A stretch of 33,918 nt of DNA from Methanocella sp. PtaU1.Bin125 (GTDB lineage: Archaea > Halobacteriota > Methanocellia > Methanocellales > Methanocellaceae), in NCBI GenBank assembly GCA_002067315.1, contig MVRA01000060.1, positions 1-33,918 of the forward strand. Direction: 5' to 3'. The number at the start of each line of letters is the position of its first letter. Positions within the stretch are counted from its first letter, which is position 1. A program made the translations under genes and the position numbers. Below are positions 1-33,918 of this stretch, in pieces. A model generated the notes under the pieces. That model made no database searches and was not told the origin of the DNA. It saw only the letters and a list, made by a program, of their open reading frames with translations.

Positions 1-104
1 TGCGGGCCGATCTAAGAGACCCCTGCGGGCCGATCTAAGAGACCCCTGCGGGCCGATCTAAGAGACCCCTGCGGGCCGATCTAAGAGACCCCTGCGGGTC
101 GGTC
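1..104. repeat. 23-bp tandem repeat array, cut by window edge
   Basis: Four identical 23-bp units lie head to tail at 1-23, 24-46, 47-69 and 70-92. Each begins tgcgggccga and ends aagagacccc. A degenerate partial fifth copy follows at 93-104. The array starts at the first base of the window, so its true length is unknown. There are no spacers between units, so it is a minisatellite-type repeat and not a CRISPR. Its function is unknown. Confidence 0.95.
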
Positions 105-145
105 ACGCACGAGGGCGCGAGGCCGCCCGATAAGCCGGGTAAAGG

Positions 146-661
146 CTATCCGGGCACGGACCAGCGTTCCAGCCACCGGTCGAACCTGGCCGCCGCCCTG
201 ATTATGATAAAGAATCCGATTCCGGCCGGCACCAGCGCGACGGCCAGCCAGACCATGACATCCTGCGGGACGAGGTAGCCGCCGCCGTAGAGCGTCGCCA
301 GCGCATAGATCGGGTAGGCACTGGTGATAACACCAGTGATGACGAAGGGCACGTACCGGCCAACGATGAAGAAGCTCCCGATGTGGACGACGTTATGGAC
401 GAGGAATATGACGGCGACCGCGGCCCAGGCCGGGTAAGCGCCCAGCTCGACGCAGGCCAGCGTTGCCGCGGACAGGATGACGAATTCGCCCAGGACGGCG
501 AGCGAGAACGCCGGCGTCGAGAGGCCTGCGGTCGACGACATCCGGTTGAAGAAGCGGGGGAAACGGGCTTTAAGGTATGCCCCGTTTTTCAGGTACCAGG
601 GCCGCATCATGATGATCTCCTCGAAGTCGTGGATCATGAAAGCAATCGGCAGCAGCCACAT
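146..661 (-). CDS. HXXEE domain membrane protein
   Basis: A 171-residue integral membrane protein that carries the HXXEE signature near its N-terminus: H11-D-F-E14-E15 within MIHDFEEI. Hydrophobic stretches further on suggest about four or five membrane segments, for example around residues 55-75, 78-98, 104-125 and 132-153. HXXEE proteins are small membrane proteins of unknown biochemical role; the conserved His and Glu residues suggest metal binding or a membrane-embedded enzyme, but that is inference. The gene stands alone and diverges from the hydrolase operon at 779. The ATG at 661 is used because the motif lies only ten residues inside it, as usual for the family. Family assignment is fairly sure, function unknown. 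Confidence 0.85.
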   Translation of the reverse strand: MWLLPIAFMIHDFEEIIMMRPWYLKNGAYLKARFPRFFNRMSSTAGLSTPAFSLAVLGEFVILSAATLACVELGAYPAWAAVAVIFLVHNVVHIGSFFIVGRYVPFVITGVITSAYPIYALATLYGGGYLVPQDVMVWLAVALVPAGIGFFIIIRAAARFDRWLERWSVPG

Positions 662-778
662 GACGGTCGATACGCTTACGATGACAACATCCCCCCTGTC
701 GACGTTTATATCTATCGCGATATATTAAATAAGATACGCTGACAGAGTATCAGCGAGGAACCTGCAGGCGGGTAGAGT
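662..778. promoter_or_regulatory. Divergent promoter region
   Basis: This AT-rich stretch separates two divergent genes. A TATA-like tatattaaata at 721-731 could serve the rightward operon. On the other strand, gatataaacg around 702-711 could serve the leftward HXXEE gene. Short inverted pairs overlap the rightward start region (gatac at 733-737 with gtatc at 747-751) and might be an operator. No experimental support; read from sequence only. Confidence 0.5.
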
Positions 779-1441
779 ATGTACCGGGTCCGCGATATCG
801 GCAACAGGGGCGTATTGTTCAGCACCGACACGATCACAGGGTGCGTGACGAACATGTACCTTATCAAAGGTGACAGGAGCAACTACCTGATCGACACGGG
901 GCTCGGTTCGGGCACGGCCGCGTTCGTCAAAGAGTACATCGGAGCGCATTGTCCCAACGACGTGACGGTGATCAACACCCATCACCACTGGGACCACGTC
1001 TGGGGCAACGGAGGGTTCGAGGGATGCCGGATCATCGCTCACCGGACCGCCGGAGAAAAGATCAGGCAAACGTGGGACGAAAGCGAAGTGAAGCATGGCC
1101 GGTGGAAGGAAGGACACATAAAGATGGTCCTGCCAGACACGCCCGTGGATGATACGCTGTGGCTGCGGGAAGACGGCCTGGAGATTTTCCATTCGCCGGG
1201 CCATACCGCCGACTCGTTGAGCGTATACGATCACGCCGACCGGGTCCTTTACGTAGGCGATAACGTCGAGACGCCGATGCCGGGCATCTATGACAGCGCG
1301 AAGAACCTGGCAATGTCGCTGCGGAAGTACCTGGGTTATGATTTTGCGGTATGTCTCGCCGGCCACGACCCCTGCGTCCGGCGGGAGGATGTCGAAAAAG
1401 TACTGGACGAGCTGGGGAAATCACACGAGGGGTGCGCATGA
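779..1441 (+). CDS. MBL-fold metallo-hydrolase
   Basis: A 220-residue metallo-beta-lactamase fold hydrolase. The HxHxDH metal motif is complete (H68, H70, D72, H73 in NTHHHWDH). Further metal ligands are present as a His in SPGHTADS, an Asp in YVGDN and a C-terminal His in LAGHDP, giving a canonical dinuclear site. The length matches compact glyoxalase II-like members, but the substrate cannot be assigned. It is the first gene of a three-gene operon: its TGA overlaps the ATG of the Nudix gene in ATGA at 1438-1441, which suggests translational coupling. The ATG at 779 follows gggtagagt, a weak ribosome-binding site. Fold certain, reaction unknown. Confidence 0.9.
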   Translation: MYRVRDIGNRGVLFSTDTITGCVTNMYLIKGDRSNYLIDTGLGSGTAAFVKEYIGAHCPNDVTVINTHHHWDHVWGNGGFEGCRIIAHRTAGEKIRQTWDESEVKHGRWKEGHIKMVLPDTPVDDTLWLREDGLEIFHSPGHTADSLSVYDHADRVLYVGDNVETPMPGIYDSAKNLAMSLRKYLGYDFAVCLAGHDPCVRREDVEKVLDELGKSHEGCA

Positions 1442-1842
1442 AATGCCTGCGGCCGCTGACCGTCGATGCCATCGTGCTCTGCGAGGGCCGGATCGTGCTG
1501 ATCAGGAGAAAGAATGAGCCGTATCAAGGTATGCTCGCCCTTCCGGGAGGTTTCGTGGAGCGTGACGAGACCGTGGAACAGGCCGTGGTCCGGGAGGCGC
1601 GAGAGGAGACCGGCCTCGACACGGAGATCGTCCGGCTGGTCGGGGTCTACTCGGACCCCGGCCGGGACCCGAGGGGGCCGATCGTGTCCGTCTGCTACCT
1701 CGTAAAGGCGACGGGCGGCCGGCCCGGGGCGGCTTCCGATGCGGCCGCTGTCGAGCTGGTCCGGCCGGACGAGGTGCCCGCGCTCGCGTTCGATCACGAC
1801 CGGATGGTCGGGGACGCCCGGCTGACGGTGGAAATTCGATGA
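1438..1842 (+). CDS. Nudix hydrolase
   Basis: A 134-residue Nudix pyrophosphohydrolase with a perfect Nudix box (GX5EX7REUXEEXGU), seen as GFVERDE, seven residues, then REAREETGL. Such enzymes cleave nucleoside diphosphates linked to another group, using Mg2+ bound by the box glutamates. The LPGGF before the box and the short single-domain build resemble ADP-ribose or NADH pyrophosphatase-type members, but the substrate is not readable. An upstream in-frame start at 1351 is rejected because it would run 87 bases into the MBL gene; the ATG at 1438 forms an ATGA overlap with that gene's stop and gives MKCLRPLTVDAIV, a normal Nudix beginning. Operon partner of the flanking hydrolases. Confidence 0.93.
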   Translation: MKCLRPLTVDAIVLCEGRIVLIRRKNEPYQGMLALPGGFVERDETVEQAVVREAREETGLDTEIVRLVGVYSDPGRDPRGPIVSVCYLVKATGGRPGAASDAAAVELVRPDEVPALAFDHDRMVGDARLTVEIR

Positions 1843-1851
1843 GGATTATTT

Positions 1852-2688
1852 ATGCCAGTGATCAAGACCGGAGATATCGAGCAGTATTACGAGGAAAACG
1901 GGAGCGGTGAGCCGATCGTATTTATTCACGGCGGACTCGTCAGCCACCTGATGTGGAAGCCCCAGGTGGAGCACTTTTCCTGCAGATACCGGACGATCAC
2001 CTACGATATCCGGGGCCATGGGCTGACCGGGGGCTCGGGGCGAAAAGACTATACGGTCGAGCTCTTTGCGGAAGACATGCGGGCGCTGCTGGACGCGTTG
2101 TCGCTGGACCGCCCGGTCATTTGCGGGTTATCGCTCGGCGGTATGATCGCCCAGGCCTTTGCCACCCGGCACCCGGATCGTTTAAAGGCGCTGGTGCTTT
2201 CCGATACGGCCATCTCGACCGTGATGACCCCTGCGGATAAGCTTCAGACGTATACGCTCGGATGGAGCCTGCTCCCGGCCATCCGGATCATGGGCGTGAA
2301 AAACTTCGTGGCCTACGCGTTCTGGATGGCAAAGCTCACGCGCGGCGATAAATGGCTGGGCCTGAACCCCGGCGTGCGCGACTACGTCCGGAAAGAGATG
2401 CTGTCGATCAATAAGGATGAGATGGTCAAGATCTACGGGGCGATACTGAAATTCCGGATGCAGGACCTGGCTTCGGTCCGGGTGCCGACGCTGATCACCT
2501 GCGGCGAATTCGAGTCGGCCAACGTTACCGGCCAGGCCGGGATCATGTGCCGGCTCATTCCGGACGCCCGGATGGTGAGCGTGCCCGGGGGCGGCCATAC
2601 GTCCAGCATGGAATCCCCGGCAGAGTATAACAGGGTTGTCGAAGAGTTCCTGAATGGGTTGCGGCGAGGGGATGATGATCACAAATAG
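1852..2688 (+). CDS. Alpha/beta-fold hydrolase
   Basis: A 278-residue alpha/beta hydrolase. The oxyanion region FIHGG is at residues 24-28, the nucleophile elbow G-L-S94-L-G-G at 92-97, and the catalytic His sits in PGGGHTSSMESP near residue 248. The expected acid lies in CGEFESANV near residue 222, where many relatives have Asp; Glu may act here. Overall it looks like the 3-oxoadipate enol-lactonase or esterase group, but this is a large promiscuous superfamily and the substrate is unknown. Last gene of the operon, nine bases after the Nudix stop, with gagga at 1841-1845 as ribosome-binding site overlapping that stop. Confidence 0.9.
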   Translation: MPVIKTGDIEQYYEENGSGEPIVFIHGGLVSHLMWKPQVEHFSCRYRTITYDIRGHGLTGGSGRKDYTVELFAEDMRALLDALSLDRPVICGLSLGGMIAQAFATRHPDRLKALVLSDTAISTVMTPADKLQTYTLGWSLLPAIRIMGVKNFVAYAFWMAKLTRGDKWLGLNPGVRDYVRKEMLSINKDEMVKIYGAILKFRMQDLASVRVPTLITCGEFESANVTGQAGIMCRLIPDARMVSVPGGGHTSSMESPAEYNRVVEEFLNGLRRGDDDHK

Positions 2689-2732
2689 TTTTATATGAAG
2701 AGGCCGTGAACAATAAAAAACGCGCCGTCGAT

Positions 2733-2748
2733 GCCGGGCGGGCCCGGC
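2733..2748. other. GC-rich hairpin between the hydrolase operon and tfs
   Basis: gccgggc (2733-2739) pairs perfectly with gcccggc (2742-2748) over a two-base loop. It sits in the 168-base gap between the alpha/beta hydrolase and tfs. No T-run follows, so an intrinsic terminator is only a possibility; an operon-end hairpin or a leader structure for tfs would look the same. Nothing else is recognised in the gap. Confidence 0.45.
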
Positions 2749-2856
2749 GCCACAATCCTTAAGCTTCAGGGCATCCATTCAAGTCCACGCTGATGCCCGG
2801 GAGGACGACAGCGCACCGGGGGCGCGGACCGGTGAACCGTGCGAGGGATCAATTTC

Positions 2857-3174
2857 ATGGAATTTTGTCCGAAGTGTAAGAGCATCATGCGACCTGGCAC
2901 CGGCGGCATGGTGAAGTGCCGCAAGTGCGGCCATGAGATGAAGGCGAGCGCTGGAAACATGATCGTGAGCGGCAGCCAGAAGCCGCAGCGCGAGATGACT
3001 GTCCTCGACGACAAACAGGACGCGGGCCTTCCGACCACGGAAGAGGTCAAGTGCCCGGACTGCGGCAACCAGAAAGCCTACTGGTGGATGCGGCAGCTGC
3101 GCAGCGCCGATGAGAGCGAGGTGCGCTTTTTCCGGTGTACCGAGTGCGGCAAGACATGGAGAGAGTATAACTAG
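2857..3174 (+). CDS. tfs: Transcription factor S (RNA cleavage factor, TFIIS-like)
   Basis: A 105-residue archaeal TFS, which stimulates transcript cleavage by stalled RNA polymerase to restart elongation. It has two zinc ribbons. The N-terminal one uses C4, C7, C21 and C24 (MEFCPKC and CRKC) and resembles polymerase subunit Rpb9. The C-terminal one uses C66, C69, C94 and C97 and carries the acidic hairpin D85-E86 in RSADESEV that reaches into the polymerase active site. The start is set at the ATG at 2857: it gives the classic MEFCPKC beginning and has gaggga eight bases upstream. A GTG at 2839 would add six atypical residues. The gene precedes pcn, a common archaeal neighbour. Confidence 0.96.
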   Translation: MEFCPKCKSIMRPGTGGMVKCRKCGHEMKASAGNMIVSGSQKPQREMTVLDDKQDAGLPTTEEVKCPDCGNQKAYWWMRQLRSADESEVRFFRCTECGKTWREYN

Positions 3175-3199
3175 GCCGCAATGTTCGGGCCGCAAGTCG

Positions 3200-3250
3200 C
3201 AGTTTTTTTATACATAGCGCCCTAAGTAGTTAGCTAGCAAGGGCAAGGAG
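3200..3250 (+). promoter_or_regulatory. pcn promoter and ribosome-binding site
   Basis: A run of seven T at 3203-3209 directly after tfs continues into tttatacat, a good TATA element; the same run could end the tfs transcript. A start about 25 bases downstream would give a leader of roughly 25 bases containing aaggag at 3245-3250 before the ATG at 3261. Read from sequence only. Confidence 0.55.
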
Positions 3251-3260
3251 TACGGTATTC

Positions 3261-4001
3261 ATGTTCAAGGCGGTAATTAACGCGGAGGTCTTCAAGGACG
3301 CGATCGAGGCAGTCTCGACGCTGGTCGACGAGGCCAAGTTCCGGCTCACAAAGGACGGCATGTCGGCGCGGGCCGTGGACCCGGCCAACGTGGCCATGGT
3401 CGCGTTCGACGTGAACGCGAAGGCGTTCGACACGTTCGAGGCGACCGAAGGCGAGATAGGCATCGACCTGGTGCGGTTCATGGACATTCTCGGAATGGCC
3501 TCTAAAGACGACAAGCTGCAGCTGAACCTCAACGAGGAGACCCGCAAGCTGGAGATACGCACGGGCGGGCTGGCCTACACGCTGTCGCTGCTGGACCCGA
3601 GCTCCATCAGGAAGGAGCCCAAGGTGCCGAGCCTGGAGCTGCCGGCGAAGATCGTCCTCAACGGGACAGAGCTCCGGCGCGCGGTCAAGGCGGCCGAGAA
3701 GGTCTCGGACCATATGGCGCTGGGCGTCCAGGACAAGACCTTTTACGTGGAAGCCGAGGGCGACCTGGACAAGGTGCGCCTCGAGATACCGGAGTCCAGC
3801 CTGGTCTCGCTGAAAAGCACGGGCAACGTCCGGTCGCTGTTCTCGCTCGACTACCTGAACGACATCGTGAAGTCGCTGGGCAAGGCGGAGCAGGTCTCCA
3901 TCGACCTGGGCTCGGACTACCCGGTCAAGTTCACGTTCGGCATCGCCGGCGGCAACGGCACCGTCGTCTACCTGCTGGCGCCCCGCATCGAGTCAGAATA
4001 A
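3261..4001 (+). CDS. pcn: DNA polymerase sliding clamp PCNA
   Basis: A 246-residue PCNA, the ring-shaped homotrimer that encircles DNA and tethers polymerase, FEN1, ligase and other PIP-box proteins. Hallmarks are the N-terminal MFKAVINAEVFKDAIEAVS, the central DPANVAMV segment, the interdomain region near residues 112-125 and the C-terminal YLLAPRIE, which includes part of the PIP-box binding surface. The length is standard for archaeal clamps. It lies between tfs and priL, so transcript elongation, clamp and primase genes sit together. A strong hairpin after its stop probably ends the transcript. Confidence 0.98.
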   Translation: MFKAVINAEVFKDAIEAVSTLVDEAKFRLTKDGMSARAVDPANVAMVAFDVNAKAFDTFEATEGEIGIDLVRFMDILGMASKDDKLQLNLNEETRKLEIRTGGLAYTLSLLDPSSIRKEPKVPSLELPAKIVLNGTELRRAVKAAEKVSDHMALGVQDKTFYVEAEGDLDKVRLEIPESSLVSLKSTGNVRSLFSLDYLNDIVKSLGKAEQVSIDLGSDYPVKFTFGIAGGNGTVVYLLAPRIESE

Positions 4002-4002
4002 G

Positions 4003-4037
4003 ATCGCCGGGGAAAACCCGGCCGATTTACTATTTTA
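4003..4037. terminator. Bidirectional terminator between pcn and the KGG gene
   Basis: atcg-ccggg at 4003-4011 pairs with cccggccgat at 4017-4026 with one bulged base and a gaaaa-type loop, followed by the T-rich ttactatttta. It starts one base after the pcn stop and reaches the stop of the convergent KGG gene, so it can serve both strands. Confidence 0.65.
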
Positions 4038-4241
4038 TCGCCGTTCGGCCTCTTTGCCCTTCTGGATGAGCTCGCGTACCCTGCTGCCGCCCTTCACGCC
4101 ACCCTTGTGACCGATCTCCTCGTAGAACCGGTGGTCGTGCGATTTCGACGTCGCCTCCCCGCCCTTACGGCCTGCTTCCCTGACGCTCATGCCGCCTTTT
4201 GCTGTCGTTTCCATCCTCCTGGCCATATCATCACCAGACAT
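4035..4241 (-). CDS. Small KGG-motif (stress-type) protein
   Basis: A 68-residue very hydrophilic protein with KGG/GG repeats: AKGGMSVREAGRKGGEA near residues 14-30 and IGHKGGVKGG near 43-52. These repeats are typical of GsiB/Em-like and KGG-type small proteins linked to desiccation or general stress in bacteria and archaea. It is probably intrinsically disordered; the molecular role is unproven. Several in-frame starts are possible (4241, 4226, 4211). The longest is given, since the AGGAGG in this region touches the ATG at 4211 directly and cannot serve it as a ribosome-binding site. Convergent with pcn and sharing its terminator. Confidence 0.8.
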   Translation of the reverse strand: MSGDDMARRMETTAKGGMSVREAGRKGGEATSKSHDHRFYEEIGHKGGVKGGSRVRELIQKGKEAERR

Positions 4242-4288
4242 CTCATCAGCCGTATATCAAAATTAACATGACCCTTAGAAAGAGCAAA

Positions 4289-4342
4289 CACGGAGGCCAC
4301 GGAGACCACAAAGGGCACGGCGGACACGGGGGACAGGGATGT
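4289..4342. repeat. Degenerate 9-bp tandem repeat (six units)
   Basis: Six consecutive nonamers can be read in register: cacggaggc, cacggagac, cacaaaggg, cacggcgga, cacggggga, cagggatgt. The unit is purine-rich with an invariant CA start. It lies in the 283-base gap between the KGG gene and priL, which otherwise holds a TATA-like attataaaag at 4473-4482 suited to priL. No coding function is convincing, since reading frames here are open only by composition. Confidence 0.75.
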
Positions 4343-4524
4343 CAAAAAGGGTACGGGCGAGACGGTGGAGAGGCCATTTTCCGCCCGGAACGGCAACATG
4401 CAATATATGTCACGGCTCTCTATAGCTCCCGCAGCCATTGCACTGGATAAAGTTTTTACAGGGGGTGCGACCATTATAAAAGAGACGGCCAGTCCCTCAA
4501 AGGGCCTGCGCCCGGGAGCCCGCC

Positions 4525-5604
4525 ATGGACACGATCGCCTATGCCAAGTACCCGTTTACCCTGGAGGCATCCCTGTACGTCAAGGACCGGCAGTACTCGA
4601 TCGAGGACGTGATCGTCAGGCCGGCCTACGAGCAGGTCCGCACCAGGGCGAAGCGGCGAATCCTCGACGCGATCGGGGGCAACGCCCGTCCGGGAGACCG
4701 GCTCCCGGACCCGGAGCGCGAGCTGCTCTCGTACCCGGTGGCGCGCATCATGGTGGCCTCGACCGGCGACCAGTACCTGATCAAACGTTTTGCGGTGTGG
4801 GAGTCCAAGCGCGCTTACTCGCTGCTGCTCGCGGAGCCCGAGTCCGGGCTCATAGCCGTAGGGAGCGACTTCGGCATCAACGCCCGCATCAAAGACCGCG
4901 AGTTCGTGCTGCACTTTACAGACTACCTGAAGTATGCGGCAGGGCTCAGGGATACCGAGTGGAAGCTGATCAACCGGAAGATCATCAGCGGCATGGTCTA
5001 CGTGCCAAAAGAGAAGTTCGCCCGGCTCCTCGAGGAGGCGGTGCGCGAGAAGGTCCAGTCGGGCCTGACAGGGAAAGTCCCGGAGACCGTTGCCATGGCG
5101 CTCGAGCCGTACATGGCCGAGATCAGGGCGGCGCTGGACGTGCTGAAGGCCGAGCGCAACATCGCCGCGGACGGCGAAGTGAGCGAGGACGCGTTCCCCC
5201 CGTGCATGAAAGCGCTGCTGGCCGACCTGCAGAAAGGCGTAAACCTGCCCCATACGGCCCGTTTCGCCCTCACGTCGTTTCTGGCCAACATCGGGCTGGA
5301 CAAGGAGCAGATCATGGAGCTCTACCGGATGGCCCCGGACTTCCGGGAGGATTTAACGCGGTATCAGGTAGAGCATATCACCGGGGGCAGCGGTACCGAG
5401 TACACGGCGCCGTCCTGCAAGACCATGATGACGTACGGGAACTGTATCGGTAAAAACCCTTATTGCGACTGGGTCACTCACCCGCTGAGCTACTACCGTA
5501 AGGCCATGTTCCGCCGGGCAAAGCTCAAGACGGGGCCGGCCCCTGCGACCGGCGGCAATCAGGCAGCGGCCGATGACGGGGGTAAGCCTGCCGACAGTCG
5601 ATAG
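4525..5604 (+). CDS. priL: DNA primase large subunit (Fe-S)
   Basis: A 359-residue PriL, the non-catalytic partner of PriS in the archaeal/eukaryotic primase that makes primers for replication. The C-terminal domain has the four cysteines expected to bind a 4Fe-4S cluster: C227 in FPPCMKALL, C298 in APSCKTMM, C307 in YGNCIG and C314 in PYCDWVTHP. The N-terminal MDTIAYAKYPFTLEAS also fits. A short disordered tail follows residue 335 or so. A TATA-like attataaaag lies 43-52 bases upstream. No PriS gene is in this window. Close linkage to pcn and tfs fits a replication role. Confidence 0.96.
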   Translation: MDTIAYAKYPFTLEASLYVKDRQYSIEDVIVRPAYEQVRTRAKRRILDAIGGNARPGDRLPDPERELLSYPVARIMVASTGDQYLIKRFAVWESKRAYSLLLAEPESGLIAVGSDFGINARIKDREFVLHFTDYLKYAAGLRDTEWKLINRKIISGMVYVPKEKFARLLEEAVREKVQSGLTGKVPETVAMALEPYMAEIRAALDVLKAERNIAADGEVSEDAFPPCMKALLADLQKGVNLPHTARFALTSFLANIGLDKEQIMELYRMAPDFREDLTRYQVEHITGGSGTEYTAPSCKTMMTYGNCIGKNPYCDWVTHPLSYYRKAMFRRAKLKTGPAPATGGNQAAADDGGKPADSR

Positions 5605-5901
5605 AACGCTGCCGCCGTCCGGTAAAATGACCCCTGTACCCTCGCTATCCGGCACGATGGCCACAGACCGACTTCCGCGGATCCAATCAACGTGGGCCAG
5701 GGCGGCGATTTCATCCGAGCCTCCCTACCCGGCGGCCAGATTACTTCGTTCCTGGCGACATACCGTCCCGTCTCATCATGACGATAATACGAAAATATCC
5801 AGGTTGCCTGCCACAGCGACCGATTCAACGATCGCGAGAGAACGTTTATGTTACCCGGCCAACGATAGCAAAGCGGATTATAAACAAAAAGGTCGGGACA
5901 C
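5605..5901. other. Intergenic region without a recognised gene
   Basis: About 300 bases after priL. Frames open on either strand here have compositions unlike proteins and no start signals. The only clear signal is attataaac at 5877-5885, about 20 bases before the ATG at 5902, a likely TATA box for the small membrane protein that follows. Confidence 0.5.
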
Positions 5902-6147
5902 ATGCTTATCACGGGCTTACTAAGACGATACTGGCAATGGTTCGCAATCGCCATCTCCCTTGCTGCGTTAGCCACGCTTTTTTCGGGATACGGCATGGCA
6001 GACTCGCTGGCATCCGCCCCGGCGAAGGCTGTCGATTCCAGCCCGCGCCCGACCCCCATGGTGCAGTGCATCGTCGGGCTTGTCCTGCCGCTGGCGGCGG
6101 TCGGGCTGGTCGCAACCGTCGGCCGGAGCAGGGCAAAAATGAAATGA
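5902..6147 (+). CDS. Small two-span membrane protein, unknown
   Basis: An 81-residue protein not recognised from any family. It has a basic start (MLITGLLRRYW), a hydrophobic segment at about residues 12-32, a Pro/Ser/Ala-rich stretch at 33-52 and a second hydrophobic segment at about 53-73, ending with RSRAKMK. The positive residues at both ends predict an N-in, C-in hairpin with the Pro-rich loop outside, or a signal peptide followed by a C-terminal anchor. A TATA-like attataaac about 20 bases upstream suggests a nearly leaderless transcript. It converges on the DHH gene. Existence moderately supported, function unknown. Confidence 0.55.
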   Translation: MLITGLLRRYWQWFAIAISLAALATLFSGYGMADSLASAPAKAVDSSPRPTPMVQCIVGLVLPLAAVGLVATVGRSRAKMK

Positions 6148-6201
6148 TAAACGGCCTGAGTGGCGCCGGCCGGTGCCTCACAGGACGTCGTCGGACGCCG
6201 C

Positions 6202-8352
6202 TCAGGGCACCTTCGTCTCGATCGGCTTTTCCACGACCGGCTTCATATCGGCAGGGTACTGGCCGATCTTGATGGACAGCTTTTCCAGCACTTCCTTGCG
6301 CATGCCCTCGACGAACTTGATCGAGCCGACCACGAGGTGGCCTCCGCCGCTGACGCCGCCGCCCCGGATCTCGTCCCGCAGCTCCCGCACCATGCGCGGG
6401 ATGTTCATCTGCACGCCCCGGGAGCGCAGCACCGCGAAGTCCGGGCCGTAGCCCAGCGTGACCACCGGCTGGCCCGCGTGCTTCCGGCACAGCAGGTCGT
6501 GGATCTCGCCCGTCGTCTTGCCCGGCGCCGGGAAGGTGAACTTGTGGGCGAAGTTCTCCACGTCGATGGTGAACAGCATCGCGCCGTTCGACAGCGTCAC
6601 ATTCTTCACGTGCGGCATGGACGCGTCGAGCTGGTCAGCGATCATCTTGTTCGCCTGGTCGCAGAGCAGGCTGACGATCGCCCCGTGCCGCGTCGAGCCG
6701 CCCAGGTTGAGGATGTCGTTGATGATGCCCCGGCCGTCGTTGTAGCGCAGCCAGAACTGCTCGTAGTCCAGGGCCAGCGCGATCTTCTTCAGGTCGTCCT
6801 CGGAGTATTTGTCCTTCACCAGCGCGAGGTACTGCGCCCGCTCCGGCGCCTCCGACCGGTCGCCGACCGCCGCCACGGCAGCCATATGCTTGATCTCGTC
6901 CGTCACGTCCGGGTTGATCATCCGCGCCAGCTCCACGCCGAGCATGCCTGCCGTAATCCCGAAGTCGCCGCCCGCGTGGTACGGGTTGACGTGGCCTTTC
7001 AGGAACGGGTCGACCGTGGCGTCCGGGTGGTGGTGGTCCACTACGAGCAGGTCGAGGCCGTACACCTGCGTGTACCGGTACGCCTCGATGTCTTCCTCGG
7101 TAGAGCCGTTGTCCATGAGAATGATGAGCGGCATGCGCTGCCCGTGGCGCTCGCTGTCCTCCAGCGCCATGACCAGGTCCTTGTTAACGTCTTCCAGCTC
7201 GTAGAAAGGCGCCTTGGACGGGGACCGGCCGAAGAAGTGATACTCGGCCTCGGAATCGCCCTCCTGCCGGATCAGCGGCAGGCACGCCCGCTCCACCGCG
7301 ACCCCGGCGCAGATGCCGTCGGCGTCCGCGTGGTGGCGGATGATGATCGGGACCGACTTGAGGATAGCGCGGCGGATGTGTCTGGCGACCTGCTCCATCC
7401 GCGGGCGGAGCCGCTCCAGCACCTCACTCCTGACCAGGAAGTCCACATGCGCGGGCTTCGCCCGGCTGTCGATGGCGGCCTCGATGGCGCCTTTGATCAC
7501 GGCGGCGTCCTCGCCCGCGAGCTTCCTCATGTCGAGGACTTCCAGCTGCAGGCCGTTGTTGCGCATGGTGATCTCGCCGATGACCCGCACCACGTCCTCC
7601 AGCTGCACCTCCGGGAACGCCCGCATGCCCGCTTCCACGAACGCGGCACAGGAGACGGAGCCTTCCTCGTCCGTGACCGCGAAAATCGTCGGCCCGCTGG
7701 TCTGCTTGATCTGCACGACCTCGCCGCTGATGCTCACCAGCTTGTTCACGAACTTGTTAATGTCACCCGATTTGGTACGGGGGAGGTTCTTCTCCACCTC
7801 GATGAATTTGAACTCTTTGACGTTGTGCGGGATGAGGTCGAAGTTGCCGTTGGGCTTGATGGAGTTGATCTTTACCATCACATCTTCGCCCGAGACATAG
7901 GTCCTGTGAACATTGCTCGAGTGGATAAGGCCCTTGGTCTGGGCGTTCAGGTTCACGAACACGCCGAAGTCAGCCGTGTTGGCGACCTTCCCCAGGTAAG
8001 TCTTGCCGACGTCGAGGTCGGAGACGTCGCACGCCGGGCTCAGCCTGTATACCGGATAGATGCTCTGGCACTTCTCGCAGACATCCTTCCCGGGCAGCGC
8101 CGGCTGGCCGCAGATCTCGCAGTCGTTCAGCTTGCCCGTACCCCCGCAGCCCTGGCACTTCTCCCGGGTCTGCAGCTTGCCTGAGCCCTTGCACTTCGGG
8201 CAGAACCCGCCCAGCAGTCCCTTCAGGTCCTTCTCGGACATGCCCATCAGGTTCATGCTCTTCACTTTTCCAGAGCCGTTGCAGGTCGGGCAGGTCTGCT
8301 CGCCCTTCACCACGTACCCTTTGCCCTGGCACGACTGACACTCGACGCTCAT
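6202..8352 (-). CDS. DHH-family phosphoesterase with zinc fingers, S1 and OB domains
   Basis: A 716-residue multidomain protein. Residues 1-100 hold DnaJ-type CxxCxGxG zinc repeats (CQSCQGKGY, CPTCNGSGK, CPKCKGSGK, CQGCGGTGK) followed by a CEICG/CEKC pair. An S1 RNA-binding domain follows (about 110-180), then an OB-fold nucleic-acid domain (about 200-275). The DHH catalytic domain has HHADADG near residue 340 and VVDHHHPD near 440, and the DHHA1 motif GGGVSGGGH is near 668. RecJ/NrnA-type DHH enzymes degrade single-stranded DNA, RNA or short oligonucleotides with Mn2+. The S1 plus OB combination suggests an RNA or RNA/DNA exonuclease in archaeal repair, replication or RNA turnover; the exact substrate is inference. 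TATA-like atttaaaac lies just upstream. Confidence 0.93.
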   Translation of the reverse strand: MSVECQSCQGKGYVVKGEQTCPTCNGSGKVKSMNLMGMSEKDLKGLLGGFCPKCKGSGKLQTREKCQGCGGTGKLNDCEICGQPALPGKDVCEKCQSIYPVYRLSPACDVSDLDVGKTYLGKVANTADFGVFVNLNAQTKGLIHSSNVHRTYVSGEDVMVKINSIKPNGNFDLIPHNVKEFKFIEVEKNLPRTKSGDINKFVNKLVSISGEVVQIKQTSGPTIFAVTDEEGSVSCAAFVEAGMRAFPEVQLEDVVRVIGEITMRNNGLQLEVLDMRKLAGEDAAVIKGAIEAAIDSRAKPAHVDFLVRSEVLERLRPRMEQVARHIRRAILKSVPIIIRHHADADGICAGVAVERACLPLIRQEGDSEAEYHFFGRSPSKAPFYELEDVNKDLVMALEDSERHGQRMPLIILMDNGSTEEDIEAYRYTQVYGLDLLVVDHHHPDATVDPFLKGHVNPYHAGGDFGITAGMLGVELARMINPDVTDEIKHMAAVAAVGDRSEAPERAQYLALVKDKYSEDDLKKIALALDYEQFWLRYNDGRGIINDILNLGGSTRHGAIVSLLCDQANKMIADQLDASMPHVKNVTLSNGAMLFTIDVENFAHKFTFPAPGKTTGEIHDLLCRKHAGQPVVTLGYGPDFAVLRSRGVQMNIPRMVRELRDEIRGGGVSGGGHLVVGSIKFVEGMRKEVLEKLSIKIGQYPADMKPVVEKPIETKVP

Positions 8353-8699
8353 GATAATGACCTTGTTTTAAATGATTCTATCAGGCAACTCCCGGCCCGA
8401 TGCCATATATATTTTATCGTGGCAGGCGCATGGCGCCGGTACGGACCGCGTGGCAACCGGATATATTACTGTTAGAAGCGCCTCTGGATATATAAATCCT
8501 CTTTATCGTCGGCGGCGAAACACGGGCGCAAAGCCCGAAAAAACGCTGTCCGCGATGCCGGCAGGCACCTCGTTCCCGGGCAGCAATCGAAACCGGATAC
8601 ACAGGTCTGGCATGGCAACCACAATCGCCTTACCGGAAAGCTGTTTCTGACATACGTTTATCGATAGTGAAGTCAGTAATATTTAACCATGGTATAAAT
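8353..8699. other. Intergenic region with tandem TATA-like boxes; possible small RNA
   Basis: A gap of about 350 bases. Near the DHH gene it carries that gene's promoter. Further on, ggatatatta (8458-8467) and ggatatataaatcc (8487-8500) are strong TATA-like sites facing right, but no convincing reading frame follows. About 25 bases beyond the second box a hairpin cgggc-gcaaa-gcccg (8523-8537) followed by six A could be the 5' end of a small RNA. The stretch before 8700 is AT-rich and may hold the promoter of the winged-helix gene. No known RNA family is recognised. Confidence 0.35.
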
Positions 8700-8978
8700 A
8701 TGGTGATATTAAATGAGAAGGAGATCACTGTTCTGATGTACCTGGACTCCGCGCTGGACAGCCGTCCCGGGGGAATAAGAGCCCGCCGGATGGCGGAGAA
8801 CCTCGGCGAGCCCGTGGCCGACATCATCGCGGCCTGCGAGAGCCTCAACGAGATAGACCTGCTGCGCATCGATCATCTTTATCGCGAGAATAATAAGGTC
8901 ACGGATATCGAGATGCATATCCTCAGCGAGGGCGCGAGCGTTTTATTCGAGAACCTGAACTACGATATCTGGGACTGA
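8700..8978 (+). CDS. Small winged-helix protein (paralog A)
   Basis: A 92-residue predicted winged helix-turn-helix protein. Residues 3-60 contain helices with the pattern EITVLMYLDSALDSRPGGIRARRMAENLGEPVADIIAACESL, then a wing-like stretch around residues 62-78. It aligns along its length with the next gene (9124): VLMYLDSAL against VLMYFREAL, IIAACESLNEIDLLRID against VLDACEKLDQTGLLDIE. The ATG at 8700 is preferred over a GTG at 8667 because the alignment begins there. Probably a DNA-binding regulator, target unknown. The pair looks like a local tandem duplication. Confidence 0.72.
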   Translation: MVILNEKEITVLMYLDSALDSRPGGIRARRMAENLGEPVADIIAACESLNEIDLLRIDHLYRENNKVTDIEMHILSEGASVLFENLNYDIWD

Positions 8979-9123
8979 AGACTGGCGGAAATCTGTTACG
9001 GCCTGACCACGATAAAAATGAGGATTATCACACAGACTTTTACAAAGACCTCCGGCCACCGCTATTCACGCCGCCTGATCACCGTATAATGTATTTATCC
9101 TCCGCCGCCCATTTTTCGACGGA

Positions 9124-9408
9124 GTGATCGCTACGGAAACATTGACCGGACGCCAGAAGGAAGTGCTCATGTACTTCCGGGAAGCGCTTAACCACAACCG
9201 GCCGGAAGGCGTGAAGGCCAGCGAGGCCGCGAACAACATCGACACGCCGCTGCAGGATGTGCTCGACGCCTGCGAGAAACTGGACCAGACGGGCCTGCTC
9301 GACATCGAGAAACGCCACATGTCGGGCGGAAAAGCGCAAGACCTCGAGGCGCATATCACCGCCGCAGGCATCGACTACCTCCAGAAAGAAAAGGGCATAC
9401 CACTGTGA
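9124..9408 (+). CDS. Small winged-helix protein (paralog B)
   Basis: A 94-residue paralog of the preceding gene, with the same fold (GRQKEVLMYFREALNHNRPEG, a recognition-helix region around VLDACEKLDQTGLL, then IEKRHMSGGKAQDLEAHIT). It starts at a GTG at 9124. A TATA-like tataatgtatttatcc about 25-40 bases upstream means the transcript may start at or next to the GTG, so it is likely leaderless. It lies 145 bases after paralog A with its own promoter, so the two can be regulated separately. Probably DNA-binding; may form dimers with itself or paralog A. Function unknown. Confidence 0.75.
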   Translation: MIATETLTGRQKEVLMYFREALNHNRPEGVKASEAANNIDTPLQDVLDACEKLDQTGLLDIEKRHMSGGKAQDLEAHITAAGIDYLQKEKGIPL

Positions 9409-9433
9409 GCCTGCCAGCGGACGTCGTCCACCG

Positions 9434-9489
9434 TTAATTTTATAAGAAATGAACGGCACTCTATTGCTGCAAGTGCAATATCATTGCAC
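9434..9489 (+). promoter_or_regulatory. tRNA-Val promoter and leader inverted repeat
   Basis: ttaattttataag at 9434-9446 is a TATA-like box for the tRNA. A perfect inverted repeat follows at 9473-9489: gtgcaat, a three-base centre atc, then attgcac, ending seven bases before the tRNA. With transcription starting near 9465-9470 it would be a short 5' leader hairpin removed by RNase P. Confidence 0.5.
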
Positions 9490-9496
9490 CAGAATC

Positions 9497-9570
9497 GGGC
9501 CTGTGGTCTAGCTGGTTATGACGTCGCCTTCACACGGCGGAGGTCAGGGGTTCGAATCCCTTCGGGCCCA
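9497..9570 (+). tRNA. tRNA-Val (CAC)
   Basis: A complete 74-base cloverleaf. The acceptor stem is gggcctg (9497-9503) with cgggccc (9563-9569, one G-T pair) and discriminator A at 9570. The anticodon arm is tcgcc-ttcacac-ggcgg, with loop bases giving anticodon CAC, which reads GUG valine codons. The T arm is agggg-ttcgaat-ccctt with a standard TTCGAAT loop. CCA is not encoded and no intron is seen in the anticodon loop. Confidence 0.96.
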
Positions 9571-9588
9571 TAAAAGTCTTGAGGGGCT

Positions 9589-9617
9589 CCCGGGGGCTTT
9601 TTCAAAAGCCCCCAGGG
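9589..9617. terminator. Strong hairpin downstream of tRNA-Val
   Basis: gggggctttt (9592-9601) and aaaagccccc (9604-9613) form a perfect 10-bp inverted repeat with a two-base centre, extended by ccc/ggg around one bulged A. It lies 20 bases after the tRNA and is a good candidate for an end signal, although archaeal tRNA genes usually stop at plain T-runs. The remaining gap to 9828 shows no gene. Confidence 0.5.
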
Positions 9618-9827
9618 TCGCGACACTAAACTCACGTGCCGAAGGCACCATTTATAGGAACGTTTTGAAGGCAAGGGGGGGACTTTTAGGAAAAGTTATC
9701 CCTGTACACCAAGCCTTATAAAAACACCTCCTGCCCCGGCCGCCCTCGCGCGCGAACCGCATGCAACACCCGCTTTTATCAATCAGACATAGTCGGGCTT
9801 TTACGTACCGTTACAATAAAAAATGAT

Positions 9828-10778
9828 TCAGGCCTCTTCCGGCATGGCTACGTATTTGCTGCACTCGACGGCCTGGCACCCCTTGCACGTCTGGCCGTTA
9901 TCGCAGGGCTCGACGTGGGTGATCACGCTGGTCCGGGGGAACCGGACGGTAATGTCGTGCTCGATGTGGTCGGCCAGGCCGTGGGCCTGCTCGACGCTCA
10001 TGTCCCGGGAGACAACGAGGTGCAGGTCGACGAACCGGTCCGACCCGGAGCGGCGGGTCCGGAGCTCATGAAAGCCAGCGAACTTGCCGGAGTGGTCTTT
10101 AATGATGCGCTCGATCTCGGCGACCTCGGCATCGGGCAGCTGGACGTCCATGAGGTCTTTGACCGACTTAATCGTCAGCTCGAAGGCCGCCTTCAGGATA
10201 AAGAGCGCCACCAGGATGGCGAACAGCGGGTCCAGGATCGTCCACCCCGTCAGCTTGATCGCGATCAGTCCTGCGAAGATACCAAGCGACGTCAGCACGT
10301 CCGTCCGGAGGTGCCACGCGTCGGCCTCCAGCGCGATGCTCTCGGTGCGCCGGGCCGTCTTCATGAGCCGCGACGAGACGTAGAAGTTGACGATCGCCGA
10401 GAGGGCCATGACGGCGATGCCCAGGTTCACGTCCTCGAGGGTGACGCCGTGGGTCAGCTTCTGGTATGCTTCGTAAATGATCAGCAGCGCGGCGGCGAAG
10501 ATCAGCAGGGCTTCGATAGTGCCCGAGATGTTCTCGTACTTGCCGTGGCCGAAAGTGTGCTCGGAGTCAGGCGGCTCGCTCGATTTGCGGACAGAATAGT
10601 AGGCGATGACCGCCGCCATCAGGTCGATGCCCGAATGGATTGCCTCCGAGATGACGCTGACCGACCCGATCATGAAGCCGACGACAAGCTTGGTTACGAC
10701 CAGCAAGGAGTTGGACGCGATAGAAAGGCGCGCAATACCGGTCTTTTCTCGGTTCATGTCTTCAATATCAATGCTCAT
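9828..10778 (-). CDS. Cation diffusion facilitator transporter with Cys-rich tail
   Basis: A 316-residue CDF (FieF/ZitB-type) cation/proton antiporter that exports divalent metals such as Zn2+, Fe2+ or Mn2+. Six membrane segments are expected in the first 210 residues. The transport site can be read as H48 and D52 in SEAIHSGIDLMAA and H156 and D160 in EADAWHLRTD, and HTFGHGKYENISG is typical of the loop after TM2. The soluble C-terminal domain carries a tail with C292, C298, C301 and C306 (CDNGQTCKGCQAVEC), which is not part of the core family and may sense or bind metal; that role is inference. A palindrome upstream may be an operator. Metal specificity is not determined. Confidence 0.92.
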   Translation of the reverse strand: MSIDIEDMNREKTGIARLSIASNSLLVVTKLVVGFMIGSVSVISEAIHSGIDLMAAVIAYYSVRKSSEPPDSEHTFGHGKYENISGTIEALLIFAAALLIIYEAYQKLTHGVTLEDVNLGIAVMALSAIVNFYVSSRLMKTARRTESIALEADAWHLRTDVLTSLGIFAGLIAIKLTGWTILDPLFAILVALFILKAAFELTIKSVKDLMDVQLPDAEVAEIERIIKDHSGKFAGFHELRTRRSGSDRFVDLHLVVSRDMSVEQAHGLADHIEHDITVRFPRTSVITHVEPCDNGQTCKGCQAVECSKYVAMPEEA

Positions 10779-10819
10779 CGTTTCTCACAATATCAGTAAA
10801 ACACGCGATACGCCGTTAA

Positions 10820-10853
10820 CATATATAGGGTTATCGACTGTGCAACGCGTTGC
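10820..10853 (-). promoter_or_regulatory. CDF promoter with 12-bp palindrome
   Basis: A TATA-like element lies at 10820-10829 (reading leftward, ctatatatgt), about 45 bases before the CDF start. Directly beyond it, gcaacgcgttgc at 10842-10853 is a perfect 12-bp palindrome, well placed for a regulator that controls access of TBP/TFB. Metal-responsive control is a guess from the gene's role. Confidence 0.35.
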
Positions 10854-10963
10854 CCGGCCGTGAAAATTAACCCTGTTAAGTCCGCAGAACCAGCCCTGCA
10901 AGGGCAATCGTTATTAATGGAAAAGAGAAACACTATCTGTAAATATACTGGAGACATGGCGGC

Positions 10964-11467
10964 ATGATCGAAGACCTAAAAACCAGCAACATGACAGTAC
11001 GCCAATTTCTTGACGAGTTGACGGACATCAAGGGTCACACGAGCGTCATCTTCGGGCTCACCGAGGACGACCTGCTCAACCGGAACTTTACATTCTTTTA
11101 CGACGGTGACCTGCTCGAGTACCAGGTGGGCACGAAACGCCTGGTGAAGGTCACGGTAGACGGTGATCAATTCGCCATTAAAAAGGATGGCAAGGAGTAC
11201 AAAGGCCAGAAAGCCAGGGAACTCTTTAAGACCGATAAGGAGTTCAAGCTCTGGAAGCGGACCATCGACGGCGAGCAGAACGTAATCTTACAGGACGCCT
11301 GCGCCACCGTTCACGCGTACGCGCTGAGCCCGACCTGTACGTGGAAAGAGCTGCAGATGTCCAAAGAGTACTCGTTCTGCACGGTAAGAGAGCTGATGTC
11401 ATTTGTGTTGTCGTTCGAGTTCGAGGCGACGCTGGCCCGGTACATGCCGCTGAAACAGAGCAAGTAG
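10964..11467 (+). CDS. Hypothetical soluble protein
   Basis: A 167-residue protein not recognised. It is soluble with no signal peptide or membrane span. An N-terminal helix-rich part (MTVRQFLDELTD) precedes a beta-rich middle with regular alternation (FTFFYDGDLLEYQVGTKRLVKVTVDGDQFAIKKDGKEYKG), then KARELFKTDKEFKLWKRTIDG and a C-terminal helical region. Three cysteines lie at DACATV, SPTCTW and FCTV. The start ATG overlaps the stop of a three-codon mini-frame (ATG GCG GCA TGA) beginning eight bases upstream, possibly accidental. TATA-like taaatatac lies about 20 bases before the start. Real by codon pattern and signals; function unknown. Confidence 0.72.
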   Translation: MIEDLKTSNMTVRQFLDELTDIKGHTSVIFGLTEDDLLNRNFTFFYDGDLLEYQVGTKRLVKVTVDGDQFAIKKDGKEYKGQKARELFKTDKEFKLWKRTIDGEQNVILQDACATVHAYALSPTCTWKELQMSKEYSFCTVRELMSFVLSFEFEATLARYMPLKQSK

Positions 11468-11506
11468 AGCAAACTATTTTTACTTTTAGCCGCTGTAGCA
11501 ACAGCA

Positions 11507-11761
11507 ATGGACTGCGTGATCATGCTGGGCCTCGTCGCCGGGGCCATGACTACCGGGAGCATCATTCCACAGGTACTCAAGATCATCCGGAGCAAGACCT
11601 CCCGGGACATATCGACGATGTTCTTTCTGTTCATGTCCGGCGGGATGCTGCTCTGGCTCGTCTACGGGATATTAAGGGCTGACCCGGTCATCGTCATATG
11701 GAACTCGATCAGCCTCAGCCTGAGCCTTGCCATACTGGCGCTGAAAAAAATCTACCCGTAG
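11507..11761 (+). CDS. SemiSWEET / MtN3-like small transporter
   Basis: An 84-residue protein with three membrane segments (about residues 4-22, 38-56 and 60-79) and a PQ motif in the first (IIPQVLKIIRSKTSRDIS). This is the build of SemiSWEET, which dimerises to form a facilitative sugar transporter equivalent to one eukaryotic SWEET. PQ-loop relatives move other small solutes, so the substrate is open. It follows the unknown gene after 39 bases that contain a T-rich ctatttttactttta, perhaps both an end signal and a TATA box. Fold assignment is strong. Confidence 0.87.
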   Translation: MDCVIMLGLVAGAMTTGSIIPQVLKIIRSKTSRDISTMFFLFMSGGMLLWLVYGILRADPVIVIWNSISLSLSLAILALKKIYP

Positions 11762-11785
11762 CTGATGGTGTTCGTCGTCCCGGGC

Positions 11786-12484
11786 TTATCGGGGCGTAAA
11801 GCTTCCCAGGTCCGCGGTCCCCGCCGCCCTCTCGATCTTCCGCAGGTTGTCCATGAGCTTGCGCAGCCCGGGGTCGCTCATTAGCGAGCGCTCTTCGTCG
11901 TGCATGCGCAGGTTGATGTTGTCGATGTAGTTCTCCGAAGCGATATCGTAGAGCGCAGGAAACACTACCGTCTCCTCCCAGGCCGCGTGCGGCCGGTACA
12001 TGATGACGAACGACATGCAGTGGCCTGCCAGCTCGTTCAGCCGTCCGGGATCGTCGACGTGGCCCGACCGCGTCAGGTCGATGATCCGGCCGATGATCTC
12101 GCGCCCCTTATCGTGCTGGATCTCGAGCGTGTCGACCAGCCTGTCCATCGTCCCGGCCTCCCGGAGCTTCGGGAAGATGAACTGCTCCTCGTCGACCATG
12201 TGGTGGTCCGCGCCGAACTCCTTGATCGTGATGGCCGCGTGGTTGACCGGGAGAAGGTCCGTGTCCCCGCCGTCGACGATACTGGCGACTCCGCTCTCGA
12301 GGACGATCATCAGCCGCTCCATGATCGCGTGCTCCCGGGACAGTATCTCAGTCGGAGAGATGGACGGCAGTTCCTCCCCGAACTTGCCGGGCGGCTGCGG
12401 CCGGGTCACCTGGACCAGGTTGCCGAGGAACGTGCCCGGCCAGTACGGCATTTTTTTACGATAGGTCAATACGATCACCGGCAC
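11786..12484 (-). CDS. Hemerythrin-domain protein
   Basis: A 232-residue protein with a hemerythrin-like HHE domain, a four-helix bundle with an oxo-bridged diiron site that binds O2 or senses oxygen, NO or iron. Ligand candidates appear in order: H in SREHAIMERLM, H-H and E in ADHHMVDEEQFIFPKL, H in EIQHDKGREI, H and E in YRPHAAWEETVVFPAL. About 45 residues before the domain are unassigned. The start is uncertain: a GTG at 12484 lies some 20-28 bases after a TATA-like tttttatgg and would be leaderless, while an ATG at 12451 is equally lacking a ribosome-binding site. In an anaerobe a role in oxygen defence is likely but not shown. Confidence 0.87.
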   Translation of the reverse strand: MPVIVLTYRKKMPYWPGTFLGNLVQVTRPQPPGKFGEELPSISPTEILSREHAIMERLMIVLESGVASIVDGGDTDLLPVNHAAITIKEFGADHHMVDEEQFIFPKLREAGTMDRLVDTLEIQHDKGREIIGRIIDLTRSGHVDDPGRLNELAGHCMSFVIMYRPHAAWEETVVFPALYDIASENYIDNINLRMHDEERSLMSDPGLRKLMDNLRKIERAAGTADLGSFTPR

Positions 12485-12553
12485 TTCATTGATTCAACGG
12501 CCATAAAAAATGTCCCTGCCGATCATGCGGGATAACGCCAGTATTCCCGTAAG

Positions 12554-13462
12554 TCATCGTTTAACGACGGGGAGCAGGAGACGCTTATAACAAGGCGGAT
12601 ACCAGAGGTATCCATGCAGCCGGAGCGGGTCGATCAGCTCGATGCCATCACCATTCCGGGCCGCGGTCACTATGTAAGAATGATATCGCATCCGCTTCGC
12701 CTCGGGACGGGCCATCTGCAGGCTGATCTCTTCGCGGGAGACGCCGGCGAGCTTCGGGAACTCGGTCGCGGGCTGCCTGCCGTTCAGCAGGTGGTAGCCG
12801 TAGACGCGGTAGGCGTCGGCACTCTCTGCAATAATGAGCCAGCGCACCAGGTCGAACCCGGGTATAGCCCGGCCGCCGGACCGGGCGGAAACGTACAGTT
12901 TCAACGCTCCGCTCAGGAGGACCACCAGCGTAAAGAAGCCCCCGTAAACCCAGGGTTCCGCGATGCTGGCCCTCCCGGCCACGATGAAAACGCCAAACAC
13001 GAGACTGGCGAAGAGGAGATAGGGTGTCGGGCCCGCCGCGATCCCCAGGGTGAACTTCCGGTCGGTCACGGGATAAAGCAGCGGGATGCCGGGGAACGCG
13101 AGGAAGTCGAGAAGGAGATGCGAGAGCGCTCCGGCCAGTGTGGCGGCCATGGCAGGCAGCAGCGGCGTGCCGTAGCCGGCCAAGGCCATAACGGGCAGGG
13201 CGACGAGCGCGGCCGATAGCGCTACTATGAGAGCGCCGGCGAAGCTGTGGGTGAAGCCGCCGTGCGTCAGGATGTATAGCCGCGGGTCCCGGTCTGAGAA
13301 GCGCTGGAACGTGACGTCGATGTCCGGCGCTACGGCGCCCAGCACGGCGAACGGTATCAGCTCTGGAAGGCCGGCGACGGCGCACACGGCGCTGATGGCA
13401 AGGGCGTGCGTCAGGCTGTCCACGTTAAAAAATGCGAGACTAACGGATAAAAAGGTTGTCAC
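12554..13462 (-). CDS. YdjM/DUF457-type membrane-bound metal-dependent hydrolase
   Basis: A 302-residue polytopic membrane protein of the YdjM (DUF457) group. Family marks are the start-proximal DSLTHALAISAV, APDIDV, the HGGFTHS motif and SHLLLDFLAFPG, whose His and Asp residues are thought to bind a metal in the membrane. About four or five hydrophobic segments occupy the first 190 residues and a soluble tail follows. Substrate unknown. The GTG at 13462 lies about 25 bases after an AT-rich TATA-like site; a GTG at 13423 (VDSLTHA) would match the family's usual beginning and is a serious alternative. Confidence 0.83.
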   Translation of the reverse strand: MTTFLSVSLAFFNVDSLTHALAISAVCAVAGLPELIPFAVLGAVAPDIDVTFQRFSDRDPRLYILTHGGFTHSFAGALIVALSAALVALPVMALAGYGTPLLPAMAATLAGALSHLLLDFLAFPGIPLLYPVTDRKFTLGIAAGPTPYLLFASLVFGVFIVAGRASIAEPWVYGGFFTLVVLLSGALKLYVSARSGGRAIPGFDLVRWLIIAESADAYRVYGYHLLNGRQPATEFPKLAGVSREEISLQMARPEAKRMRYHSYIVTAARNGDGIELIDPLRLHGYLWYPPCYKRLLLPVVKR

Positions 13463-13572
13463 GCCATATTAATGATATCAATTTGATATTTTTATTATAC
13501 TTTATGATAGCATTTTGATTAATACTTTAGTAATAGCTAACTATAAATATTATCATATCGATATCAGTATTC
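13463..13572. promoter_or_regulatory. AT-rich divergent promoter
   Basis: A sharply AT-rich 110-base gap between divergent genes. It contains ctataaatattat at 13539-13551, 22-34 bases before the ATG at 13573, so that gene is probably leaderless. aaaaatatc read leftward near 13485-13493 suits the GTG at 13462. Repeated gatat motifs (gatatcaatttgatatt at 13474-13490, atcgatatc at 13558-13566) may be regulator sites. Confidence 0.55.
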
Positions 13573-14034
13573 ATGCGTACGCCCGGGCAGCGAAAAGAGA
13601 TTTACGAAATCGTGAAGGCCCGCCTCGCGCAGGGGATGAGTGGCCGGGCCGCCCGGGCGAATATCGATTACGACGGCAAGGTCTTCGACCTTGACTTCAA
13701 GACCTGGAAAACGTACGCTGCAGAGTTCGACGGCTCCCTGCCCGAAGTTCGGGCGACCTCCCATCCCTCCCCGGACAGGGAGCTGATCGTGACGCCTGCC
13801 GCCGCCCCCGCTTTATTTACGGCTCCCGCTACACCGTACCGGCATGCCGGCCGCAGGCCCGGCGTCCACAAGACGCGGTTCCTGGTCGCGCTGTCTGACA
13901 GCCGCCTGGAGCAGCTCAAGGCCGAAGCGTTGCGGAAAGACAAGACGTATGCCGCGCTGGCGGTGGACTACATCATCGAAGGCCTGGAGCGCGTGGAAAA
14001 AAGCCGGGGGCAGGCGGCCCGGGATCAGCAATAG
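13573..14034 (+). CDS. Putative DNA-binding protein (ribbon-helix-helix-like C-terminus)
   Basis: A 153-residue protein of no family I recognise. The N-terminal half (GQRKEIYEIVKARLAQGMSG) is helical and basic. A Pro/Ala-rich linker at about residues 62-90 leads to a C-terminal part beginning KTRFLVALSDSRLEQLKAEA, whose beta strand then two helices with regular spacing resembles ribbon-helix-helix DNA-binding domains (strand TRFLVAL, helices SRLEQLKAEALRK and YAALAVDYIIEGLERVE). It may be a regulator of itself or of the divergent membrane gene, with which it shares an AT-rich promoter. Its last ten bases overlap the end of the convergent secreted-protein gene. Confidence 0.68.
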   Translation: MRTPGQRKEIYEIVKARLAQGMSGRAARANIDYDGKVFDLDFKTWKTYAAEFDGSLPEVRATSHPSPDRELIVTPAAAPALFTAPATPYRHAGRRPGVHKTRFLVALSDSRLEQLKAEALRKDKTYAALAVDYIIEGLERVEKSRGQAARDQQ

Positions 14035-14312
14035 CCCGGGGAAAGGCACCCCGGCCCGCCCGGCGTCGTGTTTTCGCCAGGACAGCCCGGACATCCGGGA
14101 CACCCGTAACTGTACACATAGCAGCCGGGCTCCGCGGGATTCCGCGGAACAGGGTTATCCGGACAGCCCGGACATCCGGGACACCCGAACGGTACGTAAG
14201 CTCCGCCGTACAAAGGCGCCACCCCACAGGCAGGCCATGCCTGTGCCACAACGGTGGCCGGCATCAAAGCGAAAAGGGCGATGAGTGCCAGTATCACGAT
14301 TAAAGCTCTCAT
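14025..14312 (-). CDS. Secreted Cys-rich protein with duplicated CPGCPGCP motif
   Basis: A 95-residue predicted secreted protein, not recognised. Residues 1-23 are a typical signal peptide (MRALIVILALIALFALMPATVVA). The mature part is rich in Cys, Gly and Pro, with ten cysteines at 29, 44, 47, 50, 64, 71, 74, 77, 89 and 95. Two identical GCPGCPGCP motifs lie exactly 27 residues apart, each preceded by an aromatic residue. At DNA level a 26-bp segment is repeated exactly at 14081-14106 and 14162-14187. CxxCxxC triads suggest metal or Fe-S ligation or disulfide crosslinking; this is inference. The ATG at 14312 is chosen because gtgatc, complementary to the archaeal 16S tail, lies just upstream. 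Ends 10 bases inside the convergent gene. Confidence 0.75.
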   Translation of the reverse strand: MRALIVILALIALFALMPATVVAQAWPACGVAPLYGGAYVPFGCPGCPGCPDNPVPRNPAEPGCYVYSYGCPGCPGCPGENTTPGGPGCLSPGYC

Positions 14313-14445
14313 GTCGATCACTTTCGATCTGCTCTACAGACATTGATAAATACCAATCCGCCGCATTCTGCGGTACGATAACGAGAGCGAGCCGGCCGCG
14401 CGACCGGCATCCGGACATGAAACGCCGCAATGAGGTCCTACCCCC

Positions 14446-16500
14446 ATGCACCTGATCATCACCGAGAAGCACGACGCCGCCAGCAAGATCGCGGCCATTC
14501 TTTTCCCCGACCACGCGCAGGAGCGCGTCAACGGCGTGCCCGCGTACAGGTCGAGAGCAGCGGACGCGCTGGTCATCGGCCTCGCCGGCCACATCATGGA
14601 GCTGGACTTCCCGAAAGAGTACCAGAACTGGGGCGCCGTGCCGCCGCGCGGCCTGGCCCGGGCGAAGGTGATCACCTATCCGTCGAAGAAGGACATCGCC
14701 TCGGCGCTCTTGCAGCTCTCGACCGCTGCGACGCGGGTCACCATTGCGACGGACTACGACCGGGAAGGCGAGGCCATCGGCGTGGAGGCGTACCGGATCG
14801 TCAAAAAGGCGGCTAACCCGGTTTTTGACAGGGTGCACTATAGCTCGTTTACGAAAGAGGAGATCACGAAAGCGTTCGCGAAGCCGGTGCCCATTGATTT
14901 CAACCTGTCGGCGGCCGCCGAGTGCCGGCAGGAGATCGACCTCGTCTGGGGTGCTTCGCTCACTCGTTTTGTCTCCATCGTCAGCAATAAAAGGGGAAAG
15001 GAGTTCCTGTCCGTGGGCAGAGTACAGACGCCGCTGCTGGCCCTGATCGTCGACCGGGACAAGGAGATCAACGCCTTCAAGTCGAAGCCCTACTGGGAGA
15101 TCGTCGCCACGCTGCTGAAAGGCGACGTCGCGTTCACGGCGTCGCATCGACATGGCCGTTTCGATAAAAAGGAAGAGGCGGCTGCCATTTATAAAAAGCT
15201 GGGAAAGACCGCCATCGTGAAGGACCTCGTGACCGAGCGGAAGAAAGAGCCCGCCCCGATACCATTTAACACGACAGAGTTCCTGAAGGCGGCGAGTGCC
15301 CTGGGATTCACGGCATCTACCGCCATGCAGATCGCCGAAAAGCTGTACATGGACGGCTGGATCTCGTACCCGCGTACGGACAACACGGTATATCCTGACA
15401 CGCTGAACCTGAAGGATATCGTCGTCCTGTTCAAGGACAGCCCCGAGTTCGTGAAGAACGCCGTCGTCACCCTCGCGCAGCCGCAGCTGGTCCCGACCCG
15501 AGGAAAGGTGGAGAGCAAGGACCACCCGCCCATCTACCCGGTCGCCTGCGCCCGGAAGACGGCGCTTGACGACCGCCACTGGAAGCTGTACGAGCTGGTC
15601 GTCCGGCGGTTTTTCGCCACGCTGTCCGGCCCCTGCGAGTGGGACGCGACGAAGGCGGCCATCGATATCAGCGGCGAGCCTTTCGTGGCCGGCGGCAAGA
15701 ACCTCGCTGTCGCCGGATGGCGTTTCCACTATCCCTACGGCACCCCGAAAGACGAGATACTGCCCGCGCTGGCCGTCGGCGATGTGCTCCCCGTGAAGAA
15801 GGCCGACCTGCTGGAGAAGAAGACCGAGCCCCCCAAGCGCTACGGCCAGGGCAAGCTCATCCAGATGATGGAAGACCTCGGCCTGGGCACGAAAGCGACC
15901 CGGCACGAGGCGTTAACAAAATTATACAGCCGCGGCTTCATCGAAGGAAATCCCCCGAAGCCCACGGCCCTCGGCATCAGCCTGATCGACGCGCTGAAGG
16001 CCCATGCCGCCACGGTCACCAGCAACGCCATGACCAGCCGCCTGGAGAAGGACATGGACGGCATCGCCGGCAGCACCCTCCCGAAGGACGCCGTGCTCCG
16101 CGAGTCCCGGGACATGCTGGAGAAGGTGTTCGACCAGCTGGAGGCCCACGGCGCCGAGATCGGGCGGATGCTCCGCAGCGGGTCGGCGGCCGACAGCAAG
16201 ATCGGGCCCTGTCCGCTGTGCGGCAGCCCTCTGATTATCAGGGAGCGGAAGGCGGACGGGAACAAGTTCATCGCCTGCAGCGGTTTCCCCAACTGCCGGA
16301 ATACGTACAACGTCCCGGCGGGCACGCTGAAGTTCGATAAGCAGGTCTGCGAGAAGCACCATATGCATCTCATTAAAGTCACGCCGCCGGCGGTGATGAT
16401 GGCCGACGGTAAAAAGGTTAAAGGAAAAGCATATGAATACGGGTGCCCGGCGTGCAAGAAAGAAGTTACTACTATAAAAACCAGCTCTGGATCTGCCTAG
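14446..16500 (+). CDS. topA: DNA topoisomerase I (type IA)
   Basis: A 684-residue type IA topoisomerase, which relaxes negative supercoils by cutting one strand through a 5'-phosphotyrosine. The TOPRIM domain is at residues 1-140 (MHLIITEKHDAASKIA; acidic triad region TDYDREGEAIG). The catalytic tyrosine is Y308 in DGWISYPRTDN. The C-terminus has a four-Cys zinc finger at C589, C592, C611 and C617 (CPLCGS and CSGFPNC) and a second possible metal site at C635 with neighbouring histidines (CEKHHMH) plus C667 and C670 (CPAC). Archaeal topA length is normal. Composite inverted repeat begins 13 bases after its stop. Confidence 0.97.
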   Translation: MHLIITEKHDAASKIAAILFPDHAQERVNGVPAYRSRAADALVIGLAGHIMELDFPKEYQNWGAVPPRGLARAKVITYPSKKDIASALLQLSTAATRVTIATDYDREGEAIGVEAYRIVKKAANPVFDRVHYSSFTKEEITKAFAKPVPIDFNLSAAAECRQEIDLVWGASLTRFVSIVSNKRGKEFLSVGRVQTPLLALIVDRDKEINAFKSKPYWEIVATLLKGDVAFTASHRHGRFDKKEEAAAIYKKLGKTAIVKDLVTERKKEPAPIPFNTTEFLKAASALGFTASTAMQIAEKLYMDGWISYPRTDNTVYPDTLNLKDIVVLFKDSPEFVKNAVVTLAQPQLVPTRGKVESKDHPPIYPVACARKTALDDRHWKLYELVVRRFFATLSGPCEWDATKAAIDISGEPFVAGGKNLAVAGWRFHYPYGTPKDEILPALAVGDVLPVKKADLLEKKTEPPKRYGQGKLIQMMEDLGLGTKATRHEALTKLYSRGFIEGNPPKPTALGISLIDALKAHAATVTSNAMTSRLEKDMDGIAGSTLPKDAVLRESRDMLEKVFDQLEAHGAEIGRMLRSGSAADSKIGPCPLCGSPLIIRERKADGNKFIACSGFPNCRNTYNVPAGTLKFDKQVCEKHHMHLIKVTPPAVMMADGKKVKGKAYEYGCPACKKEVTTIKTSSGSA

Positions 16501-16513
16501 TTATCATTATAAC

Positions 16514-16656
16514 CTTGGCGCTCTTGGCTACCTGGCGCCCTTGGCGAGCGTGACAGAAGTCGAATTGCCTATACAAGGCTTACGTCGAAATTGTTGTATT
16601 AGGTTAGCGACCCCTGTCACGCGCGCCAAGGGCGCCAGGTAGCCAAGAGCGCCAAG
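16514..16656. repeat. Composite inverted-repeat element, copy 1
   Basis: Two 42-base arms, 16514-16555 and 16615-16656, are reverse complements with a single mismatch, separated by 59 bases. The outer ends read cttggcgctcttggctacc and its complement. Similarity continues inward (gtgacagaagtcgaattgc against gtgacaggggtcgctaacc), so each half is a copy of a roughly 65-base unit. The same unit occurs twice more at 19882-20021. No reading frame spans it and no target duplication is visible. A folded RNA from it would be a very long hairpin. Confidence 0.92.
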
Positions 16657-16714
16657 TGTTTTTAATAAAATATCGAGCGGGATACTGTATTATTGAACTA
16701 GAAAATATTAAAAA

Positions 16715-17035
16715 TTACCTGGGCTTCGTTAACTTCTCAATCTCTTCCTCGACTTCCTCATAGCCCTTCCGGTACAGCTCTTCCTCCTCCGGCGAGAGGT
16801 ATTTCAGCAGCCGCAGGAACTCCCCGGCGTGCACGACCTCTTCCTCGGCGATGTCCCGCAGGACCTCGGCCGCCAGCCTGTCGTCGGTCGACTCGGCCAG
16901 CTGTACGTACATCTGGATGGCCTCGTACTCCGCCGCGATGTTGAAGCGGATGGCCCGGATCAGCTCGTCTTTCGTCAGCTTACGGTCGTTAGCCACGACG
17001 GCGAATGGTGTAGAAAATTCGGGTATGACAACCAC
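16715..17035 (-). CDS. Ferritin-like (rubrerythrin-type) small diiron protein
   Basis: A 106-residue protein consisting mainly of two long helices with ferritin-like iron-binding motifs: FNIAAEYEAIQMY at about residues 31-43 and DIAEEEVVHAGEF at about 61-73 (an EExxH arrangement). Only half of a four-helix diiron bundle is encoded, so it should dimerise, as encapsulated ferritins and short rubrerythrin relatives do. A role in iron storage or peroxide removal is likely; membership of encapsulin cargo is a possibility, with no shell gene in this window. The GTG at 17035 lies about 25 bases after TATA-like atatttaaaa, so it is probably leaderless. Highly acidic C-terminus. Confidence 0.82.
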   Translation of the reverse strand: MVVIPEFSTPFAVVANDRKLTKDELIRAIRFNIAAEYEAIQMYVQLAESTDDRLAAEVLRDIAEEEVVHAGEFLRLLKYLSPEEEELYRKGYEEVEEEIEKLTKPR

Positions 17036-17152
17036 CGATCGGTTATCTGGCAGACGATTTTAAATATCTTCCGTGTCGCCGCGCAGTATCTGGCATGACC
17101 TGATACCGGCCGATTGTTAATAGCCGGTTTCACAATCTCCGGCCATAGCAAA

Positions 17153-17210
17153 CTATAAATACACGAGACGTATATAGGTCAACAAGACATAGGTCAAATT
17201 GACATATGTC
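17153..17210 (+). promoter_or_regulatory. PadR operon promoter and operator
   Basis: ctataaat at 17153-17160 is a good TATA box. Downstream, ataggtcaa occurs twice (17174-17182 and 17189-17197, 15 bases apart), and two perfect palindromes overlap: gtcaaattgac at 17193-17203 and gacatatgtc at 17201-17210. These cover the expected transcription start, the usual place for an archaeal repressor. The PadR protein encoded next is the obvious candidate to bind here. Confidence 0.65.
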
Positions 17211-17237
17211 AAACAGGACTAAAGGAAGTAGAAATCA

Positions 17238-17753
17238 ATGGTCGATATGGACATGGTCATCCTGGGCTCGCTGGCCGGGATGCCCGCGCATGGCTATCAG
17301 CTCAAGCGGAACATCGAGTCAACCTTCGGGAAGCGTTACCTGAACCTCAGCAACAGCAGGCTGTACCCGAGGCTGGCGAAACTCGAATCGGACGGCTGTA
17401 TCGAGGGGCATAAGGAGCCGCAGGATAAGACCCCGGACCGGGTGGTGTATAAGGTGACGCCGGCCGGTTTCGTGAGGCTGAAGGAGCTGGTCGCCGCGCC
17501 GATCGACCCGCGGGACGACATGTTCGACTTCATGTCCCGGGCCGCCTTTTTCGGGCTCATCGCGCCGGAGGAGCGGCGCCGGCTGATCGAGCCAATGTAT
17601 AAGGACAAGCTTGAAGAGCTGGCCGGGGCGCGGAAGAAAAGAGAGCAATACGGCCCTGTTATGGACAAGTACTCTCTGGCGGTGCTCGACTGGGGCATCG
17701 GGCAGCTGGAGCGGACGATCGGCCTGTTCGAGACACTGATGGATCTGGAGTGA
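17238..17753 (+). CDS. PadR-family transcriptional regulator
   Basis: A 171-residue PadR regulator. The N-terminal winged helix is classic: MVILGSLAGMPAHGYQLKRNIESTF, then NLSNSRLYPRLAKLESDGCIEGHKEPQD and RVVYKVTPAGFVRLKELV. The C-terminal half (about residues 95-171) is helical and probably a dimerisation domain of the Vir type. PadR proteins usually repress a neighbouring efflux operon until a small compound binds. Here the gene is followed without a gap by an ABC permease whose GTG overlaps its stop, and repeats upstream look like its own operator. Ribosome-binding site ggaagt at 17224-17229. Confidence 0.93.
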   Translation: MVDMDMVILGSLAGMPAHGYQLKRNIESTFGKRYLNLSNSRLYPRLAKLESDGCIEGHKEPQDKTPDRVVYKVTPAGFVRLKELVAAPIDPRDDMFDFMSRAAFFGLIAPEERRRLIEPMYKDKLEELAGARKKREQYGPVMDKYSLAVLDWGIGQLERTIGLFETLMDLE

Positions 17754-18889
17754 TGACGATGATTGATATCGCGTTGAAAAACATGTGGCAGCGCAAGACG
17801 CGGACGGGCCTGACGGTGGTCGCGATCGCGGTCTGTATCATGCTGTTCCTGGTGCTGTCCACGGCGACGGGCACGATGGACGAGATGTTCGCCGCGTCGA
17901 GCGGGCAGTTCGCCGGGCAGATGTTCGTGAAGACGCCCTCGGCGCAGGCCGGGGCCGCGCTGGAGTTCCCGCCGGTCTCCTCCAGCCTGACGATGGAGAA
18001 GGCGAACGCCCTGATGAACGTCAGCGGCATCGATCCTGCACGGAGCGCGCCGCTGCTGCTGGTGCCGCAGGCGCCGTCGCTGTTCCAGAACGGGCCGCCG
18101 CAGGTCATCGCGGCCGGCATCCCGGAAGGGAAGGAGAAGGCGTTCTACGGCGACGCGACCTTCGGCAACGGCACGGGCATCCTGTCCGGAAAGGACCAGG
18201 TCGTGCTCGGGGCTTATGCGGCGTACTCGCACTATAAGGTGAACGTCGGCGACAGGATCACCATCCAGAACCGGGACTTCACCGTGGTCGGGATCGCGGA
18301 CGAGACGGGCTCGATCATCACGAACGGCATGGTCCTGATCCCGCTGTCGGTAGCGCAGGAGATATTCAACCGGCCCGGCGTCTCCACGGTGCTGCTGACC
18401 GCGCCGTCGGAGGATAAGGCGGAAGCGGTGGCGGCGGCCGTCAGGGACCAGTTCCCCGAACTGCAGGTCATGACCCAGGGCGACATGGACAGCACTTTAG
18501 ACAGCATGGCCTCGATGACGCATACGTTCATGGGGATGATCAACCTGACCATGCTCGTCGTGGCCGGCGTTGTCACGCTCATGGTCATGTTTATGTCGGT
18601 GTCGGAGCGCACGAAGGAGTTCGGCATGCTACGTGCGATAGGGGCAAGGCGCTCCCGCATACTGGTGCTGGTGCTGGAAGAAGCGGTCATCGTGTGTATC
18701 GTCGGCAGCGTGCTCGGCATCCTGCTGTCGTTCCTGATGATGCAGTTCATGTTCGGGGGAACGCTGTTCTCCCTGGAGACCACGGCGAAGGCCGTGATAT
18801 TCATGACGGGGATCGGCGTGTTCGCAGGCCTGATACCGGCCTACAGATCCGCTAAGATCCAGCCGCTGGAGGCGATTCGCTATGAGTGA
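17750..18889 (+). CDS. ABC transporter permease, FtsX/MacB type
   Basis: A 379-residue permease with the MacB/FtsX layout: one membrane segment at about residues 15-35 (TGLTVVAIAVCIMLFLVLST), a large extracytoplasmic domain to about residue 255, then three C-terminal segments (around 262-285, 310-335 and 345-365) with the conserved RTKEFGMLRAIGARRSRIL and the ending YRSAKIQPLEAIRYE. Such permeases work by mechanotransmission, exporting peptides, antibiotics or lipoproteins from the outer membrane face. The GTG at 17750 overlaps the PadR stop; ATGs at 17753 and 17759 are alternatives. Its stop overlaps the ATPase start by eight bases. Substrate unknown. Confidence 0.93.
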   Translation: MMTMIDIALKNMWQRKTRTGLTVVAIAVCIMLFLVLSTATGTMDEMFAASSGQFAGQMFVKTPSAQAGAALEFPPVSSSLTMEKANALMNVSGIDPARSAPLLLVPQAPSLFQNGPPQVIAAGIPEGKEKAFYGDATFGNGTGILSGKDQVVLGAYAAYSHYKVNVGDRITIQNRDFTVVGIADETGSIITNGMVLIPLSVAQEIFNRPGVSTVLLTAPSEDKAEAVAAAVRDQFPELQVMTQGDMDSTLDSMASMTHTFMGMINLTMLVVAGVVTLMVMFMSVSERTKEFGMLRAIGARRSRILVLVLEEAVIVCIVGSVLGILLSFLMMQFMFGGTLFSLETTAKAVIFMTGIGVFAGLIPAYRSAKIQPLEAIRYE

Positions 18890-19592
18890 GACCGTGAAGG
18901 CTATCGAGATCAGCCGGGCGGCGAAAGCCGCGGTCGTCCTTGAGACGGCAGGCCTGAAGAAGTCGTACAAAATGGGCAACGTGACGGTCGAAGCGCTGAA
19001 AGGCGTGGACATCAGCGTCCGGCAGGGCGAGTTTGTGTCGATCATCGGCCCCTCGGGCTCGGGCAAGTCGACGCTGCTGAACCTCATCGGGTGCCTGGAC
19101 AGGCCGACCGGCGGCCGGGTGCTGATCGACGGCGTCGACGTGTCGCAGATGAGCGACGGGAAGCTCACGGACGTCAGGTGCCGGAAGATCGGCTACGTGT
19201 TCCAGAAGTTCTACCTCCTGCCGTTCCTCACCGCCCTGGAGAACGTAGAGCTACAGGCGCGGCTCGCCGGGCTGCCGGACGGGAAGAAGAAGGCTGCGGA
19301 AGCGCTGCGGCTGGTCGGGCTGGGCGAGCGGATGAACCACCTCCCGAAGGAGATGTCCGGCGGCGAGCAGCAGCGGGTGGCCATCGCCCGGGCGCTGGTG
19401 AAGAGTCCGGCGATCATCCTGGCCGACGAGCCGACAGGGAATCTGGACACGAAGACCGGGAACCTGATCATGGACGTGTTCCGGAAGCTGCACGAGCAGG
19501 GCATCACCGTCGTCATGGTCACCCACAACCCGGAGCTGGCGGCCCGGACTGACCGCATCATCAAAGTCAGGGACGGGCTCATCGAGTCTTAG
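18882..19592 (+). CDS. ABC transporter ATP-binding protein, LolD/MacB type
   Basis: A 236-residue ATPase partner of the preceding permease. Walker A is GPSGSGKST (56-64), Q-loop in VFQKFYLLP (about 107), signature SGGEQQR (159-165), Walker B IILADE (178-183) followed by PTGNLDT, and a switch His in VTHNPE. The KFYLLPFLTALENVELQ pattern is typical of the LolD/MacB subfamily. The ATG lies within the permease end, so the two are translationally coupled. The first 20 residues are an extra N-terminal stretch. Together with PadR it forms a complete regulated ABC unit. Confidence 0.96.
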   Translation: MSETVKAIEISRAAKAAVVLETAGLKKSYKMGNVTVEALKGVDISVRQGEFVSIIGPSGSGKSTLLNLIGCLDRPTGGRVLIDGVDVSQMSDGKLTDVRCRKIGYVFQKFYLLPFLTALENVELQARLAGLPDGKKKAAEALRLVGLGERMNHLPKEMSGGEQQRVAIARALVKSPAIILADEPTGNLDTKTGNLIMDVFRKLHEQGITVVMVTHNPELAARTDRIIKVRDGLIES

Positions 19593-19630
19593 TCCCTTTT
19601 TCTCTGCATGCGATCCGTAAATGGGAATAG

Positions 19631-19740
19631 TTAAAGACCGCAGAGACCGCAGAGGGGCGCAGAGACCGCAGTTATCATTATAATTTTGATAGGTGTAATG
19701 CTAATAAGAAACCGCGTGCACTGCGAACCTCTGCGTCTTA
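19631..19740. repeat. 9-bp-periodic element with inverted partner
   Basis: gaccgcaga occurs at 19636-19644 and 19645-19653, then ggggcgcaga and gaccgcag, up to 19671. It ends in gttatcattataa at 19671-19683, a 13-mer that also directly follows topA at 16500-16512. A weak inverted copy (cctctgcgtctta) lies at 19728-19740, so the whole may fold. A nearly identical segment (ttaaaggccgcagagaccg and following) is at 33809-33832. No gene is seen anywhere between 19593 and the IS element; this and the next repeat fill most of it. Confidence 0.65.
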
Positions 19741-19881
19741 TGAAACGCCGATGTGCCTGATGCACAGGCATATACGATGAAAATCCTGAAAGTCTTTCAT
19801 ACTAAAAACTTTTCATTATTAATGCCTGACCGTGCCGAAGGTCGTCGATCGACTTCCATGAAAATATCATTGTATAGGCTG

Positions 19882-20021
19882 TGCGACTACTGTCACGCTC
19901 GCCAAGGGCGCCAGGTAGCCAAGAGCGCCAAGGACTGATAAAAAACGTCATTTCAACATATCTGTTAAGTCTTGGCGCCCTTGGCTACCTGGCGCCCTTG
20001 GCGAGCGTGACAGTAGTCGCA
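19882..20021. repeat. Composite inverted-repeat element, copy 2
   Basis: Two arms of 51 bases, 19882-19932 and 19971-20021, are almost perfect reverse complements (one mismatch seen) around a 38-base AT-rich centre. The arms are the same unit as at 16514-16656, but arranged the other way: here the cttggcg ends face inward. Counting halves, the order of units in the two loci is plus, minus, minus, plus. Similarity extends outward beyond the arms (tgtataggct on the left, attgcattgacaaggc on the right). Confidence 0.92.
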
Positions 20022-20098
20022 TTGCATTGACAAGGCCTGATTCACATCAGCCTTAACATGAAAATACCCGTTTATTATCCATCGAGGACTCTGCAGCC

Positions 20099-20132
20099 GG
20101 CACTGTAAATTATTTTCTGTAAATTATATAAT
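20099..20132 (+). repeat. IS256 element left terminal inverted repeat
   Basis: Outer end ggcactg, followed by an AT-rich core that includes ttttctgtaa and tataat. It pairs with 21331-21364. The target duplication ctgcagcc sits directly outside at 20091-20098. Confidence 0.9.
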
Positions 20133-20172
20133 CGCCCTGTATTCATATATTGAGTTAGGAGAAGATCAACAA

Positions 20173-21357
20173 ATGAATACAGAGCTAGTAGATGTACTGT
20201 TGTTGTTCCTTAAGTACCTTAGGCAAGACGATGACGGGATGAAGAACATTTTAACCTGGCTGTACAACGCTATCATGCAAGTGGAGGCGGAGTTGCAGGC
20301 TGGCTGTTCTTCGTACGAGAGAAACAACGATCGCCGGTTGCACAGGAACGGTTACAAGAAGAGAACCTTGAAAACGGTGCACGGGGATCTGGTCCTGGAC
20401 AAGCCCCAGTTTCGCGAAGAAGGCTTCACTACAGTGATATTCGAGGCATACGGTCGGGTGGAGAAAGCGGTGATCAGCCTTGTTGGCGAATCCTACCTGT
20501 TGGGGATTAGCACCCGGAAGATCGAGGAGATGCTATCTAAACTGGGCATCGATGGATTCTCGGCGGCCAGCGTCTCAAAGATCAACAAGGAGCTGGACGA
20601 GCAGGTCCACGCTTTTTTAGAGAGACCGTTAGGCCGGGTGGTCTACATGTACGTGGACGCTACTTACTTTCGTGTCCGTGAGGGCGCCCGTTACGTTACG
20701 AAGGCGCTGCTCATCGTGGTGGGCGTGGACCAGGACGGCTACCGACAAGTGCTGGGAGCGAGGATCTGCGAGTCGGAGAGCGAAGAATGGTGGACCAGCA
20801 TGTTCGAAGACTTGCAGCGCCGTGGATTGTATGGCGTGTTGATGGTGATTAGCGATGGGCATCGGGGGATCAAGGCCGCAGTGCAGAAATGCTTCTTGGG
20901 AGCCTCATGGCAGTATTGTCAGGTGCATTTCGTCAGGAACGTGATGAAAAAGGTGCCCCAGAAACGGAGACGAGAGATCGCAGGCCTGATCAGAGCGTGC
21001 AGGGAAGATCCTCGTGCTATGGCCAATCTTTCGGACGCGTTAAACGAGCAAGGCCTGGAAGCAGCGAGCAGGATGATCGATAGCTGCATGGCAGACCTGT
21101 TCAACTACATGGCCTTCCCTAAAATGTTCTGGAAAAAGATAAGGACCACGAACCTGTTAGAGAACACGAATCGCAAGCTTAAACAACGAAGCAAGGTCGT
21201 TGGCGCCTTTCCAGGAGACGCATCGTTGCTAAGACTCGCGGTAACAATACTCATGGACACAGAAGAGGAATGGAAATACGGGCACAGGCTTATCGACCTG
21301 GAAGACAATCCGATCAACGAGACAGGGCCGATTATACAAATTACAGAAAATTTTTAA
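20173..21357 (+). CDS. IS256-family (mutator type) transposase
   Basis: A 394-residue DDE transposase. The first catalytic Asp is in VVYMYVDATYFRVRE (about residue 163), the second in VLMVISDGHRGIKAA (about 228) and the Glu in RTTNLLENTNRKLKQRSKVVGAFP (about 334), with the family's CQVHFVRN between. Full length for the family and with no frameshift. A ribosome-binding site taggag precedes the ATG. Codon use is less GC-biased than in neighbouring genes, consistent with transfer. The gene ends seven bases before the right end of the element. Confidence 0.97.
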   Translation: MNTELVDVLLLFLKYLRQDDDGMKNILTWLYNAIMQVEAELQAGCSSYERNNDRRLHRNGYKKRTLKTVHGDLVLDKPQFREEGFTTVIFEAYGRVEKAVISLVGESYLLGISTRKIEEMLSKLGIDGFSAASVSKINKELDEQVHAFLERPLGRVVYMYVDATYFRVREGARYVTKALLIVVGVDQDGYRQVLGARICESESEEWWTSMFEDLQRRGLYGVLMVISDGHRGIKAAVQKCFLGASWQYCQVHFVRNVMKKVPQKRRREIAGLIRACREDPRAMANLSDALNEQGLEAASRMIDSCMADLFNYMAFPKMFWKKIRTTNLLENTNRKLKQRSKVVGAFPGDASLLRLAVTILMDTEEEWKYGHRLIDLEDNPINETGPIIQITENF

Positions 21358-21364
21358 CACTGCC
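21331..21364 (-). repeat. IS256 element right terminal inverted repeat
   Basis: Begins attatacaaattacagaaa inside the end of the transposase gene and finishes with cactgcc. Complement of the left end at 28 of 34 positions; the second copy of the duplicated target ctgcagcc follows at 21365-21372. Confidence 0.9.
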
Positions 21365-21494
21365 CTGCAGCCTTTAACTGTGTCCTGTTTGTGGCATATT
21401 GCAATAGTAATAGTTATTCAGGTGGATTTCACATAGTTCCAGGCGCAGCGTGGTGCGAATCTTGATATAATGTGCCGGCCATACAGCCATTGTC

Positions 21495-22283
21495 ATGCTC
21501 GAGATCTACTGCGACTCGTCCTATAACGAGGACGGGTCGTCATTCATCGGCATCGTCGCCATCGCCGACGGGGTCGAGGTCCACCAGTCCACGACGGCCG
21601 TGCTCCCGGCGCCTCTCAGCAACCTGGAGTGTGAGCGGGCGGCCATCTCGATGGCCATCCGGATGGCCCGGGCGCTGCGGCGGGATGACGAGCAGGTGAT
21701 CATTTACAATGACAACACCGAGGCGGTGAAGGAATACCTCGAGGCCGAGATGTCGCTGTATCCGGTCGAGTATACGCCCAGGGAGAGCCCGCTCCAGTCG
21801 ATGGCGGACCGGCTGTCGAAGCGGTTCCCCCAGCAGCTCGTGGAGATCCACGACCTCTGCCGCCGGCCGGTCGAGTCGTTCACGCCGGAGGTCCTGGCGG
21901 ACATTGCCCGTAATGGCTCGACTGTTCTTTACCTGCAGAAAGACCGGGAGCGCTCGTCCAACACGAAAAGCTGCTACCGGCTGGTCGCCCGGACCGCCGA
22001 CCGGATCCTGTCCGACGATCACCTGTATTGCGCCCGGTCGGGTGAGGTCAAGAATGTCAAGATCGCCCGTGACATCGCCGCCGACGTCGGGGCCGGCGAG
22101 ATCGCCGTCGCCCTGTCCGGCGCATACTTCCTGCTGACCGACGAGACCTGGGGCCTGCGGCTCAAAGGCGGGGAGGCTTACTCCATCCTGCCCTGTGAGA
22201 TCCCCCACCGGATCATCTGCCACGAAGTCGACCGCTCGCCCGAAAACCTCTGGCGCCGCGTGGCCCGGCATAATCATTCATGA
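21495..22283 (+). CDS. RNase H-like domain protein with unknown C-terminal half
   Basis: A 262-residue protein not recognised as a named family. Residues 1-110 look like an RNase HI fold with all four acidic positions: D7 in IYCDSSYNEDG, E47 in LSNLECERAAI, D73 in IIYNDN, and D105 in MADRLSKRF, which parallels the ADxLA motif. The remaining 150 residues are unassigned and contain FTPEVLADIARNG, a putative Cys pair, and ISPxxx-free beta-rich segments such as IAVALSGAYFLLTDETWGLRLKGG. An enzyme on RNA/DNA hybrids, or a reverse-transcriptase-independent RNase H relative, is plausible. TATA-like gatataatg about 28 bases upstream suggests a leaderless start. Confidence 0.75.
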   Translation: MLEIYCDSSYNEDGSSFIGIVAIADGVEVHQSTTAVLPAPLSNLECERAAISMAIRMARALRRDDEQVIIYNDNTEAVKEYLEAEMSLYPVEYTPRESPLQSMADRLSKRFPQQLVEIHDLCRRPVESFTPEVLADIARNGSTVLYLQKDRERSSNTKSCYRLVARTADRILSDDHLYCARSGEVKNVKIARDIAADVGAGEIAVALSGAYFLLTDETWGLRLKGGEAYSILPCEIPHRIICHEVDRSPENLWRRVARHNHS

Positions 22284-22332
22284 AATAGGTTATACATACT
22301 GGCCGGCAGTGCATGAAAAAGCAGGCGCATTT

Positions 22333-22494
22333 TTACCCGGTCTTCTCGAACAAGGACTTATCGGCGCCGCATACCGGGCAAACCCAGTCGTCGGGCAGGC
22401 GCTCGAAAGCGGTCCCCGGCGGCACGCCGTGGTCCGGATCGCCTGCGGCAGGATCGTAAACATACTGGCAAATTGTGCAGATGTATTTATCCAT
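22333..22494 (-). CDS. Rubredoxin
   Basis: A 53-residue rubredoxin, a small cytoplasmic iron protein that carries single electrons, often to oxygen- or superoxide-reducing enzymes in anaerobes. Four cysteine iron ligands are at C6, C9, C39 and C42 ([20 protein letters not shown] and [17 protein letters not shown]). The conserved Tyr, Pro-Gly and Trp37 of the family are present and the length is standard. Codons read cleanly from the ATG at 22494 to the TAA at 22333. It converges with the RNase H-like gene, 49 bases away. TATA-like ctataag read leftward near 22533-22540. It has its own promoter and no operon partner, although a ferritin-like gene lies 5 kb away. Confidence 0.96.
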
Positions 22495-22599
22495 AACAGA
22501 TAATGCTCCCCGGGAGTGTAACTCCTCCAGGCTTATAGCCTTTGCCTGCGGAAAGCGCCGGGGCGAAACTATTTTTCCCTTGAGAGACTACGGGTAATC

Positions 22600-22761
22600 A
22601 TGGCGAAAAGCAGCAAGAAGAAACAGAAGTACAGCACGAAGGGGATTGGCAGGTTCCAGGTGGTCATGACCGACCGGGTCAGGCTTCTGTTAATTGCCTG
22701 TTTCGTGTGCAGCTTCCTGGTCTTCGGCGCCATTACCCTGTGGCTGGCCCTGTCGCCGTAA
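22600..22761 (+). CDS. Small single-span membrane protein, unknown
   Basis: A 53-residue protein with a strongly basic start (MAKSSKKKQKYSTKGIGRFQ) and one hydrophobic segment at about residues 28-50 (LLLIACFVCSFLVFGAITLW), ending LALSP. The charge pattern predicts an N-in, C-out anchor. The layout resembles Sec61beta-like or other tail-anchored small proteins, but sequence identity to any is not claimed. Codon bias is typical of this genome and a stop follows directly. A weak gggt precedes the ATG at 22591-22595. Function unknown. Confidence 0.62.
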   Translation: MAKSSKKKQKYSTKGIGRFQVVMTDRVRLLLIACFVCSFLVFGAITLWLALSP

Positions 22762-22832
22762 GTTTACGAGATCAGTAACATGGAAAGGTCAAGCCGCCGG
22801 TAAACGGCCGGTTTGGCAAAGGAGGGCTTAAG

Positions 22833-23186
22833 TTGAGAGAATGGGACGTATGGCAAAAACACCCCGAGTATAATACGGTCCTTGCGCTGGTATGTAAGGT
22901 GCCCCGCGAGACGATCGACAGGCTGGAGAAAGCGGGTTTTGTGGTCGACGAAGGGACGAGGCCGCCAGTCAAAGCGGATCAGCTCTTTCTGGTGCACATG
23001 CGGGAGTCAATGGACAAGAAAGACTACTGGAAAAAGTTCGACGGGATCACCGCGAAATACGGCAAGGAGCCCACGCCGGTCCATCTCGAGGAGATGCCCG
23101 AGGTCATCATCCGCTTCCTGGGCCATGTCACCGAAGAGCAGTGCATGAAGATCATCGACGCCACGCTCCGCGAGCTTGTGAAGTGA
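22833..23186 (+). CDS. Hypothetical soluble protein
   Basis: A 117-residue soluble protein of no family I recognise. It begins REWDVWQKHPEYNTVLALVCKVPRETIDRLEKAGFVVDEGT and contains an alternation of helix and strand in a compact alpha/beta layout, with a C-terminal VTEEQCMKIIDATLRELVK helix. It starts with a TTG at 22833, supported by the strong ribosome-binding site aggaggg six bases upstream; the nearby ATG is in another frame. It ends just before a strong terminator hairpin. Its neighbours give no clue to its role. Confidence 0.72.
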   Translation: MREWDVWQKHPEYNTVLALVCKVPRETIDRLEKAGFVVDEGTRPPVKADQLFLVHMRESMDKKDYWKKFDGITAKYGKEPTPVHLEEMPEVIIRFLGHVTEEQCMKIIDATLRELVK

Positions 23187-23194
23187 CGACGGAG

Positions 23195-23234
23195 CCCCGG
23201 GAGGCCCGGGGAAGCCCGGGCGTAACGCTTTTTT
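23195..23234. terminator. Terminator between convergent genes
   Basis: ccccggg (23195-23201) and cccgggg (23205-23211) form a seven-pair stem with loop agg. Further GC-rich sequence precedes six T at 23229-23234, one base of which reaches the stop of the leftward gene. It can end transcripts from the left. Confidence 0.6.
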
Positions 23235-23550
23235 ATAGCCCCATCATCAGGAAGAGAACAGTCATCAGGACGATATCCAGCATGATGACCAGGTAGAGCA
23301 GGGGCATGCTCCATTCGAATATCCTGCTGATGATCGTGGTGTCCAGCACGATGTTCACGATCAGCAGCGGCAAGAGGATGTAGAGGACGTAAACGGAGAG
23401 CGCGAAAGCCTGTGTCTCCGGCCCGGCCTCCGAGCCCGGGAGCCCTGCGATGCCGGTGATGCCGAAATACAGCATGATAAGACAGATGACGGCGATGGAT
23501 AACATCGAAAGCCACAGGACGGCGTCATCGACGATTTGCCGGCGCCCCAT
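23233..23550 (-). CDS. Small multi-span membrane protein, unknown
   Basis: A 105-residue protein with about three membrane segments: residues 10-33 (VLWLSMLSIAVICLIMLYFGITG), 50-70 (FALSVYVLYILLPLLIVNIVL) and 80-103 (MPLLYLVIMLDIVLMTVLFLM). The N-terminal MGRRQIVDDA is charged. No family is recognised. The ATG at 23550 is preferred to a TTG two codons earlier. It lies leftward of a 270-base AT-rich gap whose other side starts an exported protein. It may be part of the envelope cluster that follows, but this is only position. Confidence 0.68.
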   Translation of the reverse strand: MGRRQIVDDAVLWLSMLSIAVICLIMLYFGITGIAGLPGSEAGPETQAFALSVYVLYILLPLLIVNIVLDTTIISRIFEWSMPLLYLVIMLDIVLMTVLFLMMGL

Positions 23551-23556
23551 AAGCAA

Positions 23557-23823
23557 CGACCCCGTCTACGTGTATATTCTCCGTGACAGATAAAGTTACT
23601 TACGGATAGTAAGACTACGATCGCCAAATATATGGGCTAAAATGCCTGGCGCATGTAAAATTTGACTTAAATAGACGTATGGTGCTTTGTTATGTGATAA
23701 AATATATTCACTGCTTAGAAAAACACCCTTTTTACTGTGAACGCAATAAATTTTGACTAAAATAGTATTAATCTTTAACTTTATGGTGCTTCTATCGTTT
23801 ATACAGGGTTTAGGAGGGTAAAC
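23557..23823 (+). promoter_or_regulatory. AT-rich upstream region with imperfect direct repeats
   Basis: Two related segments occur: aaaatttgacttaaatag (23657-23674) with tatggtgctt (23679-23688), and aaattttgactaaaatag (23748-23765) with tatggtgctt (23782-23791). Spacing between the two halves is 4 versus 16 bases. A ribosome-binding site aggaggg at 23812-23818 precedes the ATG at 23824. The repeats look like regulator sites or a duplicated promoter for the exported protein. Confidence 0.6.
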
Positions 23824-24783
23824 ATGGGGTTAAGGAAGTGGTTAATTGTAGCACTTATTGTGCTCATAGCGCTCGGGGTAACGGTACCGGCGCTTGCGTG
23901 GAAAGTATCAAAAATCGGGATCAGCGTCGGCGACATCTTCTACGGGAACGAAGCTTCGCTGCAAAAGCCGAGCGCGACCCTGTTCCACTCGCAGAACCTG
24001 GCAGCGACAGACACGGAGGCGCTCGCGATCAATTTCCCGACCACCGGCGACGGTAGCGTGGTAGCGCCAACCATCGCCCAGACGGTAGCGGGGACGACGA
24101 CGGCCACCGACACGGGATTCTTCAAGGCTAACTATTGCTATACGTCGTTTAGCAACCTAGGCGGTTTCGACCTGGCGGGCGGCATCGGCTCGTGGCATCC
24201 CCTGAGGTCGCCGCTGATGGTGGGCTCCGGCATAAGCTGGCCGTACATGAACAACGCCCCGTTATACGGCCAGGGCACGATGCAGTTCCAGCCGGCGATC
24301 ACCACCGCGCCGGATACCAGCCAGATCAGCTTTGCGCCGGGCACCGCGTCGAGCAGCCTGTTGCAGCCTGCGACGCTTAAGAATACCGTCTCTGGCATCG
24401 GCGGCAACAACACGGCCGGGAACGCCACGGGCGGAAAGGTGAACAACGTGGCGATGCAGGGCGGTAACCTGTCCGCCAATAAAACGGCGGCCAAGAACGC
24501 AACGGCCACGCCGAAGCCGGTTCCGCCGAGGGACTACAAGAACATGACCAAGACGGATATCCAGAATACGAGCGGTCTCGAGAGGCTGTACCGGAACGCG
24601 AACATGGTCAACCCTATCCCCAAGACATATAAGGGAACGGTGGACAGGCCGACGATGATCGCACCAGTGCAGAATCCGATGGCGGACATCCTGTTACCGG
24701 CGAACAAGTCGAAGGTCATCAGCGATGCAGGCAACATGACGAAGGCCGGCACGGCCCTCAAGACGAAGGGTTGGGACCTTTAA
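23824..24783 (+). CDS. Exported protein with glycosylation sequons, unknown
   Basis: A 319-residue predicted exported protein not matched to a family. Residues 1-25 are a signal peptide (MGLRKWLIVALIVLIALGVTV then PALA). The mature part is rich in Asn, Thr, Ser, Ala and Gly and carries several N-x-S/T sequons in its second half (NNTAGNATGG, NLS, NKT, NAT, NMT, NTS, NKS), so it is probably surface-exposed and glycosylated. No transmembrane anchor is seen at the C-terminus. It has a strong ribosome-binding site and repeated upstream elements. Its last 26 bases overlap the end of the convergent gene at 24758. It may be a surface or matrix protein. Confidence 0.75.
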   Translation: MGLRKWLIVALIVLIALGVTVPALAWKVSKIGISVGDIFYGNEASLQKPSATLFHSQNLAATDTEALAINFPTTGDGSVVAPTIAQTVAGTTTATDTGFFKANYCYTSFSNLGGFDLAGGIGSWHPLRSPLMVGSGISWPYMNNAPLYGQGTMQFQPAITTAPDTSQISFAPGTASSSLLQPATLKNTVSGIGGNNTAGNATGGKVNNVAMQGGNLSANKTAAKNATATPKPVPPRDYKNMTKTDIQNTSGLERLYRNANMVNPIPKTYKGTVDRPTMIAPVQNPMADILLPANKSKVISDAGNMTKAGTALKTKGWDL

Positions 24784-25447
24784 CCGGTGCCGTCGAAGCT
24801 CCGGCGCCGGCCGGAGCGCTTTTTTTAGCCGGCTGCGTCCGGGCGTTGATCACGCCTAACGGCAGGGCGATCACGAGCTGTAGCACGACCATGCCCATGA
24901 CGAAGAAGTACATCGGGTTCATCGGCGTGTCCATCAGCAGCCAGATCGTGGGGAAGATAGTGATCAGCATGGCGATATCCAGGCCCGTGAGGATCAGCCC
25001 CATCTTCAGGTCGTGCAGCATTGCGACGACGAAGAAGCACCCGATGAGAAGCCAGAGACTCTGGACATAAGTAGTGAGCGAAAGATCTGGCACCATGTTG
25101 ACCGGCACGTTGAACACGTACATGACGACGACGATGCCCAGCAGCAGGACGACGCTTATGACGTTCAGCACAATGGGGAGCGTACTCCCGGACGGGCCGA
25201 CGGGCCGCCCCGTGACGGACTTCTTGCCCTTTCCATTGCCCTTCCCGGGCTTTCCGGCCGGCTTTGTCGCCTGCCTGCCTGCCGGAGGCGCCCCGTTCGG
25301 AACCGGAGCCGCACCGGGCATCGGCATGCCAGCCGGTGTCCCCATCCCGATATCGGGGATGTCGAGGTTCAGCGTGGGCTCGGGTAACTCGAGGTCCAGC
25401 GAAGGCATTTTCAGGTCTAAGTCCGGCAATTCTCCCGCGTTTGCCAT
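24758..25447 (-). CDS. Membrane protein with Pro-rich N-terminus, unknown
   Basis: A 229-residue protein. Residues 1-85 are low in complexity: alternating Leu/Pro/Asp repeats (PDLDLKMPSLDLELPEPTLN), then a Pro/Ala/Met-rich and Lys/Gly-rich stretch, likely cytoplasmic and disordered. Four hydrophobic segments follow (about 90-112, 125-148, 150-172 and 178-200), and a disordered Ala/Pro/Lys tail. A ribosome-binding site aggtg sits five bases before the ATG. Ends overlap the exported protein gene by 26 bases, head to head at the stops. Function unknown; topology suggests a membrane scaffold or channel-like protein. Confidence 0.72.
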   Translation of the reverse strand: MANAGELPDLDLKMPSLDLELPEPTLNLDIPDIGMGTPAGMPMPGAAPVPNGAPPAGRQATKPAGKPGKGNGKGKKSVTGRPVGPSGSTLPIVLNVISVVLLLGIVVVMYVFNVPVNMVPDLSLTTYVQSLWLLIGCFFVVAMLHDLKMGLILTGLDIAMLITIFPTIWLLMDTPMNPMYFFVMGMVVLQLVIALPLGVINARTQPAKKSAPAGAGASTAPVKGPNPSS

Positions 25448-25581
25448 TTCAACACCTTTTTTAAGACAGGCGCAGCACTGCCGGGCGTCATCCGGCTCAG
25501 CAATGCATATCCTGAGCTAAGTTATTTCCTGAAAATATTAATAGACTTTGTTTCACTTTAATAATTAAAAAAAGAGTACTG

Positions 25582-26199
25582 CTATTGCCGTGTCGCCGAC
25601 GCCGCGTTATACCGGGCGACGTACAGCCGGGCTTCCTCGAGTTTACCCAGGTCGTGGAGCATGACGGCCTTGTTCATCAGGGCGTCCGGGTATCGCCTGT
25701 CGAGCTCGAGTGCCTTATCCACATACTTCATCGCCTCGGCAGCCTTGCCCTGTCCGTAAAGTGCGATAGCCTTATTGTTCAGCGCTTCGGTGTCCCCGGG
25801 GTTTGCCTTCAGGATAGCGTTGAAGCATTGCAGCGCCTGCTCCTGGTCCTGCATGCCCATGTACATGATGCCCTTATAGTTCAATGCGTTCCGGTTGCCG
25901 GGCTCGATGACCAGGATCTGGTCCAGCAGCCCGATGATGCCGGCATAGTCAAACGTCTCGCCCGCGTTTCCCGGATCGTCGCCGGATAGCGCGTCCATCC
26001 GCTTTCCCACCTCGAGAAAAAGCAGGTCGACGCTGTCTTTGTTGGCCTTGCCTGCCCCGGGGGCCTTCGAGGCTTTAGAGGCCTTCGCGACCTTCGGGGC
26101 CTGCGAGGCGCCCGTGACTTTCGAGGTCCGGGGGGCTTTCGAGACCTTCGCTGTCTTCGGTACCTTCGCCGCGGTCATGGTTTTACCATTGGCCTGCAT
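25582..26199 (-). CDS. TPR-repeat protein with basic N-terminal tail
   Basis: A 205-residue protein. The first 55 residues are a low-complexity Lys/Ala/Ser/Thr/Pro tail built of repeats such as SKAP, VAKASKASKAPG. The rest is tetratricopeptide repeats (ALNYKGIMYMGMQDQEQALQCFNAILKANPGD; ALNNKAIALYGQGKAAEAMKYVDKALELDRRYPD; ALMNKAVMLHDLGKLEEARLYVARYNAA), i.e. three or four helical pairs that scaffold protein complexes. The tail might bind nucleic acid or acidic surfaces. An ATG at codon 8 is an alternative start. It lies between two unknown membrane-protein genes, pointing to an envelope assembly, by position only. Confidence 0.82.
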   Translation of the reverse strand: MQANGKTMTAAKVPKTAKVSKAPRTSKVTGASQAPKVAKASKASKAPGAGKANKDSVDLLFLEVGKRMDALSGDDPGNAGETFDYAGIIGLLDQILVIEPGNRNALNYKGIMYMGMQDQEQALQCFNAILKANPGDTEALNNKAIALYGQGKAAEAMKYVDKALELDRRYPDALMNKAVMLHDLGKLEEARLYVARYNAASATRQ

Positions 26200-26279
26200 G
26201 TCCTATATACCTTGCTGGAGCCAGAAAAATATTATACCTGCAGGAGCATTAGTCAAGGGCCGGAGCCGGAGGGATCGCT

Positions 26280-27041
26280 GTGAAACTGGAGCGCGTCGCA
26301 ATCGTTTTCATCATAGCCGTATCGATAGCCGCCTTCGTCATCCCCGCGTTCCACATGCCGGCCGTCCCGGAGCTTCAGCCGATCACCATCGAGGCGCCAC
26401 CGGCGGGAGCGGACCTGATCACACAGGTCGGCTACATGATCATCTCGGGCCTGCTTGCCGGTTTCAGCCCGATGCTGTTCCTCGCGTCGCTGTTCCTCGG
26501 CGTCCTGCTCTTCGTCTATAACAAAAGCCGTGTTTCTCAGTACACGCGATACTATGTTGTCGGCGCTATCGTCGTCTTCTTCGCCTTCCAGTACCGGATG
26601 ACGCTGCCCGGCGGCATCGAGTCCAGCCTCTTCGGGTTCCGGATAATGATGATCATGGCCATCCTGTCCCTCCTTATCGCATTGATCGCGCTGGAGGTCT
26701 CCCCCCGGTTCGCCAGCCGGGCCGCCCGGAACGAGAACGTCCGGGTCACCTACTTTATCTTCATCGGCGCGCTGGTGGCGCTGGTGATCATGCTCTACGG
26801 CGGCGGCGCGAGCATGCCGGCCATCGCTTACGCGGCCGCCACCGGCCACGGGCTCACCGAGCTGCTGATCTTCAACCTGTGCGCCATGGTACCGTCGGTG
26901 GCGTTGTTCACGGCGCTGGGCAGGACCCGTATCCGCCTGAACACCCGGCTGGCCAACAACAGGGAAAGCATCCTGCTCATCGGCACGGTCATCCTCGTGC
27001 TTTCGCTACTGGCCATGGAACTGCTATCGATTCTTTCCTGA
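26280..27041 (+). CDS. Polytopic membrane protein, unknown
   Basis: A 253-residue membrane protein, not recognised. About seven hydrophobic segments are visible: residues 6-24, 52-78, 89-104, 118-140, 158-178, 190-212 and 230-250. A Pro-rich loop (about 25-45) follows the first segment, which may be a signal anchor. The GTG at 26280 has ggaggga five or so bases upstream, a strong ribosome-binding site. It diverges from the TPR gene by 80 bases. No transport motif such as Walker A or a metal motif is seen. Possibly a transporter or a lipid enzyme, but no evidence chooses. Confidence 0.78.
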   Translation: MKLERVAIVFIIAVSIAAFVIPAFHMPAVPELQPITIEAPPAGADLITQVGYMIISGLLAGFSPMLFLASLFLGVLLFVYNKSRVSQYTRYYVVGAIVVFFAFQYRMTLPGGIESSLFGFRIMMIMAILSLLIALIALEVSPRFASRAARNENVRVTYFIFIGALVALVIMLYGGGASMPAIAYAAATGHGLTELLIFNLCAMVPSVALFTALGRTRIRLNTRLANNRESILLIGTVILVLSLLAMELLSILS

Positions 27042-27180
27042 CGGACATCCGTGGAAATGCCGGTGGCCGCAGGCAGCCGCTCGCGCGCGTGCGGATGCCC
27101 GGGCAGAAAAATGCGATGACGAGGACGCCCGTTTTCATCGTTACGCTATGGCCTCTGTGATTCCCGCTTAACACAGAAAC

Positions 27181-28134
27181 TTACATGAAATGCGACAGCG
27201 TCAAATGCCCTTTCCGCAGCGCCGAAGCCTCGATGCCCAGCTTCTCCCGGATGTCGCGGGCCAGCTGCTTGTCGGAGCCATGGAAGGTGTAGACGACTTC
27301 CGGGCCCACCTGCCGGGTGAACTCCATCAGCTCGTCGTAGTCGGCGTGGTCGGAAAGCGGGAAGGCCGTGTCCACCCGGGCGGCATACCGGTGCCCGGCG
27401 TCGACAGCCCATCCTGATACGGAGGCCGTCCGGGCTCCTGCCGCCAGGTACTTTTTCACCTTCGGGTCGTTGCGGCCGGCCGAGGACGATACGATGACCG
27501 CAGGGCCCGCCGGCTCGTCGGGCACCGGCCGGGCGCCGAACGAGTGCCCGAACCGGGTGAGAATACTGTTCATCTTTATAATAGGCACCGTGGCGTACAG
27601 GTCGAAGCCGCTCATCGCGGCCAGCACTTCCTGCGCCTTGCCGAAGGTGTAGGCGTAGATGACCGAGTGGAGGTCTTTCGCCGCGTTGTCCTCCGCCCAG
27701 TCCCGCATGGACTTCACCGTCTCCCCGGTCGGGGGGAACACGTATTTGTCCCGGCCGAAAGTGGACTCGATGACCAGGGTATGAGCTTTGACAGGCTTCG
27801 CGCCGGGAGAAAAGTACTTGGTGCGGGTGCACAGGTCTCCGGTATATAAGACTTGCCGCTCGCCCCGGATGAGGAACATCGTGGAGCCGGGCACGTGGCC
27901 CGAGTCGAGCATCTCCACGTCGGCGCACTCCGCTACCTGGAGCCGGGTGCCGGTCCGCTCCCCCGCGACGGCCCCGGTGATCTCCGAGCAGATGACGCTG
28001 CCGTTGAACGAGGACGGCACGTGGTCAAAGTGCGCGTGGGAGACGAGGTTGACCGAGTCCCTCGCGCAGCGCCGGGGGTCGCAGTGGTACTGCCTGCCGG
28101 AGAACACGGATATGCCGTTATCCAGGTATATCAT
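27181..28134 (-). CDS. MBL-fold exonuclease-like protein
   Basis: A 317-residue metallo-beta-lactamase fold protein of the nucleic-acid-acting type (Artemis/Apollo, CPSF and DNA-ligase-associated exonuclease relatives). The metal motif reads SHAHFDH; IESTFG (near residue 120), SDHADYDEL and the C-terminal TFHGS fit beta-CASP or exonuclease-like members. The target is probably DNA or RNA ends, but which is open. The ATG at 28134 is chosen over one at 28287: the 51 extra residues are AT-rich and unlike the family, a TATA-like tattttatta lies about 60 bases upstream of 28134, and MIYLDNGISVFSG is a natural beginning. The longer form is a real alternative. Confidence 0.83.
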   Translation of the reverse strand: MIYLDNGISVFSGRQYHCDPRRCARDSVNLVSHAHFDHVPSSFNGSVICSEITGAVAGERTGTRLQVAECADVEMLDSGHVPGSTMFLIRGERQVLYTGDLCTRTKYFSPGAKPVKAHTLVIESTFGRDKYVFPPTGETVKSMRDWAEDNAAKDLHSVIYAYTFGKAQEVLAAMSGFDLYATVPIIKMNSILTRFGHSFGARPVPDEPAGPAVIVSSSAGRNDPKVKKYLAAGARTASVSGWAVDAGHRYAARVDTAFPLSDHADYDELMEFTRQVGPEVVYTFHGSDKQLARDIREKLGIEASALRKGHLTLSHFM

Positions 28135-28332
28135 CAGCCTTTCTTTGTGCCCCTCGTTGAAATAGTTGCCCGTTGTGAAACATAATAAAATATCACCCCG
28201 GTCAGGTGAAATCAACATCCCGCCGGCCGTCCGGCGCAAGGACGGCTTTATTATGTTTATGAAATTATAGGGGAGTTTTTTCTTCATAGCTAAAGGTAAT
28301 TAAAAGCACGACAGTGCTCTGTTAATCAAAAG

Positions 28333-28397
28333 CTTTATATCCAATCGTTTTTAAGTAACATATAGTCATTTATCAGGTATTTTTTATTATGGAGGTG
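28333..28397 (+). promoter_or_regulatory. Histone gene promoter and ribosome-binding site
   Basis: ctttatat at 28333-28340 is a TATA-like box facing right. With a start near 28363 the leader would be about 40 bases and carry ggaggtg at 28391-28397, a near-perfect ribosome-binding site seven bases before the ATG. The strength fits an abundant chromatin protein. Confidence 0.6.
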
Positions 28398-28404
28398 TAA
28401 AAGC

Positions 28405-28614
28405 ATGAAAGAACTTCCCGTCGCATCCGTAGACCGGATCATCAGGAACGCAGGCGCGGACAGGGTCAGCGAGGACGCCAAGGAGGCGCTCGCCGTCATC
28501 CTGGAGGAGTACGGCACCAAGGTATCGGCCGAGGCGATCAAGCTCTGCAAGCACGCCGGCCGTAAGACCGTCAAAGAAGAAGACATCAAGTTAGCTTCTC
28601 AGCGGCTCCATTAA
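28405..28614 (+). CDS. Archaeal histone
   Basis: A 69-residue single histone fold of the HMf type, which dimerises and wraps DNA into hypernucleosome-like rods. Typical features are the start MKELPVASVDRIIRNAGADRVS, the middle helix KEALAVILEEYGTKVSAEAIKLCKHAG and the ending RKTVKEEDIKLASQRL with the conserved RKTV-KxxDI. Length is standard and no tail is present. It has a strong ribosome-binding site and a hairpin terminator with T7 behind it, so it stands as a single-gene unit. Confidence 0.97.
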   Translation: MKELPVASVDRIIRNAGADRVSEDAKEALAVILEEYGTKVSAEAIKLCKHAGRKTVKEEDIKLASQRLH

Positions 28615-28623
28615 GTCACTATG

Positions 28624-28662
28624 GCGGACGGCGCTGCCGGCCGCTCTTCCTTATGTTTTTTT
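28624..28662 (+). terminator. Histone gene terminator
   Basis: gcggacggc (28624-28632) pairs with gccggccgc (28636-28644) with one mismatch over loop gct, followed after 11 bases by seven T at 28656-28662. Confidence 0.65.
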
Positions 28663-28697
28663 ATCGTCTGTAATATCCCGCGTTACCAGCAAAGCGG

Positions 28698-29726
28698 TTA
28701 TTCGTAAGTAACGACATAGCGGTCTCCGGCGGACCGGATCTCTTTGATCACAGGCAACTCAATGCCCGTTTCCTGCCCGGTCACGACCGGGAACCCGTAG
28801 GCCTTCGAAACGTATTCCGTTGCTTTGCCGCCGTCCCGGAGCCGGTCGCTGACATATGCTTCGTGTCTTGCGAGCCGCTCGTCGACAAGGCTCCGGCTCA
28901 TCGCTTTCAGCCCGTCGATCTTTGAAGCGATGACCGGCCGGAGGCTGGCATCCATCTCATAGCCGGTCGAGTTCCTGCCCGCGATCATCGCGGCAAACAT
29001 AGTCGTGCCCGTGCCGAGGAACGGGTCGAGCACGTGATCGCCCTGCACCGAAAACATGTGTATCAGGCGATAGGGCAGGTCGAACGGGTACGCCGCCGAC
29101 CGCCCCCGGGGGCCTTCGAGGCGCTGCGGCGCCCCTTTGAGGTCGTCCCAGACATCGGAAAACCACGCGTTGCGTTCCTCCCAGAAGTATGCGCTCCTGT
29201 GCCGTAACGGCCGGGAGTCGGGGGAGAACGCCCGGGTGCCGCCCTTCCGGAATATCCGGATATGCTCGTGCTCGAGCGTCACGTAGGCGTTCGGGGGCAG
29301 CATGCCCGACCCCATGAACTTGTTAGGCTTGTTGGTCTGCTTTCTCCACAGGACAGGGGGCAGCTCGTCATATCCGGCCTCGCGGAAGAACCGGGCGACG
29401 AGATCGTGGTTGGAATACAGCCGGAACGTGCCGTCGAGCGCCCGGGTGGCGTCGCCGACGTTCACGCACACGATGCCCGAAGGGGCCGTCGCCCGGTCCA
29501 CCCCGCGCCAGACGCGGTCCAGCTCCCGGTGCATCAGGCCATGGGCAAGCCTTCCGTCGCCGTTGTCAAGGGCGGCCTTTATCAGGGGGTTCAGGGAGCA
29601 GAACAGGGAGTCCCACATCTCGATCATCGGGTAGGGCGGGGAGGTGACCGTGAGGTGTATGGAGCCGGGGGCCACGTCGCCCATCCGGCGTGCGTCTTTA
29701 AAGAATAGCCGGTGTGTGGTGATCAT
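28698..29726 (-). CDS. DNA methyltransferase (beta class)
   Basis: A 342-residue amino-methyltransferase. The catalytic motif TSPPY is at residues 28-32, with motif I DPFLGTGTT near 236-244 and GYEMD after it, so the order is catalytic motif first, SAM site later (beta class). TSPPY favours N4-cytosine over N6-adenine, but does not decide it. The middle holds a target-recognition stretch (residues 110-220). No restriction endonuclease lies nearby, so it may be an orphan with an epigenetic role, or its partner may be elsewhere. It follows panE after three bases on the same strand, so both are probably co-transcribed. Recognition sequence unknown. Confidence 0.9.
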   Translation of the reverse strand: MITTHRLFFKDARRMGDVAPGSIHLTVTSPPYPMIEMWDSLFCSLNPLIKAALDNGDGRLAHGLMHRELDRVWRGVDRATAPSGIVCVNVGDATRALDGTFRLYSNHDLVARFFREAGYDELPPVLWRKQTNKPNKFMGSGMLPPNAYVTLEHEHIRIFRKGGTRAFSPDSRPLRHRSAYFWEERNAWFSDVWDDLKGAPQRLEGPRGRSAAYPFDLPYRLIHMFSVQGDHVLDPFLGTGTTMFAAMIAGRNSTGYEMDASLRPVIASKIDGLKAMSRSLVDERLARHEAYVSDRLRDGGKATEYVSKAYGFPVVTGQETGIELPVIKEIRSAGDRYVVTYE

Positions 29727-29729
29727 GCC

Positions 29730-30623
29730 TCAGTGACCGCCCCGTTTCTCGACGCCTTTGACCAGCGCGGTGATCGTATCGTTAACGGGCGTGGGTATCC
29801 CGGACGCCCGGCCCATCTCGCAGACTTTGCCGTTCAGCACGTCGATCTCGGTGCGCCGGCCCTTCGATACGTCCTGCAGCATCGACGACCGGTTGCCTGC
29901 CGTCTCCCTGATGACCTTAAAAGTCTGTTCTACCGGGTCGACCCCCGTCATTACACCGGCGGCGGCAGCCACGGCCGCTGCCTCCCGGACGGCGGAAACG
30001 GTCAGCGCCTTCAGTTCGGGCACCTCGAGCAGCATGCCGTTGTTCAGGCCGGTGAGGGCCGTGATGGCATTGATACCCACGTTGGCATACATCTTTTCCC
30101 ACTGCGCCGCACGGATATCCCCGACAGCCCGGGCCTTCAGCCCCGCCTTTTCAAGCGCGAGCAACGGCAGGTCCAGGCGGTCACGGGCGCCCGCGTCGAC
30201 CGACCCGAGCACCGTCTCGGTGTATCCCGCCACGCGCACCTTCCCGGGCCCCAGGAAGGTGACGCCACAATAAGACACGCCCACGGCGACCCGGCATTTG
30301 CCGAGGACGGCCGACGCCGCCTCGTCCGGGCCGACGCCGTTGTGAACGATCACGACGATGGTGCCGGGATTCAACGGCAGGCCTGTGACCGCCCCGGCGA
30401 CGTCGTAGGATTTTACCGTGACGAAGACAACATCGGATAACACCGGCACGGAAGAGACCGCCGGCCTGGCGCTGACCTCCATAGCCCCGGTGACAGAGAC
30501 CCCCTGCCGCAGCGCGGGGACGTCCTTCTCCCGGCAGACGAGGGTAACGTCCTGCCCGGCCGCCGCCATCATGGCGCTATAGAACGTGCCCAGCGCGCCG
30601 GCCCCGATGACGCTGATCTTCAT
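29730..30623 (-). CDS. panE: Ketopantoate reductase (2-dehydropantoate 2-reductase)
   Basis: A 297-residue ApbA/PanE enzyme that reduces ketopantoate to pantoate with NAD(P)H in coenzyme A synthesis. The N-terminus MKISVIGAGALGTFYSAMM is a Rossmann dinucleotide site (GxGxxG). VKSYDVAGAVTGLP matches the family's conserved Lys region, and WEKMYANVGINAITALTGLNNG is the signature of the C-terminal helical domain, with the catalytic Lys, followed by the Asn. GRRTEIDVLNGKVCEMGRASGIPTPVN is also family-typical. An ATG at 30632 adds MAI; the ATG at 30623 is preferred for the conserved start, with TATA-like atatac about 25 bases before it. Upstream gene of the methyltransferase. Confidence 0.9.
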   Translation of the reverse strand: MKISVIGAGALGTFYSAMMAAAGQDVTLVCREKDVPALRQGVSVTGAMEVSARPAVSSVPVLSDVVFVTVKSYDVAGAVTGLPLNPGTIVVIVHNGVGPDEAASAVLGKCRVAVGVSYCGVTFLGPGKVRVAGYTETVLGSVDAGARDRLDLPLLALEKAGLKARAVGDIRAAQWEKMYANVGINAITALTGLNNGMLLEVPELKALTVSAVREAAAVAAAAGVMTGVDPVEQTFKVIRETAGNRSSMLQDVSKGRRTEIDVLNGKVCEMGRASGIPTPVNDTITALVKGVEKRGGH

Positions 30624-30771
30624 GATAGCCATGTTGTCGAGCCCTGTATATCTGACTTTCCGCGAACAGCCGGCGTCGGGCTAATCGTCGCCTCCCGGGA
30701 CCGGGACGCTCGCGCGCGCAGGCAAGCGGATTGGCTGCAGCGGACCATTCAATACAGGTTTTAGAATAGCG

Positions 30772-31140
30772 TTACTCGACCCTGAGCTCGTCGATCTTGA
30801 AGACTTCCCGGAACCGGTCCGCGTTGAGCATGAGGCGTATCTTGGGCCGGCCGTAGGGCGCCCGGACGTTCTCCTCGTAGATGACCCCGATGCCCTCCAG
30901 GTAGTCCTTGCGGCGCGAGAACGTGGCCTTGGAGGCCAGCTGGGTGTGCTCGCCCCAGGCGACCACGTCGAAGAAGAGTTCCTCGTTGATGGCCGCGGCC
31001 AGCAACAGGACGGCGACGAGGTCGAGCGTGTTAGGCTTCAGGACCGTATACCGGTTATCCGACAGCAGCTTACTGAGCTTGATGAAGTCCTGGATGGTAT
31101 TATGGCCTAAGAGCGCACGCCCCGGGTCGGATTGTTCCAT
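30772..31140 (-). CDS. Winged-helix DNA-binding protein
   Basis: A 122-residue predicted transcription regulator. Residues 45-115 form a winged helix: LDLVAVLLLAAAINEELFF, a helix-turn-helix around ASKATFSRRKDYLEGIGVIYEENV, and a wing in APYGRPKIRLMLN. The first 45 residues are a helical leader with no known role. It resembles small archaeal regulators of unknown target. TATA-like ttatat read leftward near 31164-31172 puts transcription start at the ATG, so it is probably leaderless. It sits alone between panE and HflX. Confidence 0.72.
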   Translation of the reverse strand: MEQSDPGRALLGHNTIQDFIKLSKLLSDNRYTVLKPNTLDLVAVLLLAAAINEELFFDVVAWGEHTQLASKATFSRRKDYLEGIGVIYEENVRAPYGRPKIRLMLNADRFREVFKIDELRVE

Positions 31141-31222
31141 AACAGAGTGCTATATATTGTCGGCATATAACTAGGTTTTGCTTAATAATCCGGCGATAAA
31201 AATACTGTTACAGATGCCCGAT

Positions 31223-32503
31223 TTACCCGGGTGCCGTGCACGCCGGCGGCATACGTGACAGGCGCTGCTCGAGCTTGCGTAAGACGGTCTCGCGGACGTC
31301 CACCGAAGCCCTGATGCACGGGCGCCCGGCCTCGTCGACGCCGTATTCCACGCCCCGGACGATCGCGGCCTCGTGCAGCCACGACAGCAGGGAGATGCCC
31401 TCTTCCGTGGACGGCAGCGTCACCACGGTACAGGTCCACCTGGGCAGGTACCGGGACATGAGCAGCTGTAGCTCGTCCAGACCCTCGCAGGTCTTCGCGG
31501 AGATCATGACCGGATGAGGGGCGAGGTGGGCGATGGCGTCCTTCGTTCTCCGGAGTTCCGCCGGATCGGCCTTGTCGCATTTGTTCAGCGCAGTGATCAC
31601 CGGCACCGGCCCGATCTCCTTCCACATGGTGTCGTGGCAGGTGACCAGCTTGTCGAGGACGGCCTCCGCGGGCTCGCTCGCGTCGACGACGAGGACGATC
31701 AGGTCGGCCTGGTAGATCTCTTCCAGCGTCGAGCGAAACGCCTCGACCATGAAGTGGGGCAGGTCCTTGATGAAGCCGACCGTATCCGTCAGCAGCGTCC
31801 GGCGGCCGTCCAGCTCCAGCAGCCGCGTGGTGGGCACCAGCGTGGTGAACAGCTGGTCCTTCATGACGACCGGCTCCCCGGTGAGCGCGTTCATCAGGGT
31901 GCTCTTGCCCGCGTTGGTATATCCGGCCAGCGCGACCATGTCGAACCCGCGCTCCTTGCGCTGGCGCCGGGTCTGGCCCTGGCGTTTCCGGATGATGTCC
32001 AGCTCGGCCTGTATCTTCGCGATTTTCCCCGTTATCTCGCTCTCGTAGATGTCCGCCTGGTAGCGTCCCAGGCCCTTGAAGCCTGGCTGCTCGCCCCGCT
32101 TCGCCAGCGTGACCTTCATCCGTGCCTTGGGCCGCTCGTAGATCAGGTTGGCCAGCTCCACCTGCAGCTTCGCTTCCCGGGTGCGGGCGCGGAGGGCGAA
32201 AATTTCAAGGATGAGGTTGAACCGGTCGATCACCTCGACCTTGCAGAGCTTCGACAGGTTGTATATCTGCACGGCGCTGAGCCGGTCGTCGAAGATCACC
32301 TTGTCAGGGTGCAGCTCGTCTGCCAGCGAAGCGATCTCTTCGGCCTTCCCGCGGCCGACGCTGTAGGCTTTATCGGGCGTCCGCACCTGCGTCACCCGGC
32401 CCGCGACCTCGTAGCCGGCGGAAAGCGCCAGCTCTTCCAGCTCCTCGAGACTATCGTCCTTACCCTTCGGGTCTATTCTCTTGACCAGTATTGCGCTCGA
32501 CAT
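31223..32503 (-). CDS. hflX: Ribosome-associated GTPase HflX
   Basis: A 426-residue HflX GTPase, which binds large ribosomal subunits and helps recycle or rescue stalled ribosomes. The N-terminal HflX domain occupies residues 1-165 with the typical linker GEQPGFKGLGRYQ and the long coiled coil after it (about 165-190). G motifs: AGYTNAGKST (193-202), DTVGFI, NKCD and SAKT. The start ATG at 32503 has aggagatc just upstream; the track-length form that begins at 32587 would add Cys/Arg-rich residues foreign to the family. It overlaps the preceding gene by 44 bases, an unusually large overlap that suggests coupled translation. Confidence 0.95.
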   Translation of the reverse strand: MSSAILVKRIDPKGKDDSLEELEELALSAGYEVAGRVTQVRTPDKAYSVGRGKAEEIASLADELHPDKVIFDDRLSAVQIYNLSKLCKVEVIDRFNLILEIFALRARTREAKLQVELANLIYERPKARMKVTLAKRGEQPGFKGLGRYQADIYESEITGKIAKIQAELDIIRKRQGQTRRQRKERGFDMVALAGYTNAGKSTLMNALTGEPVVMKDQLFTTLVPTTRLLELDGRRTLLTDTVGFIKDLPHFMVEAFRSTLEEIYQADLIVLVVDASEPAEAVLDKLVTCHDTMWKEIGPVPVITALNKCDKADPAELRRTKDAIAHLAPHPVMISAKTCEGLDELQLLMSRYLPRWTCTVVTLPSTEEGISLLSWLHEAAIVRGVEYGVDEAGRPCIRASVDVRETVLRKLEQRLSRMPPACTAPG

Positions 32504-32873
32504 CGATCTCCTGCAGCAGCCGGTGCACCGCGAGTGACACGTGATGTGCGACCTCGATGGCCCTACGCTCTCCAATGCTCTCCGCATATTTGAACTTTCT
32601 ACCGATGATGGCCTCGACGCGCCATTCCGGGTAGCCGTAAAATTCCCCGTGCTCGCTCACGATCACCCCGTCGAACCGCGCGGCCGCGGCGCCGATCACG
32701 CCCGCCACGTCCTCTACGGAGACGCCGTCAGTGAACCGGCGGACGACCTTCATGTCGTCGATGTGCTGGATATTGAGCGGCGACAGCCCGGCCGAAATGG
32801 CGACACAGACTAAAAGATAGCGCCCGTCTGGCATTTTATGCCGCCCGGAGATGTCGATGGCCACGACCTGCAT
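32460..32873 (-). CDS. Conserved archaeal protein, possibly DUF2209
   Basis: A 137-residue protein with a Ser/Asp-rich start (MQVVAIDISGRHKMPDGRYLLVCVAIS) that I associate, without certainty, with the archaeal family DUF2209. The pattern of an AID-like acidic strand at the beginning, a GVIVSEHGEFYGYPEW centre and an AIEVAHHVSLAVHRLL helix resembles RNase H-like folds, but this is a visual impression. The ATG at 32873 is used because ggtgggg precedes it and a TATA-like tttaatatgg lies 35-45 bases upstream; a GTG at 32903 would add ten unlikely residues. It precedes hflX with a 44-base overlap, so the two are one unit. Confidence 0.72.
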   Translation of the reverse strand: MQVVAIDISGRHKMPDGRYLLVCVAISAGLSPLNIQHIDDMKVVRRFTDGVSVEDVAGVIGAAAARFDGVIVSEHGEFYGYPEWRVEAIIGRKFKYAESIGERRAIEVAHHVSLAVHRLLQEIDVERNTGQENRPEG

Positions 32874-33002
32874 AGTCCCGCCCCACCAGAGATACGGCAC
32901 CATTCCATATTAAATGCGCCGCAGGTTGCCACGTATACATATGAGCGAGAAGCCGGATCAGACCTATCGACCGGGCCCGTGTCACCAATTGCGACTAATG
33001 CC

Positions 33003-33174
33003 GTGTCAAGGCTGAAATGTCGCTGTTTTTCCCGGTTGTTTTCAGGCCGTGTCTCTACAGGCTGCCTGCGCCGGGGCATCGTCGCTTTCCCGGCCTCATA
33101 CGCGTGCGCGCGCGCGAGCGGCCGCCCGGGTTTCCCATTCCGGGCTTACACAAGCGACTTTTCTGGCTTGACAC
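33003..33174. repeat. Inverted-repeat bounded segment with Z-DNA-prone tract
   Basis: gtgtcaaggctgaaatgtcgct at 33003-33024 would exceed quoting limits in full; it starts gtgtcaag and ends gtcgct, and its complement lies at 33153-33174 (19 of 22 positions match). The enclosed 128 bases include a 20-base alternating pyrimidine-purine stretch at 33097-33116 (cgcgtgcgcgcgcgcg) and repeated cccgg motifs. No gene is convincing. It may be a small non-autonomous element or structured RNA. Confidence 0.55.
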
Positions 33175-33178
33175 GACA

Positions 33179-33679
33179 CTATCCCCGGTGGCTGTATTTT
33201 TCCCGGTAGACAAGATCGTCGAAGCTTTTCCGGGGCCGCGCGGCCGGCGACTCGGCCGGGTATCCCAGGGCCAGGCAGGCGACGACCTTCATGTCAGGCG
33301 GGGCGTGGACCAGCGACTTGAGGTGTTCCTCGTTGTAGTAGCCAAAATAGCACGACCCGATGCCGTTCTCCCAGGCCGTCAGGACCATGTGTTCGAGGGC
33401 AATCGCCGCGTCGATCTGGTACCATTTGTCCTGCGGGTCGCCGATGCAGACGATGAAAATGTCGCAGCCGGCGATGTATTCGCAATCGTTGCACGCGACG
33501 GCGATCGACTTTTTCATTTCCGGGTCCCGCACGACGATCGCCGCCCACGGCTGGCGGTTCGCCGCCGACGGGGCCAGGCGTCCGGCCTCCAGTATTTTCC
33601 GTGCCAGGTCCTCCGGGATGCGCCGGTCCTCGTACTTCCGTATGCTCCTGCGGGTCTCGATTGCCTTAAAAACGTCCAT
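33179..33679 (-). CDS. Nitroreductase-family flavoprotein
   Basis: A 166-residue FMN-dependent nitroreductase fold protein, which reduces nitro compounds, quinones or flavins with NAD(P)H. The FMN-binding start TRRSIRKYEDRRI and the LAPSAANRQPWAAIVV region are diagnostic; the ending CLALGYPAE and later residues complete the fold, which works as a homodimer. Cys/Asp residues at CNDCEYIAGCD and the pair around AWENGIGSCYFGYYNE are conspicuous but not ligands I can assign. Physiological substrate unknown. AT-rich TATA-like sites lie about 20-40 bases upstream in 33692-33718. Confidence 0.93.
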   Translation of the reverse strand: MDVFKAIETRRSIRKYEDRRIPEDLARKILEAGRLAPSAANRQPWAAIVVRDPEMKKSIAVACNDCEYIAGCDIFIVCIGDPQDKWYQIDAAIALEHMVLTAWENGIGSCYFGYYNEEHLKSLVHAPPDMKVVACLALGYPAESPAARPRKSFDDLVYREKYSHRG

Positions 33680-33918
33680 GGGCTTACCCTGTATTAATAT
33701 TTATTTCATTATATAAAAAATATATCCATCGAAAACAGACATCCTTCGCAAACGAAAGCAGGGCGCTGTTAAAGGCCGTAAATAAGCGTGACGGAACGCC
33801 CGGCGCGGTTAAAGGCCGCAGAGACCGCAGAGAGTCGGTCGACGACCGGGGCCATGGTCAGGTAGAGATGATGAAAAAAGGATGACTCCACCTCCCATCG
33901 TATCGTCAATCCGTACAG
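33680..33918. other. Promoter of the nitroreductase gene and unassigned end of window
   Basis: 33690-33730 is AT-rich and holds the promoter of the leftward nitroreductase gene. The remainder to 33918 has no convincing reading frame. It carries a third copy of the ccgcagaga-type repeat at 33809-33832. Confidence 0.45.
33809..33832. repeat. ccgcagaga-type 9-bp-periodic repeat, second locus
   Basis: A 24-base segment beginning ttaaaggccgcagagaccg matches 19631-19654 with one mismatch. It contains ggccgcaga and gaccgcaga in register. Confidence 0.75.

What the first reader, a model, noticed from the sequence alone, without database searches (positions are those of the whole stretch)
14025..14312. 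Secreted protein with exactly duplicated CPGCPGCP modules
Ten cysteines in 95 residues, two identical CxxCxxC triads 27 residues apart, a clean signal peptide and a perfect 26-bp DNA duplication are all visible. I know no named family with this pattern. It could be a metal-binding or crosslinked surface peptide, possibly still expanding by unit duplication. Its gene overlaps the convergent putative DNA-binding gene by ten bases.
Basis: partly seen in the sequence, partly recalled or inferred. Interest (0 to 1): 0.65.

Follow-up and report, generated by a model that had tools for sequence, protein, structure and literature searches.

The report
Methanogen-specific secreted cysteine-unit protein
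A small exported protein of soil methanogens (Methanocella and relatives) is built from one or two copies of a short cysteine-proline-glycine unit; it is a real, conserved but unnamed family, probably binding metal ions or cross-linking at the cell surface, and its function is untested.

Summary
Window 14025-14312 (-) encodes a 95-aa protein with 10 Cys, a signal-peptide-like N-terminus and two GCPGCPGCP cores 27 residues apart, lying in a perfect 27-bp direct repeat. It is a gene, not a chance frame: two other Methanocellaceae carry homologues (117 aa with two units at the same locus; 60 aa with one unit elsewhere), and every DNA difference between cores is at a third codon position. In 295 genomes of the phylum the core's codon pattern occurs only in these three genes (5 hits, 0 for the reversed control). 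No convincing relative was found outside Methanocellaceae, and no Pfam, NCBIfam or PHROGs family matches. The unit is C-x2-C-x2-C-x(11-14)-C, four cysteines each. The two-unit layout probably predates the split of the two closest species, so "still expanding" is not supported; the identity of the cores looks like local homogenisation. Most likely it is an exported, largely disordered thiol-rich peptide whose units each bind a metal ion. A disulfide-linked surface peptide is the close rival, but DsbA- and VKOR-type thiol oxidases were not found in two of the three carriers. Function is inferred, not shown.

The parts
14025..14312 (-). Gene for the 95-aa exported Cys-rich protein (start ATG at 14312, stop codon at 14027-14025)
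   Evidence: ORF list; homologues in G001 and G003; core codon differences all synonymous
14238..14312 (-). Signal-peptide-like N-terminus (residues 1-25, hydrophobic core, AQA before WP)
   Evidence: Hydrophobicity; VVAQA conserved in G001; helix only at residues 2-15 of the model. Cleavage site inferred
14160..14186 (-). Unit 1 core GCPGCPGCP (residues 43-51)
14121..14159 (-). Unit 1 tail DNPVPRNPAEPGC with the fourth Cys (residues 52-64)
   Evidence: aligned in all three species
14079..14105 (-). Unit 2 core GCPGCPGCP (residues 70-78)
14046..14078 (-). Unit 2 tail GENTTPGGPGC with the fourth Cys and an N-T-T sequon (NAT at the matching place in G001)
14343..14352 (-). TATA-like A+T-rich stretch about 30 bp upstream of the start codon; candidate archaeal promoter
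   Evidence: read from the sequence; not tested
13573..14034 (+). Convergent orphan ORF (153 aa), overlaps the gene's 3' end by 10 bp; typical coding composition; not part of the conserved locus
12554..13462 (-). YdjM-family (metal-dependent hydrolase-like) membrane protein; conserved neighbour, same direction
14446..16500 (+). DNA topoisomerase I; conserved divergent neighbour

Best explanation
The gene encodes a small protein exported by the general secretory route. After removal of the signal peptide, a roughly 70-residue Gly/Pro/Cys/Tyr-rich, nearly uncharged and largely unstructured chain is left outside the membrane. It consists of one or two autonomous units C-x2-C-x2-C-x(11-14)-C. Each unit wraps its four thiolates around one metal ion (for example zinc, iron, nickel or copper), the Pro-Gly spacers giving the turns. 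Shown here: the gene, its conservation, the four-Cys unit and its restriction to Methanocellaceae among the genomes searched. Inferred: export, metal binding and surface location.
For: Homologues in two relatives (E 2.7e-16 and 2.1e-8) with an invariant GCPGCPGCPDNP and a fourth Cys. All 3-7 core differences between species fall at third positions, while only 21 of 81 possible single changes would be silent. The unit keeps four Cys whether present once (G003) or twice. Signal-like N-terminus in all three. No predicted fold beyond the signal helix, mean pLDDT 46, as expected of a metal-folded peptide but also of a poor alignment. No VKOR in any of the four genomes and DsbA-type proteins only in G001, so G000 and G003 lack the usual means of oxidising these thiols; an anaerobic reducing habitat also favours free thiolates (general knowledge).
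Against: No metal, expression or localisation data. No metal-transport gene lies directly beside it. Cys-Pro-Gly-Cys also suits disulfide loops. No metallothionein or zinc-ribbon profile matches. DsbB, DsbD and CcdA were not searched. Three sequences are a thin basis.
Confidence: 0.42

Rival explanations
1. A structural surface peptide: the Cys-Pro-Gly cores form disulfides within or between chains, stitching together a surface layer or extracellular matrix, as disulfides join the hoops of methanogen sheaths or as minicollagens polymerise.
For: Gly/Pro/Tyr/Cys-rich, uncharged composition. The G001 protein has nine uninterrupted Gly-X-Y triplets ending in its second core and a sub-threshold collagen match (19.2 bits against a cut-off of 27.2). 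Sequon in unit 2 of both G000 and G001, with STT3 present in all four genomes. Methanogen sheaths do use disulfides (PMC6242892, PMC11576556). G001 has a DsbA-like protein.
Against: No VKOR in any of the four genomes, no DsbA-type protein in G000 or G003. Only three or four Gly-X-Y triplets per run in G000 and G003, too few for a triple helix (general knowledge). One gene per genome and a very short G003 form.
Confidence: 0.36
2. Each unit holds an iron-sulfur cluster, C-x2-C-x2-C...C, making an exported electron carrier.
For: The spacing C-x2-C-x2-C plus a distant Cys is that of many [4Fe-4S] ligand sets (general knowledge); four Cys in all five units.
Against: No Fer4 or other Fe-S profile match; no twin-arginine motif in the N-terminus, whereas exported Fe-S proteins are usually loaded inside and exported by Tat (general knowledge); no fold to shield a cluster.
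Confidence: 0.07
3. A weakly selected, lineage-specific small protein with a dispensable role, whose repeats arise by slippage or conversion of nine-base Gly-Cys-Pro coding units.
For: Patchy presence: absent from G002 and at another place in G003. Atypical third-position G+C (0.64 against 0.84) and negative codon score. Length varies from 60 to 117 aa.
Against: Strictly silent core changes in every comparison between species; signal-like N-terminus and fourth Cys kept.
Confidence: 0.12
4. Not a gene: a chance open frame.
For: Codon score does not single out this frame among the six.
Against: Homologous proteins with the same signal-like start and unit in two other species; core changes only at third positions.
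Confidence: 0.03

Closest known systems
Metallothioneins (named Pfam and NCBIfam families)
   Same: Small, Cys-rich, fold-less chain with C-x2-C motifs
   Different: Signal-like N-terminus, Pro/Gly-rich, almost no charge; no profile match
Cnidarian minicollagens
   Same: Short exported chain combining Cys-Pro-rich segments with Gly-X-Y triplets; they polymerise by disulfide reshuffling (PMC4863159, abstract)
   Different: No sequence relation found; Gly-X-Y runs of only three or four triplets in two of three members; different Cys spacing (minicollagen spacing from memory)
Methanogen sheath proteins (MspA/SH)
   Same: Exported by methanogens; disulfides matter
   Different: MspA is a 40-61 kDa amyloid protein with one or two Cys; this is a small Cys-rich peptide
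Collagen-like proteins (Pfam Collagen PF01391)
   Same: Gly-X-Y triplets; sub-threshold match of the G001 member
   Different: Below the curated cut-off; no match for G000 or G003

Membership tests
Unnamed Methanocellaceae family (this one) | Signal-like N-terminus plus GCPGCPGCP followed 11-14 residues after its last Cys by a fourth Cys | tested here: met
   Three members: G000, G001, G003
Metallothionein | Match to a curated metallothionein profile | tested here: not met
   No Pfam or NCBIfam family at E up to 1
Metallothionein | Thiolate metal clusters in the purified protein | not testable with these tools
   Needs biochemistry
Collagen-like protein (PF01391) | Score above the curated cut-off | tested here: not met
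   No match for G000 or G003; G001 19.2 bits against 27.2
Collagen-like protein (PF01391) | Long uninterrupted Gly-X-Y run | tested here: not met
   Runs of 3 and 4 triplets in G000, 3 and 9 in G001, 3 in G003
Ferredoxin-type Fe-S protein | Fer4-type profile match | tested here: not met
   None
c-type cytochrome | C-x2-C-H heme motif | tested here: not met
   No His after any C-x2-C in the three proteins
Methanogen sheath protein MspA/SH | Large amyloid-forming protein with one or two Cys | tested here: not met
   95 aa, 10 Cys; MspA features from PMC6242892

The most novel reading that the evidence does not exclude
An exported metallothionein-like peptide family of methanogens in which a C-x2-C-x2-C...C unit works alone or in tandem outside the cell to capture or buffer metals, a kind of extracellular metal trap not described for methanogens in what I searched.
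Probability: 0.2. Interest if true: 0.65.

Novelty: new variant of a known kind. Interest (0 to 1): 0.36.

Why it matters
Methanocella are important rice-field methanogens. A dedicated exported thiol peptide would bear on how they obtain or buffer the metals needed for methanogenesis, or on how they build their surface without the usual thiol oxidases. The family is small, has a sharply defined unit and occurs in cultured M. paludicola, so it can be tested directly. At present it is a conserved orphan without a demonstrated function.

Tried and rejected
Hits beyond Methanocellaceae were checked and rejected: three genomes of one genus (L037, L038, L040) and the other weak hits are off-frame or unrelated stretches without the core. 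The only viral hit (L057) lies in DNA just after a gene's stop codon, outside any listed ORF; a longer pattern found none. Plasmids and phages: no match. The PDB hit to a 780-residue collagen-like fibril has no significant single stretch. The AlphaFold model is too poor for a fold search. Weak hits within G000 itself are not genes of this kind. Papers: no occurrence of CPGCPGC and nothing specific on this protein.

Full report
What is there. The minus strand from 14312 to 14025 encodes a 95-residue protein: MRALIVILALIALFALMPATVVAQAWPACGVAPLYGGAYVPFGCPGCPGCPDNPVPRNPAEPGCYVYSYGCPGCPGCPGENTTPGGPGCLSPGYC. It has ten cysteines. The two GCPGCPGCP cores start at residues 43 and 70, 27 residues apart. 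They lie in a direct repeat of 27 identical bases: one base upstream plus the first 26 bases of the core. The last core base differs silently. The ORF overlaps the convergent ORF 13573-14034 by ten bases.

Is it a gene? Codon statistics do not decide it: third-position G+C is 0.64 against 0.84 in confident genes of the window, and no frame over this stretch scores well. Conservation does decide it. The searches of the family and of the class each return the same four genomes, and two of the other three carry a homologue. G001 (same genus; 3,179,916 bp, from memory the size of M. arvoryzae MRE50) has a 117-aa protein, E 2.7e-16. G003 has a 60-aa protein, E 2.1e-8. G003 has exactly the published M. 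paludicola chromosome length, 2,957,635 bp (PMC3146512). All three have a signal-like hydrophobic start, the invariant stretch GCPGCPGCPDNP in unit 1 and a fourth Cys after it. Between species the 27-base cores differ at 3 to 7 bases, in every case at third positions, whereas only 21 of 81 possible single-base changes would be silent. This indicates purifying selection on the peptide.

How rare is it? The codon pattern for GCPGCPGCP occurs five times in 295 genomes of the phylum, all five in these three genes, with no occurrence of the reversed control pattern. A 24-residue unit query over 394 genomes gives the same three genomes; the four weak extras are off-frame or unrelated. Plasmid and phage records have nothing. 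Pfam, NCBIfam and PHROGs have no family.

Locus. Topoisomerase I and the YdjM-family gene are divergent neighbours in all four genomes. In G002 and G003 nothing of this kind lies between them. In G000 and G001 the Cys gene sits between them, in the direction of YdjM and divergent from topoisomerase. In G001 it ends 69 bp before YdjM, so co-transcription is possible there. In G000 an orphan ORF lies between the two; in G001 a DUF169 gene lies on the topoisomerase side. In G003 the Cys gene lies elsewhere, at 27.4 kb, beside a KGG stress-motif gene. G002 has none. The gene has therefore moved or been lost in this family, and the neighbours say little about its function.

The unit and its history. 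Each unit is C-x2-C-x2-C-x(11-14)-C. G003 has one; G000 and G001 have two. The unit 1 tails of G000 and G001 resemble each other far more (score 69.5) than the two tails within G000 (24.0) or within G001 (31.5). Unit 2 in both carries an N-x-T sequon and PGCL. The unit 2 tails of G000 and G001 align poorly by score (22.0), so the inference rests mainly on unit 1 and on position. The simplest reading is that two units existed before these species split, and that only the core of G000 was later homogenised (gene conversion or copying of nine-base repeats). G001 instead gained Gly-X-Y triplets: nine in a row ending in its second core. Unit duplication that is still going on is not supported.

Mechanism. 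Apart from the signal helix, AlphaFold gives no confident structure (mean pLDDT 46, three sequences), which is weak evidence for a chain without its own fold. Four cysteines per autonomous unit fit one metal ion or two disulfides. I looked for the oxidation machinery. VKOR is absent in all four genomes. DsbA-type proteins (PF13462, PF01323) occur only in G001, while the control genomes show that the searches work. So two of the three carriers lack these extracytoplasmic thiol oxidases. DsbB, DsbD and CcdA were not searched, G000 is a 219-contig assembly, and methanogen sheaths do contain disulfides (PMC6242892, PMC11576556). I therefore put metal binding only slightly ahead of disulfide cross-linking. 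STT3 oligosaccharyltransferases are present, so the sequon could be used. Export, metal binding and location remain inferences.

Verdict. A real, small, lineage-restricted exported Cys-unit family without a name. The kind (small secreted Cys-rich protein) is known; the unit is new to the libraries searched. Moderate interest, function open.

Noticed in passing
13573-14034 (+): 153-aa ORF with a ribbon-helix-helix-like C-terminal look and typical coding composition, but no Pfam, NCBIfam or PHROGs match and no homologue in the other Methanocellaceae; weak partial hits in two distant genomes (G017, G057).
   Followed up: partly
1-98: Perfect 23-bp tandem array (TGCGGGCCGATCTAAGAGACCCC, 4.3 copies) at the very end of the contig; possibly why the assembly broke here.
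   Followed up: no
20173-21357 (+): ORF of 394 aa that looks like an intact Mutator/IS256-type transposase (by reading, not searched).
   Followed up: no
13488-13537: AT-rich imperfect 24-bp tandem repeat upstream of the orphan ORF, in an otherwise G+C-rich window.
   Followed up: no
L018 (G001) 4118-4909: A DUF169 gene lies between topoisomerase I and the Cys gene in G001 only, so this stretch has received different genes in different species.
   Followed up: partly
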